A stretch of 64,000 bases of DNA, from the NCBI RefSeq assembly GCF_025961575.1, contig NZ_JAOQNX010000012.1:62001-126000 (forward strand). The letters run 5' to 3'. This DNA comes from Rhodoblastus acidophilus. GTDB taxonomy: Bacteria; Pseudomonadota; Alphaproteobacteria; Rhizobiales; Beijerinckiaceae. The notes beneath the pieces were generated by a model that ran no database searches, had not been told where the DNA came from, and saw nothing but the letters and a program-made list of their open reading frames with translations. The translations under genes were made by a program, and so were the position numbers. The first letter of the stretch is position 1. The number at the start of each line of letters is the position of its first letter. Shown piece by piece: positions 1-64,000 of the stretch.

Positions 1-276
1 GCGCAGCAAGGCGGGCGCGGGGCCGCTCGCAGACAGGATCGGCGCGCCCGCCGCGAGCCGGTCGCCGCTGTGGGCGGCCAGCGTCACGCGCGCGCCAGCG
101 AGCTCAAGCAGACGCGCCGCCGCTTCGGCCAAGGCGACAACCATCGGGCTTCGTGCGGAAAAATCCATGCGGCCGCTGGCGCTGGCGAGGCCGAGCTGGT
201 CGGTGGTCAAATCGCCGAAGGGGACGTCGTCGTCCAGCAGGCGCTCGAGTTCTGAATCGGAAAAAAGAATCGGCAT
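1..276 (-). CDS. modD: ModD-like molybdenum transport protein, N-terminal part
   Basis: This frame opens on the minus strand at 276 and runs off the window edge, so only the first 92 residues are visible. They start MPILFSDSELERLLDDDVP followed by FGDLTT, the N-terminal pattern of ModD, a quinolinate phosphoribosyltransferase-like protein encoded near molybdate transporters. ModD's exact reaction is not established. The start codon overlaps the stop of the upstream gene (TGATG), so translation is probably coupled. The neighbour is a molybdenum-hydroxylase accessory gene, which supports a molybdenum-related role. The related nicotinate-nucleotide pyrophosphorylase NadC is the alternative, but the molybdenum neighbour and the N-terminus favour ModD. 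Confidence 0.75.
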   Translation of the reverse strand, partial: MPILFSDSELERLLDDDVPFGDLTTDQLGLASASGRMDFSARSPMVVALAEAAARLLELAGARVTLAAHSGDRLAAGAPILSASGPAPALLR

Positions 277-1121
277 CAGCGTGAATGGGGGGCGGCCCTA
301 AAACCTCGTTTCGCTGTCCCCTTTATCGCCGCGAGCGCGGCCTTGGCAAGGTTTTTGGCGTCGGGGTCCAGCCCCCGGCAAGTCCGACCCTCGTCGGGCG
401 CGATTTCGGCGACCGGCGAGCCCTCGGCGAGCATCAGGCCGTCGCGGGCGAGCCCGACCAGCACGCCATCGAGGCGCGCCCGCACCGAGGCTTCGCCGAT
501 ACGGCCGATCAAATCGCCGCGCGCCACGGAATCGCCGATCTCGAGCGCCGTATGCCAGACGCCCCGCGCCGGCGTGACGGAGAAAGCGGGGTCGTCGCGA
601 CCGACTGCGCTCTGGCACGGCTGCTGCGCGACGCAATGATGCACGGCGCCGCAATGGGTGGGCGCCGCCTCAAGGGCGAGATCGCAGTTTTCGCCCACCT
701 TGAAATGATCGCCCAGTCCGACGGAGAGGCCGACGTAATGGCGGTAATCCGGCGTGGCGGTCGAGGGTTTCAGCCGCGCGTCGATCAGCAACTGGATGCG
801 GCGCAGCGCCAGCAGATCGCTCAATTGCAGCGGCGTCACCGCGACACAGGCGTCCTCGGCGGCGATTTCGGCGAGATGCACCGCGTCTTCCGCTCTGCGC
901 GCGCGCACGCCGTCCAATTCGCATTCGTCGTCGTAGAGGGCGTCATCGAAAGACATGCCCCGACGCAGAACCGGCGGGCAGGGCTCGTGGGTGAGGATGA
1001 CGTGATAGCCGCCCTTGCGCAGTCTTACGGCCAAGGCCGAGGCAATCTCATTGGTCCCCAGGATCACCGCGACATCCGCGTCGGTGGCCGAGACGAAATA
1101 AGGAAAGGAAGTCGCGTTCAT
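276..1121 (-). CDS. EF2563-type molybdenum hydroxylase accessory protein
   Basis: This 281-residue protein resembles the EF2563/YqeB family, linked by gene neighbourhood to maturation of molybdenum hydroxylases. Residues 17-30 (AVILGTNEIASAL) look like the nucleotide-binding start of a Rossmann-type fold. The last third contains a GDLIGRIG-type turn like those of lipoyl or biotinyl-like barrels. I chose the ATG at 1121 because GAGGGGCGGGG lies just before it; the open frame continues further upstream but without family-like sequence. The gene is translationally coupled to modD, and a sigma-54-like promoter lies about 65 bases upstream. The family name comes from selenium-dependent enzymes, but nothing here shows selenium use. 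Confidence 0.7.
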   Translation of the reverse strand: MNATSFPYFVSATDADVAVILGTNEIASALAVRLRKGGYHVILTHEPCPPVLRRGMSFDDALYDDECELDGVRARRAEDAVHLAEIAAEDACVAVTPLQLSDLLALRRIQLLIDARLKPSTATPDYRHYVGLSVGLGDHFKVGENCDLALEAAPTHCGAVHHCVAQQPCQSAVGRDDPAFSVTPARGVWHTALEIGDSVARGDLIGRIGEASVRARLDGVLVGLARDGLMLAEGSPVAEIAPDEGRTCRGLDPDAKNLAKAALAAIKGTAKRGFRAAPHSR

Positions 1122-1185
1122 GGCCCCGCCCCTCAAAACCCAACCCGCAACGCCCGGCTTTCTTTTGTCCGGGTCATGTTGTCCA

Positions 1186-1201
1186 TGCATGGGTCGCGCC
1201 A
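1186..1201 (-). promoter_or_regulatory. sigma-54 (-24/-12) promoter candidate for the EF2563-modD pair
   Basis: Read on the minus strand the site is TGGCGCGACCCATGCA, with GG and GC separated by exactly 10 bases. It agrees with the RpoN consensus TGGCACG-N4-TTGC at most fixed positions. A start of transcription about 12 bases further would leave a leader of roughly 50 bases before the ATG at 1121. A TGT-N10-ACG half-match to a NifA upstream site lies at 1263-1278, with one mismatch. Confidence 0.5.
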
Positions 1202-1302
1202 TGCGCCGAGGGCCTGACTTGTCGGGATTGTGGGGCCGAATGCGTCCGTTTCGTCGTGAGAATGTCGCAGTGTTTACGAGGCCGTCATGTCCGCGACGGC
1301 GC

Positions 1303-1623
1303 TTAAGCCTTGCGTGTTTCCGAAACCGCGACAAAACCCTCGAAGCGCGGCGGTCCCAGATATAGCCCTTGCGTTTTGGGCGCGCCGGAATGGGCGCGTC
1401 GGAACGCTTCGGATTTGGTCCAGGCTTCAAAAGCCTGTTCGCTTTCCCAGATTGTGTGGGACACGAATGTGGTCGCTTCCTCATCGCTGGCGCCGCGCAG
1501 CAGGTGGAAAACGACAAAACCGGGCATGGCGGGCAAGTCGCTCTGGCGATTGCGCCAGACCTCTTCAAATTGCGCCTCGCGGCCGAGCGCAACGCGGAAA
1601 CGGTTCATGGCGATAAAGGTCAT
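1303..1623 (-). CDS. ABM-domain monooxygenase (HmoA/IsdG-like)
   Basis: The product has 106 residues and one antibiotic-biosynthesis-monooxygenase (ABM) domain. Visible features are the opening beta strand (FIAMNRFRV), the F..VWR helix, PGFVVFHLLRG and a final VSHTIWESEQAFEAW block. These are typical of the heme-degrading monooxygenase-like HmoA/IsdG group and of related ABM enzymes; the substrate cannot be told from sequence. Its ATG lies 10 bases after the stop of the unknown gene at 1634-2386, so it is the last gene of the sufB-led operon. A role in heme or iron handling would suit that operon but is inference. Confidence 0.7.
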   Translation of the reverse strand: MTFIAMNRFRVALGREAQFEEVWRNRQSDLPAMPGFVVFHLLRGASDEEATTFVSHTIWESEQAFEAWTKSEAFRRAHSGAPKTQGLYLGPPRFEGFVAVSETRKA

Positions 1624-1633
1624 CGGTGCTCCC

Positions 1634-2386
1634 TCAGGCGCGGCGGGCGAGCGATCGCAAGAAACCCGTGGCTTCCTCGGACAAATCCTGCTCGATGGCC
1701 GGGGCCATTTTCAGCAGGACATTGGCGACGAAAGCTTCGTCATTGCGCGGCTCCGCCAGGATGTCGCGCAGGATCGGCACATTGTCCTCGATATGGGCGA
1801 GAAAGGCGACGCCTTTTTCCAGCGTCTCGGTCCAGCGCGTCCGGGTCCACAGCGCCAGCGCATAAATGATTTCCTGGGCGAAATTGGAGCCGCGCGCCTT
1901 TTCCAGAAAGCGCAGGCCGGTATTCCAGTTCTCCTTGGCGCGCATCGGCGGTGGAACCGGGGCGTTGTCGAGCAGTTTTTGCGCGGCCTGGCCGACATGG
2001 TCTTCGAGGCTGACCGGCTCTTCGATATCGCCGTCAAAGCTCCAAAAAGCCGGGGCGCCCGGGAAATCCGCGCCATATTTTTGCAAAAGGCCGGACTTGA
2101 GTTTTTCCAGGCCGGCGCGGTCGCCCTTGAGCGCGGCGGTCATGGCGAAAGCGAACAGCGCGTCCTTGGCCACCGCGCCGACGCCGCCGCTTTTCAATTG
2201 CTGGGGCGTGAGCGCCGGGGGCTGGCCGTCGGCGGCGGGCGCCGCCTCGCCGGCGCGCACAGCGGAGACATGGGCGGTGATTTCCAGCCACGGCTCAAAA
2301 AGGGAGAGGAACAGGTCGGGATCGGCGAAGACCACGCTGATGTTGATCGCCTTCTTGCGCTTCATCAATTCGGTCATGTCGAGCAT
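1634..2386 (-). CDS. Unrecognised protein in the suf-Rieske operon
   Basis: I do not recognise this family. The product has about 250 residues, no cysteine cluster, no signal peptide and no obvious membrane segment. It is predicted to be largely helical and cytoplasmic. The N-terminus (VVFADPDLFLSLFEPW) is hydrophobic and acidic, and the C-terminal half repeats helix-like blocks such as ALALWTRTRW and NDEAFVANVLLKM. I chose the ATG at 2386 because GGAG sits six bases before it; an in-frame ATG at 2398 has no comparable ribosome site. It lies between the Rieske gene and the ABM gene on the same strand, so it probably belongs to the suf operon. Confidence 0.65.
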   Translation of the reverse strand: MLDMTELMKRKKAINISVVFADPDLFLSLFEPWLEITAHVSAVRAGEAAPAADGQPPALTPQQLKSGGVGAVAKDALFAFAMTAALKGDRAGLEKLKSGLLQKYGADFPGAPAFWSFDGDIEEPVSLEDHVGQAAQKLLDNAPVPPPMRAKENWNTGLRFLEKARGSNFAQEIIYALALWTRTRWTETLEKGVAFLAHIEDNVPILRDILAEPRNDEAFVANVLLKMAPAIEQDLSEEATGFLRSLARRA

Positions 2387-2506
2387 TTTGGTCTCCATCT
2401 GCCGGTCGGATCGGTTTTTTGGGGGCGCCTGCTTTGTTGTGAAGACAGGCGCGCGCAAACGTTCAGGCTTTGCGGCCTGTTCAGTTTCGACGATGGTTTC
2501 GAAAAA

Positions 2507-2935
2507 TCAGTCGCTGGTGATCATCACGCCGGGGCCCTCGTCTTCGAGGTCGAGCCCGTCTTCCTCAAAAAGTTCGACGCCGGTGATGCAGACGTCTCCG
2601 TCATCGACGACGACTTGGATGGTCTTGAGATTTTGGCCCTGGCAGGGGCCGGAAAAACAGGCGCCGGTGTCGAGATCGAATTGCGCCCCGTGGTGGCGGC
2701 AGACGAGGAAATTTCCGGCCTCGTCCATGAACTCTTCCAATCCGGCGTCGAGGCGCTTGCCTTGATGCGGGCAGGAATTTTCGAAGCCATAAAAATTCTT
2801 GCCTTTTCGCGAGATGACGATGGGCCAGGGTTTTCCGACCTTTTTGCCGTCCTCCTCCACCGCCTTTTGCAAGACAAACCCTCTTGCGGAATGGTCCTCG
2901 ATCTCAAACGTGCTGCAAACGGCGAAGAGTTCCAT
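2507..2935 (-). CDS. Rieske [2Fe-2S] ferredoxin-like protein
   Basis: This 142-residue soluble protein carries one Rieske domain. The ligands are C55-x-H57 (SCPHQGKRLD) and C79-x2-H82 (CRHHGAQFDLDTG), the canonical C-x-H and C-x2-H pairs that hold a 2Fe-2S cluster. It has no signal peptide or oxygenase catalytic domain, so it is probably a cytoplasmic electron carrier of the NirD/small-ferredoxin type rather than a dioxygenase subunit. It follows sufT on the same strand after a 219-base gap that holds a foldback repeat, so co-transcription with suf is likely but not certain. Its electron partner is not visible. Confidence 0.85.
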   Translation of the reverse strand: MELFAVCSTFEIEDHSARGFVLQKAVEEDGKKVGKPWPIVISRKGKNFYGFENSCPHQGKRLDAGLEEFMDEAGNFLVCRHHGAQFDLDTGACFSGPCQGQNLKTIQVVVDDGDVCITGVELFEEDGLDLEDEGPGVMITSD

Positions 2936-2991
2936 CCTTGGCTCCTGTGTCCAGCGCCGCGACCGTCCGGAAGGGCGAAAATGTCAGTGGC

Positions 2992-3133
2992 CGTCATGGC
3001 CGGGCGTCGTCCCGGCCATCCACGCCGGCATGGAATGCGGCGCCTTTCACAACGGGACACCCCTCTATCTCCAAAGCCGGTCGTACTCTCCTCCATGCCG
3101 GCGTGGATGCCCGCGACAAGCGCGGGCATGACG
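2992..3133. repeat. Foldback (inverted) repeat, Rhizobiales intergenic type
   Basis: Two arms of about 45 bases face each other: CGTCATGGCCGGGCGTCG at 2992 and, inverted, CGTCATGCCCGCGCTTGT from 3133. Both continue into the shared core CATCCACGCCGGCATGGA. The transcript could form a long hairpin on either strand, and a T-run follows on the plus strand. This kind of dispersed element is common between genes in Rhizobiales. It separates sufT from the Rieske gene and may lower downstream expression. Confidence 0.8.
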
Positions 3134-3154
3134 TTTTTTTGCTGGGGCGCGAGG

Positions 3155-3508
3155 CTAAAGCATCCCCAATTCGAGCTTTGCCTCGTCGGACATGGTGGCC
3201 GGGCTCCACGGCGGGTCGAACACCAGGTTCATCTTGACCGCCTTGGCGCCGGGGGCGAGCAGAACCGCCCGCTCCACGCGCTTCAGCATTTCCCCCGCGA
3301 CCGGGCAGCCCGGCGCGGTAAGGGTCATGTCGATCTCAATATTTTCCGGGTTGGAGACGTCGAGCCGGTAGATCAGCCCGAGGTCATAAACATTGACCGG
3401 GATTTCCGGGTCGAACACGGTCCGGATCGCGGCGATGGCGTCCTGCTCCAGATCGCCGGTCCATTCGGGCAGTACGACGTCTTCGCGAAAAACAGGCGCA
3501 TCCATCAT
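3155..3508 (-). CDS. sufT: SufT, DUF59/MIP18-type Fe-S assembly factor
   Basis: The product has 117 residues and spans one MIP18 (DUF59) domain. DPEIPVNVYDLGLIY (about residues 33-47) and TLTAPGCPVAGEM with its single conserved cysteine are the family signatures. Known SufT proteins assist maturation of Fe-S proteins, mainly under high demand for clusters. Its start codon overlaps the stop of sufS by four bases (ATGA), so the two are translationally coupled. The acidic N-terminal stretch of about 20 residues before the domain is usual in alphaproteobacterial SufT. Confidence 0.9.
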   Translation of the reverse strand: MMDAPVFREDVVLPEWTGDLEQDAIAAIRTVFDPEIPVNVYDLGLIYRLDVSNPENIEIDMTLTAPGCPVAGEMLKRVERAVLLAPGAKAVKMNLVFDPPWSPATMSDEAKLELGML

Positions 3509-4752
3509 GCAAACAACTCCAGCACGCGGCGCAGACCCTTCACCAAAACTTCCACCTCCTCATGGGTGTTGTAGAGCGCGAAGGAGGCGCGGGCGCTCGC
3601 GGTGAGGCCGAGCTTCGTCATCAGCGGCTGCGCGCAATGCGATCCCGCGCGCACCGCAATGCCGGCGCGGTCGAGAATGGTTGACACGTCCTGCGGGTGC
3701 GCGCCCTCGACATCAAACGTCACCAATGCGCCCTTGTTCGGCGCGCGGCCAAAGATGCGGACTTTGCCGAGCTTGTCGATTTCCTCCGTCGCATGGGCGA
3801 GCAGAGCGGCTTCGTGCGCGGCGACCGCCTCGCGGTCGAGCCCCATCATGAAGTCGAGCGCCGCGCCGAGGCCGATGGCTTCGACGATCGGCGGCGTGCC
3901 CGCTTCAAAACGGTGCGGCGGGGCCGCGTAAGTGACCTTGTCCTTGTAGACATCGGCGATCATTTCGCCGCCGCCCTGATAGGGCTGCATCTGCGCCAGC
4001 AGATCGTATTTGCCGTAGAGAAAACCGATGCCGGTGGGGCCATAGAGCTTGTGGCCGGTGGTGACGTAGAAATCGACGCCGAGCGCCTGCACATCGACGA
4101 TCTCGTGCACAGAACCCTGGCAGCCGTCGATCAGCACCTTGGCGCCGACGCCGTGCGCCAGTTTGACGATCTCCGCCACCGGGGTCAGCGTGCCCAGCAC
4201 GTTGGACATGTGAGTGATCGCGACGATTTTCGTCCGCGGCGTGAGCAGCGCGGCGAAGGCGTCGAGATCGAAGGAACCGTCGTCCTTGATCGGCGCCCAT
4301 TTCAGCACCGCGCCCTTGCGTTCGCGCAGAAAATTCCACGGCACGATGTTGGAGTGGTGCTCCATTTCCGAGACGATGATTTCGTCGCCTTCGGAAATTT
4401 CCGCGCCGAGGCTGGAGGCGACCAGATTGATCGCTTCCGTTCCGCCTTTGGTGAAGACGATTTCATCGACCTTGGCGGCGTTGACGAAGGCGCGGCAGGT
4501 TTCGCGCGCCTGTTCAAAGGCGACTGTGGATTCGCCCGACAGAAAATGCGCGCCGCGATGGACGTTGGCGTAAATGTCGGAATAGCCGCGCATCAACGTG
4601 TCGAGCACGATCTGTGGCTTTTGCGCGGAGGCGCCGTTGTCGAGATAGACCAGCGGCTTGCCATGAACGTTGCGCGAAAGGATCGGGAATTGCTCGCGGA
4701 TGGCGCGCACGTCGAAATGCGTGGTCTCCTTGAGGAGGGCGTTACTCGACAT
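3505..4752 (-). CDS. sufS: SufS cysteine desulfurase
   Basis: This 415-residue pyridoxal-phosphate enzyme takes sulfur from cysteine for Fe-S cluster assembly. The PLP lysine is K235 in TTGHKLYGP, and the persulfide cysteine is C373 in RAGSHCAQP, as in group II desulfurases. Length is normal for SufS. A small deviation is DGCQGSVH (residues 209-216) where many relatives have DGAQ. It overlaps sufD by 11 bases and sufT by four, so translation is tightly linked. No SufE or SufU sulfur carrier is encoded next to it, so that partner must be elsewhere. Confidence 0.96.
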   Translation of the reverse strand: MSSNALLKETTHFDVRAIREQFPILSRNVHGKPLVYLDNGASAQKPQIVLDTLMRGYSDIYANVHRGAHFLSGESTVAFEQARETCRAFVNAAKVDEIVFTKGGTEAINLVASSLGAEISEGDEIIVSEMEHHSNIVPWNFLRERKGAVLKWAPIKDDGSFDLDAFAALLTPRTKIVAITHMSNVLGTLTPVAEIVKLAHGVGAKVLIDGCQGSVHEIVDVQALGVDFYVTTGHKLYGPTGIGFLYGKYDLLAQMQPYQGGGEMIADVYKDKVTYAAPPHRFEAGTPPIVEAIGLGAALDFMMGLDREAVAAHEAALLAHATEEIDKLGKVRIFGRAPNKGALVTFDVEGAHPQDVSTILDRAGIAVRAGSHCAQPLMTKLGLTASARASFALYNTHEEVEVLVKGLRRVLELFA

Positions 4753-6010
4753 GGGCGGCCTCGCCGGCGTGGGTGGTCAGCCAGGCGTTGACGCTTTTCG
4801 CCATCGCCTCGCGCAAAACCTCGTTCTCGATCTTGTCCAGGGCCTCGCCGAAGAACGCCTCGATCAGCATGGCCCGGGCCTCGGCTTCAGGAATGCCGCG
4901 CGCGCGCAGGAAGAACAGGGCGTTGGCGTCGAGTTCGCCGGCGGTGGCGCCATGGCTGCACTTCACGTCGTCGGCAAAGATTTCCAGTTCCGGCTTGGTG
5001 ACGATTTCGGCCTTGTGCGACAGCAGCAGGGCGCGGCTGAGCTGGCGCGCGTCGGTTTTTTGCGCGACCTGTCCGACCTTGATGCAGCCCTGATAGACCC
5101 CGCGCGCGGAGCCGGCCAGCACCGAGCGGAACACCTGATTCGACGTCGCATTGGGCGCGGCGTGCTCGATCACCGTGGTGTTGTCGCAATGGCGGCTGTC
5201 CGCGACCATCACGGCGCCGTCGAGTTCGACATGCGCGGTTTCGCCCGCGAGTTTGAGCAGCGCCTCGTGGCGGGCGAACTGGCCGCCTTGCGAGAAATAG
5301 AAGGCGCGATAGGTCGCCTCTTCCGCGATTTCGCCCAGGGTGACCGCCGCCTGACGCGCGCCCGCCAAAAACGATTCCTGGCGGATGTGGGTGAGTTTCG
5401 CGCCCTTGCCGAGCGTGAATTCGGTGACCACGGTCGAAAACAGCGGCGCGCCATCATGGGTCTCGTAAACGGTGAGTTCGGCGCCCTCTTCAAGCTGGAT
5501 CAGCAGGCGCAGATGGCGGTCCGAACCGGCGCCGGTCCAGAGGAAGCGCAGGTGCAGCGGCAGGCTGACTTTTTCGCCAGCGGGCACGCGCAGGGCGAGC
5601 CCTTCCTCCAGCAAAGCGGTGTTGAGATTGACGATCGGGTGGTCGACCTGCGGATAGACCTTGCCGATGATGCGGGCGAGCGGCGAATCCTTTTCGCCGA
5701 GCGCCGTGCGCAGGTTGAGCGCGCCGACCCGGGCGTAACTGGATTTGTCGTCCAGCACGCCATCGACGAAGGCGGCGACCGCCGCTTGTTGCAGTTCCGG
5801 GGCGACGACCGGCGTCGCGTCGGCAACGGGATCGTCGCGCAAGACTTTGGCGAGATCGGAATAACGCCAGGCTTCCACGCGGCGATTGGGCAAGCCCTCG
5901 CGCTTGAAAAATTCCTGGGCCTGGCCCTGCAGGTCGCCGAGCCAGGGAGCGACGGCGCCGCGTCGCTTCTCCATGGTGGCGAGCAGGTTTTCGGAGAGCG
6001 AACCTGTCAT
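4742..6010 (-). CDS. sufD: SufD, Fe-S cluster scaffold subunit
   Basis: The 422-residue product matches SufD, which joins SufB and SufC in the SufBC2D scaffold. The C-terminal beta-helix half shows CSHGATAGELDANALFFLRARG, the SufD/SufB core motif, followed by EAFFGEALDKI. Divergent N-terminal helices (residues 1-90) include the FFKREGLPNRRVEAWRYSDL pattern seen in SufD. Eight bases separate it from sufC upstream. Length and motifs are normal, and there is no sign of decay. Confidence 0.95.
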   Translation of the reverse strand: MTGSLSENLLATMEKRRGAVAPWLGDLQGQAQEFFKREGLPNRRVEAWRYSDLAKVLRDDPVADATPVVAPELQQAAVAAFVDGVLDDKSSYARVGALNLRTALGEKDSPLARIIGKVYPQVDHPIVNLNTALLEEGLALRVPAGEKVSLPLHLRFLWTGAGSDRHLRLLIQLEEGAELTVYETHDGAPLFSTVVTEFTLGKGAKLTHIRQESFLAGARQAAVTLGEIAEEATYRAFYFSQGGQFARHEALLKLAGETAHVELDGAVMVADSRHCDNTTVIEHAAPNATSNQVFRSVLAGSARGVYQGCIKVGQVAQKTDARQLSRALLLSHKAEIVTKPELEIFADDVKCSHGATAGELDANALFFLRARGIPEAEARAMLIEAFFGEALDKIENEVLREAMAKSVNAWLTTHAGEAAHVE

Positions 6011-6017
6011 GAAAACC

Positions 6018-6767
6018 TCACGCTGCTTTGGCGATCACGGCGTCATAGCCGTTCTGTTCCAGTTGCAGGGCGAGGCTCTTGTCGCCCGAAAGCACGATTT
6101 TGCCGCCGGCCAGAATGTGGATGACATCCGGCACGATATAGTCGAGCAGGCGCTGGTAGTGGGTGATGACGAGGAAAGACCGGTCGGGCGCGCGCAGCTT
6201 GTTGACGCCTTCGGCGACGAGTTTCAGCGCGTCAATGTCGAGGCCGGAATCCATTTCGTCGAGGATCGCCAGTTTTGGCTTGAGCAGCGCCATTTGCAGG
6301 GTCTCGTTGCGCTTCTTCTCGCCGCCGGAAAAGCCGACATTGAGCGGGCGCTTGAGCATGTCTTCCGAAATGTTGAGTTCCTTCGCCGCGGAGCGCACCG
6401 CACGCAAAAACTCGGCGGCGTTGAGTTCCCTCTCGCCGCGCAATTTTGCTTGCGAGTTCATCGCCGTCTTCAAGAAATTCATCGTGGAGACGCCGGGGAT
6501 TTCCAGCGGGTATTGGAAGGCCAGGAAGATGCCGCGGGCGGCGCGCTCTTCCGGCGCCAGCGCCGTGACGTCCTCACCGAAGAAGTCGATTTCGCCCTTG
6601 GTGACTTCATAGCCGGCGCGGCCCGCCAGCGTATAGGAGGTGGTCGACTTGCCCGCGCCGTTCGGACCCATGATGGCGTGCACTTCGCCCGGCGGCACCT
6701 TGAGGTTCAAACCTTTGAGGATTTCCTTGCCGTGGACGTTGACGTGCAGGTCTTTGATCTCGAGCAT
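6018..6767 (-). CDS. sufC: SufC, ABC-type ATPase of the SUF system
   Basis: The 249-residue ATPase powers the SufBC2D scaffold. Walker A is GPNGAGKST at residues 34-42, the ABC signature is FSGGEKKR at 146-153, and Walker B runs LAILDE with D170 and E171. The modified signature GGEKKRNE is characteristic of SufC rather than of transporters, and there is no membrane partner nearby. The start codon shares a base with the sufB stop (TAATG), so it is translationally coupled. Confidence 0.97.
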   Translation of the reverse strand: MLEIKDLHVNVHGKEILKGLNLKVPPGEVHAIMGPNGAGKSTTSYTLAGRAGYEVTKGEIDFFGEDVTALAPEERAARGIFLAFQYPLEIPGVSTMNFLKTAMNSQAKLRGERELNAAEFLRAVRSAAKELNISEDMLKRPLNVGFSGGEKKRNETLQMALLKPKLAILDEMDSGLDIDALKLVAEGVNKLRAPDRSFLVITHYQRLLDYIVPDVIHILAGGKIVLSGDKSLALQLEQNGYDAVIAKAA

Positions 6768-8227
6768 TAACCGACGCTCCCTTCGAGGCTGAGTCCGACG
6801 AGTTTTTGCGCCTCGACGGCGAATTCCATGGGCAGTTGCTGCAGCACTTCGCGGCAGAAACCGTTGACGATCAGCGAGACGGCTTCCTCGGTCGGGATGC
6901 CGCGCGACAGACAGTAGAACAGTTGATCATCGGAGATTTTCGAGGTGGTGGCCTCGTGCTCCAAAATGGCTTTTGGATTCTTGGACTGGATGTAGGGCAC
7001 GGTATGCGCGCCGCACTGGTCGCCGATCAGCAGCGAGTCGCATTGGGTGAAATTGCGCGCGCCATCGGCCTTCTGGTGGATGCTGACGAGGCCGCGATAG
7101 GTGTTTTGCGCCTTGCCCGCAGAAATGCCCTTCGAAATGATCCGGCTCGAGGTGTTTTTGCCCAGGTGGATCATTTTCGTGCCGGTGTCGGCCTGTTGAA
7201 AATTGTTGGCGATGGCGATGGAGTAGAATTCGCCCACCGCATTTTCGCCGCGCAGAATGCAGGACGGATATTTCCAGGTGATCGCCGAACCGGTCTCGAC
7301 CTGGGTCCAGGACACTTTGGAATTCTTGCCCCGGCAATCCGCGCGCTTGGTGACGAAATTATAGATGCCGCCCTTGCCGTTCTCGTCGCCCGGAAACCAG
7401 TTTTGCACCGTCGAATATTTGATCTCGGCGTCATCGAGCGCGACCAGTTCGACGACAGCGGCGTGCAACTGGTTTTCGTCGCGCTGCGGCGCGGTACAGC
7501 CTTCCAGATAGGAGACGTAGGAGCCGGCGTCGGCGATGATCAGCGTCCGCTCGAACTGGCCGGATTTGGCCGCATTGATGCGGAAATAGGTGGACAGCTC
7601 CATCGGGCAGCGGACGCCCGGCGGGATATAGACGAACGAGCCTTCTGAGAAGACCGCGGCGTTGAGGGTGGCGTAAAAATTGTCGGTGTCGGGGACGACC
7701 GAGCCGAGATATTTCTTCACCAGTTCAGGGTGGGTTTTGACCGCCTCGGAAATCGGGCAGAAGATGACGCCGACCTTGGCCAGTTCATCCTTAAAGGTGG
7801 TGACGACGGAGACGGAGTCGAACACCGCGTCCACCGCCACCTTGCGCTGCTCGACGCCGGCCAAAATCTCCTGTTCGTGCAGGGGAATGCCGAGCTTTTC
7901 ATAGGTCCGCAGCAGTTCGGGATCGACATCCTCGAGCGTATGCGGACCTTCCTTCGCCTTGGGCGCGGCGTAATAATAGGCGTCCTGGAAGTCGATCTTG
8001 GGATAATGCAGTTTGGCCCATTTGGGCTCCTCCATGTTCACCCAACGCCGATAGGCCGAGAGGCGATAGTCGAGCAGCCAGTCCGGCTCGTTCTTCTTCG
8101 CCGAGATGAAGCGGATGACGTCTTCGTTCAGGCCTTTCGGCGCAAATTCGGATTCGATATCGGAGACGAAACCGTACTTGTATTTCTGTTCGGTCAGTTC
8201 TTGCAGGGCTGCTGCTTCTTCGCTCAT
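6767..8227 (-). CDS. sufB: SufB, Fe-S cluster scaffold subunit
   Basis: This is the first gene of the suf operon, encoding 486 residues. SufB binds the nascent cluster in the SufBC2D complex. Family signatures include [20 protein letters not shown] in the middle, [18 protein letters not shown], and the C-terminal [17 protein letters not shown] with [20 protein letters not shown]. No iscR-like regulator precedes it, unlike many alphaproteobacterial suf operons. Instead a sigma-54-like promoter lies in the 71-base gap upstream. The operon then reads sufC-D-S-T, Rieske, unknown, ABM. Confidence 0.97.
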
Positions 8228-8274
8228 GTCCGAATCCCGACGGAGAATTTAATTGATCTAGTCGTACCTCAAAA

Positions 8275-8290
8275 TGCAAGGGCGGCGCCA
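8275..8290 (-). promoter_or_regulatory. sigma-54 (-24/-12) promoter candidate for the suf operon
   Basis: On the minus strand the site reads TGGCGCCGCCCTTGCA, with 10 bases between GG and GC and nine of the eleven fixed RpoN consensus positions matched. Transcription would begin near 8263 and leave a leader of about 36 bases before sufB. The site lies in the short gap between the TPR gene stop (8299) and the sufB start (8227), the correct place and direction. Confidence 0.6.
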
Positions 8291-8298
8291 GCGGCGTT

Positions 8299-8781
8299 TC
8301 AGCCGGCGATTCCCTCGCAAAGCGCTGCGATCACCGGCCAGCCGACCTTGCCGGCGGGATCCAGCGTTTTCAGGGCATTGAGTATGTCTTGGGCAGAATC
8401 GACCTCCTCGCGCCGCAGATGGATGAAAGCCGTCGCCTTGAGGGTGTAAAGGGCGAAGCGACCTGCGCCCTCAGGAAAGGGGTTTTGCGGGGTCCATTGG
8501 CGCCAATCCTCGGGCCAGCCGGCTTGCTGCGCCGCCTTGCGCAGACCGGTCCGCGCCATGTCCAGCGCCACGTCGAGATCGCCGTGGTAAGTGTGAATTT
8601 TGTAGAGGCAGAAGTAACTTGCGAGTTCTTCGGGCTCGACGTCCAACGCCTGCCTGAACAGGTTTTCCGCGCGCGTAAAATCGCTGCGATAGGCGACCAC
8701 GCCCTGTTGCAGCAGCGCGTCGATTCTTGGGCTGATCGCTCCGAAATTGACCTCTTCGCTTCCGGGAAAATTGAGCAGCAT
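8299..8781 (-). CDS. TPR-like small protein of nif-type neighbourhoods
   Basis: The 160-residue product has helix-turn-helix pairs of the tetratricopeptide kind. One begins near FTRAENLFRQALDVEPEELA (about residues 36-55), followed by YKIHTYHGDLDVALDMARTGL. No catalytic motif or signal peptide is seen. I chose the ATG at 8781 because GGAGG precedes it at good spacing, although the frame stays open upstream. Similar small TPR genes occur beside Grx4 and ferredoxin genes in diazotrophs, which is the arrangement here. Its divergent partner across a shared regulatory gap is grx4. Its exact function is unknown. Confidence 0.75.
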   Translation of the reverse strand: MLLNFPGSEEVNFGAISPRIDALLQQGVVAYRSDFTRAENLFRQALDVEPEELASYFCLYKIHTYHGDLDVALDMARTGLRKAAQQAGWPEDWRQWTPQNPFPEGAGRFALYTLKATAFIHLRREEVDSAQDILNALKTLDPAGKVGWPVIAALCEGIAG

Positions 8782-8894
8782 GGGGGAACCTCCACGGATC
8801 GTGCGATGGAGAGGGCTGCAAGTCCGGGGCCGGGCGTTGCGTCGTGTTTCGGACACGGGTCTCTGTCGATGTTGCGACGCGGCGCCATTGGCTG

Positions 8895-8910
8895 TGGTCC
8901 CGCTTTTGCA
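8895..8910 (+). promoter_or_regulatory. sigma-54 (-24/-12) promoter candidate for grx4
   Basis: The plus-strand sequence TGGTCCCGCTTTTGCA has GG and GC separated by 10 bases and a perfect TTGCA -12 element; the -24 side is weaker. Transcription would begin near 8921, about 47 bases before the grx4 ATG. A TGT-N10-ACG sequence at 8864-8879 is close to, but not exactly, a NifA site and is unusually near. Confidence 0.5.
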
Positions 8911-8924
8911 TTGATCCAGATCAA
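8911..8924. promoter_or_regulatory. FNR/FixK-type box
   Basis: The sequence TTGATCCAGATCAA is a perfect TTGAT-N4-ATCAA palindrome, the consensus operator of FNR/FixK-family regulators that respond to low oxygen. It sits in the divergent gap between the TPR gene and grx4. It starts right after the -12 element of the sigma-54 candidate. It could activate the minus-strand TPR gene (centre about 136 bases upstream of its ATG) or modulate grx4. Confidence 0.7.
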
Positions 8925-8967
8925 ACGCGCCTGCACAGTCGCGTTCGTTCAGCCAAGAGGTCATTTC

Positions 8968-9303
8968 ATGTCGGAAAAAACCAGCGAGCGCATCAAGGGC
9001 ATTGTCGAAGGCTCGGACATTGTCCTGTTCATGAAGGGCGTTCCCGCCGCGCCGCAATGCGGTTTCTCCGCCGCCGTCGTCAAAGTGCTCGACGGGTTCG
9101 GCGTCAAATACGATTCGGTCAACGTGCTCGCCGATCCCTTTATCCGCGAAGGCCTGAAGGAATATTCCAACTGGCCGACCTTTCCGCAGCTCTATGTGAA
9201 GGGCGAGTTCGTCGGCGGCTGCGACATCGTTCGCGAAATGGCCGCGAGCGGCGAGTTTACAAAACTTCTGGCCGACAACGGCATTGAAAAGGTGAGCGCA
9301 TGA
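8968..9303 (+). CDS. grxD: Monothiol glutaredoxin, Grx4 family
   Basis: The 111-residue protein is a CGFS-type monothiol glutaredoxin. The active cysteine is C31 in PQCGFSAAVV, followed by the WPTFPQLYVKGEFVGGCDIV glutathione-binding region. Proteins of this family hold and transfer 2Fe-2S clusters in the cytoplasm. The four-base ATGA overlap with the next gene, a 2Fe-2S ferredoxin, indicates coupled translation. The gene lies downstream of a sigma-54-like promoter and an FNR-type box. The combination points to Fe-S delivery during nitrogen fixation or microaerobic growth, which is inference. Confidence 0.95.
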   Translation: MSEKTSERIKGIVEGSDIVLFMKGVPAAPQCGFSAAVVKVLDGFGVKYDSVNVLADPFIREGLKEYSNWPTFPQLYVKGEFVGGCDIVREMAASGEFTKLLADNGIEKVSA

Positions 9304-9653
9304 ACGTCCACGTCGCCCCCTCTTTCGCCGATGTGCCGCAGGTCTACACCCGGCATGTCTTCGCCTGCTACACGCAGCGCCCGCCGGGCCATCCGCGCGG
9401 CTCCTGCGGCCAGCAGGGCGCGCAGCCGCTGTGGGACCGGCTGTCGAAAAAGCTCGAAGCCGAGCGTCTCGGCGAGGTCGGTTTTACGCCGGCGGGCTGC
9501 CTCGGTTTTTGTCGCGCCGGGCCGCTGATGGTGGTCTATCCCGAGGGCGTCTGGTACGCGCCCAAAACCCCGGAAGACATTGACGAGATCGTCGAGACCC
9601 ATCTCAAGGGCGGCGCCCTGGTCGAGCGCCTGGTGATCGTGCCGACGCGCTGA
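9300..9653 (+). CDS. Thioredoxin-like [2Fe-2S] ferredoxin
   Basis: The 117-residue product belongs to the thioredoxin-fold 2Fe-2S ferredoxins (Shethna/NuoE-like). The four expected ligands are C23 (FACYTQRP), C36 (RGSCGQQG), C67 and C71 (GCLGFCRAG), spaced C-x12-C and C-x3-C. Such proteins can carry electrons or protect nitrogenase from oxygen in some diazotrophs. It overlaps grxD by four bases. A strong 14-base-pair hairpin follows the gene, so the pair may form a short operon. Confidence 0.9.
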   Translation: MNVHVAPSFADVPQVYTRHVFACYTQRPPGHPRGSCGQQGAQPLWDRLSKKLEAERLGEVGFTPAGCLGFCRAGPLMVVYPEGVWYAPKTPEDIDEIVETHLKGGALVERLVIVPTR

Positions 9654-9672
9654 TTATTTTGGGCGCCGACGG

Positions 9673-9716
9673 GCGCTTTCGGGCCGTGGCGACGCGGCCC
9701 GAAAGCGCGGCATTTT
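9673..9716 (+). terminator. Terminator-like hairpin after the ferredoxin gene
   Basis: GCGCTTTCGGGCCG at 9673-9686 pairs perfectly with CGGCCCGAAAGCGC at 9695-9708 across an 8-base loop. The sequence after the stem is only moderately T-rich (GGCATTTTC), so it is a weaker intrinsic terminator than the text-book form. Confidence 0.55.
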
Positions 9717-9795
9717 CAATATTGATTTGAATTCCCTAACGCCCTAGCTTCTGCGCCTGATCCGCGCGACTTGCGCGGCAAGAAAGGGCAAGACA

Positions 9796-10002
9796 ATGAA
9801 AATCTCCGCGCGCAACGTGCTCGCCGGCAAGATCGTCGAGATCAAAAAGGGCGCGACCACCTCCCATGTCCTGATCGACGTCAAAGGCCTGATCGTCACC
9901 TCCGCCATCACCAACGAAGCGGTCGAGGAACTCGGCTTGAAGGTCGGCGGCGAAGCCAGCGCCGTGATCAAGTCCTCGGACGTCATGGTGATGGTCCCCT
10001 GA
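9796..10002 (+). CDS. mop: Mop-type molybdenum-pterin binding protein (molbindin)
   Basis: The 68-residue product is a single TOBE/Mop domain. It begins MKISARNVLAGKIVEIKKGA and continues through VLIDVKGLIVTSAITNEAVEEL to the final AVIKSSDVMVMV, the standard molbindin pattern. Molbindins form hexamers that bind molybdate in the cytoplasm and may buffer or store it. No transporter is adjacent, but modD and a molybdenum-hydroxylase accessory gene lie 9 kb away, so the region is enriched in molybdenum handling. An AAAGGGCAAG ribosome site precedes the ATG. Confidence 0.93.
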   Translation: MKISARNVLAGKIVEIKKGATTSHVLIDVKGLIVTSAITNEAVEELGLKVGGEASAVIKSSDVMVMVP

Positions 10003-10009
10003 GCGGATT

Positions 10010-10202
10010 TAGCAGGCTGCTGAAAAACCCGTGGACCGCCCCCGCCCTGGCGCGCGCGCCCGAGACGTCCGCCAAGGCGGGCTCCTCACGGTGAGGGCTA
10101 CGCGATTATTCTATATAAGGAAAATCCCTCATGGTGAGGAGGCTGCGAAGCAGCCGTCTCGAACCATGGCCATCGGAACGGGACTTTTTCAGCAGCCTGT
10201 TA
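10010..10202. repeat. MITE-like foldback element with 15-base terminal repeats
   Basis: The ends CAGGCTGCTGAAAAA (from 10013) and TTTTTCAGCAGCCTG (to 10199) are perfect inverted repeats. Inside them, GAGACGTCCGCC...CTCCTCACGGTGAGGG pairs with CCCTCATGGTGAGGAGGC...GCCGTCTC, making almost the whole 190 bases one imperfect hairpin. It has no coding capacity. The inner CCCTCATGGTGAGGAGGC motif is widespread between genes in Rhizobiales, so this is probably a non-autonomous element mobilised by a transposase elsewhere. Confidence 0.8.
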
Positions 10203-10234
10203 GGAAGGCTGGGGTCTCCCCGGCCTTTTCTTTC

Positions 10235-10686
10235 TCAGCGCGCCCGCTGCGCCGATCGCGCGGCGCGCAGCAGCGCCAGGATTTCGGCGTTGCCGGCCAT
10301 GTCGAGCGCGGAAAAACCGTCGAGGGTTTCAGCGGATATGTCGGCGCCGCGCGCCAAAAGATGCCGCACGATGGCGGTGCGCGACGAGGAGGCCGCGAAC
10401 ATCAGCGCGGTCGCGCCATTGTCATTCGCATGGTTCATGTCCACGCCCGCGTCGATCAGCAGGTCGAGCAGATCGAGGTTTTCGCCGAAGCAGGCGAGCC
10501 ATAGCGCATTATTCCCGTCCGCGTTGAGCGCCGATGTGTCGCCGCCCGCCAGCAGGATTTTTCGCGCCATGGCCGCATCGCCTTTTTGCGCGGCGCGCAT
10601 CAAAGGCGTGGACTTGTTTCTCCGCGTGCGAAAAGATTTTCAAAACCTTCGGCGCGCAAAAAATCGTCAAGCGTTTGATCCGTCAT
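10235..10686 (-). pseudogene. Ankyrin-repeat protein gene with a frameshift
   Basis: Three to four ankyrin repeats are readable from 10603 to 10235 (ADGNNALWLACFGENLDLLD, DNGATALMFAASSSRTAIVR, then ISAETLDGFSALDMAG). A good start lies upstream at 10686, overlapping sagB by 20 bases, and reads [23 protein letters not shown], then runs out of frame at ETSPRL. Adding one base to the A-run near 10616 would join the two parts as ENKSTPLMRAAQKGD, a typical ankyrin opening. So the gene is either broken, a sequencing error is present, or translation restarts at 10603. Ankyrin genes of this type occur beside sagB in some nif regions. Confidence 0.7.
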
Positions 10687-12202
10687 GGGCGAAAAACTCC
10701 GGGCGGCTTTTTGTGGGATAGGCCGGCTCGGTCGCAATGCGCGAGTCCACATAGGGCAGGCCGACCGTGAAGTGGTACAGGCTCTGCAAATTCTGGTCCT
10801 TCAGCCCGAACAGGGCGTGGGTTTCGTCATCAAAATAGCAGCCAATTCCGGTCCCGCGCAGGTTTTGTCGCTCGGCTTCGAGATAAAGGACCTGGCCGAT
10901 GAGGCCCGCCTCCCAGTGCAATTGCCGGTAGCGCCAGGGGTTTTGCGCCACCAGGGGCGAAAATTCCGCCAGCAGAGCGACGCCGAATGAGGAATCGCCG
11001 CCGATCCCCTGGTTGCAGAACAGCCGCCGGGCGAGGCCGCGCGCGTCCATTTCCTTGAGCAGATAGAGCGGCAGGTTCGCCTCCTCCACCTTGCGCCAGA
11101 GGAAATCGGCGAAAAAATTTTGGCGCATCAGCGCCTCGCCCGCGGCGCTGCGCGGCAGGGCGTAAAGGCCCTGCGGCAGCCCCTCGACGCGGTGGACGAA
11201 CAGCAGCGGATGGACGCGGGGCGAAAAACTCCACAGGTCGAAGGGGGATTTTTGCGGCGCCAGCGCGGCGAGCATGGCGAAAAATTCGTCCGGCGCCATG
11301 CGATGCTTGGGATTGAAGGCCTGCGCGCTGCGCCGTTGCAGGATCAATTCGGCGGTGATGTCCTTGGCCTCGCGTGGGGCGGTCGCGACAAAATTTTCGC
11401 CGGCGGAGCCGAGTGTCGCCTGTACGACATCGTCGATGACGGGCCAGCGATACATCGGCCGGGCGTCGAGCAGATTGGCGGCGCCGCTCCACAAGCCGAT
11501 CTTGTCGGCCGGCGCCGAGGGCGCGCCTTCGCGTTCGAAAATTTCGATCAGCGCGTCGGCGTCCTCGCGTTCGGCGCGGCCAAAATCCTCGGCGCGATCC
11601 AGGCCCAGAAGGCGCGAAAGCGGGGCGCTGTCGAGATTTTCGACCATTTTGGCGGAAAAGCCGAGAGTGTTTGCGGCATAGGCGAGCGCGCCCAGGGCGT
11701 GGCCGAGGTCGAGCTGGCAATAGCGAAAGGCGCGCTCGCCATATTTCCAGGCTTCGCGCCAGGGGATCGAGCTGAGGCCGATCCACAGCCGCGGCGGCCC
11801 CTCGCCCGGCGGATCGGCGCGGCGCTGTTCGAGCACATGGTCGCGGCTGAGATAGTGGTGCAAGCCATCAGCCACGCCCGGAAAATTTTCACTTAAAACG
11901 TAAGACTCGGTCGGGTGCAGATTGCCGCTCGACGGATTGCAGCGCAAAGCCCAGCGGTCCGGGCCAAAACTTTTCCAAGCGGAAAGACCGAAGCTCAGAT
12001 GCAGCAACGCGCCGAGACCGGCGCGCGAAAAGGGGGCGGATGAGCAGTTTTGCGGCGCGAGATCGAGGTCGATCTTTTCGGCGCCCAAAAATTCGCGGAA
12101 CGGATTGGGCTGCGCGTCCCAATCCAGCGTATCCGGGCTGGCGGCGAAGCCGCCGAACCCGTGTTTTGTTCGTTGGTGATAGGCGAAGGCTGTTTCGGTC
12201 AT
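10667..12202 (-). CDS. SagB/ThcOx-type nitroreductase-fold oxidoreductase
   Basis: The 511-residue product begins [16 protein letters not shown] with [13 protein letters not shown], the opening of SagB-type dehydrogenase proteins. Two nitroreductase-like halves follow: [11 protein letters not shown] with [13 protein letters not shown] (about residues 70-110), and [20 protein letters not shown] near residue 285. SagB relatives are FMN enzymes that oxidise azolines in peptide natural products. No precursor peptide or cyclodehydratase gene is seen here, so the substrate is unknown. A sigma-54-like promoter and a hairpin lie in the 60 bases upstream, and the frameshifted ankyrin gene overlaps its end. 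Confidence 0.8.
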
Positions 12203-12213
12203 TGCGGCGCCTT

Positions 12214-12240
12214 CAAGCGAAGCAGATGCCGCTTCGCTTG
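12214..12240. other. Perfect 10-base-pair hairpin between gltD and sagB
   Basis: CAAGCGAAGC and GCTTCGCTTG form a perfect stem with a 7-base loop. It lies 22 bases after the gltD stop but has no T-run on the minus strand, so it may slow gltD transcripts or act in the sagB leader rather than end transcription cleanly. Confidence 0.5.
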
Positions 12241-12254
12241 CAGAAAACGCGCCA
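12239..12254 (-). promoter_or_regulatory. sigma-54 (-24/-12) promoter candidate for sagB
   Basis: On the minus strand the site reads TGGCGCGTTTTCTGCA, with GG and GC 10 bases apart and nearly full agreement with TGGCACG-N4-TTGCA. The start of transcription would be near 12228, about 25 bases before the sagB ATG. No TGT-N10-ACA NifA site was found in the roughly 170 bases upstream that I read. Confidence 0.55.
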
Positions 12255-12262
12255 CATAGAGA

Positions 12263-13675
12263 TCAGCGCGGCAGCTCGCTCTCGCCCATCAGGAACAGGT
12301 CCACCGCGCGGGCCGCCTGGCGGCCTTCGCGGATCGCCCAGACCACCAGCGACTGGCCGCGACGCATGTCGCCGGCGGCAAAAACCTTGTCGACGCTGGT
12401 GCGGTAGCCCTTGGTGTCGGCCTGCACATTGCCGCGCGGGTCCGTGGTGACGCCGAGCTGTTGCAACAGCCCCTCATGGACGGGGCTGACAAAGCCCATG
12501 GCCAGCAGGACGAGGTCGGCGCGCAGCTCGAATTCGCTGCCGGGGATTTCCTTGAAATGATCGTCGACGCGGACGCATTTCAGACCCTTGACGCCGGAAT
12601 CGCCGACAAAGGCCTTGGTCATCACGCCAAAGTCGCGGTCGGCGCCTTCCATGTGCGAAGACGACGTGCGCAGCTTCAGCGGCCAATACGGCCAGGACGT
12701 CAGCTTGTCTTCCTTGGCCGGCGGCTTCTGCATGATTTCGAGCTGGGTCACCGACAGCGCGCCCTGGCGCACGGAAGTGCCGATACAGTCGGAGCCGGTA
12801 TCGCCGCCGCCGATGACGACGACATGTTTTCCGGACGCGAGGATCGGGTCGTTGGTGAGCCGCTCGCGCGACACCCGCCGGTTTTGCTGCGGCAAAAAGT
12901 CCATGGCGAAATGGACGCCGGCGAGATCGCGGCCGGGGATCGGCAGGTCGCGCGGCTTTTCCGAGCCGCCGGCGAGGATGACGGCGTCGTGGCTGTCATG
13001 AATCTGCTTGGCCGGGATGGTGACGCCAATGTTGGAATCGTAGTGGAACACGACCCCTTCGGCTTCCATCTGGGCGACGCGGCGGTCGATCAGGCCCTTT
13101 TCGAGCTTGAAGTCCGGGATGCCATAGCGCAGCAGGCCGCCGGCCTTGGCGAATTTTTCATAGACGTGGACCTCGTGGCCCGCGCGCGCGAGCTGCTGCG
13201 CCGCGGCCAAGCCCGCCGGACCCGAGCCGATGATCGCCACCTTCTTGCCGGTTTTTTTCGCGGCCGGCTCGGGGCGAACAAAACCGCTTTCCCAGGCGCG
13301 GTCGACGATGGCGCATTCCACGGTCTTGATGGTGACCGGAATGTCCTCGAGGTTCAGGGTGCAGGCGGCCTCGCAGGGCGCGGGGCAGATGCGGCCGGTG
13401 AACTCGGGGAAATTGTTGGTGGAGTGCAGGTTGCGCGCCGCCTCTTCCCAGTCGCCGCGATAGACCAGATCGTTCCAGTCGGGGATCTGGTTGTTGACGG
13501 GGCAGCCGTTGTGACAGAACGGAATGCCGCAATTCATGCAGCGCGAGGCCTGCTCGCGCGTGGCCTCTTCCGACAGCGGAATCACGAATTCCGAGTAATG
13601 GCGGATACGGTCGGCGGCGGGCTTGTAGCCGCGGTCCTGCCGGTCGATTTCCAGAAAACCGGTTACCTTGCCCAT
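12263..13675 (-). CDS. gltD: Glutamate synthase (NADPH) small subunit
   Basis: The 470-residue subunit delivers electrons from NADPH to the large subunit. The N-terminal cluster-binding motifs are [13 protein letters not shown] and [11 protein letters not shown]. The FAD motif [17 protein letters not shown] and the NADPH motif [11 protein letters not shown] are both intact. It starts one base after the gltB stop, so the two form one operon. Length and motifs are normal. The C-terminal [19 protein letters not shown] block closes the FAD site. Confidence 0.97.
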
Positions 13676-13676
13676 C

Positions 13677-16600
13677 TTATTCTCCGGCGGCGGCGGTCGG
13701 CCGCTGTTCGTTCTGCGACATCAGTTCGGCGAGCGCGCGGCGGTATTCCACCGGCATGACCTTTCTGAACTTGGGCAGGTATTCGGCCCAATTGTCGAGG
13801 ATTTCGCGGGCGCGGGTGGAGCCCGTGTAGCGCATGTGATTGGTGACCAATTGCTTCAGACGTTCGGCGTCGAAGCGGGTCATGTCGCTCATCACGTCGA
13901 CGCGGCCATGCGCGGCGAGATCGCCGCCCTGATGGTTGAGGCGCTGGTTGAGGTCTTCTTCCTCGACGACCGGCTCCAGATCGACCATGGCCATGTTGCA
14001 GCGCGAGGCGAAGGCGCCGTCGGCGTCGAGCACATAGGCGATGCCGCCCGACATGCCCGCCGCAAAATTGCGGCCGGTCTGGCCGAGCACGACGACCACG
14101 CCGCCGGTCATATATTCGCAGCCGTGGTCGCCCACGCCCTCGACCACCGCGACAGCGCCCGAGTTGCGGACGGCGAAACGCTCGCCGGCCACGCCACGGA
14201 AATACACTTCGCCGCCAATCGCGCCGTAAAGCACCGTGTTGCCGACGATGATCGAGTTTTCCGGCACGATTTTCTTGGCGTCGCGGGAGGGATAGATGAC
14301 GATGCGGCCGCCCGAAAGCCCCTTGCCGACATAATCATTGCCGTCGCCTTCGAGCTCCAGCGTCACGCCATGGGCGAGCCAGGCGCCGAAGGACTGACCG
14401 GCCGTGCCGATGGCGCGGACATGAATGGTGTCGTCGGGCAGGCCCGCGTGGCCATAGATGCGCGCCACCTCACCCGACAGCATCGCGCCGAAGGAGCGGT
14501 CGACGTTGCGGATGTGGGTCTCGATGCGCACCGGGGCGCCGCGCTCCAGAGCGGGAGCGGCGGATTCGATCAGCGCGCGGTCCGCGGCCTTTTCCAGACC
14601 ATGGTCCTGCTCGATCGAGCGATAGATGGTGTCGCCCGCGATCGGGGTCGGCTTGTGGAACAGGCGCGCGAAGTCGAGACCCTGCGCCTTCCAGTGCTTG
14701 ATCGCCTTGTCGCGGTCGAGCATTTGCAGCTGTCCGACCATTTCGTTGAAGGTGCGATAGCCGAGCTTGGCCATATATTCGCGCACTTCCTCGGCGACGA
14801 AGAAGAAGTAGTTGATGATGTGCTCGGGCGTTCCCTTGAAACGCTTGCGCAGAACCGGGTCCTGCGTCGCCACGCCCACCGGGCAGGTGTTGAGGTGGCA
14901 CTTGCGCATCATCAGGCAGCCCGCCGCAATCAGCGGCGCGGTGGCGAAGCCGAATTCATCCGCGCCGAGCAGCGCTCCGACGACCACGTCGCGGCCGGTG
15001 CGCAGACCGCCGTCAACCTGAACGGCGATGCGCGAACGCAGACGGTTGAGCACCAGGGTCTGGTGGGTTTCGGCGAGGCCGATTTCCCAAGGCGATCCCG
15101 TGTGCTTGATCGAGGTCAGCGGCGAGGCGCCGGTGCCGCCCTCGAAACCGGAAATCGTGACATGGTCGGCGCGTCCCTTGGACACGCCGGCGGCGACGGT
15201 GCCGACGCCCACTTCCGACACCAGCTTTACGGAGATGTCGGCGCGCGGATTGACGTTCTTCAGGTCGTAGATCAGCTGCGCCAGATCTTCGATCGAATAA
15301 ATGTCATGGTGCGGCGGCGGCGAGATCAGGCCGACGCCTTGCGTGGAATGGCGCACCTTGGCGACGACCGCATCGACCTTGTGGCCGGGCAACTGGCCGC
15401 CTTCGCCGGGCTTCGCGCCCTGCGCCATCTTGATCTGGATCATGTCGGAATTGACGAGATATTCCGTCGTCACGCCGAACCGGCCGGAGGCCACCTGCTT
15501 GATGGCCGAGCGCATAGAATCGCCATTGGCCATCGGCTTGAAGCGGTCGGATTCCTCGCCGCCCTCGCCGGTGTTGGACTTGCCGCCGATGCGGTTCATC
15601 GCGATGGCGAGCGTGGTGTGCGCCTCGCGCGAGATCGAGCCGAACGACATGGCGCCGGTGGCGAAACGCTTGACGATTTCCTTGGCCGGCTCGACTTCGG
15701 AAATGTCGATCGGTTTGCGGCCGTCTTCCTGCGCGTCCTTGATGCGGAACAGGCCGCGAATTGTCAGCAGGTTTTCCGACTGCTCGTTCAACAGCTTGGC
15801 GAAGGCGCGGTACTTGTCCTGGCTGTTGCCGCGCACGGCGTGCTGGAGCAGAGCAATGCTGTCGGGCGTCCAGTTATGCGCCTCGCCGCGCGTGCGGAAC
15901 GCATATTCGCCGCCGACATCGAGCGCGGTGCGATAGACGGGCGCATCGCCGAACGCGGTTCTGTGGCGCTCGACGGTTTCGCGGGCGATCTCTTCCAAAC
16001 CGACGCCGAAGATCGGCGTGGCCGTGCCGGTGAAATAATCGTCGACCAATTGCTTGGACAGGCCGACGGCGTCGAAAATCTGCGCGCCGCAATAGGACTG
16101 GTAGGTCGAAATGCCCATCTTGGACATGACCTTGAGCAGGCCCTTGTCGACCGCCTTGATGTAGCGCTTCACCGCCTCATAGCCGTCGACTTCCGCCGGG
16201 AATTCGTCGGCCATTTCGGCCAGCGTCTCGAAGGCGAGATAGGGGTTGATCGCCTCGGCGCCATAGCCGGCGAGCAGCGCGAAATGATGGACTTCGCGGG
16301 CTTCGCCGGTTTCGACCACCAGACCGACCGAGGTGCGCAGGCCCTTGCGGATCAGGTGATGATGCACGGCGGCGGTGGCCAGCAGCGCCGGGATCGGGAT
16401 GCGGTCGGGGCCGACCATGCGATCCGACAGGACGATGATGTTGTAGCCGCCGGTCACCGCCTGTTCGGCGCGGTCACAGAGGCGGTCGAGCATCGGCTTG
16501 AGGCCGTCGGCGCCCAGGCCCGCTTCATAGGTGATGTCGAGCGTCTTGGTGTCGAAGGCGTCCTCGACATGGCCGATCGAGCGAATCTTTTCCAGATCGG

Positions 16601-18437
16601 CGTTGGTCAGGATCGGCTGACGCACCTCGAGACGCTTCTTCTCCGCCGTGCCCTCGTGATCGAGGATGTTGGGACGCGGGCCGATGAAGGAGACCAGCGA
16701 CATCACCAGCTCCTCGCGGATCGGGTCGATCGGCGGGTTGGTGACCTGGGCGAAGTTTTGCTTGAAATAGGTGTAGAGCAGCTTCGACTTCGACGACAGC
16801 GGCGAAATCGGCGTATCCGCGCCCATCGAGCCGATCGCTTCCTGGCCGGTGACGGCCATGGGCGCCATCAGGAAGGACAGATCTTCCTGGCTGTAGCCGA
16901 AGGCCTGCTGGCGGTCGAGCAGCGGCACGTCGGTGCGCGAGGCGCCGGCTTCCACGGGCTTCAAATCTTCGAGAACGATCTGCGAATTGGCCAGCCACTC
17001 CTTGTAGGGGTGATGCTTGGCGAGCGCGCTCTTGATCTCGTCGTCGGCGACGATGCGGCCCTGTTCGAGATCGACCAGCAGCATGCGGCCGGGCTGCAGA
17101 CGCCACTTGGTGACGATCTTTTCCTCCGGGATCGGCAGCACGCCCATTTCGGAGGCCATCACCACCAGGCCGTCCTCGGTGACGAGATAGCGGGCGGGGC
17201 GCAGGCCGTTGCGGTCGAGCGTCGCGCCGATCTGGCGACCATCGGTGAAGGCGACGGCCGCCGGGCCGTCCCACGGCTCCATCAGCGCAGCGTGATATTC
17301 GTAGAAGGCGCGGCGGTCCTCATCCATCAGCGGATTGCCGGCCCAGGCTTCCGGGATCAGCATCATCATGGCGTGCGCCATGGAATAGCCGCCCTGCACC
17401 AGGAATTCGAGCGCATTGTCGAAACAGGCGGTGTCCGACTGGCCCTCGTAAGAGATCGGCCACAGTTTTGAGATCTCGTCGCCGAACAGCGGCGAGGCGA
17501 CGGAGGCCTGACGCGCCGCCATCCAGTTCACATTGCCGCGCAGCGTGTTGATTTCGCCGTTATGGGCGACCATGCGGTAGGGATGCGCGAGCTGCCAGGA
17601 CGGGAAAGTGTTGGTCGAAAAGCGCTGATGCACCAGGGCGATGGCGGTGACCACGCGCTCATCCTGGAGATCCAAAAAGTATTCGCCCAGCGCCGTGGCG
17701 ACCAGCAGGCCCTTGTAGACGATGGTGCGCGAGGACAGCGAGACCGGATACCAGCCCTTGGTCTTCGGATTGCCCAGGGCGCGCAGGTCGTTGGACACGA
17801 TCTTGCGGATCAGGAACAGCTTGCGCTCAAACGTGTCCTGGTCGTGGGTCGAGTCGCCGCGGGCGATGAAAACCTGCTTGCAGCTCGGCTCGGTCGGCTT
17901 GACGGATTCGCCGAGCACTTCCGGATTGACCGGCACGTCGCGCCAGCCCAGCAGCTTTTGCCCCTGGGAGGCGATGGCGCGCTCGAAAATCTCGCGGACG
18001 ATTTTCTGTCCTTCGGGATCGCGCGGGAAGAACAGGCTGCCGGCGGCGTAGAGGCCGGGCTCGGGCAGCGCAAAGCCGAGACGCTTCGCCTCTTCGGAGA
18101 AGAAGCGGTGAGGAATCTGCATCAACATGCCGCAGCCGTCGCCGGCCTTGGGGTCCGCGCCCACCGCGCCGCGATGGTCGAGGTTGAGCAGGATCTGCAG
18201 GCCCATGCGCACGAGGTCGTGCGACTTCTCATTATGCATATTGGCGACGAAGCCGACGCCGCAGGCGTCATGCTCGTTGCGGGGATCGTACAGGCCCTGC
18301 GCGACAGGCAGACCATTGGGCGACGTCTTCATACCTTCATCCCTCTCGGCGCGAGCGGCAGCAGTTTTTTTCGCCGCCATGTCCCCGTCCTGCGGAGCGA
18401 CATTGCGCGAAAAATCCAGACCCTGCTGCTTGTTCAT
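13677..18437 (-). CDS. gltB: Glutamate synthase (NADPH) large subunit
   Basis: The 1586-residue product makes glutamate from glutamine and 2-oxoglutarate. The class II glutaminase nucleophile is C59 in EHDACGVGF, so about 58 residues are removed as a propeptide. The central domain is followed by the FMN-binding synthase domain, with [20 protein letters not shown], and the 3Fe-4S ligands appear in [20 protein letters not shown]. The C-terminal beta-helix domain with GGRIVIYPS is complete. A later ATG could serve as start, but the motif region is unaffected. Expression with gltD is evident from the one-base spacing. Confidence 0.97.
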
Positions 18438-18733
18438 GCCTGTTCATCCTGCCCGTTGCTGCGGCCAATTCCGTTTCGACGCCCCGACGGGTTTCAGCCT
18501 CTCCGGCGTCTCAGATCGCCGAATGGTCAGTAAGGCTGTCCTATTTGGCGGCGCGCGACCATGCCAGAATTGCTCTGCCCATACAAGACGCGCGGGCAAG
18601 ATTCCATCGCGAATTTCACCTTGTGCGGCGCGCCCATTTTACGCGCAAGGCTCGCGGCAGGAAAGCGCTCTAGCTTGCCCCGCATATGGTTTGCATCCGC
18701 CGGGGTTTTCGGCGGAATTTCGAGAGGGACACT
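18438..18733. other. 296-base divergent intergenic region
   Basis: This gap separates gltB (minus) from the Pro/Gly-rich secreted protein gene (plus). I see no credible gene, tRNA or terminator in it. It must hold the promoters of both neighbours, but none matches a consensus well enough to name. Confidence 0.5.
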
Positions 18734-19462
18734 ATGTCGCGCTTTGCGCCTGTGTGCATCGGGGCGCTGCTCCTCGCCGGCCTGCTCGGGCCTGCGCCGG
18801 CCGGGGCCGATCCTTATTCCCATTTGTTCTTCGACCCGCCGGACCCGCCGGAGCCGGTGATCCCGTTGCCGCCGGAAACGGTGCGCGAGATCCTGCGCCG
18901 CCAAGGCGTGCAGATGATCGGCGCGCCGCAATGGCGCGGCGACAACATCATCGCCTGGGGACGGGACCGCACGGGCGCCGAAAGCAAATATACGCTGGAC
19001 GCCCCGACCGGCTGGCTGTTGACCGTGGTCCTGGTGCGCCCTGCGCCTGTCGCGGGGCCGCCGCCGGTCAATCCAAGGTTTCCGCTGCGCCGGCCGCTGG
19101 GGCCGCCTGTCCATCCCGCCGGCAATCTGGACGCCGACCATCTGATGTCGCCGCCGCCGCCTCCGCCGCCTCCGGACGAGGTGATGCCCCCGCCGCCGCC
19201 GCGACCGCCGCCAGCGCCTCAGCAGCCGCCCATGGATATGGATATCGAGCCGCTGGTCGTGGCGCCCGAGGGCGGGCTCAGCCCGATCCGGCCGCTGCGG
19301 CAGCCGGGCGCGCCAGGAGTTGGAGGCCCAGGAGGAGTTGGAGGCCCAGGAGGCGTTGGAAGCCCAGGAGGCGTTGGAGGCCCAGGGGGCGTTGGAGGCC
19401 CAGGAGGCGTTGGGGCGCCAGGAGGCGTGGGAGGGCCGGGAGGAGTCGGTCCGCGAAGATAG
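18734..19462 (+). CDS. Secreted proline-rich protein with collagen-like glycine tail
   Basis: The 242-residue product has a signal peptide (CIGALLLAGLLGPAPAGA, cleavage near residue 25) and a small folded part (residues 26-110) with WRGDNIIAWGRDRTGAESKY. A proline-rich stretch (PPPPPPPPDEVMPPPPP) follows, then a C-terminal tail of GPGGVG-type repeats encoded by an 18-base tandem repeat. GAGAGGGAC gives a good ribosome site before the ATG at 18734. It is probably a periplasmic or surface protein, but I do not recognise a family. The repeat number may vary between strains. Confidence 0.75.
   Translation: MSRFAPVCIGALLLAGLLGPAPAGADPYSHLFFDPPDPPEPVIPLPPETVREILRRQGVQMIGAPQWRGDNIIAWGRDRTGAESKYTLDAPTGWLLTVVLVRPAPVAGPPPVNPRFPLRRPLGPPVHPAGNLDADHLMSPPPPPPPPDEVMPPPPPRPPPAPQQPPMDMDIEPLVVAPEGGLSPIRPLRQPGAPGVGGPGGVGGPGGVGSPGGVGGPGGVGGPGGVGAPGGVGGPGGVGPRR
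19316..19450 (+). repeat. 18-base coding tandem repeat
   Basis: About seven copies of the unit GTTGGAGGCCCAGGAGGC, some with single-base changes, encode the VGGPGG tail of the secreted protein. All copies keep the reading frame. Confidence 0.85.
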
Positions 19463-19467
19463 CAGGC

Positions 19468-19504
19468 AAAAAAAAGCGGGCGCGAAAACCCTTTTCGCGC
19501 CCGC
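19468..19504 (-). terminator. Intrinsic terminator of the hsp20 gene
   Basis: GCGGGCGCGAAAA and TTTTCGCGCCCGC form a perfect 13-base-pair stem with a three-base loop. On the minus strand it is followed by eight T, so it ends transcripts from hsp20. On the plus strand the hairpin lacks a T-run. Confidence 0.85.
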
Positions 19505-19523
19505 CAGTCTTCGCTTGAAGGGA

Positions 19524-19982
19524 TTAGGCGGCCTTGGAGTCCACGGCGCGCGGGCCGGCCTTGCCGATCGGAATCTGGCGCGGGCGCTGGGCCTCGGGAA
19601 TTTCGCGGACCAGATCGACGTGGAGCAGGCCGTTTTCGAGCCGCGCGCCCGTGACCTGAACGTGGTCGGCGAGTTGGAAGCGGCGCTCGAAGGCGCGGGC
19701 GGCGATGCCCTGATAGAGCATTTCACGGGCTTCGCTGTCGGCCGGGGCCTCTTTGGCGCCCTTGATCGTCAGCGCGTTCTCGCGCGATTCAATGGAAAGT
19801 TCGGTTTCGCCAAATCCCGCGACCGCGAGAGTCAGGCGGTAGGCGTTCTCGCCGGTGCGCTCGATATTGTAGGGCGGATAGGCGGCCGGGGCCTCGGCGC
19901 CGACGTTCTGGTCGAGCAGCGAGAACAGCCGGTCGAAGCCGATGGTGGAGCGGTAGAGCGGAGACAGGTCGAAAGTGCGCAT
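19524..19982 (-). CDS. Small heat-shock protein, Hsp20 family
   Basis: The product has 152 residues and one alpha-crystallin domain (about residues 35-130). It begins MRTFDLSPLYRSTIGFDRLF, the IbpA-type opening, and includes NAYRLTLAVAGFGETELSIE and the final ENGLLHVDLVREIPE block. It is an ATP-independent holdase. The ATG at 19982 was chosen because GGAGG lies seven bases before it, while an in-frame ATG at 20006 would start inside the leader hairpin. The leader resembles a ROSE thermosensor, so heat control by mRNA melting is likely. A strong terminator follows. Confidence 0.93.
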   Translation of the reverse strand: MRTFDLSPLYRSTIGFDRLFSLLDQNVGAEAPAAYPPYNIERTGENAYRLTLAVAGFGETELSIESRENALTIKGAKEAPADSEAREMLYQGIAARAFERRFQLADHVQVTGARLENGLLHVDLVREIPEAQRPRQIPIGKAGPRAVDSKAA

Positions 19983-20053
19983 GTCATATCCTCCATTGAG
20001 CGACATGGTTTGCCAAATTCCGGCCGGGCCAGCCTTGTGTTCGGCCTGACCGG
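19980..20053 (-). promoter_or_regulatory. ROSE-like RNA thermosensor in the hsp20 leader
   Basis: In the minus-strand RNA, UGUCGCUC at 20005 can pair with GAG and GACA around the GGAGGA ribosome site and the start codon, hiding both. The UCGCU/AGGA pairing is the hallmark of ROSE elements. A second hairpin (GGTCAGGCC with GGCTGGCC, 20027-20053) lies upstream, as in known ROSE leaders. The assignment is from base pairing only. Confidence 0.6.
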
Positions 20054-20152
20054 GGCGCGTCCGTTACGGCCCGCGCAGCTTCGATTTGGGCGCCCGAAAC
20101 AGCTTTTCAAGAGTTCTGCGCGCGCTATGGTCAAAAAAAGGAGTCGCGCCCG

Positions 20153-21130
20153 ATGGAATTGATCGACACGCCCGCCAACCCGTGCCCGCCCGGCGCCTGC
20201 CTCGTGGGCGCGCGCGCGCGAGACGGCGTCGTCTTGCGCGCGGCCTATTGGCGTCCCGAACGCCCGGCGCGCGGCACGGTGGTGATCGCGCAGGGCCGCT
20301 CCGAATTCATCGAGAAATATTTCGAGGTGATCGGCGAGCTGCTGGCGCGCGGCTATTTCGTCGTCGCCTTCGACTGGCGCGGACAGGGGCTGTCGCCGCG
20401 CCTGCTGCGCAATTCCGCCAAGGGGCATGTGCGCCGCTCCACCGATTACCGCCTCGATCTGGAGGCGCTGATCGAACAGGTTCTCATCCCCGACGCGCCC
20501 AAACCCTGGTTCGCCCTCGCCCATTCCATGGGGGCGGCGGTCCTGCTCGATTTCATCGCGGCGAGCGAGACAAGCGCGCCGTTCCAGCGCGTCGTCGCCA
20601 CCGCGCCAATGCTGGCGCTGCGCGGTTTTGCCGCTTCCGATTACGCGCGCGCGCTCGCCGGCCTGTTGATCGGCTGCGGCCTGTCGCGGATGTTCGTGCC
20701 CGGCGGCGGTCGCGCCAGCCATTTCGACAAGCCTTTCGCCAACAACATTCTCACCACGGACCGCTTGCGGTTCGAGCGTTCGTCCCGGCTGATCTCCGCC
20801 TTCCCCGCGCTGCGCATCGGCGAGCCGACCGTGGGCTGGGTTCACGCCGCCTTCCGGATCATGGACCGGCTGGCGCGGCCGGGATGCGCCGAGCACATCA
20901 AAATTCCGCTGCTGATGGTGGCGGCGGGCGACGAGCGGCTGGTCTCCACGCCGGCGGCCGAGGCTTTTGCGCGCCGGCTCAAAAATGCCGATTGCCTGGT
21001 GCTGCCCGGCGCGCGCCACGAAATCCTGATGGAGCGCCCCGAGATCAGGGCGCAATTCTGGGCGGCGTTCGACGCCTTCGTGCCGGGCGAGTCTCTTGCG
21101 CCCGCAACCGAGGCGGCGAACCAGGTTTGA
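20153..21130 (+). CDS. Alpha/beta hydrolase, lysophospholipase-like
   Basis: The 325-residue protein has the alpha/beta hydrolase fold of the monoacylglycerol lipase and PldB group. The oxyanion region is GTVVIAQGRSEFIEKYFEV, the nucleophile serine is in LAHSMGAAVL (about residue 126), and the C-terminal histidine is in LPGARHEILME. FDWRGQGLS is also a family mark. No signal peptide is seen, so it is probably cytoplasmic or membrane-associated. It is a single gene with a GGAG ribosome site, divergent from hsp20. The substrate is inferred only as a lysophospholipid or monoacylglycerol. Confidence 0.85.
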   Translation: MELIDTPANPCPPGACLVGARARDGVVLRAAYWRPERPARGTVVIAQGRSEFIEKYFEVIGELLARGYFVVAFDWRGQGLSPRLLRNSAKGHVRRSTDYRLDLEALIEQVLIPDAPKPWFALAHSMGAAVLLDFIAASETSAPFQRVVATAPMLALRGFAASDYARALAGLLIGCGLSRMFVPGGGRASHFDKPFANNILTTDRLRFERSSRLISAFPALRIGEPTVGWVHAAFRIMDRLARPGCAEHIKIPLLMVAAGDERLVSTPAAEAFARRLKNADCLVLPGARHEILMERPEIRAQFWAAFDAFVPGESLAPATEAANQV

Positions 21131-21360
21131 CGCGGGCCCTCGCGCTGCGGAGCTTTGGAATTGAGCGATTTTTTTCCGCGGCTCATCTGCCCCGCCTTGA
21201 CCCTCTCCTTCGTCAGGGACAGGATCAACAGCGAAGCTTGCTTGATCAAAGGCGAAGCTTTCTTGGAATTCCGGCCGCGCTGTTCGCTGCGCCACAATGA
21301 ATTTCAATCCTGGGCTGGCGTCCCCGGACGCGGCCATGCCAATCGTCGAGGGAAACTCCG

Positions 21361-22818
21361 ATGCTGAACAAGCGCCATTTGTTGAAATCCGTCGCCCTGG
21401 CCGCCGCGGGCGCCGCGCTGGGCGGCCGCGCTTTCGCGGAGGGCCCCGTCTCCGAATTCCTCAGCAAGGAGATTATCGCGCCCTTCCTCGAAAGCAGGGA
21501 CATTGCCGAGGAAGGCTTCATCTTCGGTCTGCCGATCGTGATGAATTATGCGATCATGTATGATTTCGTCATCAACAAGAATTCAGGTCAGTTCAAGGCG
21601 CCCTTCAACACCATCTACAACACGCATCGCGTGTTCACCTACAAGGATACGGCGGTCATCACGCCCAACAGCGACACGCCCTATTCCTTGCTCGCCATGG
21701 ATCTGCGCGCCGAGCCCATGGTGATTTCCGTGCCCGACGTCGATCCGAAGCGCTATTATTCGGTGCAACTCGCCGACGCCAGCACCTATAATTACGGCTA
21801 TATCGGCTCGCGCGCGACCGGAAACGGCGCGGGCGATTATCTGGTCGCCGGTCCCGACTGGAAGGGCGAAGCCCCGAAAGGCGTCAAAAAAGTCTTCCGG
21901 TCCGGATCGCAATTCTCGCTGGCGATCTTCCGGACCCAGCTCTTTGATCCCGACGACATGCCCAACGTGATCAAGGTGCAGGAAGGCTACAAGGCGCAGC
22001 CGCTTTCGGCCTATCTCAAGCAGCCGGCGCCGCCCGCCCCGCCCGCCGTGCATTTCCCCAGGATCGACAAGGAGCTGGCGAAAAAGGATTTTTTCAAATA
22101 CCTCGACTTCATGCTGCAATTCATTCCAGCGGCGCCCAATGAAGCGGAGATCCGCGCCAAGCTCGCGGAAATCGGCGTCGGTCCCGGCAGAAGCTTCAGC
22201 TTCAAGGAGCTGCCGCTCGAAAAGAAGATCGAGATCGGCCTCGGCATGAAGCGGGGCGACGACAAGGTGAAAGCCGCCGACGCCGGCATGGGCGTGAACG
22301 TCAACAATTGGCGGCTGGCCGCCGCGGGCGGCGACCGCGCCTTCTATGACGGCGACTGGCTCAAGCGCGCGGCCATCGCCAAGGCTGGCATTTTCGGTAA
22401 CGATCCGGAAGAGGCGACCTATCCGATGACGCGCGTCGACGGCGACGGCAACAAGCTCGACGGTTCGAAGCACGCGTACACGCTGACCTTCCCAGCCGAC
22501 GCTCTGCCCCCCGTCCACGCCTTCTGGTCGATCACCATGTATGACGGCGTCAGCCAGTTGCTGATCGAGAATCCGATCAACCGTTATCTGATCAATTCGC
22601 CCATGCTGCCCGGCATGAAGCGCAACGCCGACGGGTCCTTGACCCTCTATATCCAGCGCAACTCGCCCGGCGCGGACAAGGAGTCCAACTGGCTGCCGGC
22701 GCCGAACGGGCCGATCTATCTGGTCATGCGGCTTTATTGGCCGAAAACCGAACAGCCTTCGGTCCTGCCGCCCGGCGCGGGCGAGTGGAAGCCGCCGGCG
22801 GTGAAGAAGGCGTCCTGA
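21361..22818 (+). CDS. Exported DUF1254/DUF1214 protein
   Basis: The 485-residue product begins with a signal sequence (NKRHLLKSVALAAAGAALGG, cleavage near residue 26) that has a lysine-arginine rather than a twin-arginine pair. The DUF1254 part (EGFIFGLPIVMNYAIMYDF and NSDTPYSLLAMDLRAEP) is followed by the DUF1214 part (PPVHAFWSITMYDGVSQLLI with NPINRYLIN). The biochemical function of these families is not settled. It stands alone, with GAGGGAAACTCC before the ATG and two hairpins after the stop. The 230-base gap before it holds no gene. Confidence 0.85.
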   Translation: MLNKRHLLKSVALAAAGAALGGRAFAEGPVSEFLSKEIIAPFLESRDIAEEGFIFGLPIVMNYAIMYDFVINKNSGQFKAPFNTIYNTHRVFTYKDTAVITPNSDTPYSLLAMDLRAEPMVISVPDVDPKRYYSVQLADASTYNYGYIGSRATGNGAGDYLVAGPDWKGEAPKGVKKVFRSGSQFSLAIFRTQLFDPDDMPNVIKVQEGYKAQPLSAYLKQPAPPAPPAVHFPRIDKELAKKDFFKYLDFMLQFIPAAPNEAEIRAKLAEIGVGPGRSFSFKELPLEKKIEIGLGMKRGDDKVKAADAGMGVNVNNWRLAAAGGDRAFYDGDWLKRAAIAKAGIFGNDPEEATYPMTRVDGDGNKLDGSKHAYTLTFPADALPPVHAFWSITMYDGVSQLLIENPINRYLINSPMLPGMKRNADGSLTLYIQRNSPGADKESNWLPAPNGPIYLVMRLYWPKTEQPSVLPPGAGEWKPPAVKKAS

Positions 22819-22878
22819 ACAGGACGCCTCCCGCCCGAGCAACGCGCGGGCGGCGATTGCGCCGCCGCCCGCGAAAAA
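22809..22878. terminator. Paired hairpins between the DUF1254 gene and metY
   Basis: GGCGTCCTG and CAGGACGCC form a nine-base-pair stem over the stop codon. A second stem, CGCGGGCGGCG with CGCCGCCCGCG (about 22844-22873), follows. Neither is followed by T on the plus strand, so this is a weak bidirectional terminator region between convergent genes. Confidence 0.45.
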
Positions 22879-22880
22879 AA

Positions 22881-24176
22881 TCAGGCCGCGGCCTTCAGCG
22901 CCTGCTCGAGATCGGCGAGGATGTCGTCGATGTGCTCCAAGCCGACGGACAGGCGGACATAGCCGGGCGACACGCCGGTGGCGAGCTGCGCCTCTTCGGC
23001 AAGCTGCGAATGCGTCGTCGAGGCCGGATGGATGGCGAGGCTGCGGGCGTCGCCGATATTGGCGACGTGATAAAACAATTGCAGCGCGTCGATGAATTTC
23101 CGTCCTGCCGCGGCGCCGCCGGCCAGTTCGAAGCCGAGCAGCGCGCCATAGCCGCCCTTCAGATATTTGTCCGCGCGGGCGCGGGGCTCGCCCGTCTGCA
23201 CCGAGGGGTGGATCACTTTGGTGATCTCCGGCCGCTTCGACAGCCAGGCGGCGACGGCGGTGGCGTTGGCGCAATGGCGCTCCATGCGCAAAGGCAGGGT
23301 TTCGAGCCCCTGCAGGGTCAGGAACGAGTTGAACGGCGAGGCGGCGGCGCCGAGATCGCGCAACAGCGTGGTGCGCGCCTTGATGATGTAGGCCACGGGG
23401 CCGATCGGCTTGACGGCCTGCGTCCAGACCGCGCCGTGATAGGAGGGGTCGGGCGTGTTGAGCGCCGGCTGGCGTTCCGCAAACTTTTCCCAGTCGAAAT
23501 TGCCGCCGTCGATGAGCGCGCCGCCGATGGCCGCGCCATGGCCGCCGATGAATTTGGTCGTGGAATAGACGATAATCGCGGCGCCGTGGTCGAAGGGCCG
23601 GCACAGGATCGGCGCGGCGGTATTGTCCATGATCAGGGGAACGCCGACCTCCCGGCCGATCGCCGCGACGTCCGCGATCGGGAACACGGCGAGTTTCGGA
23701 TTGGGCAGGGTTTCCGCGTAATAGGCGCGGGTGCGCGCATCGGTGGCGCGGCGGAAATTCTCGGGATCGCTTGGATCGACGAAGCGGACCTCGATGCCCT
23801 GGTCCTTCAGCGTGTTGGCGAACAGGTTCCACGTTCCGCCATAGAGATCGGTCGACGACACCACATTGTCGCCGGCCTTGGCGAGGTTCTGGATCGAGAA
23901 CGCCGAGGCCGCCTGTCCCGAGGACACGACCAGCGCCGCCGCGCCGCCTTCGAGCGCGGCCAGCCGCTGCTCCAGAATGTCGGTCGTGGGATTGCCGAGG
24001 CGGGTGTAGATATTGCCCAGCTCCTTCAGCGCAAACAGGTTGGCGGCGTGCTCGGTGTCGCGGAACTGGTAGCTGGTGGTCTGGAAGATCGGCGGCGCCA
24101 CCGAGCCGGTGGCCGGATCGGCCCGCCAGCCGGCATGGAGGACGAGGGTTTCGGGTTTTTTGCTGTTGACCGCCAT
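22881..24176 (-). CDS. metY: O-acetylhomoserine sulfhydrylase / aminocarboxypropyltransferase
   Basis: The 431-residue PLP enzyme makes homocysteine or related thioethers from O-acetylhomoserine and sulfide. The family signatures are THSQLAEEAQ near the C-terminus, YGGTWNLFANTLKDQGIEVR, and the PLP lysine in VYSTTKFIGGHGAAIGG (about residue 205). It begins TLVLHAGWRADPATGSVAPP, the MetY form of the Cys/Met metabolism family. The ATG at 24176 has AAGGGGAAC before it. An imperfect palindrome upstream may be its operator. Confidence 0.93.
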   Translation of the reverse strand: MAVNSKKPETLVLHAGWRADPATGSVAPPIFQTTSYQFRDTEHAANLFALKELGNIYTRLGNPTTDILEQRLAALEGGAAALVVSSGQAASAFSIQNLAKAGDNVVSSTDLYGGTWNLFANTLKDQGIEVRFVDPSDPENFRRATDARTRAYYAETLPNPKLAVFPIADVAAIGREVGVPLIMDNTAAPILCRPFDHGAAIIVYSTTKFIGGHGAAIGGALIDGGNFDWEKFAERQPALNTPDPSYHGAVWTQAVKPIGPVAYIIKARTTLLRDLGAAASPFNSFLTLQGLETLPLRMERHCANATAVAAWLSKRPEITKVIHPSVQTGEPRARADKYLKGGYGALLGFELAGGAAAGRKFIDALQLFYHVANIGDARSLAIHPASTTHSQLAEEAQLATGVSPGYVRLSVGLEHIDDILADLEQALKAAA

Positions 24177-24230
24177 GGTGTTCCCCTTGTTGCGGCGCTT
24201 TGCGAACGCAAACCTCTTGTAGCGCAATAT

Positions 24231-24247
24231 TCTACCGTTTTGATAGA
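24231..24247. promoter_or_regulatory. Imperfect palindrome in the metY promoter region
   Basis: The sequence TCTACCGTTTTGATAGA has arms TCTACC and GATAGA that are complementary at five of six positions. It sits about 55 bases upstream of the metY start among AT-rich promoter-like sequence. The regulator is unknown; Rrf2-type repressors bind inverted repeats of similar size. Confidence 0.35.
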
Positions 24248-24267
24248 CTATTTTTCCGCGAAAGCGG

Positions 24268-24906
24268 TCAGGGCTGAGGGGAAAAATCCAGGAGATCGCG
24301 CTGATAGACCTCGTCCACCTCGGAAAAGGGGAGGTTTTCGCTGGTGTAGAGCACGGCGCGATGTTCGAACAATTTTTGCGGGATTGGCAGGTTAGGCGCA
24401 TCGCCGCCCGCCTTGGCCGCCGACCACAGGGTTTGCGCGGCAAAGGTGCGACGGAAAGGTGTGAGCGGCTTGACCACCTTGCCGAACGGCGTGTCGGTGG
24501 TCTCGAGCGCCCGGTTCATTTCCGGCGTGAGCCGGGCGGGCACATAGAAATTGTCGGCTTCGGAGAGCACGCGGCCGCCGCACCGCAAGCGGACGTGGCG
24601 ATATTTGACGAGCTCGTCCGGTCCGACGCCCAGCCGCTGGCGCTGTTCGGCGGTCGGCGTCTTCGCCGGCGCGTCCGCGACCGGCTCGGCGATGATTTTC
24701 GCCTCATCGGCCAGATGATGCGCGGCGCACCAGCTTTCCAGCACGGCGGTGGCGCTGGGCGCAGCCAGGATTTCGGCGTTGAGGCTCTGCACCATGGCCT
24801 CGGCCTGCCAGCGATTGGCGGCGCTGTTGGGCCAAGCGGGATCGGCCTGCGCGGGCGTCGAAACGGCGCAAACCCATCCCCCGGCGACGATCAGCCAGAA
24901 ACGCAT
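24268..24906 (-). CDS. Exported protein, possibly chorismate-lyase-like fold
   Basis: The 212-residue product has a signal peptide (LIVAGGWVCAVSTPAQA, cleavage near residue 21), so it works in the periplasm. Its core KYRHVRLRCGGRVLSEADNF with VPARLTPEMN and TDTPFGKVVKPL resembles the layout of UbiC-like proteins. I cannot see the UbiC catalytic residues, so enzyme activity is not claimed. It may have a ligand-binding or other role. It lies between metY and scoB with no obvious coupling. I chose the ATG at 24906 because the extra 12 upstream residues are not signal-like. Confidence 0.55.
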   Translation of the reverse strand: MRFWLIVAGGWVCAVSTPAQADPAWPNSAANRWQAEAMVQSLNAEILAAPSATAVLESWCAAHHLADEAKIIAEPVADAPAKTPTAEQRQRLGVGPDELVKYRHVRLRCGGRVLSEADNFYVPARLTPEMNRALETTDTPFGKVVKPLTPFRRTFAAQTLWSAAKAGGDAPNLPIPQKLFEHRAVLYTSENLPFSEVDEVYQRDLLDFSPQP

Positions 24907-24972
24907 GGTCTCAGAACGCTCTCGATCAGGAAAAGCCCTCATGTCTGGACGACACGAGGGCGATCGGCGGGT

Positions 24973-25613
<641 letters not shown>

Positions 25614-25614
<1 letters not shown>

Positions 25615-26345
25615 TAGACTTCTCCTCCGGTCGCGGCGGGGGCGCTGGTGTGCTTGCGCGTCGTGCGCTGCTCGATGTGCTTGGCGGCGTTGGGCACATG
25701 GACGATGCGCTTCACATAAATGCCCGGCGTGTGGATGTGATCCGGATTAAGCTGGCCGGCGGGCACGAGATGCTCGACCTGCGCCACCGTGATCTTTCCG
25801 GCGGTCGCCATCATCGGATTGAAGTTGCGCGCCGTCTTGCGGAAGATGAGATTGCCCTCATGATCGCCCATCCAGGCGTGGACCAGCGCCACATCGGCGA
25901 CAAGCCCGGTCTCCATGACGTAATTCTCGCCATTGAAGACCCGAGTCTCCTTGCCCTCAGCCACCAGAGTACCGAAACCCGTCTTGGTATAGAAGGCGGG
26001 AATGCCGGCGCCGCCGGCGCGGATGCGCTCGGCCAGCGTGCCCTGCGGGTTGAATTCGATCTCCAGCTCGCCGCCCAGAAATTGTTGCGCGAACAGCTTG
26101 TTCTCGCCGACATAGGACGAGATCATCTTCTTCACCTGCCGCGTTTCCAGCAGCACGCCCAGGCCAATGCCGTCGACGCCGGCGTTGTTGGAGATGAAGG
26201 TGAGGTTTTTGGCGCCGGACTGTTTGACCGCCTCGATCAGGGCCTCAGGAATGCCACAAAGTCCGAACCCCCCGGCCATGAGTGTCATTCCGTCCTTGAC
26301 CAGACCGGCCATGGCCGTCCCGGCGTCGGGATAAACTTTTTTCAT
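25614..26345 (-). CDS. scoA: 3-oxoacid CoA-transferase subunit A
   Basis: The 243-residue subunit has the glycine-rich start [21 protein letters not shown] and the CoA-binding [15 protein letters not shown], then the [20 protein letters not shown] block. It forms a heteromer with ScoB, encoded directly downstream with overlapping stop and start. About 30 residues at the C-terminus ([16 protein letters not shown]) are non-conserved. The pair uses succinyl-CoA to activate acetoacetate in ketone or polyhydroxybutyrate turnover in relatives. Confidence 0.9.
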
Positions 26346-26427
26346 GAGCGAAACTCGCTTGCTGGAATGCGCTGCAGCGCAACACTAGGGCCGGCGGGCG
26401 CGCCGGTCCATCCGCCTTTCTGCGATT

Positions 26428-27339
26428 TCAGGCGGATTTGCGCAGCACCGCAGCCCAGCCGGGCACATCGACGCCCCGGTCCTTGCGCGTCGAAACCGGG
26501 AACAGCTCCGCGACGGTAAAGCCGTGGGCGGCGGCAAGGTCGCGCAGATAGGATTCGCTGTGCGAAAACCGCAAATCCTCGCCGACGACAAACCCGTGGG
26601 ACGGCCCGCTCTGGGTGGTGAAGGCGAACAGGCCGCCGGGTCGCAGCGCGCGAAGAACCTCGGCGAAGACGGCGCCGAGATCGCCGATATAGACGAACAC
26701 ATCGGCGGCGGCGGCGAGGTCGGCGTTTTCGCATGGCTCGGCGGCCAAGAACTCGGTCAGGTCGGCCGCCGCCAGCCGCTCATACAAGTTTTTCGCCCTC
26801 GCCTGCTCGATCATGGCCGGGGAAAGATCGACGCCAGTGATTTTTTGGGCGCGCGAAACAATCGCGGCAGCAAAAAGCCCGGCCCCGCAGCCGAGATCGA
26901 GGACGTGAGCAAAATGCCGGCCGGGCGCGACACGGTCGATCGCCTCGCACAGCACTTGCGGGCCGCAATAGGCGAGCTTTTCCACCAGATGCGAATCAAA
27001 GCGCGCGGCATATTGGTCGAACAGGGTTTTGACATAGGCGCGCGGGGCGGTCGCGGGTCTTGTCCCGCCCAGCCGCGCCAGCGCGAGCGCCGCGCCCTGC
27101 GCATCCTCGGGATCGAGCGCCAGGGTTTTCGCATAGGCCTCGCGGGCCTCGCCGGTTTTTTCAAGACGCTCCAAGGCCTGAGCCAAGGCGAACCAGCCCG
27201 CCGGCCAATCCGGCGCGCAGTCGAGCGCCTGCGCGAACAGGTCGCGCGCGCCTTCCGCATCGCCGGCGGCCAAAGCCCCCTGGCCCCATTCGTAGCGCCG
27301 GTCGGCGGACAAGTCTCCGGACGACCCGATCGGTCTCAC
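26428..27339 (-). CDS. TPR-containing SAM-dependent methyltransferase
   Basis: The 303-residue protein has two TPR units at the N-terminus (LAAGDAEGARDLFAQALDCA, then FALAQALERLEKTGEAREAY) and a class I methyltransferase domain. SAM motif I is VLDLGCGAGLFAAAI (about residues 145-159), and the post-II region is FTTQSGPSHGF. TPR plus methyltransferase proteins of this kind are common in alphaproteobacteria, but their substrate is not known. The start is GTG at 27339, preceded by GGGGTAACC. No operon partner is visible. Confidence 0.85.
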   Translation of the reverse strand: MRPIGSSGDLSADRRYEWGQGALAAGDAEGARDLFAQALDCAPDWPAGWFALAQALERLEKTGEAREAYAKTLALDPEDAQGAALALARLGGTRPATAPRAYVKTLFDQYAARFDSHLVEKLAYCGPQVLCEAIDRVAPGRHFAHVLDLGCGAGLFAAAIVSRAQKITGVDLSPAMIEQARAKNLYERLAAADLTEFLAAEPCENADLAAAADVFVYIGDLGAVFAEVLRALRPGGLFAFTTQSGPSHGFVVGEDLRFSHSESYLRDLAAAHGFTVAELFPVSTRKDRGVDVPGWAAVLRKSA

Positions 27340-27464
27340 AATGGTTACCCCGTCTTAACTTTTGCCTTATTTTTCGACCAGTTGGTTCAACTCTGGTTCA
27401 GATGCGGCGACTAGACTAATATCAAGCTGGTTTTCGCCTTTGAGGCAAGTTCACGGAGATCCTC

Positions 27465-27743
27465 ATGACGCTTTCCATCAAGAAAACCGCGCTCGCCACC
27501 CTGGCGGTCGCCACCCTGGTCACCAGTCTGTCCGCCCCGGCGTCCGCCAATGACGGCGCGGCGGTCGGCGCGGGCATCGCCGCCGGCATTTTGGGCGGCG
27601 CGATGATCGGCGCCGCCGCCGCCAACGCCGCTCCTCCCGCGCCCGTCTATTACGACGCCCCGGAATGCTGGATGGAGCGCCGCCCGATGTATGACGAATT
27701 CGGCAATTACATCGGCCGCCGCCGCGTGCGCGTCTGCCGCTGA
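27465..27743 (+). CDS. Small exported glycine-zipper protein
   Basis: The 92-residue product begins with a signal peptide (LATLAVATLVTSLSAPASA, cleavage near residue 28). An alanine/glycine segment, AGIAAGILGGAMIGAAAANA, follows like a glycine-zipper membrane helix. The C-terminus is basic and has two cysteines (ECWMERRP and VRVCR). Short proteins of this design are common in Rhizobiales envelopes, but none has a firm function. A GGAG site precedes the ATG. Confidence 0.75.
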   Translation: MTLSIKKTALATLAVATLVTSLSAPASANDGAAVGAGIAAGILGGAMIGAAAANAAPPAPVYYDAPECWMERRPMYDEFGNYIGRRRVRVCR

Positions 27744-27783
27744 TTCGGAATCGGGCGCGCGCCGGACGCGCGCGCCTGTTCTT

Positions 27784-28605
27784 TCAGGCCCGTTCGCGCG
27801 CCGAGATTTTTTGGACCGCGTCCTCGTCTTGAGACGTTTCTGCTTGAGACGTTTCTGCTTGGGGCGCTTCCCGCTGGGCCTCCCCGCCGTTGCCGTCCTG
27901 CTCGGCCACCCGGCGGCCAATATCCAGAATGGCCGCGCGCAAATCCGACATTTCCGCACCGCCGCCGCGCGCCAGTGTCTCCCGCAAGGTCGCGGCTTCC
28001 GCCTGCGCCGCCTCGGTCAGCTGGCGCTCTGCTTCGATCTTGGCCATCAGCCGCTCGCGGCGCGCCTCGAAATTCTCGTTGCGCCCCTCCGCCTCGCGCA
28101 GGCGCGCCTGCAGGCGCTCGCTCTCAATCTTTAGCTGGCGGTGGACCTCGGCGAGCGCGTCGAATTCACCCGACTTGTCGCGCAACTCAGCGTCGCGCTC
28201 CGCCAGGCTCGCTTTGGTCGCGCCCAATTCGGAGAAGAGTTTTTCGCTTCTTTCGGTCATTTGCGCCAGCGCGTCCTCGCGCTGCCGGAGTTGCTCCTCC
28301 GTGGCGCGCAAAACCTCCTCCACGCGCACGATATCGGCGGTGCGGCGCCCGAGTTCGGCGCTCTCTGAGACGCGCAGCTGGCGCTCCCGCTCGGCCACCA
28401 GCTCCAGTTCGCGCCTCTCCACGGCGAATCGCGCGCGCAAAAGGTCGCGGTCGGCCTCCATCTCGTCGAAGGTCATGGGAAGGAGCTGTTCGACGCCCTT
28501 GAGCGTCAGGCGCCGCGCGCGGGCGGAGACCAGGGGGAGAAAGGCGAGGCCGATCAATCCGCAGATGGAAAAGCCTAGGGCGAAGGCGACGAGTTGCTCG
28601 ACCAA
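27784..28605 (-). CDS. Membrane-anchored coiled-coil protein
   Basis: The 273-residue product has one N-terminal membrane helix (LVAFALGFSICGLIGLAFLP) and then a long charged coiled coil from about residue 45 to 215, rich in ERQL, QREDALAQ and LKIESERLQ heptads. The C-terminal tail has AETSQAETSQ, made by a 15-base tandem repeat. The start is TTG at 28605, with AGGA seven bases before it; no other start fits better. It is probably an inner-membrane structural or division-linked protein, but I do not recognise a family. Confidence 0.65.
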   Translation of the reverse strand: MVEQLVAFALGFSICGLIGLAFLPLVSARARRLTLKGVEQLLPMTFDEMEADRDLLRARFAVERRELELVAERERQLRVSESAELGRRTADIVRVEEVLRATEEQLRQREDALAQMTERSEKLFSELGATKASLAERDAELRDKSGEFDALAEVHRQLKIESERLQARLREAEGRNENFEARRERLMAKIEAERQLTEAAQAEAATLRETLARGGGAEMSDLRAAILDIGRRVAEQDGNGGEAQREAPQAETSQAETSQDEDAVQKISARERA

Positions 28606-28655
28606 GGAAATATCCTGCTGACCCCGAATGGGTCCAAGCCTTCAATAAAGCAGGA

Positions 28656-29222
28656 TCAGAACGGATTCCATGTCGAATTCGGCGTGAACTTGAGATAGCC
28701 GAGATTGACGCCGAGCCGCGCGCCGACGCCGGTGCGGATCGGCACGACCATCACGCCATTGGCGCCCAGCGCCGTGACGCCGAACCCGCCGATCAGATAG
28801 GCCGAACCGTCGATCCCGCCGAACCGCTGGAAAATAGCGTCGACGGAGGGAAGGCTGTAGACCAGCATCATGGTGCGGTCGCCGTTCGCGCCCGCGTCGA
28901 AGCCGACGGACGGCCCCTGCCAGTAGACGCGCCGGTCGCCGGCGTTGCGCGTGTAGATCGAGCCCTCGCCGTAGCGCAGGCCGCCGACGAAGGCGCCGCC
29001 GGCCTCCTGGCCCAGAATATAGGCGTTGGGCTGCCCCCAGCGCTTGGTCGCCGACTGAATCGCCTCGGCGAGGCCGCGCGACAGACTGCCGAAGAATCTA
29101 TGGCCGTTCTCGACCAGCTCATTGTCCGAATAGACGGAACGATCCTGGGCGAAGGCCGGGGCGGCGGTCAGGGCGGCGAGGGCGCAAAGAATGGCGCGCC
29201 GGGAATTTTGAGACGGTCGCAT
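28656..29222 (-). CDS. eipA: DUF1134 exported protein, EipA family
   Basis: The 188-residue product has a signal peptide (LCALAALTAAPAFA, cleavage near residue 25) and the DUF1134 domain with LSRGLAEAIQSATKRWGQPN, IYTRNAGDRRVYWQGPSVGF and FGGIDGSAYLIGGFGV. This family includes EipA of Brucella, needed for envelope integrity. It works in the periplasm. GGGAGGAAAAG precedes the ATG. The divergent neighbour is chpT. Confidence 0.85.
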   Translation of the reverse strand: MRPSQNSRRAILCALAALTAAPAFAQDRSVYSDNELVENGHRFFGSLSRGLAEAIQSATKRWGQPNAYILGQEAGGAFVGGLRYGEGSIYTRNAGDRRVYWQGPSVGFDAGANGDRTMMLVYSLPSVDAIFQRFGGIDGSAYLIGGFGVTALGANGVMVVPIRTGVGARLGVNLGYLKFTPNSTWNPF

Positions 29223-29350
29223 CTTTTCCTCCCAGGGAGCGCAAAACTATCGCGGCCTCGAGTGAACGATTGCTTAACGATCTGTTATAACCCGTCGCTA
29301 ACCATTTGCCGCCATAGTCCGCGGCGATGCTCAAGAATGGAAAAGCAACA

Positions 29351-30019
29351 ATGACGACCGTGCTTTCTCTGGAACCGCTCGACCTGGCCGCCCTGCTGTG
29401 CTCGCGCGTCTGCCATGACGTGATCAGCCCTGTCGGCGCCATCGTCAACGGTCTCGAGGTTCTGGAGGAGGACAAGGACGAGGGCATGCGCGAATTCGCC
29501 ATGGACCTGATTCGCAAGAGCGCGAAATCGGCCTCGGCGCGGCTGCAATTCTGTCGTCTGGCCTTTGGCGCGGCGGGTTCGGCGGGCGCGTCGATCGACA
29601 CCGGCGATGCGGAAAAGGTGGCGCGCGGCCTGTTCGGCGACGAGCGCACCGTGCTGAACTGGGACGGCCCGCGGGTGTTCATGGCGAAGAACAAGGTGAA
29701 GCTTCTGCTCAACCTGTGCCTGATCGCCAGCGCCTGCATCCCGCGCGGCGGCGCGATGAATGTGAAGATCGAGGGCGACGGCGACGACGTGCGGCTGTCG
29801 GTCGCGGTGAAGGGCCCGAACTTGAAACTGGCGAGCCATGTGGCGAGCCTGCTGGACGGGGTTTCGGAGAGCGGCGCGGTCGATGCGCATGGCATCCAGC
29901 CTTATTTCACCGGGCTTGTGGCGCGCGACTGCGGCATGGCGGTCGAGGTGAGCGCGACGTCGGAAGAGGTTCAACTCAAGGCCGAGCCGAGGAAGGTGGA
30001 AGCGGCTGTTTCGGCCTAA
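29351..30019 (+). CDS. chpT: Histidine phosphotransferase ChpT
   Basis: The 222-residue protein relays phosphate between the CckA kinase and CtrA or CpdR. The phosphorylated histidine is H22 in [14 protein letters not shown], and [18 protein letters not shown] and the degenerate ATPase-like C-terminal domain are present. These are the marks of ChpT. CtrA-pathway genes are typical of alphaproteobacteria, supporting the taxonomic call. The ATG at 29351 was preferred to one at 29327 because of the GGAAAAG before it. Confidence 0.9.
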
Positions 30020-30100
30020 TTGATTTTGACGGACGCGCGCCTCTTGCGCTGGCGCGCGATGCGGCTATAAGGGGCCGCGATTGCTGCTTCGCGGCGATCA

Positions 30101-30190
30101 GGAGGGGTGGCCGAGTGGTTGAAGGCGCACGCCTGGAAAGTGTGTATACGGGAAACCGTATCGCGGGTTCGAATCCCGCTCCCTCCGCCA
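30101..30190 (+). tRNA. tRNA-Ser (GGA anticodon)
   Basis: The 90-base gene folds as a long-variable-arm serine tRNA. The acceptor GGAGGGG pairs with TCCCTCC, the anticodon loop is CTGGAAA with GGA, the variable arm is TACGGGAAACCGTA, and the T arm is GCGGGTTCGAATCCCGC. CCA is encoded at 30188-30190. The neighbouring sequence after it changes character, which fits a tRNA-adjacent insertion site. Confidence 0.96.
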
Positions 30191-30279
30191 TCTGATCAAA
30201 CCAACAACCAAGTTTTATAGCCGTCGTATCGCCTGCGCGACGCGGAACGCACCGTACCGCGCCGCCTCGCCGATTTAGC

Positions 30280-30843
30280 TCACGCCGGATCGAAGCGATG
30301 TTTCTCAAGCAACATCATGGCTTGCGCCTTAGCGTCGGGCTTCGGTATGAACACGGACAAATCTTCCGCCGAGGCGATTTCGCGGGCGAGGTCGTAGACG
30401 CCGTGGTAGTGCTTACGCGACGCGAAGTCATGAAAACAGATCAGCGCATCCGGGCGGCAATGCAATACAACTTGCGCGAAACACGCAACCCGGAAGCGGC
30501 CATCGACCATGAAGAGATCGGCGTCCCGAACCGCCTCGATCGTCCAAATGGTTTCGTGATAGGTCGGCCAGCGTGATCTTGTGCTGGGATCGCTGGGATA
30601 ACCCCACTCGCGCGTTGCTCCTATATCGGCGAACAACAGCTTCGGCTGCACAGACTTGTCGAGGCACGCCTGCTCCACCGAACCCAGCCATTCCTGCGAA
30701 GAATCGACGGCGAAGATTTGCTGTTTGACGCAACTGGCGGCGAGGACGGTGCTGCCGCCTGTGCCGAATTCAACGAAAGTGTTGCACTGCCCGATAAAGG
30801 CCCGGTACAATTTATATTCGTTATCACTCATTCGAGGTTGCAT
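30280..30843 (-). CDS. Methyltransferase-like protein of polysaccharide regions
   Basis: The 187-residue product opens with SDNEYKLYRAFIGQCNTF and the motif VEFGTGGSTVLAASCV, which is like a SAM-binding motif I. VDGRFRVACFAQVVLHC near residue 115 resembles the catalytic-side region of related class I methyltransferase-like proteins. The exact substrate is unknown. AAAAGGG lies before the ATG at 30843. It is the first protein gene after tRNA-Ser, and a decayed copy of it follows at 30888-31166. Confidence 0.6.
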   Translation of the reverse strand: MQPRMSDNEYKLYRAFIGQCNTFVEFGTGGSTVLAASCVKQQIFAVDSSQEWLGSVEQACLDKSVQPKLLFADIGATREWGYPSDPSTRSRWPTYHETIWTIEAVRDADLFMVDGRFRVACFAQVVLHCRPDALICFHDFASRKHYHGVYDLAREIASAEDLSVFIPKPDAKAQAMMLLEKHRFDPA

Positions 30844-31400
30844 GTGTGTGCCCTTTTGGCGATGTCGATCGATTATATTTCAGCTATTTAAGAGCAACCA
30901 TCTCGTGCATGGCTTGTCACATTTTTTCGCCGCAACCGTAGGAAAATGCCCTCAGACGCAAATGGTGGGCGAGGCCCTAAACGCCGTACGAGAGTCAATG
31001 CAACGAGCGCGACTAGGCGACAATGCAGCACGAATTTCACGGGACACGCAACCAGGAAGCGGCCCTCCGTGATGAAAAAGACGGACATATCGGCCGATTC
31101 CTCGTGCACGCCGTTAGGGCGTGCAGTAAGGTCCATTAGGAGCTTACGGATTGCAAAAGAGCTCAAAGCGAGCGATAATTTTGCATCAGCATTTGGGCAA
31201 GTTCGTTTTGTCCGTTTTCATGCAACGCGCCTGATCACGTCACTCGGAACGTTCTCGCTTTCACGGCATCTGTCCTGCTGAACCCTGGTCTTAAAGACTA
31301 TTCAAGCCGGTTTGCTCGGGCTAATGCGATTTGTTGTATCGGCCTGGCTATGCTCGATTACGCTTGCACACGCAAGCATTGTCCCAGGAAGGATGTTCAA
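30844..31400. other. 556-base gene-poor stretch after the tRNA-adjacent gene
   Basis: Apart from the decayed gene copy at 30888-31166, no open frame here looks genuine. The base composition is more AT-rich than that of the core genes. The ATG of the next gene has its own good ribosome site at 31391-31396. Confidence 0.5.
30888..31166 (-). pseudogene. Decayed copy of the adjacent methyltransferase-like gene
   Basis: The translated fragment EGRFLVACPVKFVLHCRLVAL matches VDGRFRVACFAQVVLHCRPDAL of the intact gene at 30280-30843, and the DNA agrees along about 70 bases (for example ACACGCAACC followed by GGAAGCGGCC in both). The fragment lacks motif I and has no start or full length. The two copies lie about 560 bases apart, so this is a decayed tandem duplicate. 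Confidence 0.6.
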
Positions 31401-32063
31401 ATGTTCACCATCTCGGATAACGAAACTCGAGCCATAACTGATTACTACATATATTTTGGTAACCTTTCACCGAACGAAGAACAGTACAAGTCTGGACTGT
31501 TCTATGCTATAGCATTGAACAAGCGGTTCGACCGTGACATTGCGCATGATGCGAGATTGCCGATGCCATTCGAGACCGAAAGTATCAAGGGATTTCAATC
31601 TCAGGATGTTTTCGAGCACATTCCGTATCCCGAACTCCCACGCATTCTTGACGATGTATTCCGGTGTCTTCGTACTGAAGGCATATTTCGCCTAAGCGTT
31701 CCGGATTACAACAGCCCTCTATTACAAAAGCGATCCGTGTATGATTGCGACGGAAATATTTTATGCGACCTTGCTATAGGTGGAAGCGTATCAGCGAAGA
31801 CGAGCGAGGGTGTAAAGGTCGCTTTCGCGCCAGGAGGCGACGCTCATCTCTGGTTTCCGACCTATGCGAATCTTATGCAGCTCATAGTATCTTCTGAAAT
31901 TAGAAAGTGCAGCAAAATTACAACCCATCACGCCTGGATTGATAGGCGAAACTGGATTTGCAATCCATTCGATGACAGCATCATGCCAGTTCTCAGAACG
32001 CCGCCTCGCGACATGCGAGCTGACGGCAAGCCGATATCCATTGTGATTGACTTCATTAAGTGA
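31401..32063 (+). CDS. Methyltransferase-like protein lacking motif I
   Basis: The 220-residue product has the middle region of type 11 methyltransferases: FQSQDVFEHIPYPELPRILD with CLRTEGIFRLSVPDYNSP. However, I do not see the glycine-rich SAM motif I; the start is TRAITDYYIYFGNLSPNEEQ. It may be inactive, use a different donor, or be a truncated member. AAGGA is eight bases before the ATG at 31401. The codon use looks more AT-rich than that of the core genes, which suggests acquisition. Confidence 0.55.
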   Translation: MFTISDNETRAITDYYIYFGNLSPNEEQYKSGLFYAIALNKRFDRDIAHDARLPMPFETESIKGFQSQDVFEHIPYPELPRILDDVFRCLRTEGIFRLSVPDYNSPLLQKRSVYDCDGNILCDLAIGGSVSAKTSEGVKVAFAPGGDAHLWFPTYANLMQLIVSSEIRKCSKITTHHAWIDRRNWICNPFDDSIMPVLRTPPRDMRADGKPISIVIDFIK

Positions 32064-32142
32064 CGCCCGCACGCAGCTTTGAAGCGCGACACCCACGAAA
32101 ACCCTTGAAACATTTAGCTCTGGTTCAGATTGGAGACGATCC

Positions 32143-33180
32143 ATGCGAAGGCGCGAATTTCTCCTCGGGGGACTAGCTTCCGTTGGCGCGCTATCGACAT
32201 TCCCGGCGGCATCGCTTCAAGCTTTCTCTCCGACGCCCGCGTCCGAGCGACTTGTAGGCGTGTCCTATTCGATATGGTTCAACTCTCTCCCGGGCTTGTG
32301 GCGGAAGGCTTGGGGAACCCCTAAGTACGGCATTTATAATTCCGCCGATATCGACGCGATCGACCGGCACATCCAGGAACTGCACGCCGCGAACGTGGAT
32401 TTTCTTTTGTTAGATATTTCGAACGAAATCGCTATCGACTGGACCAGCAATGTGGGCGACAAAGGGTCTCTTGCTCGGCGGGACATCACGAAAATACTTT
32501 TGGAGCGGTTGCTCGAATTCGGTAAGCTGAAAATTGTGTTTCTGCTGGGTGGCAACCCGCCAACCGTCTTCGACTCGGGGCTACTGCAAAAGCAAATCGA
32601 TCGTCTTTATCCGCTCTTCTTCGAGCCTTACAACGAGGTTTTTTTACGTTACAAGGGCAAGCCGTTGCTGGTTGTTTTCCTGGGTCCTTCGGCGACCCTT
32701 CAGATTGGTCAGCCAGCCAATACGGGGATGTATATTCCATCTCACTGGCAGGGCGCATACCCGGCTTGGAAAGACGACCGGTTCACGACACGGTTCATGG
32801 GTGGTTTTCTCACTGACCAACCAAGGATGATGGATGGACCGATCAGCAAATACGGCTACTGGTCTTGGGAAGATAGGGGCACGCCCTCTTTCAGCGTGAA
32901 AGACGGGCGCGTGGAAGCAATGACGATCATTGCGGCCAACGAGGCGAGTTCGCTTCACCCTGCTCGCCCCCGAAATAATGGCCAGACTTTCATTGAGAAT
33001 TGGGAGTATGCCCGGAAGATCGGCCCCAAGTTTGCGCTCGTCACAACATTCAACGAATGGATACGATCTGAGCAGCACGATCCCGAGTTTAGCCGAGATA
33101 TCGAGCCCTCGGAGGAGTACGGAGACACCTATCTACGAATCCTCGCGAGCCAAGCGGCGCTATTCAAGAGTGGCCGCTGA
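32143..33180 (+). CDS. Exported glycoside-hydrolase-like protein (GH99/71-like)
   Basis: The 345-residue protein begins with a twin-arginine-type signal (RRREFLLGGLASVGALS). Its core, with VGVSYSIWFNSLPG, YNEVFLRYKGKPLLVVFLGP and TFNEWIRSEQHDPEF near the end, resembles glycoside-hydrolase families of the GH99/GH71 clan that act on mannan or glucan chains. The FNEW motif and two acidic residues after it are suggestive. The catalytic role is not proven. GGAGA is seven bases before the ATG. It overlaps the convergent GT92-like gene by 21 bases. Confidence 0.55.
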   Translation: MRRREFLLGGLASVGALSTFPAASLQAFSPTPASERLVGVSYSIWFNSLPGLWRKAWGTPKYGIYNSADIDAIDRHIQELHAANVDFLLLDISNEIAIDWTSNVGDKGSLARRDITKILLERLLEFGKLKIVFLLGGNPPTVFDSGLLQKQIDRLYPLFFEPYNEVFLRYKGKPLLVVFLGPSATLQIGQPANTGMYIPSHWQGAYPAWKDDRFTTRFMGGFLTDQPRMMDGPISKYGYWSWEDRGTPSFSVKDGRVEAMTIIAANEASSLHPARPRNNGQTFIENWEYARKIGPKFALVTTFNEWIRSEQHDPEFSRDIEPSEEYGDTYLRILASQAALFKSGR

Positions 33181-34302
33181 GCATTTGCCGCGGATGCGTT
33201 CAACTTGCGCGGCGACCGTTTCGGCCTGCCCAACCAGAGCGCGATCTTGAATTTGATTCTGATCGTAACCGGAGAAGTAGTCTTGGCGTTGCTTCACGAG
33301 AGAGTTGTTCGCTGAAATTGCGCTGCCCCGTTGGCCCTTGATCTGAAATTCCTCACGGGACTTGATGGTGTAATGATTGATCCGAAGCCCGTTCCAAATG
33401 ACGGCATTGGTGATGCCTCGCCCAAGGTTGGACCAAACGACCTTAGAAAAATCCGATTGCAGGTAATTGCCCCATTCAAGAGACACAGCGTGGGGGTTTC
33501 CCACAAATGCATGAGCCCTGCCACCTCGGACAAACGTTTTCACATGCCGATTCGCTGCATAATTCTGAGGTGCTCTGCTCGTAAAACGTTCAATGACCAG
33601 GCCTGGCGTCTTGCTGGTATGCCCGGAGCTTCCGTAACACGCCCAGTTGAACCCAACGGCTGAAACGCTCCAGTCGGAGAAATATTCCGCAACAATCATG
33701 CCTGCGCTATGGCGATTGGACACGGGCGTAAGAAACTCGTCGCAATCGAGAAATCCAATAATCGTGTTCTCGTCGCGAAATCGTTGCAGAGTCGCGTCGA
33801 AGAACTGCATCTGGGCGTAAGGCACGCCAATCAAGTCGACGCGCTCGATTTCACCCGCTGAATGCAATTCGGCCAGCAATCGAGACTGCAAGTCCCCGGC
33901 ATCGTCCGAGTTGTCCCCAACAATGATGTTGAAGCCGTGGAGACGGTGGTAAGCGATCCACTCCAGCAGGTAGTCTTCCTCACGCTTCATGATGCAGACA
34001 AGCACCATGTTTAGGGGCGACTTGCGCTCGCCGGCGACAAAGCGCACGCCTCCATTGACGGCGGCCTCGGATTGCACGTCGATCACACTCACGCGGTCGC
34101 CGACTTCGAGGGCGACCCGAAAATAAAAGCCCGTTCCGGAAATATTCTTACTGTCCAGATCTTTTCGCGGCCGCGCCTCGGCAACGTGGCCGGTCCTTTG
34201 CCCATTCACTACGAGAGCCAAACGCGAGGGAATTTCTTCGGACGTAACAGGAAACCAACCAACAACTTCGCCGAGACGAACAATATCGAGCCAACCTGCC
34301 AA
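33160..34302 (-). CDS. GT92-like glycosyltransferase with N-terminal beta domain
   Basis: The 380-residue protein has an N-terminal beta domain of about 95 residues (LGEVVGWFPVTSEEIPSRL) and then a GT92/DUF23-type transferase. VCIMKREEDYLLEWIAYHRL with HGFNIIVGDNSDD, and FLDCDEFLTPV (the DxD-like motif), are family marks. The GT92 family transfers galactose or other hexoses to surface glycans. The start is TTG at 34302, with AAGGA seven bases before it. It is probably part of a horizontally acquired polysaccharide set with its neighbours. Confidence 0.75.
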   Translation of the reverse strand: MAGWLDIVRLGEVVGWFPVTSEEIPSRLALVVNGQRTGHVAEARPRKDLDSKNISGTGFYFRVALEVGDRVSVIDVQSEAAVNGGVRFVAGERKSPLNMVLVCIMKREEDYLLEWIAYHRLHGFNIIVGDNSDDAGDLQSRLLAELHSAGEIERVDLIGVPYAQMQFFDATLQRFRDENTIIGFLDCDEFLTPVSNRHSAGMIVAEYFSDWSVSAVGFNWACYGSSGHTSKTPGLVIERFTSRAPQNYAANRHVKTFVRGGRAHAFVGNPHAVSLEWGNYLQSDFSKVVWSNLGRGITNAVIWNGLRINHYTIKSREEFQIKGQRGSAISANNSLVKQRQDYFSGYDQNQIQDRALVGQAETVAAQVERIRGKCSAATLE

Positions 34303-34386
34303 TTTTTAGTCCTTCCGATTTAAGACTGTTCGGAAATAACTGTGAAAACCATCTGCCGCAACGGCTATCGCCTCTACCCACACGGT

Positions 34387-36921
34387 TCAGTTGGCGAGCG
34401 TACCGTACCTGTGGCTCGTTCGATCACCGGCGCCTCGCGTGAGATCCATTCCAAAATCCTCTCGCGCCAATGTCAGCGATGGGCTGTAGGCCGGATCGTT
34501 GTCCAGCGCGTCTCCCCATCTCCGGCGCATGTAGGCGACCTCCCTCTGCGCCCGGACGATCTTGGCCGGGGTGTTGTCCTCGCCTCGCGAATAGGATTCG
34601 TGGTGAACCAGCGTCGCGTGAGGCGCGTAGACAATTCCCCAACCCGCTTCGCGGATGCGCAGACAAAGATCGACGTCGTTGAACGCGACGGGAAGACTGA
34701 TTTGGTCGAAGCCGCCCACGCTCTCGAAGACTTCTCGGCGGATCAGCAGGCAGGCCGCCGTGCAGGCCGAAAGCTCCTGCGCAACCACCAGACGATTGAA
34801 GTAGCCGCCCTCATGGCCGTCGGCATATTTGTGCGAATGCCCCGCGACTCCGGGATTCTCCGGTCTGCCGCCGAGACCGAGGATGACGCCGGCGTGCTGG
34901 ACCTTTCCGTTGGGATAAAGCAGCTTGGCGCCGACAGCGCCGATCTCCGGGCGCAAGACCTGCGCGACCATTTCCTTGAGCCAATCTTCATTGCCGGGGC
35001 GAACTTCGATGTCGTTGTTCATCATGAGCAGCAGATCGCCGGTCGCGTGCTCGACGCCGAAATTGCAGATGGCCGAATAGTTGAACGGGCGGTCATAGCT
35101 GACCACGCGAACGCGGCTATCCTTGCACGCCTCTTCGAACAGCGCTGCGGTGGCGGGCTCCACGCTGCCGTTGTCGATGATGATGATCTCGAAATTGTCG
35201 TAGTCGGTCCGGTTCAGCAGGCTGACGAGACAAAGGCTGAGAATGTCAGCGCAGTCGCGCGTGGGAATCACTACGGACACGCGCGGGTGTTCGGCCGGCA
35301 CGGGCCATCTCACGTGATAGTAGCCGTTCTCCGGGATGACGGTGACCTCCGGAAAACCGGTCGCCCTCAGATGATCGGACAGCGCGCGCTTCGCGGCGGC
35401 GATGACATAGTCCTTGGCGCCAACATCCAGCGCCGTGCTCGCCTGGTGGGCGCGCCAGTGGTAGAGCACCCGCGGCACGTGGACGATTTTGTCCCGCTTC
35501 AGATGCTCGCAGAGCCGCAGCAGAAAATCATGGTCCTGGGCGCCGTTGGTTTCGGTGCGGAACCCGCCGATCTTCACAGCCAGGTCTCGCTTCACCACCA
35601 CGAAGTGGCAGATGTAATTGTAGGACAGCAGCAGGGTGTAGTTGAAAGCGGGCTTGAAATGCGGCTCGAACAGCACCTTGCCCGTGTCGATCTTGTCTTC
35701 GTCGCTGTAGAGGAGTTCCGCGCCCGTTTCATTGATGGCCTTGGCCATGTAGAACAGCGCATCCTCCGTCAGTTCGTCGTCATGGTCCATCAGGGCGATA
35801 TATTCGCCTGTGGCCTGACGCAGGGCGGAGTTGGTCGCCTCCGAAATATGACCGTTGCGCTCGCGGTTGATCACGACGACGCGGACATCCAGCCGCGCGT
35901 ATTCGTCGAGGACGCGCTTTGTTTCTTCGTTGGTCGAACAATCGTCCGCGATGCAAAGCTCCCAGTGCGGGTAAAGTTGCGCGCGCACCGACTCGATCGC
36001 GGCGCGCAACATGCGCGGCTCCGTGTTGTAGGCCGGCATCAGGATCGAAATCAGCGGCAGTCTTGGCAGAGAGACGATGGATTGCAGGATTTCATGCCGG
36101 CGCTGCACCGTCATGGCGACATGCGCATCGTACCATTGACGATAAAAACTGACGGCTTTGCCGGCTGAACTGATGTGTGACGCTTCGCTCTGAAGCTGCG
36201 AAACGTTGCGCCGCACCTCTTCAATCATCGCCGAAAGTTTTGATTGGAAATGGGTGACGTCGTGCAAGGGCGCCACGGCGTGCAGGCTTCTGTCCTGGGG
36301 CGAACCGCCGAGATCGCCGCCGAGGTTTGACGGAAGAACCTGGATCCGGTGTGAGGCGCCGTCACGAAGGTTGAACGGAGTGACGAAGTAGAAGGCGCAT
36401 TTGCCGTCGCCGAGTCCGGCGTCGCGGAGATCGCGCCGAAACTGGTCGGCGTCGGTTCGGGCGATGAAAGCGCCGTCGACAAAGAGATCGACGGAAACCG
36501 GGACGTTGGGGCGACCGTGATCGAAGGCCCAGCCTCGGATGAACGTGTTCGAGATGTCCTCGAGATTGCCGGCAATGCGCGTCGGCTTTGGCGCAGGTTT
36601 GGCGACCGGCGGGGACGCCGCCCCGGGCAGCAGGCGCGGCGCGCCGGGCAGCAGGCGATCGCGTCCCGCGACGCGCACGCCGATGGAGAATTCGCTGGTT
36701 GGCAGGGCGCCCAGCACTTCGGTCGCGACGGCAAAGCCGTGCGCGCCGCCGCCGACACCCGCCTCCTCAAGATCGCGGCGGTGCGCATTGGCGTCGCCCT
36801 GCCAGCGAACTTCCCCGTCGACCTCGATTTCGATACGCAATGGCTTGTCCGGCGCGTCCGAATCGAAGGCCCAGCCAACGACGAAATCCCTGTCCGCGCG
36901 CTCGAAATAACCCTTAACCAT
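34387..36921 (-). CDS. Two-domain GT2 glycosyltransferase with beta-sandwich modules
   Basis: The 844-residue protein begins with two WAFD modules: FVVGWAFDSDAPDKPLRIEI near residue 15 and FIRGWAFDHGRPNVPV near residue 125. These are beta-sandwich domains seen in alphaproteobacterial glycosyltransferases. Two GT2 domains follow, the first from PLISILMPAYNTEPR near residue 285 with ALMDHDDEL, the second from PRVSVVIPTRDCADIL near 545 with MMNNDIE. The pair could add two sugars in turn, as some O-antigen enzymes do. GGGGATATA precedes the ATG at 36921. Confidence 0.85.
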   Translation of the reverse strand: MVKGYFERADRDFVVGWAFDSDAPDKPLRIEIEVDGEVRWQGDANAHRRDLEEAGVGGGAHGFAVATEVLGALPTSEFSIGVRVAGRDRLLPGAPRLLPGAASPPVAKPAPKPTRIAGNLEDISNTFIRGWAFDHGRPNVPVSVDLFVDGAFIARTDADQFRRDLRDAGLGDGKCAFYFVTPFNLRDGASHRIQVLPSNLGGDLGGSPQDRSLHAVAPLHDVTHFQSKLSAMIEEVRRNVSQLQSEASHISSAGKAVSFYRQWYDAHVAMTVQRRHEILQSIVSLPRLPLISILMPAYNTEPRMLRAAIESVRAQLYPHWELCIADDCSTNEETKRVLDEYARLDVRVVVINRERNGHISEATNSALRQATGEYIALMDHDDELTEDALFYMAKAINETGAELLYSDEDKIDTGKVLFEPHFKPAFNYTLLLSYNYICHFVVVKRDLAVKIGGFRTETNGAQDHDFLLRLCEHLKRDKIVHVPRVLYHWRAHQASTALDVGAKDYVIAAAKRALSDHLRATGFPEVTVIPENGYYHVRWPVPAEHPRVSVVIPTRDCADILSLCLVSLLNRTDYDNFEIIIIDNGSVEPATAALFEEACKDSRVRVVSYDRPFNYSAICNFGVEHATGDLLLMMNNDIEVRPGNEDWLKEMVAQVLRPEIGAVGAKLLYPNGKVQHAGVILGLGGRPENPGVAGHSHKYADGHEGGYFNRLVVAQELSACTAACLLIRREVFESVGGFDQISLPVAFNDVDLCLRIREAGWGIVYAPHATLVHHESYSRGEDNTPAKIVRAQREVAYMRRRWGDALDNDPAYSPSLTLAREDFGMDLTRGAGDRTSHRYGTLAN

Positions 36922-37320
36922 TATATCCCCGGAAGCATCGTCCTGGCGTGAAAGAGTTATTGCCGAAGTCAGGGCTCGGTGCAAGAATTATGGCGAGATG
37001 GGATTGGGGGATGGTGAGAAAATATCCGTGCTAAGGTCCTATGAAGATTACGGTTTTCCAGGCTTGACGCGGTACGATTTGTACAATCGGCGTCTCGCGG
37101 GCATCCCGCGCAATGGCCATGATGCGGAAAGACGCGCGAAAATTGCTTTGGTTGCTACGTCAAGCACCGTCCTCATCCCTAAGCATTGTCCCCATCCCTG
37201 CACTTCACCGCCTATTGCAATGATTACGGTTATCCGCGTACACAGCTGTCGGCTTTCGCGGATGCTGTTAGGTTCCAACGGGTCATGCGAATGTCATTAG
37301 CCGCCAATTCAGAGTCCACA
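36922..37320. other. 399-base divergent region between two glycosyltransferase genes
   Basis: No gene is credible here; the longest open frame (36998-37300) has no ribosome site and no recognisable family. The motif GATTACGGTT-TCC occurs twice, at 37046 and 37221, as a weak direct repeat. Promoters for both neighbours are expected here. Confidence 0.5.
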
Positions 37321-40300
37321 ATGACGAAATCGTTTCCGCGCCTGCCTCCCTGGTTCGAGCCGGGCGTGCGACTTGCCGGCTCCTTGGACGACGTCAATTT
37401 GCCTGACGGGTTCGTCGGATGGGCGCTCGACATGAGCGAGTTGGCGCATCATTTCGAGATTTCTGTGATCTGCGCGGGACAGACCATCGCGCGCGGACGG
37501 ACCGGGTTGGCCCGCCCCGATCTCGGTCGGTTGATCGGCGTCGACGTCGCTTGCGGCTTCCAGATCGGCTGGGCGGACTTCGACAGGGAGGCGGTCCGCG
37601 CGCTTGTCGAAAGCGGAGAGGGGCGGGCCGAGATCGACGTCCGCGTTGACGCCCAGGAGGCGGCGCTCTCGGGTCCTCGCGATCTTCCCACCCTGACCGC
37701 GGCGGACTGCTGGACCTTTCTTGGGGGCGCCCCAGCATTTTCCGACGCCTGGAGCGAAGAGGCGCCATCGGACGACGAAATCGTCATCCGGGCCGAGGCG
37801 ATGGGACTGTTCGACATGGGCTGCTACATGCAGCACGCGGGCGTCGCCGGCTCGCAAGCCATCGACGGAACGCTGGTCGCCCACTATTTCGCTGAAGGCG
37901 AGCGTGAGGGCGCGCGGCCCAATCCGTATTTCGATCCGAAATGGTACGCGGGCAAATATATGAGCGGCGCCCGCCGGGGCGCATTGAGGCATTATATCGA
38001 GATCGGCGAGGCCAAGGGCAACAAGCCCTGCCCGGTCTTCGATCCGCAATGGTATCGTGAAACCTATCTCAGCGACGCCGCGCATGTCTCGCCTCTGGCG
38101 CATTATCTTGCGAACAGACACGCCAACCAGCACAACCCCAACGCTTATTTCGACATCGAATTCTACCTTGCCGCGTATCCCGATGTCGCGGAAGCGCGGA
38201 TGGACGGGTTTTCGCATTGGCTCAAGCATGGGATTTTCGAGGGGCGTTCGGGATCGCCGAATTTCAGCGCCGAACATGTCTGGGAGCGCTATCTCGGCGG
38301 CCAGAAGGAACGCAACGCCTTCGAAGTCTTCATGGATGTCGGCCTGGATTTCGGCTGGACCGCCGTTTCGCCGTCGGACCTGTCGGCCCATCGGGCAAAG
38401 TCCGGCAATCCCAGGCGGTCGATACGCCCCACCGAAAGCCGTGGCGTCGTGCTGATCGGGCATGACGCATGTCCGTCGACCCCGCAGCGCTTCCTGCTCG
38501 CGCTTGGCGAGCTGTTCAAGAAGCGCTTTGGCATGGAGATGCGCTTCGTCCTGCTTGAGGGCGGCGCCCTTGCGCAGGACTATCGCGAACTGGCCGAAAC
38601 CTATGTCGTCAGCGAGACGCGCGGCGACGCTTGGTCGGATCTGCGCGCTCATCTCGGGGAGCTGGTCCGCTCCGGCTTCACCCATGCGATCAGCAATACG
38701 GCGATGAGCGGGGGCGTCACCGCCATTCTCGAAGAGTTGAAATTCGATTTTTGCTCTATTGTCCATGAACTGCCGAAGCAGATTCGCAGCCGCGATCTCG
38801 CCGGCGCCTTCGCCGCGCTCCGACAGCGCGGGCGCGCGGTGGTCTATCCCAACGCCTTCGTCAAGACTGCGCTCGACGGAGCCTTCGGCGCCGATGACGC
38901 CCGCGCCATCGTTATTCCCCAGGGGCTTCATGACGCCCCAATCGTTCCCGAGGGCGCCCGGACGCATCTTCGGCGCGAACTCGGGCTGCAACCCGATGCG
39001 GAAATCGTGCTGAACGTCGATGTCGGCGACCTGAACAAAGGCGTCGACCTGTTCCCGCTACTGGCTGAGCGCCTCAGAACGCTGAGGCCGGGCGCGCACC
39101 TGGTCTGGCTGGGCGATGTTCCCCCCGTTCTCGCGCCCTGGCTCAAGCACGACATCAACGAGCGCGGCCTGACCAACCTCACGATCCTGCCCTATGACCG
39201 CGAGGTCGGCCGCTATTTCGGCGCCGCGGACGTCTTTGTCTCAATGTCGCGCGAGGACCCGTTCCCGTCCGTCATGCTGCAGGCCCTGCAAACGGGTCTT
39301 CCCGTGGTGGCCTTCGCGGACTCGGGCGGACATGCCGAGACGATCGGGGACGATGCGCGCCTGGGCGCCCTCGCGCCGCCTCAAGATGTCGAGACCGCCG
39401 CGTCCCGGATCGTCGAATTTCTCGAGCGACGCGCCAGCGGCGATCGCGAAGACGCGGCCTATCGTTCGCGAGTGGTCAAGGAACGCTACGATTTGGCCCG
39501 CTACGGCGCCAAGCTTCTCAGCCTGATCGATCCTGATTACCGCACGGTCTCCGTCATCGTTCCCAATTACAATTACGCCGAACACTTGCGCGACCGATTG
39601 ACCTCGGTGTTTTCCCAAACGTTTCCGGTGCTGGAACTGCTGCTCCTGGACGACGCCAGCAAGGACGACAGTCTCCACGTGGCGCGCGAGATTGCAGCCC
39701 AGGCCGGCCGCGACATGGAGATCCGCGTCCGCGCCGAAAACTCCGGCAGTCCGTTCCGGCAGTGGAAAGCGGGTCTCGACGAAATCCAATCGGAATTCGT
39801 CTGGATCGCGGAGGCGGACGACATGTCGGAACCCCGCTTCCTCGACGAATCTGTCCGCCGTCTCGCGGAGGCCCCGAACGCCGCCTTCTGTTTCACGGAT
39901 TCGAAGGCCATCAACGCCAAGGGCGCTCTGCTTTTCGACAGTTACAAGAGCTATTACAGCGAGTTCGGCGACCGCGGACTGGAGAAATCCGGCAGCTTCT
40001 CGGGCGCCGATTTCCTGCGCCGCTTCCTGGCGGTGCGCAATGTCGTGGTGAACGTCAGTTCGGTGGTCTGGCGCACGCAGGCGCTGCGCGAGATTTTCGC
40101 CAGGCTGGGAGAAGAGCCGTTTTCACTACGCTGCGCCGGCGATTGGCGGATCTATGTCGAGGCCTGCCGCTCGGGCAAGGACATTCTTTATATCGCCGAC
40201 ACGCTCAACATTCATCGCCGCCACGAGCGCAGCGTGACACAAAGCCTGGATCGCCGCGAACACATCAAGGAAATCGAAGCCGTGCAAACGGTCGCTCTCG

Positions 40301-40407
40301 AGGGCGAAAGCGCGAAATCCGAGTTGCGGACGCACGCCGCGGCCTGGCGGGCCAGAACCGCGCGCGAGTGGCGCCTGGATACGGCTAATGCGCCGGCGCC
40401 GGTTTGA
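37321..40407 (+). CDS. Fused GT4-GT2 glycosyltransferase with WxY repeats
   Basis: The 1028-residue protein is built of several parts. The N-terminus has a WALD beta-sandwich module (FVGWALDMSELAHHFE). About residues 200-305 hold FDPKWYAGKYMS, FDPQWYRETYLS and FDIEFYLAAYPDV repeats with a HY-x2-GE-type ending, a surface-protein repeat family. A GT4 domain follows (about 390-735), with SREDPFPSVMLQALQTGLP near 642. A GT2 domain begins at VSVIVPNYNYAEHLRDRL near 740, with AEADDM. The ATG at 37321 has no strong ribosome site, but the module begins there. It is probably involved in a surface polysaccharide. Confidence 0.85.
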   Translation: MTKSFPRLPPWFEPGVRLAGSLDDVNLPDGFVGWALDMSELAHHFEISVICAGQTIARGRTGLARPDLGRLIGVDVACGFQIGWADFDREAVRALVESGEGRAEIDVRVDAQEAALSGPRDLPTLTAADCWTFLGGAPAFSDAWSEEAPSDDEIVIRAEAMGLFDMGCYMQHAGVAGSQAIDGTLVAHYFAEGEREGARPNPYFDPKWYAGKYMSGARRGALRHYIEIGEAKGNKPCPVFDPQWYRETYLSDAAHVSPLAHYLANRHANQHNPNAYFDIEFYLAAYPDVAEARMDGFSHWLKHGIFEGRSGSPNFSAEHVWERYLGGQKERNAFEVFMDVGLDFGWTAVSPSDLSAHRAKSGNPRRSIRPTESRGVVLIGHDACPSTPQRFLLALGELFKKRFGMEMRFVLLEGGALAQDYRELAETYVVSETRGDAWSDLRAHLGELVRSGFTHAISNTAMSGGVTAILEELKFDFCSIVHELPKQIRSRDLAGAFAALRQRGRAVVYPNAFVKTALDGAFGADDARAIVIPQGLHDAPIVPEGARTHLRRELGLQPDAEIVLNVDVGDLNKGVDLFPLLAERLRTLRPGAHLVWLGDVPPVLAPWLKHDINERGLTNLTILPYDREVGRYFGAADVFVSMSREDPFPSVMLQALQTGLPVVAFADSGGHAETIGDDARLGALAPPQDVETAASRIVEFLERRASGDREDAAYRSRVVKERYDLARYGAKLLSLIDPDYRTVSVIVPNYNYAEHLRDRLTSVFSQTFPVLELLLLDDASKDDSLHVAREIAAQAGRDMEIRVRAENSGSPFRQWKAGLDEIQSEFVWIAEADDMSEPRFLDESVRRLAEAPNAAFCFTDSKAINAKGALLFDSYKSYYSEFGDRGLEKSGSFSGADFLRRFLAVRNVVVNVSSVVWRTQALREIFARLGEEPFSLRCAGDWRIYVEACRSGKDILYIADTLNIHRRHERSVTQSLDRREHIKEIEAVQTVALEGESAKSELRTHAAAWRARTAREWRLDTANAPAPV

Positions 40408-40452
40408 CCGGATCGATTTTTCATCATCTTGCCCATGTTCACAGGGACCCCC

Positions 40453-42147
40453 ATGACCGCCTCGTCTACCCCGATTTTGCCCACCGTGGTCATCTCCGAG
40501 AGCGCGGTGTCGAGATTTCCAGGCGAAAGGATCGGCGGCTTGCGCCGCCTGACATTCCGCGTCGGCCAGACCGGTGAGGCCGCCTTCTCCGCCGAGGCCG
40601 GCGGTCAGGTCCTGCTCGCCATTGTCGAAACCGAGGCGGAGCGTGAGACTCTCGAGCGACATTTCGCCGACCTCGGCAGAAAGGCGCCAACAGTGCTCGT
40701 CGCGCCGACGCGCGACGAGGCGCTCGAGCGAGTCTCGGAGGCCCTGGCCGCCCTCGCCGAGGCCGCCGCCAGCGATCCGCACGGCCTGATCGCTCTGCCT
40801 GGCGGCGCACTTGGCGACGCGGCCAGCGTGATCGCGCGCGACGCGCCGTTCGAACTGGTCGCTCCCCTTGAGATCGGTGTTTCCGGCCTGGCCGCCATCG
40901 CCTTGAAGGTCGCGGGCGAGGGCCTCAGGCCCGACGACGGGCTTGAAGTCGCCTTCCTCGACGCGCACGAGGAGACGCTTGGCGCCTGGCGCATTCCGGC
41001 GCGCGCGCTTCCGGCTTCGCTCGAATGGTTGGCGCTGGACTTCGCGGCTTCGCTCGCGCAGGCGCCGGGCCAGGCTTCGCTCGTGGTGCGCGGCAAGATC
41101 GGCGCGGGCGGAAAAATTCTTATATCTTCGGCTGTCGGCGATGAAACGCGTCCTGCAGCCCGCCTGTTTTCGACGCGCGCATTGCGGCTGGCGACGTCGC
41201 CATATTGGGTTTGGCCCGGCGCGAATGGGCGTCCCGTCGTCCCGGCCGCTCGCCTCGACGCCTCCAGCTGGCGCGCGGCGCGGCTGCTCGGCAAGGCGGT
41301 CGAGGAGGCGTCGCCGGCCGATGAGAAACGTCTGCGCCTCGAACCCGGCGCTGACGCGCTGCTGATGTTTTATGACATAGACCTCACGCAAAGCGCCGCG
41401 ATCACGGCGCGCGCGCGTGGCGAGGGGGAGGAGCCGGTCGAGGTCGCGCTGGCCCTCGTGCCCGCAAGTGAATTGGGAGACGAGGTCGAGAAGACCCAAA
41501 AAGTCGCATTCGCCTGGTCATCGCCGCAGCGGGCCAGCGGCGATGGCGTCGCGCTCTCCCTTGTTCTTCCCCCCGACGCGCCCGCTTTCGCCCATTTGGC
41601 GCTGTCGTTCCGTCACCTCGGCAATGAGGGCGCGCGCCCGGCGGTTCTGTCATGCGCGGATGTTCGGCTGGCGCCGAGACGGCTGCGCAAACCCTTGTTT
41701 GTCCGGCGGAGCAACGCGCGGTTCAACAAGGTGCGCCTTGACGGCGTGTTCGCCAACGAAACATATCGGCATATTGATCTGTCGGTCGACACGCTGTCGA
41801 AGGACGGGCGGCTGTGGCCCAGGGTGAAGTTCAAGGTTTACGAGGAGCGCGGCCAGGTCGGCCTGGAATTCCGCTCGGGGGCCACGCATCCGACCTTGTT
41901 CTCGACTTGGCCGGGAACGACCTCCGACAGCTACGGCCCCTATTTCAAGGTGAAAGGCAACGAGGAGTTTGATCAACTCGTCGCGAGCTTCGCCCGGGAA
42001 AACGACCGGCTTCTCCTCCTCGCGCTCAAGGAAGCTTTGCCTTCTCTGGTGCAAAAGCTGCGCGAGACCAACCAAATCGACGAGGACGGCGCGCAGGGTT
42101 GGCTCCAGCGCTTGGAAACCTTTGCGCCTCAGAGCCAGGCGGCCTGA
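40453..42147 (+). CDS. Unrecognised protein in the polysaccharide cluster
   Basis: I do not recognise this 564-residue product. It has no signal peptide or membrane helix. Beta-rich stretches are frequent (GLRRLTFRVGQTGEAAFSAE and VLFRR-like segments), and the C-terminal domain includes KPLFVRRSNARFNKVRLDGV and GLEFRSGATHPTLF. The middle is alanine-rich and low complexity. AGGGA precedes the ATG at 40453. It follows the fused GT4-GT2 gene by 45 bases on the same strand, so it may be co-transcribed and act on the same glycan. Confidence 0.55.
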   Translation: MTASSTPILPTVVISESAVSRFPGERIGGLRRLTFRVGQTGEAAFSAEAGGQVLLAIVETEAERETLERHFADLGRKAPTVLVAPTRDEALERVSEALAALAEAAASDPHGLIALPGGALGDAASVIARDAPFELVAPLEIGVSGLAAIALKVAGEGLRPDDGLEVAFLDAHEETLGAWRIPARALPASLEWLALDFAASLAQAPGQASLVVRGKIGAGGKILISSAVGDETRPAARLFSTRALRLATSPYWVWPGANGRPVVPAARLDASSWRAARLLGKAVEEASPADEKRLRLEPGADALLMFYDIDLTQSAAITARARGEGEEPVEVALALVPASELGDEVEKTQKVAFAWSSPQRASGDGVALSLVLPPDAPAFAHLALSFRHLGNEGARPAVLSCADVRLAPRRLRKPLFVRRSNARFNKVRLDGVFANETYRHIDLSVDTLSKDGRLWPRVKFKVYEERGQVGLEFRSGATHPTLFSTWPGTTSDSYGPYFKVKGNEEFDQLVASFARENDRLLLLALKEALPSLVQKLRETNQIDEDGAQGWLQRLETFAPQSQAA

Positions 42148-42283
42148 CGGGGCCAGAGCCCGTTGGTGAACGAAGCTTCGCCGAACGGGCTCTCATCAGC
42201 GGCGTTTCCTGACAAGCAGAAGGAAGTCGAGCAAGAGCTGACGACACAAAGCTGGACTCGCAAGTTCAGCAAAATGGAGCCCC

Positions 42284-43084
42284 ATGGCCGACGCCCAGAC
42301 CGATTTCGCCGCCCTCGCCGCGCTTTTCATCGCAACCGCCCTGGAGGCGGGCGCCGCGATCCTGCCGTTCTGGCGCGCGGAGGCTCAGGCGCGGGCGAAA
42401 GCTGACGGCAGCCCGGTGACTCCAGCCGATCTCGCCGCCAATGCCGTCATCCTTTCGCGGCTGGCGGTCGCGCTGCCCGGTATCCCTGTGGTTTCGGAAG
42501 AGGCCGAGACGCCCGAATTTGACGGCGATCGCTTCATCCTGGTCGATCCGCTCGACGGCACCAAGGAATTCTTGAAGGGCGCGGACGAGTTCACCGTCAA
42601 CATCGCGCTGATCCAGCATGGCGCGCCGGTTTGCGGCGTGGTGTTCGCGCCGGCGCAAGGGCGCATCTGGGTCGGCTACGAAACGCGCGCCCGCGCCGGC
42701 GTCCTGCCCTTGGGCGCCGCCGATCCCGCGCGCATCGTCTGGACCGAGATCGGCTGCCGGACAGCGTCGGACAAGCTTGTCGCAGTGGTGAGTCGCTCGC
42801 ATCTCGACATGGAGACGCAGGACTGGCTCACCGATCATGACTGCGCCGCCGCGCCCTCGGGCTCGTCGATCAAATTCTGTCTGATCGCTGAAGGCGCGGC
42901 TGACGTCTATCCGCGCCTCAGTCGCACCATGGAATGGGACACCGCCGCCGGCGACGCGGTGTTGCGCGCGGCGGGAGGACAGACCGAAACCGTCGATGGC
43001 GCGCCCTTCGTCTATGGCAAGAGCGGCGCAGGCTACGCCAACCCGGGTTTTGTCGCGCGGGGTCGGGAGGCGAACGCCGCGTGA
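42284..43084 (+). CDS. cysQ: CysQ-like 3'(2'),5'-bisphosphate nucleotidase
   Basis: The 266-residue product is an inositol monophosphatase-fold phosphatase. The metal-binding motif DPLDGTKEF (about residues 87-95), the VSEEAE segment before it and the final EWDTAAGDAVLRAAGG are intact, as in CysQ. CysQ removes adenosine 3',5'-bisphosphate formed by sulfate metabolism. Its place before rfbC and among glycan genes may be incidental, or it may act in sulfated glycan synthesis. Length is normal. No strong ribosome site precedes the ATG. Confidence 0.87.
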   Translation: MADAQTDFAALAALFIATALEAGAAILPFWRAEAQARAKADGSPVTPADLAANAVILSRLAVALPGIPVVSEEAETPEFDGDRFILVDPLDGTKEFLKGADEFTVNIALIQHGAPVCGVVFAPAQGRIWVGYETRARAGVLPLGAADPARIVWTEIGCRTASDKLVAVVSRSHLDMETQDWLTDHDCAAAPSGSSIKFCLIAEGAADVYPRLSRTMEWDTAAGDAVLRAAGGQTETVDGAPFVYGKSGAGYANPGFVARGREANAA

Positions 43085-43226
43085 AGCGCCTGCCGATCGA
43101 GAGGAGTCGGGATGATTAACAACGCCTTTCGCAACATCCGTTGGTGCGATATTAACAATGGCCCTTGTTGCCTAGGCGCCGCGCCTATGGTTCACTGCGG
43201 GCGAATTTGAACAGGTTTGAGAGCGT

Positions 43227-43781
43227 ATGGAGCACCAGACATTTGAAATCGCCGGTCCCGTTCTGCTGACCCCGAAAAAATTTGGCGACGAGCGCGGCTT
43301 CTTTTCCGAAACCTATAACGAGCGCGTTGTCGCGCCGCTGATCGGCCCCCAAAAATTCGTGCAGGACAACCAATCGCTGTCAAAGCCGGCGGGGACGCTG
43401 CGCGGCCTGCATTTCCAGATTGATCCCATGGGCCAGGGCAAGCTGGTGCGCGTGACCCGTGGCGCCATCTTCGACGTCGCGGTCGATCTGCGCCGCTCAT
43501 CCCCCACCTTTGGCCGCCATGTCGCGGTGACGCTGAGCGCCGAAAACTGGCGGCAGTTCTGGATTCCCGTCGGCTTCGCCCATGGCTTCTGCACGCTCGA
43601 ACCCGACACGGAAGTGGTCTACAAGGTCACGGAATATTACGCGCCCGAATGCGACCGGGGGCTGGCCTTCGACGATCCCGCGCTCGGCATCGACTGGCCG
43701 CGGCCGGCCGAAAATTACCTGCTGTCGCCCAAGGACCGCACCCACCCCAAGCTTTGCGACCTTCCCGCCTGTTTTTCCTGA
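43227..43781 (+). CDS. rfbC: dTDP-4-dehydrorhamnose 3,5-epimerase
   Basis: The 184-residue enzyme performs the third step of dTDP-L-rhamnose synthesis. The motifs LRGLHFQIDPMGQGKLVRVT (catalytic histidine) and AHGFCTLEPDTEVVYKVTEY are intact. It is the first of four rfb genes in the order C-A-B-D on the plus strand. Rhamnose is a common sugar of surface polysaccharides, matching the glycosyltransferases nearby. A weak GAG site precedes the ATG. Confidence 0.95.
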   Translation: MEHQTFEIAGPVLLTPKKFGDERGFFSETYNERVVAPLIGPQKFVQDNQSLSKPAGTLRGLHFQIDPMGQGKLVRVTRGAIFDVAVDLRRSSPTFGRHVAVTLSAENWRQFWIPVGFAHGFCTLEPDTEVVYKVTEYYAPECDRGLAFDDPALGIDWPRPAENYLLSPKDRTHPKLCDLPACFS

Positions 43782-43802
43782 GTTTGTTCCCTGGAGTATT
43801 CG

Positions 43803-44678
43803 ATGAAGGGCATTGTTCTTGCAGGCGGTTCAGGCACCCGGCTGCACCCGGCGACGCTGGCGATCAACAAGCAATTGTTGCCGATCTACGACAAGCCGAT
43901 GATCTATTATCCGATCTCGGTGCTGATGCTCGCCGGCATTCGTGAAATCCTGATCATTTCCTCCCCGGAATATATCGACAATTACCAGCGCCTGTTCGGC
44001 TCCGGCGAGCAGTTCGGCCTGGCGATTTCCTACAAGGTGCAGCCCAAGCCGGAAGGACTGGCCCAGGCCTTCGTCCTCGGCGCTGAATTCGTCGGGACGG
44101 ACCCGGTCTGCCTGGTGCTGGGCGACAACATCTTTTTTGGCGCGGGCATGCGCGCCGCGCTCAACCGCGCCCGCGAACGCAGCTCGGGCGCGACGGTGTT
44201 CGGCTATCACGTCGAAGATCCCGAACGCTACGGCGTCGTCACCCTCGACACCGAGGGCCGCCCCCTCGCCATCGTGGAAAAGCCGACCCAGCCGGACTCG
44301 CCCTGGGCGGTGACGGGCCTGTATTTCTACGACAACCGCGTCATCGACATTGCGGCCAATTTGAAGCCCTCGCCGCGCGGCGAACTCGAGATCACTGACG
44401 TCAACCGCATCTATATGGAAATGGGCGCGCTTCATGTCGAGCGCCTGTCGCGCGGCTACGCCTGGTTCGACACCGGCACGCATGACAGCCTGCTGGAGGC
44501 CAGCGAATTCGTCCAGGTCATCCAGAAGCGCCAGGGGATTCAAGTCGCCTGCCTCGAGGAAATCGCTTACCTTAACGGGTTTATCGGTCGCGATCAGCTG
44601 ATCGCGCGCGGCCAATTGTTCGGCAAGACGGCCTATGGCCGCTTCCTGCTTCGCATCGCCGAGGGCGGATTGATATAG
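43803..44678 (+). CDS. rfbA: Glucose-1-phosphate thymidylyltransferase
   Basis: The 291-residue enzyme makes dTDP-glucose, the first step of the rhamnose pathway. The nucleotide-binding start [18 protein letters not shown], the uridyl/thymidyl site [16 protein letters not shown], and [12 protein letters not shown] are present. GGAG precedes the ATG. It lies 21 bases after rfbC and 10 bases before rfbB, so the rfb genes are one operon. Confidence 0.96.
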
Positions 44679-44688
44679 GGTGGCGTCA

Positions 44689-45741
44689 ATGCGAATTCTG
44701 GTCACGGGCGGCGCGGGTTTCATCGGTTCCGCGGTCTGCCGTCATTTGATCGGCGAGGGCGCGACGGTGCTCAACGTCGACAAACTCACCTATGCCGGCA
44801 ATCTGGACTCGCTGCGCGCAGTCGCGAGCGATCCCAACTACCATTTTCTCAAAGCCGACATCTGCGATCGCGCCGCCATGGACGCGGCCTTCGCCGAATT
44901 CAGGCCCGACGGCGTGATGCATCTGGCCGCCGAAAGCCATGTCGATCGCTCGATCACCGGCGCCGGCGATTTCGTCACCACCAATGTCGTCGGCAGTTTC
45001 ACTCTGCTCGAAGCCGCGCGCGCCTATTGGAGCGCCTTGCCGGCGCCAAAGCGCGACGCCTTTCGCTACCTGCACGTCTCCACCGACGAGGTCTATGGCT
45101 CGCTTGGGCCTGACGGGCTTTTCGAGGAAACGACGCCCTACGATCCCTCCTCGCCCTATTCGGCGTCGAAGGCGGCGTCCGACCATCTGGCGGTGGCCTG
45201 GGGCCGCACCTATGGCCTGCCGGTGGTGATTTCGAACTGCTCGAACAATTACGGCCCCTATCACTTCCCGGAAAAGCTCATTCCGCTGGTGATCCTCAAC
45301 GCCCTGCACGGCAAGCCGCTGCCGGTCTATGGCGACGGCTCCAATGTGCGCGACTGGCTCTATGTCGAGGATCACGCGCGCGCCCTGCTGACCATCCTCA
45401 CGCGGGGACGGCTCGGGGAGAAATATAATGTCGGCGGGCGCAACGAGCGCCGCAACATCGACATCGTCCGGCGCATTTGCCAGATCCTCGACCGCGCCCG
45501 CCCGGGCGCGGAAAGCCGGGAAAAGCTGATCACCTTCGTCACCGATCGGCCCGGCCACGACCATCGCTACGCCATTGACGCGACCAAGCTGGAGACCGAG
45601 CTCGGCTGGCGCGCGCAGGAGAATTTCGACACCGGCATCGAAAAGACCGTGGCCTGGTATCTCGACAATGAATGGTGGTGGCGGCCGCTGCGCGACAAAG
45701 TCTATGCCGGCGAACGGCTCGGTCTGGTGACTGCGCCATGA
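44689..45741 (+). CDS. rfbB: dTDP-glucose 4,6-dehydratase
   Basis: The 350-residue short-chain dehydrogenase makes dTDP-4-keto-6-deoxyglucose. The NAD motif is [16 protein letters not shown], the catalytic triad region is [11 protein letters not shown] with [10 protein letters not shown], and the [13 protein letters not shown] block closes the substrate site. The ATG at 44689 is better than a GTG nine bases earlier because of the AGGGTGG before it. It overlaps rfbD by four bases. Confidence 0.96.
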
Positions 45742-46646
45742 GGCTGGTCGTCACCGGCCGCGACGGGCAGGTCACCCGCGCCCTGCAGGCGCTCGCCGGC
45801 CCGGATCTCGAGGTCGTCGCCTTGGGCCGCGACGCGTTCGACCTGGCCGCCGAAGGCGACGCCACGGCTGTTTTCGCCCAGGTGCGCCCCGACGTCATCG
45901 TCAACGCCGGCGCCTATACGGCGGTGGACAAGGCCGAGAGCGAGCGCGAACTGGCCTTCGCCGTCAACGGGCGCGGGGCCGGCCGGGTGGCGCGCGCCGC
46001 CGCGGCTTTGAACGTGCCGGTCATCCAGATTTCCACCGACTATGTGTTCGACGGATCGGGCGAAAAGCCCTGGCGGGAATCGGATGCGGTCGGGCCGCTC
46101 GGCGCTTATGGCGCATCGAAATCCGCCGGCGAGGAGGCGGTGAGGGCGGCGACGCCGAACCATGCGATTCTGCGCACCTCCTGGGTCTACGCGCCCTGGG
46201 GCGCGAATTTCGTCAAGACCATGCTGCGGCTGGCGCAGACGCGTCCCGAATTGCAGGTGGTCGCCGACCAGTGGGGCGCGCCGACCTCTGCGCTGGACAT
46301 TGCCCAGGGGGTGGTCGCCGTGGCGCGCAACCTTTTGGCGCGGCCGCACGATGAAACCTTGCGCGGCGTGTTCCACATGACGGCGCAGGGCGAGACGACA
46401 TGGGCGGATTTCGCCCGCGAGATTTTCGCCCAATCCGCCGCCCACGGCGGAGCGAGCGCGAACGTGGTTTCGATACCCACCAGCGGCTATCCCACGCCGG
46501 CGAAACGGCCGCCGAATTCGCGGCTGTCCACGCAAAAGCTCGCGGACACGCATGGCGTCCGCCTGCCGCACTGGCGCGACGGGTTGAAGCGGGTGATGGC
46601 CGCGATGGCCGAGGGCGAGCGCCAAAGCGCGGCGTCCCTTGGGTAG
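45738..46646 (+). CDS. rfbD: dTDP-4-dehydrorhamnose reductase
   Basis: The 302-residue enzyme performs the last step of dTDP-L-rhamnose synthesis. It has the NAD motif [12 protein letters not shown], the [10 protein letters not shown] active-site region and [12 protein letters not shown]. Its start overlaps rfbB by four bases (ATGA), which supports translational coupling. The first GxxGxxG is slightly irregular (GRDGQVT), as in many RfbD proteins. It is the last gene of the rhamnose operon. Confidence 0.95.
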
Positions 46647-46734
46647 CCCGCCTGGGTAAGAGAATGTTGACACGCGCGGGCGCATGATTTCGGGCGCGCA
46701 TTCTTGCGGCGGCTGAACGGACGTTGCGACGCCC

Positions 46735-48537
46735 ATGGCTCTTTCCATAGCATTGCTGGCCCTCGCCGCCCTGCTCGCGGGCGCGGCGGTTCTCGCCGTA
46801 AAACTGCGGCGCTGCGCCGCGCGGCTTCACGCGGCGGAACAGCGGCTGGAGTCCGCCCAGGACGAAGTCTGGGAGCTGAAATCCGCCGCCGCCGCGCGTG
46901 ACAAGGCCGAAGCCGCGAGCGAAGCCAAGTCCCGCTTCCTCGCCACGGTCAGCCATGAGTTCCGGACGCCGCTCAACGGCATTTTGGGATTGGCGGAACT
47001 CCTGGCGGCCACGCCGCTGAACGCCGAGCAAGAATCCTATCTCGCCGCAATCCGCGCCTCCAGCGAAGCTCTGTCGTCGCTCATCAACGACATCCTCGAT
47101 TTCTCCCGCCTGGAGGCGGGAAAGCTGGAGCTGCGCCCCGTCGAATTCGACCTTCCCGCGCTGATCGAAGGCGCGGTGGAGCTTTTGGCGCCGCGCGCGC
47201 AGGACAAGGGCCTGGAGATCTGCAGTTTTGTCGACAAGGACCTGCCGAGATTGGCGATCGGCGATTCCGGCCGGTTGCGGCAGGTGCTGATCAACCTCGT
47301 CGGCAATGCGGTCAAATTCACCGAATCCGGCGGCGTCGCGCTCGAAATCGGCGCGGGCGCCGAGGGCCGGCTGCGTTTTTCCATCCGCGACACCGGGCCG
47401 GGCGTGCGCGAATCGCAGCGCGCGACGATTTTCCAGGATTTCGAGCAGGGCGACGGCTCCGCCACCCGGCGCTATGAGGGAACCGGCCTGGGGCTGGCGA
47501 TCTCGCGGCGGATCGTCGAGCAGATGGACGGCAGGCTTTGGCTGGAAAGCTCGGGGCCGCAGGGATCGCATTTCTGTTTTGAAATCCCGCTGGCGCGCGG
47601 CAAGTTCTCGCCGCGCGAGATCGGTCGGCGCCTTGCGGAGCGGCGCATCCTGATCGTCGGCGATGCGCCGTTTGGCGGCGAATTTCTGGCCCGCCGCCTC
47701 GCGGACGAGGGCGCGCGAACGCATGTCGCGCGCGACCAGGCGCGCGCCGCGTCTATGCTCGCGCAAAATTTCGACATCGTCATTTTCGACTGCTCGTTCG
47801 GCGAAAAAATCATCGGAGAACTCGCGGCGCTGTCGCGCCATTTCCCCGGCTGCAAGCGCGTGCTGCAATTCTCGCCGCTGGAGCGCCGCGCCTTCGGCGA
47901 GGCCATGCTCAAACATTTTGATGGCTGGCTGGTGAAGCCGGTGCGCCTGGAATCGGTCGCCAAGAAACTCGTCTACGCCACGGGCCGGGCGAACGCCGGC
48001 GAGGCCAGGAGCGCGGAAGCGCCGCCCCCCCTCCTCTACGGAAAAAACATCCTGTTGGCGGAGGACAATGACATCAACGCTTTGCTCGTCGAGCGACAGC
48101 TCGGCAGGCTCGGCGCCGTGTTTTTGCGCGCCCGCGACGGCGAGGAGGCGGTCGCCCTCATCGAGAACAGCCTGGACGGCCTGATCCCGCGCTTCACCGC
48201 CGTGCTCATGGACCTGCGCATGCCCAGGCTCGACGGTCTCTCCGCGGCGAAAATGATCCGCGCGATCGAACAGGCGCGGTTCGAAAAACCCGTGCCGATC
48301 CTGGCGCTGACCGCCAATGCGTTCGACGATGACCGCGAGGCCGCGCGGGCTGCGGGCATGCAGGGCTTTTTGACCAAGCCCGTCGACCTCTCATTGCTGG
48401 TCGGCGCCCTGGATCAGTTGGCCGTGGAACCCGTCAGCGCCAGCCCTGGACGTCCCGCAGCAGGCTCTTCCATTCCCGCAGCCGCTTGCGCTGATGGCGC
48501 CGCTGTCGCGGCAGCGGATACATCAGAAAGCGCTTGA
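46735..48537 (+). CDS. Hybrid sensor histidine kinase with receiver domain
   Basis: The 600-residue protein has one N-terminal membrane helix ([18 protein letters not shown]) and no clear periplasmic sensor. The kinase core starts at H74 in [11 protein letters not shown]. The N, G1 and G2 boxes ([42 protein letters not shown]) are present. A divergent receiver-like part (about 300-400) lacks a clear phosphate aspartate, then a true receiver has LLAEDNDIN and D493 in VLMDLRMP. The partner regulator is not adjacent. The last 104 bases overlap the next gene on the other strand, and the tail is alanine-rich. Confidence 0.92.
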
Positions 48538-50626
48538 TCCGGCACAGCAAAATTTCGCGCTTGGCCGCCTTGATCAGCAGGCGGCGCGCGGCCTCGCGCG
48601 GCATGTCGAAGGGACAGACGTCGATCCGGTGTTCGACCACCACAGGCGGGACCGGCGGCGGCGGCGAGAACGCCAGATAGGCGAGAGGCGGCAATTTCGA
48701 CACGTCCACCGCATTGCGCAGCATGTCGTGGACGAATTGGGCGCGCCGCGCGGGATCGCGGTCCTCCTTGACCATGGAGGCCGGGCGGTTGCGGTAGAAA
48801 AACAGCGCATCGGTCGTCACCAGCACGCGCACGTCGCGCTGCACCAGCCGCAGATAGAGCGACCAGTCCTCATAGGCGCGCATCGCCTCGGCATAGGGGT
48901 TTGCGCGCAAAAGCTCGGCGCGGATCAGCGCCGAGCAGGTCGAAAACCGGTTTTCCCGGACGCCGGCAAGCTTGGGCTCGCCGATGAACACGGCGAAATC
49001 GTCGAGATCGCGCGCCTCCCCCGGCGCCGGGATTTCCGCGACATGTTCGAAATAGGCGGCCTGGGTGACGACCATATCGAACTGTCTATGGCGTTCGAGC
49101 GCGCGCACGGCGAGGGCGATGAAACGCGGATCGATCACATCGTCGGCGTCGAGCGGCAGGATGTAGCGGCCGCGCGCGGCGGCGACGCCGAGATTGCGGA
49201 CGGCGGACAGGCCAACATTGCCGGGCGATTCGATCAGCCGGAATTTTTCGTGCTGTTCACCGCGCAAACGCGCCAGCAATTTGGCCGAGGCCTCGTCGGT
49301 GGAGGCGTCGTCGATGACGATGATTTCGATGTTGTCATAATCCTGCGCGCGCAGGCAGGCGAGCGTGTCGGGCAGATAGTCCGCAAGATTGAAATGCGGA
49401 ACGATCACCGACACCAGCGGCTTTTCGCCGTCTAACGGCGCTGTCGCGGCAACAAAGGGCGCCGCCGTCCAGGGCCAGGGATTGTTCGAAACCTCGACGG
49501 CGGAGAGCGGCTGCGGCAGCGCCAAAGCGCGTTGCAAGGCGCGGCCAAGGTTCAGCGCGCCGCCCTCGAATTTGATGCAGTTCACGCCGTCAATCCACGG
49601 CGTCCCCTCGCCGAAAGCCGGATTGTCGCGGTTGAGCACGGGAACGGCGCCGCGCCGCGACGCCTCATAGGCAGAGAGGCAGAATGCGTCGAAGACGCCG
49701 GGCGCGACAAAAATGCTGTGCGACAGGGCTTCCCCGGCGCGCGGCGGGACAAGATCGTAACGCGCCGCCAGTTTGGCCGGGATCAGCCGCAGCGCGGCCT
49801 CGCGGCAGATCGGATCGTCGCCCTCCGCTGGCGCCAAAAGCTGCGCCCTGCCGCGATAATCCGGATTCGTGTTGCAGAAGGCGGCGAAGCCGCGAATGAA
49901 CAGATCGGGCCGATTCACGCCCTGCATCTCGGCGTCGAACACCACCGGCGTCTCGGGCGACGGCAGGAGGGCGTCCCCGCGCTCGGCCAGGACCGGGGGC
50001 GCGTGGAGCAGGACGCGCGGCGTCCATTCCTCCGTCGAAAACCCCAGCCATTTCGCGACATAGTCGGCGACGGGCGCGAGCGGGGCGACGATCACGTCGC
50101 AATCGCGCAGCGCCTTGCGCTCCTGATCGGCCAGCGCCAGCGACGGGCAGGCCCTGGCGGAGGACTGCTGATGCAGCAGCAGAGCGGTGGGGCCATAGAG
50201 CCGCACCGCGATCCGCGCGTCGCCAAGCGCGGCGGACAAATATTTCTCTTGAGTGGCGACGAAACCGAGGCCGCCCCGGTCGGGAAATTCGATGTAGTCG
50301 AGCGGCTGTTCCGCCGCCAGCCGACGCAAAACGCGGAACACGGCGGCGGAATTCCAGTGCCAGGGCGTGGTCTGCTGATAGATCCAGCGCGCCGGATGGC
50401 GCCCGCCGAAGTCGAACCGTCCGCTCTCGTCGTGAGAATCCACCAGGACCAGCCGCGCGCCCGGAAAATTTTGCGCGAATTCCGCGGTGTCCATGGCGAC
50501 GTCGAGCGCGACCACAATGGCGCGGGCGCGATCCTGCGGGCTCATCGCTTTGAGCAGATTGTGCAGCGTGCGGCCGATTTCGCCCGCGGCAAAAGGAACG
50601 GAAGTGACGAAAACCAGCGCGCCCAT
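48434..50626 (-). CDS. Two-domain glycosyltransferase (GT4-like plus GT2)
   Basis: The 730-residue protein combines an N-terminal GT4-like half (about residues 1-390, with DVIVAPLAPVADYVAKWLGF and EALSHSIFVAPGVFDAFCLS) and a C-terminal GT2 domain. The GT2 part begins at PLVSVIVPHFNLADYLPD near residue 400 and has PLDADDVIDPRF. The basic C-terminus ([16 protein letters not shown]) may bind membranes. It is convergent with the hybrid kinase, and the two coding regions overlap by 104 bases. A glycan-chain role is inferred from the neighbouring rfb and glycosyltransferase genes. Confidence 0.85.
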   Translation of the reverse strand: MGALVFVTSVPFAAGEIGRTLHNLLKAMSPQDRARAIVVALDVAMDTAEFAQNFPGARLVLVDSHDESGRFDFGGRHPARWIYQQTTPWHWNSAAVFRVLRRLAAEQPLDYIEFPDRGGLGFVATQEKYLSAALGDARIAVRLYGPTALLLHQQSSARACPSLALADQERKALRDCDVIVAPLAPVADYVAKWLGFSTEEWTPRVLLHAPPVLAERGDALLPSPETPVVFDAEMQGVNRPDLFIRGFAAFCNTNPDYRGRAQLLAPAEGDDPICREAALRLIPAKLAARYDLVPPRAGEALSHSIFVAPGVFDAFCLSAYEASRRGAVPVLNRDNPAFGEGTPWIDGVNCIKFEGGALNLGRALQRALALPQPLSAVEVSNNPWPWTAAPFVAATAPLDGEKPLVSVIVPHFNLADYLPDTLACLRAQDYDNIEIIVIDDASTDEASAKLLARLRGEQHEKFRLIESPGNVGLSAVRNLGVAAARGRYILPLDADDVIDPRFIALAVRALERHRQFDMVVTQAAYFEHVAEIPAPGEARDLDDFAVFIGEPKLAGVRENRFSTCSALIRAELLRANPYAEAMRAYEDWSLYLRLVQRDVRVLVTTDALFFYRNRPASMVKEDRDPARRAQFVHDMLRNAVDVSKLPPLAYLAFSPPPPVPPVVVEHRIDVCPFDMPREAARRLLIKAAKREILLCRIKRFLMYPLPRQRRHQRKRLREWKSLLRDVQGWR

Positions 50627-50694
50627 GGAAAACTCCGCGCGCCCGGCAAACGGCGCCAGGTCGCGGCGCCCTCAATAGGTGGTTTTTGGCCAGC

Positions 50695-52122
50695 TCACCA
50701 GAGCCAGAACAGCATGATCCAGGCGCCGACCCCGGCGCCGATGGCGGCGAGCATCGGGACCATGGCGAGAGCGCGGCGCGGCGCGGCGGCGTAAAGGCCG
50801 CTCACCCGCCAGGCGAGGCCGGCGGCCCAAAGCCCGGCCCCCGCCAACAGGAACGCCCGGATTTGCGGCACGAAGGTCAGGCGCACCCCCTCCTGCTTGA
50901 GCAGGGTCACGGTCAGCGCGGACAGGCCGAGGAACACGCCGCAGGCCGCAACGGGAATCAGGCATTGGGCGAGATGGTGCAGCCGCGCCGAAATTTTGGC
51001 GGGGCCCAATGCGCGGGCGGCGAGCCCAAGGCAGGCCAGCAGAAAACCGCCCATCACGGCGGCGGTCCCGGCGACATAGGCGAGCAGCATGGCGCCGTCG
51101 AGCAGCGACATGGTGTCGTTCTGGTCGGGATAATTGGTCAACAGCCACCAGGGCGCGAGCGGCTTGAGCATCCAGACCGCGCCGAAATCCACCAGTTTTT
51201 CCGCGGCGATCTGCTTGGCCGCGACATACCAGGGGCTCGCCGACCAGTGGAACGCGCCGACCGCCACGCCCATCAGCCCGAACACGATCAGCGCCGTTTC
51301 CCAGGGCCGAGGGGTCTTGCCGGCGACATGGACGATTTCGCTGCCCGGCGCGCGGAACGACAGAGAGACCGAATCCTTGAAACCGGAGCAGCGGCCGCAC
51401 ATGTGGCAGGCGCTCGCCCCCTTCATGATCTTGACCGGCACCAGCGGCGCGCAATTGAGTTTCGGCGTCGGCGCGCCGCTCTCATTATGGGCATGCCAGG
51501 CCTGCTCATCCACCCTGAAATGGATCGGCGCCAGTTTGGAAAGCAGCCCGAACACGCCGGACACCGGGCAGAGATAGCGGCACCACACCCGCTTCGAGCG
51601 GCCCCACAAATAGCCGACGATGATGGCGGCGATTGTCGAGCCGCCGAGCACCAGCAAGGCCGGCGCGGCATATTGATAGACGCTGACCATCTGGCCGTAG
51701 ATGGTGGTGAGCACGAAGGCCAGGAACGGCCAGCCCTTCCATGACAGCCAATGCGGCAGCGACAGGCCGCGGCCGTGTTCGCTCGCCACTTCGGTCAGCG
51801 CGCCTTCCGGACAGAACAGGCCGCACCAGACCCGGCCGACCAGCACCATGGACAGCAGCACGAACGGCCACCACACCCCCCAGAAGGCGAATTGGGCGAA
51901 CAGGGTGAGGTTGTTCCAGAGATGGGCGTGGGATTCGGGCAGCGGCAGAAAGGCGGGTACCGCGACCAGCAGCAGGTAGAAGCCGACCACCACCCATTGC
52001 ATGCGGCGGATGAGCGCCTGATGGCGCATCAAGACATTACCGAACCCGGCGAGCGCGCGGGCGGCGCCGCCTGTTCGGACGGGCGCCGGTGTCGCGTCTG
52101 GCTCGCGGATCGCCATGTTCAT
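50695..52122 (-). CDS. ftrD: Polyferredoxin membrane protein of the Ftr/P19 iron system
   Basis: The 475-residue protein has many membrane helices (for example WVVVGFYLLLVAVPAFLPL) and three cysteine-rich motifs: CGLFCPEGALTE, CRYLCPVSGVFG and CHMCGRCSGFK. Polyferredoxins with this layout (FtrD) move electrons in FtrABCD ferrous-iron uptake. It follows a cupredoxin gene and a P19 gene, as expected. No Ftr1-type permease (FtrC) gene lies in this cluster. I chose the ATG at 52122; another lies six bases further. A NapH-like role is the alternative but is less likely in this context. Confidence 0.8.
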   Translation of the reverse strand: MNMAIREPDATPAPVRTGGAARALAGFGNVLMRHQALIRRMQWVVVGFYLLLVAVPAFLPLPESHAHLWNNLTLFAQFAFWGVWWPFVLLSMVLVGRVWCGLFCPEGALTEVASEHGRGLSLPHWLSWKGWPFLAFVLTTIYGQMVSVYQYAAPALLVLGGSTIAAIIVGYLWGRSKRVWCRYLCPVSGVFGLLSKLAPIHFRVDEQAWHAHNESGAPTPKLNCAPLVPVKIMKGASACHMCGRCSGFKDSVSLSFRAPGSEIVHVAGKTPRPWETALIVFGLMGVAVGAFHWSASPWYVAAKQIAAEKLVDFGAVWMLKPLAPWWLLTNYPDQNDTMSLLDGAMLLAYVAGTAAVMGGFLLACLGLAARALGPAKISARLHHLAQCLIPVAACGVFLGLSALTVTLLKQEGVRLTFVPQIRAFLLAGAGLWAAGLAWRVSGLYAAAPRRALAMVPMLAAIGAGVGAWIMLFWLW

Positions 52123-52129
52123 GACGGAC

Positions 52130-52477
52130 TCATTTCGCCACAAGGATCGCCGGGGGCGCGTCGGGGTGGAAATCGTCGAAGAACGGATATTCGCCGGGAT
52201 CGAGCGTGCGGAACACCAGCACGGATTCGGAGTCCGCGGCCAAGACCTTTTCCTTCTTCAGCTCCTTGCTCTCGAATTCCGCCGGGGTTTTTCCCACATT
52301 CTTCAGCTCAAGGCGGAAGCGGGTGTTGGCGGGCACTTCCAGCCGCCCCGGCGTGATCGCGCCGTCGTTGAACTCGATGCGAAACGTCGGGTCGTCCACC
52401 GCGCGCGCGGGCGCGAGAGCCACCAACGGCGCCAGCAAGCCGCAAACCAAAGCCAGCCCCAGTCCCCTCGCCCGCAT
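52130..52477 (-). CDS. ftrB: Cupredoxin-domain periplasmic protein (FtrB-like)
   Basis: The product has about 115 residues, with a signal peptide (GLALVCGLLAPLVALAPARA) and a cupredoxin fold. FRIEFNDGAITPGRLEVPAN and the copper-site region EFESKELKKEK with YPFFDDFHPDAPP match the FtrB group, which oxidises ferrous iron in the periplasm in related systems. I chose the ATG at 52477 because GGAGA lies seven bases before it; an ATG at 52483 is too close. It precedes ftrD by seven bases, so they form one operon. Confidence 0.75.
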   Translation of the reverse strand: MRARGLGLALVCGLLAPLVALAPARAVDDPTFRIEFNDGAITPGRLEVPANTRFRLELKNVGKTPAEFESKELKKEKVLAADSESVLVFRTLDPGEYPFFDDFHPDAPPAILVAK

Positions 52478-52523
52478 CGTCATTCTCCGTTCAATCCTCA
52501 TCCGCAAGCAGGATGCAGGCCAA

Positions 52524-53063
52524 TCAATAGCCGCCCTTCTTGCCGATGCCGGCATAGGTAAACTCATAAACCGCCGTCTGCGGCTTGAACCATTCGCCGA
52601 CGCCCGTCTCCTTGTCGGTGTGGCGGCCGAAATGGTTGTGCATGGACGAGTTCGGCGGCGAGATTTTCAGCGTCAGCTTATACTTGCCGGGGCCGAACAT
52701 TTTGACGTTCTCGCCGTAATGCGGGCCGTCATTGGCGACCATGGGCATGAAATCGCCCTTCACCGTCTGGCCGTCGTCGAGCTTGGTCAGCTCAAAGGCG
52801 ATGGCGAGATAGGGAATCCAGTCGCCTTCGGCAAAACCGTTGGGATTGCCCTTGGAGGCGTGAATGTCGGCCTCCAGATGCACGTCGGAGTCCTTGGCCG
52901 CGCGCATCATGCCTGGCGGGTCCATTTCGATCGGCTGGAGATAGACGGCGCCGACCTCCATGCCGCCGATCTGCTGTTTCTGCCCGACCGGATATTCCTT
53001 GGCGGAGGCCGCGCCCGCAAGAGCGAGGGCCGCGACAAGGGTGGAGGAGAATATTTTGCGCAT
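52524..53063 (-). CDS. ftrA: Periplasmic iron-binding protein P19 (FtrA/Tp34 family)
   Basis: The 179-residue product has a signal peptide (LVAALALAGAASA) and the P19 domain. MEVGAVYLQPIEMDPPGMMR, DVHLEADIHASKGNPNGFAE and KISPPNSSMHNHFGRHTD hold the metal-binding methionine, histidine and acidic residues. In other bacteria P19 feeds copper-dependent ferrous iron uptake with a permease and polyferredoxin. It is the first gene of the cluster, with an Irr-type box about 75 bases upstream of its ATG. Confidence 0.92.
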   Translation of the reverse strand: MRKIFSSTLVAALALAGAASAKEYPVGQKQQIGGMEVGAVYLQPIEMDPPGMMRAAKDSDVHLEADIHASKGNPNGFAEGDWIPYLAIAFELTKLDDGQTVKGDFMPMVANDGPHYGENVKMFGPGKYKLTLKISPPNSSMHNHFGRHTDKETGVGEWFKPQTAVYEFTYAGIGKKGGY

Positions 53064-53138
53064 TCGACAGGCTCCAGTCCAAAATTCCTGCCCGCAATCT
53101 CCGCGAGCGGAGCCGGCGGCGCAAAAGATTTTCGGCAG

Positions 53139-53155
53139 TTTAGAGGTTTTCTAAT
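53139..53155. promoter_or_regulatory. Iron control element (Irr-type box)
   Basis: The sequence TTTAGAGGTTTTCTAAT matches the Irr-binding consensus TTTAGAA-N3-TTCTAAA at 12 of its 14 fixed positions, with the correct three-base spacer. It lies about 75 bases before the P19 start codon. Irr regulates iron genes in Rhizobiales according to heme status, so the P19 cluster is probably iron-controlled. Confidence 0.65.
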
Positions 53156-53176
53156 CTGATGGCGATGCGCTCCCAA

Positions 53177-53206
53177 TAAAAAACCCCGCCGGATCGGGCG
53201 GGGTTT
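53177..53206 (-). terminator. Intrinsic terminator of the small exported-protein gene
   Basis: AAACCCCGCC and GGCGGGGTTT form a 10-base-pair stem with a six-base loop. On the minus strand the stem runs into a T-run (TTTTTT, then ATT), so it ends the transcript of 53227-53490. Confidence 0.85.
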
Positions 53207-53226
53207 CTGACGTAGGTCCGCAGCGT

Positions 53227-53490
53227 TCAGCGCGGGGCCCAGCCGATGGGATCGCCGGGCGCCGGCAGAAGGCCCTGGTGGAGCTCGTCGCGCCGGGCCG
53301 CGCCGCCGGGCGCGGCATAATTCAGATTGGCGCTGTCGACGGCGTAAAGGTTCTGGGAGCCCACGGGCACGACATTGCCCGTGTCGAGGAAACTGCGGTG
53401 CTTCTTCACTTCGATCTGGTGGCTTTGCGCCAAGGCGGCGGTCGCGCCCAGGCTGGCGACGGCCGCCACGACTAAAACGGAAATGCGCAT
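53227..53490 (-). CDS. Small exported protein
   Basis: The 87-residue product has a signal peptide (LVVAAVASLGATAALA) and a short mature part with KKHRSFLDTGNVVPVGSQN and a proline-rich end. It has no cysteine and no recognised family. AGGAGTG precedes the ATG at 53490; the longer frame to 53559 lacks a ribosome site and would carry no signal sequence. It lies just upstream of the iron genes, with a strong terminator between. Confidence 0.7.
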   Translation of the reverse strand: MRISVLVVAAVASLGATAALAQSHQIEVKKHRSFLDTGNVVPVGSQNLYAVDSANLNYAAPGGAARRDELHQGLLPAPGDPIGWAPR

Positions 53491-53555
53491 GGGACACTCC
53501 TGCTGCGAATGCTCAACTTTACTGCTTCGATGGGTCAAGCGATAGCCGACGCCTT

Positions 53556-54548
53556 TCATTTTCTTCGCACCGTGTCCGCGCAGGCACGGCTTTTCCGGCC
53601 GCCGGCAGCGCCGAAGAAATCTGCGAGTTCAAGATCCTGTCCCGCCGCCACCAGATCGAGCCGGTCGAGGGCGCAGGCCAGATCGGCGGCGGCGAGCTTG
53701 TCCTCGCCGGCGCCGCACATCAGGCCGCCCAGGGTCAGGGCGGGTTTTTCCAGCGCGAGGCGAAAACCGCGACAATTGCCGCGTTTCATGTTCCCGGCCC
53801 CGGAAAGCTCCAGACCGCCCGATTCGAAATCGCCGAAGCGGGTGGACAGGGCCTGGGGAAGCTCCGCTTGCAGGACGCCGAGGCCAGAGGCGGCGGCGCG
53901 GCGCGCCATATCGACGAAATAGACGGCGTCGACGACCTCCTCCTCGCCCTGGCGATAGACGTTCAGGCGCAAAAACGGTTTGGCACCGCCGAATTGGCCG
54001 AAGGTCAGGACATCCTCGCGGCCGCCGCCCGGCGCATGGCGGCGCGCCGTATAGACGGGCTGGCCGAGACTCGGGGCGAGCAGTTCAAACAAAGGATAGG
54101 GTTTGGCGATATCGACCCAGGTCGCGGGAGGCGCCGGCGCGACCGCCGGCTCGACCGCGACCGGCCAGTCGCGCAGCAGACCCGCCGCGCCCAGCGCGAG
54201 CAGGAGGCCGAGCAGGCTTTTGAGCGCCAGCCCGCGCCTTGCGGCCAGGACGCCGAACGCCGATTGGCCCAGCTTGACGGCGAAGGCGATGGCGTCCTCC
54301 GCCTTCGCCGGCGCGGGCGCCGCACGCGGAGCGACGAATCTTTCGCCGCGCTGCGGCGGCGGAACCGGGGGACGCCTGACTTCCGCGACAGGTTCGGGCG
54401 GGTCGCTCCAGTTGCGTCTCAGATCGACGCCGAGGTCGCGCACCCTCTGGCGCAAGAGGTCGATGTCCGATCGCTCGCCCGGTCGCCGGCGCGGCGTCTC
54501 CAGGCCCAGGAACGGTGCGTTGTCGCCATGAAAAAGAGTGTCCGCCAT
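53556..54548 (-). CDS. Unrecognised single-span membrane protein
   Basis: The 330-residue product has a disordered, proline-rich N-terminus (about 1-115), one membrane helix (LKSLLGLLLALGAAGLL) and a C-terminal domain with VYTARRHAPGGGREDVLTF, FLRLNVYRQGEEEVVDAVYF and CRGFRLALEKPALTLGGLMC. It is probably anchored in the inner membrane with the C-terminal domain in the periplasm. I do not recognise the family. AAGGAGACCG precedes the ATG at 54548. Confidence 0.65.
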   Translation of the reverse strand: MADTLFHGDNAPFLGLETPRRRPGERSDIDLLRQRVRDLGVDLRRNWSDPPEPVAEVRRPPVPPPQRGERFVAPRAAPAPAKAEDAIAFAVKLGQSAFGVLAARRGLALKSLLGLLLALGAAGLLRDWPVAVEPAVAPAPPATWVDIAKPYPLFELLAPSLGQPVYTARRHAPGGGREDVLTFGQFGGAKPFLRLNVYRQGEEEVVDAVYFVDMARRAAASGLGVLQAELPQALSTRFGDFESGGLELSGAGNMKRGNCRGFRLALEKPALTLGGLMCGAGEDKLAAADLACALDRLDLVAAGQDLELADFFGAAGGRKSRACADTVRRK

Positions 54549-54688
54549 CGGTCTCCTTCGCGCGAGAGGCGCGCTCCGAACACAGCCAGTGTGCGGCGAA
54601 GGAGCGGAGGTCTGGTTACCGACGACCAAGCTTCTGGATTCATGATGAATCCGGTGTTAGGCGCCTTTTTGGGCCCGAATGTTTCCGG

Positions 54689-55939
54689 TCAGGACAGATT
54701 GAGGTCGAGGGAGCCGCCGGAACAGCCGATCACGTCGGCCTTGAACAAACGACCGGGCTCGACGCCCGGCGTTTTCGCCGGGGTGAAATCGGCGGCCCGC
54801 CCCATGCCGCCGCGCTCCGCGAGAATTTGGACGCGTCGCCCCACCTGTTGGGCCAGATGGCGCGCCAACGCCCTGTCCCCCTGCGCCCGCAGATGTGCGG
54901 CGCGGGCCTTGATCAGGGCGGAGGGAACCGGCTTCATCCGCGCCGCCGGCGTCCCCGGCCGCGCGGAAAACGGGAAGACGTGGAGGAAGGCTAGGCCGCA
55001 GTCCTCGACCAGCGCCAGGCTGCGGGCGGCGGCCTCATCATCCTCGGTGGGAAATCCGGCGATCAGATCGGCCCCAAAGGCCATGTCGGGGCGCTTGTCC
55101 CGCAGGCCCGCGCAAAAATCGACGGCCTGCGCCCGGCTGTGACGCCGTTTCATCCGCTTGAGGATGAGGTCGTCGCCGGATTGCAGGGACAGGTGCAGAT
55201 AGGGGGTCAGCCGCTCGTCGTCGGCAAAGGCGGCGGTGAGATCGTCGTCGGCCTCGATGCAATCGATCGACGACAGCCGCAGGCGCGGCAATTTCGGCAG
55301 TTCCCGCAACAGCAGGCGCACCAGACGCCCGAGCTTGGGCGCTCCCGCGAGGTCGCCGCCCCAGGAGGTGAGGTCGACGCCGGTGAGAACCAATTCCTTG
55401 TGGCCGGTTTCGACGAAACGCCGGGCCTGCGCCAAAACCTCGTCCTCGGCGACGGAGCGCGAGGGGCCGCGCCCCCTTGGGATCACGCAAAAGGTGCAGC
55501 AATGGTCGCAGCCGTTTTGGACGGCGAGAAAGGCGCGTGTGTGGCCTTCAAGCGCCGAGAGCAGCGGCGCCGGCGCATTGCCGCGCCGAACCTCCGCAAT
55601 CGCGCCGACATTTTCGCGCGAGGTAAAATGGTCCCAGCTCTTGGCGATGGTTTTTTCGGCATTGCCAAGCACATGCGCCACTTCGGGCATGTCGCCAAAA
55701 GTTTTCGGGTCGATCTGCGCGGCGCAGCCGGTGACGACAATGCGCGCCTCCGGCTTTTCGCGGGCGATGCGGCGGATCGCCTGACGCGCCTGTCGCGTCG
55801 CCTCGGCGGTGACCGCGCAAGTGTTGACGATCACCACGCCCTTTTCGGCGCCCTGCGCGGCCAGCGACCGGACCACTTCGGATTCCACCATGTTGAGACG
55901 GCAGCCGAAGGTGACGATCTCGGGACCGTCGTCAGCCAT
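54689..55939 (-). CDS. mtaB: tRNA t6A37 methylthiotransferase MtaB
   Basis: The 416-residue radical-SAM enzyme adds a methylthio group to t6A37 of certain tRNAs. The N-terminal domain has FGCRLNMVESE, the CAVTAEATRQARQAIR region and a third cysteine in TGCAAQIDP. The radical-SAM cysteines are in NGCDHCCTFCVIPRGRG, spaced C-x3-C-x2-C. The TRAM-like end holds the ADVIGCSGGSLDLNLS block. It overlaps dapF by eight bases; the start is taken as the ATG at 55939, though a GTG six bases earlier is possible. Confidence 0.93.
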   Translation of the reverse strand: MADDGPEIVTFGCRLNMVESEVVRSLAAQGAEKGVVIVNTCAVTAEATRQARQAIRRIAREKPEARIVVTGCAAQIDPKTFGDMPEVAHVLGNAEKTIAKSWDHFTSRENVGAIAEVRRGNAPAPLLSALEGHTRAFLAVQNGCDHCCTFCVIPRGRGPSRSVAEDEVLAQARRFVETGHKELVLTGVDLTSWGGDLAGAPKLGRLVRLLLRELPKLPRLRLSSIDCIEADDDLTAAFADDERLTPYLHLSLQSGDDLILKRMKRRHSRAQAVDFCAGLRDKRPDMAFGADLIAGFPTEDDEAAARSLALVEDCGLAFLHVFPFSARPGTPAARMKPVPSALIKARAAHLRAQGDRALARHLAQQVGRRVQILAERGGMGRAADFTPAKTPGVEPGRLFKADVIGCSGGSLDLNLS

Positions 55940-56816
55940 TTTCACCCGCGAAAACGGCGGCGTCGAGCGTTTGCGAAAACTCTGCTTCGACCGGGCCGGT
56001 CATTTCGACGTGGTCGTCGGCCTCACGCCAATGGATGAGCAGATCGCCCCCGGGCAGCGAAATTTTGGTGCGACGCCCGGACAGACCGGCGCGCGCGGCG
56101 GCGACCCCGGTGGCGCAGGCGGCGGTGCCACAGGCCAGCGTCAGCCCGGTCCCCCTCTCCCAGACTTTTAGGCGGATATGATCGGCGGTCAGCGGCTGGG
56201 CGAGCGAGATATTCGCCCTTTCCGGGAACATCGGGTCATGTTCGAGCCGGGGGCCGATCACCTCGAGGTTGAAGGCGTCGATCGCCTCGACGAAGAAAAT
56301 GGCGTGCGGATTGCCCATGCTGACGCAGGAGGCCGGCGGGAGACCAAAATGGCCCAGTTCGACCGCGGCGGTCTCCGCCTCGCGCGCCAGCGGAATGTCC
56401 CGCCAGCCCAGGCGCGGCGCCCCCATGTCGACGGTGTAGGACAGCGCGCTCTCGCGAGAAACCTCAAGCTTGCCGGCGGAGGTGGCGAGGCGCAATTGCG
56501 TCGCCCCGGTCCGTTCCGCGAGATAATGCGCGACGCAGCGCGTGCCATTGCCGCAGGAGGCCGACAGCGAGCCGTCCTGATTGAAAATGGTCATGAAGGC
56601 GGTTTCGCCGGGCTCGGAGGGGTCGCCCAGAACCATCAACTGGTCATAGGCGAGGCCCGGCGCCCGCGCCAGGGCGCGCGCATCTTCCGCGCGTGGCAAA
56701 AAACCGGCGCCGCGCAGGTCGAGCACCAGTATGGCGTTGCCGGCGCCGTTCATCTTGTGAATCTCGCGCCCGACCAAAGGATTTTCCGCAAATGCGGTGA
56801 GAGGCGCCTGATCCAT
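55932..56816 (-). CDS. dapF: Diaminopimelate epimerase
   Basis: The 294-residue enzyme interconverts LL- and meso-diaminopimelate for lysine and peptidoglycan synthesis. The two catalytic cysteines are C88 in SASCGNGTRC and C229 in TLACGTAACATG. KMNGAGNAIL lies at residues 21-30, giving a 20-residue N-terminal extension that may be shorter in reality. It precedes mtaB with an eight-base overlap, a usual arrangement in alphaproteobacteria. Confidence 0.95.
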   Translation of the reverse strand: MDQAPLTAFAENPLVGREIHKMNGAGNAILVLDLRGAGFLPRAEDARALARAPGLAYDQLMVLGDPSEPGETAFMTIFNQDGSLSASCGNGTRCVAHYLAERTGATQLRLATSAGKLEVSRESALSYTVDMGAPRLGWRDIPLAREAETAAVELGHFGLPPASCVSMGNPHAIFFVEAIDAFNLEVIGPRLEHDPMFPERANISLAQPLTADHIRLKVWERGTGLTLACGTAACATGVAAARAGLSGRRTKISLPGGDLLIHWREADDHVEMTGPVEAEFSQTLDAAVFAGENG

Positions 56817-56920
56817 GCTTGCTCGCCATTCATGTCCGGTTTAGGCGGTATATAGGAGAAAAGACGGCGCGGAGCCAGAGACTGCCGCCGTTGCATTTCG
56901 ACGATTGTTTGGAGCTTGCC

Positions 56921-57604
56921 ATGAAGACCGGCCACTTTGCTTCCTGCCGCGCGCCCCTGCTCGCCTGCATGGCGCTGGCCGTCGCCATGACCGCGAGCGT
57001 CGCGGAAACGCCAGCCCCGCCGGCGCCGGCAACGCCCGCGCCCACGCCGGCCCCTGCGGCGCCGGCGCCCGCCGCCCCTGCTCCCGCGGCTCCTGCCCCC
57101 GCGACGCCCGCCGAGGCCGCAGCGCCTCACGCCGCCGCGGAGATGGAAACGCTGAAGCCCGCCGACCTCGCTCCCCGTCCGGCGCTGGTCATCCACAGTT
57201 CGGCGAATTGGGAAGACGGCTATGCGAAAATCCGCGAGGGTATCGAAAAACTGCGCGCCGCCGCGCAAAAGGCCGGCTTGAAGCCGGTCGACCATGGCAT
57301 GGCCGCCTTCACCGAGACCGACGACGCCGGCTTCAAATTCGACGCCATCTTGCCGGTCGAGCCCGGCGCCAAGCCGAGCCTGCCCGAAGGAATCATTTTG
57401 GGTGAATCGCCGGCCGGCAAGGCGATCAAATTCACTCACACCGGCAGCTACGACGACATCGACACGACTTACGACGCCATCACCGCCTATCTCGACGAAA
57501 AGGGGCTGGAGGCGACCAACATCTATCTCGAGGACTATCTGGTCGAGGGCAAGGACGCCTCGGATCAGGCGCTCAAGGCCGATATCTACGTGTTCCTGAA
57601 GTAG
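56921..57604 (+). CDS. Exported GyrI-like domain protein
   Basis: The 227-residue product has a signal peptide (LLACMALAVAMTASVAE), an alanine-proline linker (about 30-75) and a GyrI-like small-molecule-binding domain: WEDGYAKIREGIEKLRAAAQ, then HTGSYDDIDTTYDAITAYLD, ending LKADIYVFLK. GyrI-like domains bind small ligands or proteins; an exported version is unusual. GGAGCTTGCC precedes the ATG at 56921. A clear terminator follows. Confidence 0.78.
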   Translation: MKTGHFASCRAPLLACMALAVAMTASVAETPAPPAPATPAPTPAPAAPAPAAPAPAAPAPATPAEAAAPHAAAEMETLKPADLAPRPALVIHSSANWEDGYAKIREGIEKLRAAAQKAGLKPVDHGMAAFTETDDAGFKFDAILPVEPGAKPSLPEGIILGESPAGKAIKFTHTGSYDDIDTTYDAITAYLDEKGLEATNIYLEDYLVEGKDASDQALKADIYVFLK

Positions 57605-57610
57605 AAATGG

Positions 57611-57640
57611 AAAGGGCGGCTCGCGCCGCCCTTGATTTTT
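57611..57640 (+). terminator. Intrinsic terminator of the GyrI-like gene
   Basis: AAGGGCGGC and GCCGCCCTT form a nine-base-pair stem with a TCGC loop, followed by GATTTTT. It ends right at the leuB stop, which lies on the opposite strand. Confidence 0.85.
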
Positions 57641-58745
57641 AGATCGCCTTCTTCAGCGCATTGGCGATGGCGTCGCCCATCGCCGAGGTCGAGATGCTCG
57701 ACGCCGCCTGACCCTTGATGTCGGCGGTGCGCAGGCCCTGGGCGAGCACATCGGAAATCGCCTTCTCGATGAGGTCGGCCGCTTCGATCAGGCCGAAGGA
57801 ATAGCGCAAAGCCATGCCGAACGAGCCGATCATGGCGATCGGATTGGCGATGCCCTTGCCCGCAATATCCGGGGCCGAGCCGTGCACGGGCTCATACATG
57901 GCCTTGCGCTTGCCATTGGCGTCGGCCTCGCCGAGCGAGGCGGAGGGCAGCATGCCCAGCGAGCCCGTGAGCATGGAGGCGACGTCCGACAGCATGTCGC
58001 CAAAAAGGTTGTCGGTGACGATCACGTCGAACTGCTTGGGCCAGCGCACCAGCTGCATGCCCAAAGCATCCGCCAGCATGTGCTCGAGCTGCACGTCGGC
58101 ATAGCTCTTCTTGTGGACGTCGGTGACCACTTCCTTCCACAGCAAGCCGGACTTCATCACATTGTGCTTTTCGGACGACGTCACCTTGTTGCGCCGCTTG
58201 CGCGCCATCTCGAAGGCCACGGCGGCGATGCGTTCGATCTCATAGGTTTCGTAGACCTGCGTATCCACGGCGCGCTTCTGGCCGTTTGGCAGATTGGTGA
58301 TTTCCTTGGGCTCGCCAAAATAGACGCCGCCGGTCAGCTCGCGCACGATCATGATGTCGAGGCCTTCGACCAGCTCGCGCTTGAGCGAGGAGGCCTCGGC
58401 CAGAGCCGGATAGCACAAGGCCGGGCGCAAATTCGCGAACAGCCCCAAATCCTTGCGAAGCCGCAGCAGACCCGCCTCCGGGCGCACGTCATAGGGAACA
58501 TTCGCCCATTTCGGCCCGCCCACGGCGGCGAGCAGCACGGCGTCGGCGGCCTGCGCCCGCGCCATGTCGGCTTCCGAGATCGCCAGGCCATGCGCGTCAT
58601 AGGCGGAGCCGCCGACCAGCCCCTTTTCGAACTCGAATTTGGCGAGACCGGCGTCCGAGACGACCTTGGCGACCTTCTCGACTTCCGCCGTCACTTCCGG
58701 CCCGATGCCATCGCCGGGAAGCAGGAAAATATTATAGCTCGCCAT
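57639..58745 (-). CDS. leuB: 3-isopropylmalate dehydrogenase
   Basis: The 368-residue enzyme oxidises 3-isopropylmalate in leucine synthesis. The start [14 protein letters not shown], the substrate region [17 protein letters not shown] with GGVYFGEP, and the metal and NAD block [20 protein letters not shown] are all intact. GAGG six bases before the ATG at 58745 decides between three adjacent ATG codons. It stands alone; leuCD are not in the window. Confidence 0.96.
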
Positions 58746-58821
58746 CATCAGCCTCATTGTTGGGGAATCTGGCGGTTTTGCTAAACTTCGGTCGCCAGCT
58801 TGGCAAGAATGAATAGCGGCT

Positions 58822-58857
58822 CAAAACAAGATCGCGCGAGCAAAAGCTCGCGCGATC
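58822..58857 (-). terminator. Terminator of the first porin gene
   Basis: GATCGCGCGAG and CTCGCGCGATC form an 11-base-pair stem with a six-base loop. On the minus strand the stem is followed by TTGTTTTGA, a fair T-rich tail. Confidence 0.75.
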
Positions 58858-58876
58858 CGATCTCTTGTCCGGCGCG

Positions 58877-60565
58877 TCAGAAGCGGTAGCGCGCGCCGAC
58901 CGTGGGCGAGAATATGTTGGTGTAGATGTAGCCCGACGCCATGCCGCCGCTGAGCGCTTCCACGTTCAAGCCGCCGTAAACGTCGAACCGCTTGGTGAAG
59001 TGGTAGTCGACGAACAACGAGCCTTGATCGAGATCGCCGGCGCAGGTGTTGCTGCGCGGATTGCTGCCGGCGCCCGCGGGATTGAAACGGGCGAGATTGC
59101 AGGTCGCCAGGCTGAGCGAGGTCGGCGCGCCCGGCGTGCCCGCCGCGTAACCGAACGCGTTCTGATGGACATGCTCGTAGACGCCGATGATTTCCGTCTT
59201 TTCGTTATAGGCGTAGCGGAAGCCGACCCAGAACGTGTCCTGCAGGCGCGCGTGCGGAAAGGCCGCGTTGTTGGCCGAACTCAGGATATAGCCGCCCTGG
59301 TCGTTGGTGGCCCCGATGCCCAGCGGATTCTTCGGGTTATGCGCGATCGTGTGCGACCAGCCGCCGTAGAGTTTCCATTGATCCCAGGTGTATTTGAGTC
59401 CCAGGGCGCCGCCGGTCATGTCGGAGACCGTCGCCGCCAGCGTGTTGGCGTTGGAATTGCTGGTGCTCGTGACCACGGCGCCGGTGGGCGACGTGTAGGA
59501 GTCCGCGCCGGCGAACTGCGCCGCCGTCAGCGGGCTGCCGACATAGGTGCCCTGATTGAAATAACCCAGCATGCCGTCCATGCTGAATCCGCCGTAGTCG
59601 CCGCCCAGCGAGACCTGGCCCGCGTCATTGTGCGTCGCGAAGCACTCTTGCGTCGTTCCCGCCGGCTTCAATCCGGTCGAGCTCAGATAATTGCAGCCGC
59701 CATTGCCATCCACGAACTTGTACATGGCGGCGAAGCGGACGGATTCGTACTGGATCCGGTATTTCAGCGAATTGTCCCAGCGGCCGGTTTCGGTCACGCC
59801 CTGGCCGGACACGTAGGTTCCCGAGGAGCCGATGATCGAAAAGGCGGAGCTCACGCCGGTGGGGTCATAGGCGCTGAGCAGGTCGCTCGAAAGGTTGCGA
59901 TGACGGCCAAAGGTCAGCTGGCCGTAAGTCTTGCTGGAAAAACCGACGTAAAGCTGGTCGCTGAACGCCTGACCGCCGCGCGCGCCGTCCAGCGCGATCG
60001 AATAATTGCGGTAGTTCAGGCCGTTGTTCATGATGATCGCGCCCGGGCTGTTCTGGATCGTGCCGGAATGCGGATTGAACAGGGTCGACGCCTGGAACAC
60101 GCCCGCAAGCCCGGGCAGCAGTTCGGTCTCGCCCTTCACGCCGATGTTCGACAGTTGCAAGCCGTTCGGGGCAAGCCCCCATTGCGCGTGCGACGCCTTG
60201 GGCTGAAGCATCTCGCTGCCGTAGTAATATTTCGAATTGAGCGGCAGGCCGTGGCTGGCGTAGCCGAAGCCCATATCGACCGCGCCGAACAGGGTCAGGC
60301 CCTTCCACGTGATGGGACCGTCGCCGGCGAGGGCGGCGACCGGAGCCTTGGCCGCCTGGGCGAGGAAATCGGACGAGGCCGGCGCGGCTTGAGCCGCCGT
60401 TGGCTGTTCGAGCGCGCTCAGGCGCTCGGCAAGACGGGCGTTTTGCTGTTTCAGCGCTTCCGTCTGCTCTTTCAACGTCGCGACGTCCGCGCTCTCGGCG
60501 CGCGCCGCCCCCAAGGACGCCAGCAACGCGATCGCGGCGACCGAGCCGGTCCATTTGCTCGTCAT
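58877..60565 (-). CDS. Outer-membrane porin (paralog 1)
   Basis: The 562-residue product has a signal peptide (SVAAIALLASLGAARAE) and a coiled-coil segment (about residues 25-50, LKEQTEALKQQNARLAERL). A beta-barrel of the Gram-negative porin kind follows, with GGQAFSDQLYVGFSSKTYGQ, LTFGRHRNLSSDL and the typical C-terminal YTNIFSPTVGARYRF. It is a paralog of the porin at 60955-62589. GGGGGA lies seven bases before the ATG at 60565. A terminator follows. The solute is unknown. Confidence 0.93.
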   Translation of the reverse strand: MTSKWTGSVAAIALLASLGAARAESADVATLKEQTEALKQQNARLAERLSALEQPTAAQAAPASSDFLAQAAKAPVAALAGDGPITWKGLTLFGAVDMGFGYASHGLPLNSKYYYGSEMLQPKASHAQWGLAPNGLQLSNIGVKGETELLPGLAGVFQASTLFNPHSGTIQNSPGAIIMNNGLNYRNYSIALDGARGGQAFSDQLYVGFSSKTYGQLTFGRHRNLSSDLLSAYDPTGVSSAFSIIGSSGTYVSGQGVTETGRWDNSLKYRIQYESVRFAAMYKFVDGNGGCNYLSSTGLKPAGTTQECFATHNDAGQVSLGGDYGGFSMDGMLGYFNQGTYVGSPLTAAQFAGADSYTSPTGAVVTSTSNSNANTLAATVSDMTGGALGLKYTWDQWKLYGGWSHTIAHNPKNPLGIGATNDQGGYILSSANNAAFPHARLQDTFWVGFRYAYNEKTEIIGVYEHVHQNAFGYAAGTPGAPTSLSLATCNLARFNPAGAGSNPRSNTCAGDLDQGSLFVDYHFTKRFDVYGGLNVEALSGGMASGYIYTNIFSPTVGARYRF

Positions 60566-60814
60566 CTGATAATCCCCCAATTTTAAAGCGGTGAATCAGC
60601 GCGCTTGGCGGGGCCATTCCGCATTATTACTCGCCGATACACATTTATTCATGGGTTACTTGAGCGAGGCTGTTCAGAACAGGGCAAATTTCGTCCCCAA
60701 AGCCAAAAAAACAGGCGCCAGAAGCATGAAGGAGAAAGATACATTTTTAATATCAATAGGTTAATATGATGCGCCAGGATGCGCGCGCGGCTTATGTAAT
60801 GCGTCTTCTTATTC

Positions 60815-60834
60815 GTCTGTTGCATTGATGCAAC
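60815..60834. promoter_or_regulatory. Perfect 20-base palindrome upstream of porin 1
   Basis: CTGTTGCATTGATGCAACAG has two perfect nine-base arms separated by TG. It lies about 250 bases before the first porin start and could be an operator for a dimeric regulator. It could equally be a transcript hairpin. No known consensus fits. Confidence 0.4.
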
Positions 60835-60895
60835 AGAGTTGGTCGCGAGTCACCGGACCGGGGGCCACACACCAGCCAAACGCTTGGTCAACAAC

Positions 60896-60924
60896 AAAAA
60901 TCCCGCGAGCCGAAGCTCGCGGGA
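60896..60924 (-). terminator. Intrinsic terminator of the second porin gene
   Basis: TCCCGCGAGC and GCTCGCGGGA form a perfect 10-base-pair stem with a CGAA loop. On the minus strand five T follow. Confidence 0.88.
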
Positions 60925-60954
60925 CGATTCGCATCCAGTCTGGTCTTGTCGCGA

Positions 60955-62589
60955 TCAGAAGACGAAGCGCGCGCCGACCGTCGGGGACCAGTTGGTGGTG
61001 TAGAAGAAGCCAGAGGCCATGCCACCGTTGAAGCTGTTGAACAGCACGCCACCGTACACGTCGAAGCGCTTGGTGAAGTGGTAGTCGACATACACCGAAC
61101 CGGAGTCGATCGAGCCCGCGCAGGCGCCCGAACGAATGGCGGCGCCGGTCGTCGTATTGACGCGAGCCTGGCCGCAGGTGGCGAGCTGGGTCGGCGAACC
61201 ATAGGCGTTCTGCCAGTAGTGCTGGTATTCCGCCACGATATCGGTCTTGGGATCATACGCATAGCGCGTACCGAACCAGATGCCGTCGAGCAGCTTCGCG
61301 CGATAGTAGGCGTTGTTGGTGACCGAGCTCAGGATATAGCCGCCCTGATCGTTCTGAGCGCCAACGCCGACCGGATTGGAGGGGTTGTGCAGAATGATGT
61401 GCGACCAGCCGGTGTAGAGCTTCCACTGGTTCCAGGTGTATTTGGCGCCGATCGCGCCGCCGGTGGCGTCAGCAATCGTACCAGCCAAGGTGTTGCTGAG
61501 ATTGTTGCCGATCGTGGTGACCGCCGCGACGCCGGGCTTGTTGGTGGTGAAGGACTGGCGGCCAGCGGTGTAGTCCGCCGAACCGATCGGGCTGACGGAG
61601 GTCGCCTGGTTGTAGTAGCCGATCACGCCGTCGATGTCGAAGCCGGCATAGCTGGCGCCGAGATCGAACTGAGCGGCGTCGTTATGCGTGGTCAGGTTGC
61701 CGCCGGCCAGGTTGGAGCCCGAATTGCCATCGGCGAACTTGTACATCGCGCCGAAGCGAACCGGGCCGTAAGAGACCTTATACTTGAACGAATCGTCCCA
61801 GCGGCCGTTTTCGGTGAAGGCCTGGCCGGAAACGAGCGTGCCCGAATATCCCATCGCCGAGAAGGCGGAGGCGCCGCCGGTGGCGTCATAGGCGCCGACC
61901 AGATCGGTGGCGAAGCTGCGGTGACGACCGAAGGTCAGCGTGCCGAATTCCTTGGAGGACAGACCGACATACAATTGGTCGTTGAAGGCCTGACCGCCAC
62001 GCGAGCCGTCGCCGACGTTCGACCAGTTGAACGGGCTCAAGCCGTTAACCGACGTAAGCGAGCCGGGCGCGTCGGCCAACTGGCCGGACTGCGGGTTGAT
62101 GTTGGTCGAGGCCATGAACACGCCGGACAGGCCGGGCAGAATTTCGGTCTCGCCCTTGACGCCGAGGGTCGAGGTCGACAGGCCGTTCGGGTTGAAGCCG
62201 AAATAGGCGCTGCGCGCCTTGGCGTTCAGAAATTCGTTGCCGAGGTAGAACTTGCTGTTCAGCGGCAGGCCGTGGGTGTTGTAGTTCAGGCCGCCGTCGA
62301 TGGCGCCGAACACGCAGACGCCCTTCCAGCAGATCGGGCCGTCATCGGTGAGGACCGGCAGCGGGCCCTTGGTCACCTGGGCGAGGTAATCGGTCGGGGA
62401 AGCGGCGGCTTCGCCGGTCTGCTGCGCTTCCAGCTTGTTCAGGCGCTGTTCGAGAGCGGCGTTCTGCTTCTTGAGTTCGGCGGCCTGGGCCTTGAGGGCC
62501 TTCACATCGGCTTCCTCGCCGGCATAGGCGACGGAGCTCGCGGACATCAACGCGAGGACGGCGGCCGCTGCCATCAAATGGTTCTTCAT
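60955..62589 (-). CDS. Outer-membrane porin (paralog 2)
   Basis: The 544-residue product has a signal peptide (LMAAAAVLALMSASSVAYA), a coiled coil (about 25-50, ALKAQAAELKKQNAALEQRL), and a beta-barrel ending TTNWSPTVGARFVF. It shares long blocks with paralog 1 (HGLPLNSK, LGVKGETEILPGL, NDQGGYILSS). A nearby cysteine pair (ICWKGVCVFG, about residues 85-91) is unique to this copy. GGAGACC precedes the ATG at 62589. A strong terminator follows. Confidence 0.93.
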   Translation of the reverse strand: MKNHLMAAAAVLALMSASSVAYAGEEADVKALKAQAAELKKQNAALEQRLNKLEAQQTGEAAASPTDYLAQVTKGPLPVLTDDGPICWKGVCVFGAIDGGLNYNTHGLPLNSKFYLGNEFLNAKARSAYFGFNPNGLSTSTLGVKGETEILPGLSGVFMASTNINPQSGQLADAPGSLTSVNGLSPFNWSNVGDGSRGGQAFNDQLYVGLSSKEFGTLTFGRHRSFATDLVGAYDATGGASAFSAMGYSGTLVSGQAFTENGRWDDSFKYKVSYGPVRFGAMYKFADGNSGSNLAGGNLTTHNDAAQFDLGASYAGFDIDGVIGYYNQATSVSPIGSADYTAGRQSFTTNKPGVAAVTTIGNNLSNTLAGTIADATGGAIGAKYTWNQWKLYTGWSHIILHNPSNPVGVGAQNDQGGYILSSVTNNAYYRAKLLDGIWFGTRYAYDPKTDIVAEYQHYWQNAYGSPTQLATCGQARVNTTTGAAIRSGACAGSIDSGSVYVDYHFTKRFDVYGGVLFNSFNGGMASGFFYTTNWSPTVGARFVF

Positions 62590-63344
62590 TTCGGTCTCCA
62601 CATCCAGGGTCAAAGGCCGTTCGAGACGCAAACACGTCGCGGCAACCTGAAACTACGAGGCGCGCTTAACCCCTCAAGCGCGGCTGTCACAACGAATAAA
62701 ATCGGCTTTATTTTTTGGCAACGATCCTCCGCCTCGAAAGGGGCCCGGCAGCGCCGTTTGTCCGCCCCTGTTCCAAATTTGCCACAACTTTTGGGCGTTT
62801 GTGACAGTTCAAAGCAAGAAGGATCGACTTTGGGCTGATACATCCGACGTTATGTCGCGGTGCAATATTGAGTGGACGTCCCTCTCGTTAGGTGAGGTTC
62901 ATAATCGGATGCATGAAGAGCGACGGCCTGCACATCATCCGAAAATGACCGAGGGCGGTGCATCCAGTCCAAGAGCAAGGCGCTTCTGCGCGCGACGAGA
63001 CGCGCTCCGGCCGCTGGTCAATTTTCTCCATGCATACCGACCACAGCGACGTGACTAAATGGCAACTTAGACTTGCTATTCGACAATAGGGGATAATCTC
63101 ACCTGTGCCATGGGGGAGCCAACTGTTAAGCTCACTCCAGTTTTCTAGATCCGGCCCCGTTTGGAGTAGATCATGCGCCTTTCGCCTCTCCTTATGCTCG
63201 GAGCGACGCTCGCGTTCTGCGCTCGGCGACGCGCCAATCCTGAATCTTTCAGTCTCGACGCTGGCGCGGCGCGCTCCAAACAGCAAAGGCCTGAGCCACA
63301 CCTGGGTTTTTTTGGGCTCTTACAGGTCGAGGTCGAGTCCTAGG
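62590..63344. other. 755-base gene-poor region with a possible transposase remnant
   Basis: No complete gene is supported here. Near 62690 and 62800, TGTCACAA and TTGTGACA are inverted copies about 100 bases apart, and AATAAA-N6-TTTATT lies between them, probably within the porin promoter zone. The frame at 62801-63058 ends RDALRPLVNFLHAYRPQRRD, faintly like the C-terminus of IS481-type transposases. The rest appears non-coding. Confidence 0.4.
62801..63058 (+). pseudogene. Possible IS481-like transposase fragment
   Basis: The last 18 codons (DALRPLVNFLHAYRPQRR) line up loosely with the D-x-L-R...F...AY...RR ending of IS481-type integrases. The rest of the frame does not match, and no catalytic DDE motif or terminal repeat is seen. 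It is most likely decayed or a chance similarity. Confidence 0.2.
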
Positions 63345-64000
63345 ATGTCACTTCGCCAAACACGCCCGTCGCCAGCAAGCCGCGGGCGCCTGCGGCTTGC
63401 CGCGCACATCCTGGCGCCCGGCATGCTGCTTTTCCCGTTAGCTCTTGCTCCGGCCTCCGCGCAGCAGGCGCCCGACCCCGATCCGCCGATGTCGACCGGC
63501 GCCCCGGAGAGCGATTTCGTCAAGCCGCGCAATCTGTTCCAGATCGCCCCGCAATATCAGATCCAGGACGCCGACCCGAGGAACGTCGCCACTTATACGT
63601 TGCGGATGCGGATGGACCGCCGCGTCGAACTCGACGCGGGCTGGACTCTGGGCCTGCGCGCCGACGCCCGGCTGATCGACAAGAATCCGATCAATTCGGC
63701 AAACCCCACGGGCGAATTCATCAGCGGGCTCGGCGACACCGACGCGCAAGCCGCGCTGGTCCGGCAATTGGACGATCGGGTGCGGGCGGGCGTCGGCGTC
63801 CGGATCTATGCGCCGACCGGCGGCGACCAGTTCGGCTCGGGAAAGTGGCAGGTCATGCCCGGGGCCGCCATCCGCTACGACCTGCCGGAGATCAGCGCCG
63901 CGAGTTATTTCGAGCCGCTGGTCCGCTATGCGCAAAGTTTCGCGGGCGATCCGAACAGAAGAACCATCAGCAACTTGCAGCTATCCCCCACTGTCAATTT
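63345..64000 (+). CDS. Outer-membrane beta-barrel-like protein, N-terminal part
   Basis: The frame opens with an ATG at 63345 and runs off the window. The first 218 residues begin with an exported leader (LAPGMLLFPLALAPASA, cleavage near residue 39). Repeated amphipathic strands follow, such as NLFQIAPQYQIQDAD, ELDAGWTLGLRADARLID and RVRAGVGVRIYAPTGGDQFG. The layout resembles outer-membrane channels of the phenol-degradation MetA kind, but the family is uncertain. No strong ribosome site precedes the ATG. Confidence 0.65.
   Translation, partial: MSLRQTRPSPASRGRLRLAAHILAPGMLLFPLALAPASAQQAPDPDPPMSTGAPESDFVKPRNLFQIAPQYQIQDADPRNVATYTLRMRMDRRVELDAGWTLGLRADARLIDKNPINSANPTGEFISGLGDTDAQAALVRQLDDRVRAGVGVRIYAPTGGDQFGSGKWQVMPGAAIRYDLPEISAASYFEPLVRYAQSFAGDPNRRTISNLQLSPTVN

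Follow-up and report, generated by a model that had tools for sequence, protein, structure and literature searches.

A second SUF operon in Rhodoblastus, linked to nifA and preceded by a conserved sigma-54-type motif

Results

A SUF operon lies between molybdenum, nifA and fix genes

We analyzed a 64,000-nucleotide stretch of DNA from Rhodoblastus acidophilus (the window), one end of which carries a SUF operon. Cut-offs are those of the protein family models named, and sigma-54-like sites are scored as matches out of 12 to the RpoN consensus TGGCACG-N4-TTGCW (PMC4999443). The locus holds the following features:

1..276, minus strand: modD, 5' part (ModD over cut-off), the remainder lying left of the window
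276..1121, minus strand: modX, YqeB-like (molybdenum-cofactor related) protein (TIGR03309 115.6 bits, below the cut-off of 220)
1186..1201, minus strand: sigma-54-like site before the YqeB-like gene, at least 10/12 in 9 of 12 loci and at least 9/12 in 12 of 12
1303..1623, minus strand: HmuQ-type haem-degrading ABM enzyme (NF053649 144.8 bits, cut-off 130)
1634..2392, minus strand: 'DUF252' (a working name), all-helical 252-aa protein assigned to no family
2507..2935, minus strand: Rieske [2Fe-2S] protein (PF00355 over cut-off)
3155..3508, minus strand: sufT-like gene, FeS_assembly_P domain (PF01883 over cut-off; TIGR02945 133.5 bits, just below the cut-off of 143.4)
3505..4752, minus strand: sufS, cysteine desulfurase (TIGR01979 over cut-off)
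4742..6010, minus strand: sufD (TIGR01981 over cut-off)
6018..6767, minus strand: sufC (TIGR01978 over cut-off)
6767..8227, minus strand: sufB (NF008773 and TIGR01980 over cut-off)
8275..8290, minus strand: predicted -24/-12 (sigma-54) promoter of sufB, TGGCGCCGCCCTTGCA, 10/12 to consensus
8299..8781, minus strand: TPR-like gene upstream of sufB (TPR_14, under cut-off)
8817..8832, minus strand: weaker sigma-54-like site (9/12) before the TPR gene, in 8 of the 8 Rhodoblastus loci read and 0 of 4 outside the genus
8840..8855, minus strand: NifA-box-like TGT-N10-ACG, one mismatch, in 9 of 9 Rhodoblastus loci and also in G350 before modX
8864..8879, minus strand: NifA-box-like CGT-N10-ACA, one mismatch, in 9 of 9 Rhodoblastus loci and also in G350 before modX
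8895..8910, plus strand: weaker sigma-54-like site (9/12) before grx4-fdx, 9/12 in seven of eight Rhodoblastus loci and 8/12 in the eighth
8968..9303, plus strand: grx4, monothiol glutaredoxin (TIGR00365 over cut-off)
9300..9653, plus strand: thioredoxin-like [2Fe-2S] ferredoxin (NF041613, Azotobacter type, E 1e-23, under cut-off)
9796..10002, plus strand: mop, molybdenum-pterin-binding protein (TIGR00638 over cut-off)
C12:59347-61164, left of the window: nifA (NifA model 706 bits, over cut-off)
L006:12351-13106, left of the window: LRV FeS-cluster gene between nifA and fixA (PF05484 over cut-off, PF01816)

The minus-strand genes run in the order TPR, sufB, sufC, sufD, sufS, sufT-like, Rieske, DUF252, HmuQ-type, YqeB-like and modD, and are followed beyond modD, outside the window, by nifA, the LRV FeS gene, fixA, fixB and fixC. 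The grx4, ferredoxin and mop genes lie on the other side of the locus and point in the opposite direction. We named fixA and fixB by their ETF domains and fixC by its FAD domains and gene order, as the fix-named models stayed under their cut-offs. The same order from suf to fix is found in R. acidophilus DSM 142 and DSM 137, in R. sphagnicola and in further members of the genus.

These assignments, with SufB, SufC, SufD and SufS all over their family cut-offs, bear out the gene list of the original prediction: sufBCDS, a Rieske and an unknown protein, an ABM enzyme, modD, Grx4, ferredoxin, Mop and a SagB-like protein. They also identify the ABM enzyme at 1303-1623 as a HmuQ-type haem-degrading protein, which suggests that haem iron is recycled next to the Fe-S factory. 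A scan of 20 proteins from the locus gave no IscR-family match, in line with the earlier statement that no iscR gene adjoins the operon.

On the plus-strand side, mop is followed by an inverted repeat with 18-nt arms (10010-10027 and 10185-10202) that are 94% complementary and 157 nt apart. SagB-like and ankyrin genes (10235-12202) adjoin the locus on the side of grx4-fdx; this holds for three Rhodoblastus loci (the window, L108 and L109; not L107) and for two g157 loci (L168 and L169). Their retention beside grx4-fdx in these loci may mean that they are linked to the module beyond chance. A sigma-54 site before sagB was rejected as a real promoter, being kept in only one of five loci.

A sigma-54-type motif precedes sufB

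The 71-nt gap between the TPR-like gene and sufB holds TGGCGCCGCCCTTGCA exactly at 8275-8290 on the minus strand. The motif has GG-N10-GC spacing and matches nine of the eleven fixed bases of the consensus, or ten of twelve when the final W is included. This confirms the observation that started the analysis, a 16-mer ahead of sufB with exactly this spacing and nine of eleven fixed positions. From the position of the motif, a transcript start would be expected at ~8264, ~37 nt ahead of sufB. We found no sigma-70-like site within 8150-9050.

In a first-order Markov model of the local composition, a match of at least 10/12 with GG and GC in place is expected at 5.7e-5 per position per strand, which gives P ~0.003 for a gap of this length (~0.3% of gaps). 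Across the genome, the pattern TGGCNCNNNNNTTGCW has 36 matches and a backward control pattern 12. The 64-kb window holds five matches of at least 10/12 on both strands together, and one of these is the poorly kept site before sagB; both facts would suit the view that the sufB motif arose by chance in GC-rich DNA and that the operon is an ordinary duplicate. We consider this view very improbable, given the distribution of the motif across related loci and the separate lineage of the operon, both described below.

The motif is conserved at loci of the same SUF type

The original prediction had proposed comparing sufB upstream regions in related diazotrophs. We defined as type A those loci whose SufB and SufD are of the window's type, and collected 14: nine from Rhodoblastus including the window, three from g157, G350 (g140) and G245 (from another family). 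Loci that represent the same genome or contig were counted once (L121-L123 are the L107-L109 genomes, L171 and L172 those of L147 and L145, and L133 is the L119 contig). G469, whose contig begins inside sufS, is not among the 14.

In 14/14 type-A loci, sufB is preceded within 215 nt by a sigma-54 match of at least 10/12, versus 0/20 for housekeeping sufB, where 9/12 is reached in three of 20. Upstream of housekeeping iscS, at least 10/12 is reached in 0/19 cases and 9/12 in one of 19 (215-450 nt each). A Fisher test of type A against housekeeping loci gives p = 7e-10, a value we do not take as evidence, as the loci are related. The promoter rule had already emerged from the other eleven loci when a SufD search brought up the three g157 loci, which are therefore a fair test of it; all three conform. 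Alignment of the window with four more distant Rhodoblastus showed the motif to be 88-100% identical and the remaining gap 44-49% identical. The corresponding values for three near Rhodoblastus, 94-100% and 82-93%, say little.

Sites of at least 10/12 sit at the starts of transcription units in this locus (sufB 14/14, LRV gene 10/10, fixA 8/9, modX 9/12) and are rare before genes inside the operon (sufC 0/14, sufD 0/14, sufT 0/15, sufS 1/14). A 9/12 match inside sufD, ahead of sufS, recurs in ten of 14 loci, probably for coding reasons. We therefore treat the 9/12 sites before the TPR gene and grx4 as weak evidence, which leaves the sufB site unaffected.

The genomic context of such sites points the same way. 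In the nif/vnf/anf stretches of the genome, 16 of 85 genes have a site of at least 10/12 within 210 nt; the figure is one of 57 in five other stretches and one of 37 in the window past 10.2 kb. Among sites scoring at least 10, those before nifH, nifE, nifB, iscA-nifS and other genes of the same genome score 10-12/12, the four named here 10-11. At 10/12 the sufB motif is as good as these sites, and TGGCGCCGTCCTTGCT before iscA-nifS resembles it closely. Taken together, the comparisons support RpoN control of sufB well, and we infer from them that RpoN itself would bind the motif.

The TPR gene and sufB lie in line only 71 nt apart, and in Rhodoblastus the TPR gene has a sigma-54-like site of its own. 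The operon might thus be transcribed mainly by readthrough from a TPR or housekeeping promoter and serve as a spare SUF copy for general use or stress, with the sufB motif of minor importance. We judge this improbable. The sufB motif persists across loci whose gaps range from 71 to >200 nt, and it is also present in four loci outside the genus where the TPR gene has no site of at least 9/12. The readthrough promoter would moreover itself be sigma-54-like, and our scan of 8150-9050 returned no sigma-70-like alternative.

A second, housekeeping SUF operon is present in the genome

The genome has two sites that encode SufB/D domains. The second (G000:C2) is an iscS-sufBCDS operon with a sufT-like gene, the conventional suf operon that the original prediction had suggested searching for. 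The basic supply of the cell thus need not come from the window operon. The housekeeping iscS-sufBCDS operons of Hyphomicrobiales share the SufB/C/D/S parts with type A, and usually SufT as well, but they have iscS directly before sufB in 20/20 cases, belong to another lineage and have no site of at least 10/12. In six loci of the genus Rhodoblastus, we found no conserved regulator site before the housekeeping operon that we could name.

Five relatives in the family that carry nifA (G536, G544, G400, G485 and G364) have one SufB only (E<=1e-60). Relatives with nifA and a single SUF count against reading the window operon as a dedicated system, and are a weak point of that reading. In three genomes with a single SufB and nifA (L149, L150 and L157), the housekeeping sufB has a 9/12 sigma-54-like site ~135-140 nt upstream, perhaps an internal nif promoter of single-SUF diazotrophs, or chance.

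Type A is a separate and rare SUF lineage

We built two unrooted SufB+SufC trees, of 39 and 38 rows. Compared with the 39-row tree, the 38-row tree has three g157 rows more and lacks G456, Bradyrhizobium STM 3809, B. aeschynomenes and the housekeeping row of SSBR45G. Type A falls on one branch with 100/100 support, distinct from housekeeping SUF as well as from the nifA-sufBCDS type found in Bradyrhizobium, Xanthobacter and family f32. The position of the long G245 row is less certain. A single origin of type A and the Bradyrhizobium type was rejected in the 38-row tree (AU p 9.3e-5). The separate lineage and the rejected joint grouping together indicate that nif-linked SUF probably arose at least twice.

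The two types differ in their regulatory sequences as well. In the nine Bradyrhizobium-type nifA-linked suf loci, no sigma-54 match of at least 9/12 was found in the 450 nt before sufB (0/9), and six of the eight loci examined have exact NifA boxes within 900 nt. Of these nine, L163 holds part of sufB only and was left out of the trees and the NifA-box scan, and L164 starts at a contig end without nifA.

Type A is rare: among 248 genomes sampled from the family, 13 encode a SufD of the window's type (E<=1e-110), and among 337 sampled across the class one does, the window's own. At this threshold distant members may be overlooked; G245, for one, was picked up via SufB. Within the genus, the module is present in ten of eleven sampled genomes, nine recognized by SufD and G469 by its other genes; G324, a Rhodoblastus with nifA, is without the operon, which counts against a dedicated role.

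SufD is a better module marker than either of two other candidates. The TPR gene was dropped, as it is not directly beside sufB in 13 relatives compared (none of them Rhodoblastus). DUF252 marks the Rhodoblastus modules and lies elsewhere mostly apart from suf and nif genes.

DUF252 (1634-2392) is 89% identical to a protein of R. acidophilus DSM 142 and has no Pfam or NCBIfam match at E<=0.001. Its helical predicted model (mean pLDDT 68) found no PDB match at E<=0.001. We scanned 12 distinct DUF252 loci outside Rhodoblastus (L110, L111, L113, L114, L116, L117, L119, L129-L132 and L134), mostly away from suf and nif genes. A sigma-54-like site precedes DUF252 or the Rieske gene before it at 9/12 or better in all 12, and at 10/12 or better in ten. 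Inside the Rhodoblastus operon, DUF252 has its own sigma-54-like site in 0/9 loci. DUF252 looks like an unrecognized nitrogen-fixation protein.

NifA is the likely activator of the sufB promoter

All 14 type-A genomes carry nifA 5-34 kb from sufB, some with further nifA copies. In G245, two exact TGT-N10-ACA boxes lie ~70-100 bp before the sufB promoter, the classical layout. Within ~440 bp of the sufB promoter, we found no NifA box with up to one mismatch that is common to Rhodoblastus; the nearest conserved boxes, those at 8840-8879, each carry one mismatch and stand 550-575 bp upstream. They lie unusually near the TPR and grx4 sites, at 7-39 bp (7 bp from the TPR site), and are supported by their conservation alone, because single one-mismatch boxes are common by chance. 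No exact NifA box was found within 700 nt of sufB in g157 or G350, and an exact TGT-N10-ACA lies in the gap between modX and grx4/fdx in 3/3 g157 loci.

With no proximal NifA box in Rhodoblastus, the promoter could be truly sigma-54-dependent and yet answer to another activator, such as NtrC or the vnf or anf activators, serving general nitrogen limitation or the alternative nitrogenases. The vnf and anf genes of the genome are indeed accompanied by NifA-like activators (490 and 478 bits with the NifA model, below the cut-off of 529). The linkage of nifA in 14/14 type-A genomes, though several have further copies, and the exact boxes of G245 speak against such an activator, and we regard this alternative as rather unlikely. 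NifA is, on the evidence of gene linkage and boxes, the likely activator.

The arrangement resembles the -24/-12 plus TGT-N10-ACA logic of the NifA-RpoN regulon of Alphaproteobacteria; the TGT-N10-ACA box expected ~80-150 bp upstream was not found before Rhodoblastus sufB. In the 2016 reconstruction of that regulon, modD and ferredoxin genes are listed members, whereas suf is not a named member in its main text (PMC4999443).

The nif region encodes SufE and an Nfu-only 'NifU'

The supply of Fe-S clusters to nitrogenase is taught from NifU and NifS. In the nif region of this genome (C21), we found NifS over cut-off, A-type carriers, SufE and an Nfu-only 'NifU'. SufE/SufU is absent from the window operon, and the SufE of C21 is well above its cut-off (PF02657, 159 bits, cut-off 27). 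In the nif stretches read, the C21 'NifU' aligns with the 290-residue NifU model over positions 217-290 only. IscU/NifU signature patterns had no match in 334 kb (overlaps counted) of the 4.9-Mb genome. An Nfu-only NifU and the lack of signature matches in these 334 kb fit SufBCD as scaffold and Grx4 as carrier, without proving it.

Two published systems offer precedents for these roles. In Paenibacillus polymyxa, SufCDB is the scaffold for nitrogenase clusters, with a NifS-like sulfur donor and the NifU-like YutI as carrier (PMC8038749). GrxD and NifU are reported in a carrier role in Azotobacter (PMC13382767).

The genome encodes NifD, VnfD and AnfD, all over cut-off (G000: C51, C14 and C10), and thus Mo, V and Fe-only nitrogenases, with which cluster demand would be high. 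We also noted that the C-terminal end of the 559-aa NifE (L176:1265-2944, G000:C21) weakly matches the [2Fe-2S] middle of NifU (129-185, E 2e-5), the part that the C21 NifU has lost; the same end also weakly matches NirB.

Discussion

Our data are best explained by a second SUF operon of Rhodoblastus that is kept for nitrogen fixation and expressed by RpoN, most likely via NifA; judged from sequence comparisons, we give this reading a probability of about three in four. It agrees with the original prediction of a SUF machine dedicated to nitrogenase or low-nitrogen conditions, which is supported by the second operon, the conserved promoter and the adjoining nifA, the last of which would encode the activator.

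We propose that RpoN holoenzyme would bind the -24/-12 element at 8275-8290 and start transcription of sufBCDST ~37 nt before sufB, triggered by an active enhancer-binding protein, most likely NifA from the neighboring gene, at low oxygen and low fixed nitrogen. Some transcripts may also read through from the TPR promoter. Sulfur would come from SufS with the SufE encoded in the nif region, SufBCD would build the clusters, and SufT, Grx4, A-type carriers and the free Nfu domain would hand them to nitrogenase and its assembly proteins, while HmuQ may recycle haem iron.

A link between suf and nitrogen fixation is not new in itself. Bradyrhizobium DOA9 has a sufBCDS operon downstream of nifA (nifA-fer-sufBCDS; PMC6066989), its suf genes drop in rpoN mutants (PMC13207237), and sufBCDX is named in the nif clusters of photosynthetic Bradyrhizobium (PMC11973431). 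These systems resemble type A in having sufBCDS beside nifA or in a nif cluster, but their SufBC belongs to a separate lineage (AU p 9e-5 against one group). Paenibacillus polymyxa sufCDSUB likewise provides SufCDB as a scaffold for nitrogenase clusters; it is, however, a Firmicute system, and the abstract does not describe it as dedicated to nitrogen fixation or driven by RpoN (PMC8038749).

The earlier description of a possibly undescribed module thus holds in part: nif-linked suf and lower suf expression in rpoN mutants were already published for Bradyrhizobium, and the separate lineage and private promoter appear to be new. Our literature search, which covered titles and abstract openings and few subscription papers, returned no published Rhodoblastus case of nif with suf and no type-A case. 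Our addition consists of the separate lineage, the conserved promoter private to it and a hint that the operon stands in for NifU. A broader proposal is that SufBCD switched by RpoN and NifA replaced the NifU scaffold while NifU shrank to a C-terminal carrier, that a separate SUF lineage feeds the Mo, V and Fe nitrogenases, and that SUF was recruited into nif clusters at least twice in Alphaproteobacteria. We offer this tentatively and give it somewhat less than even odds.

If the main reading is true, clusters would reach nitrogenase by a second route, a SUF system that has a lineage and a nitrogen-fixation promoter of its own. Such a system would also be a candidate part for transferring nitrogenase to other hosts. 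The presence of two SUF operons in the same cell, one presumably general and one switchable, would allow a clean genetic test.
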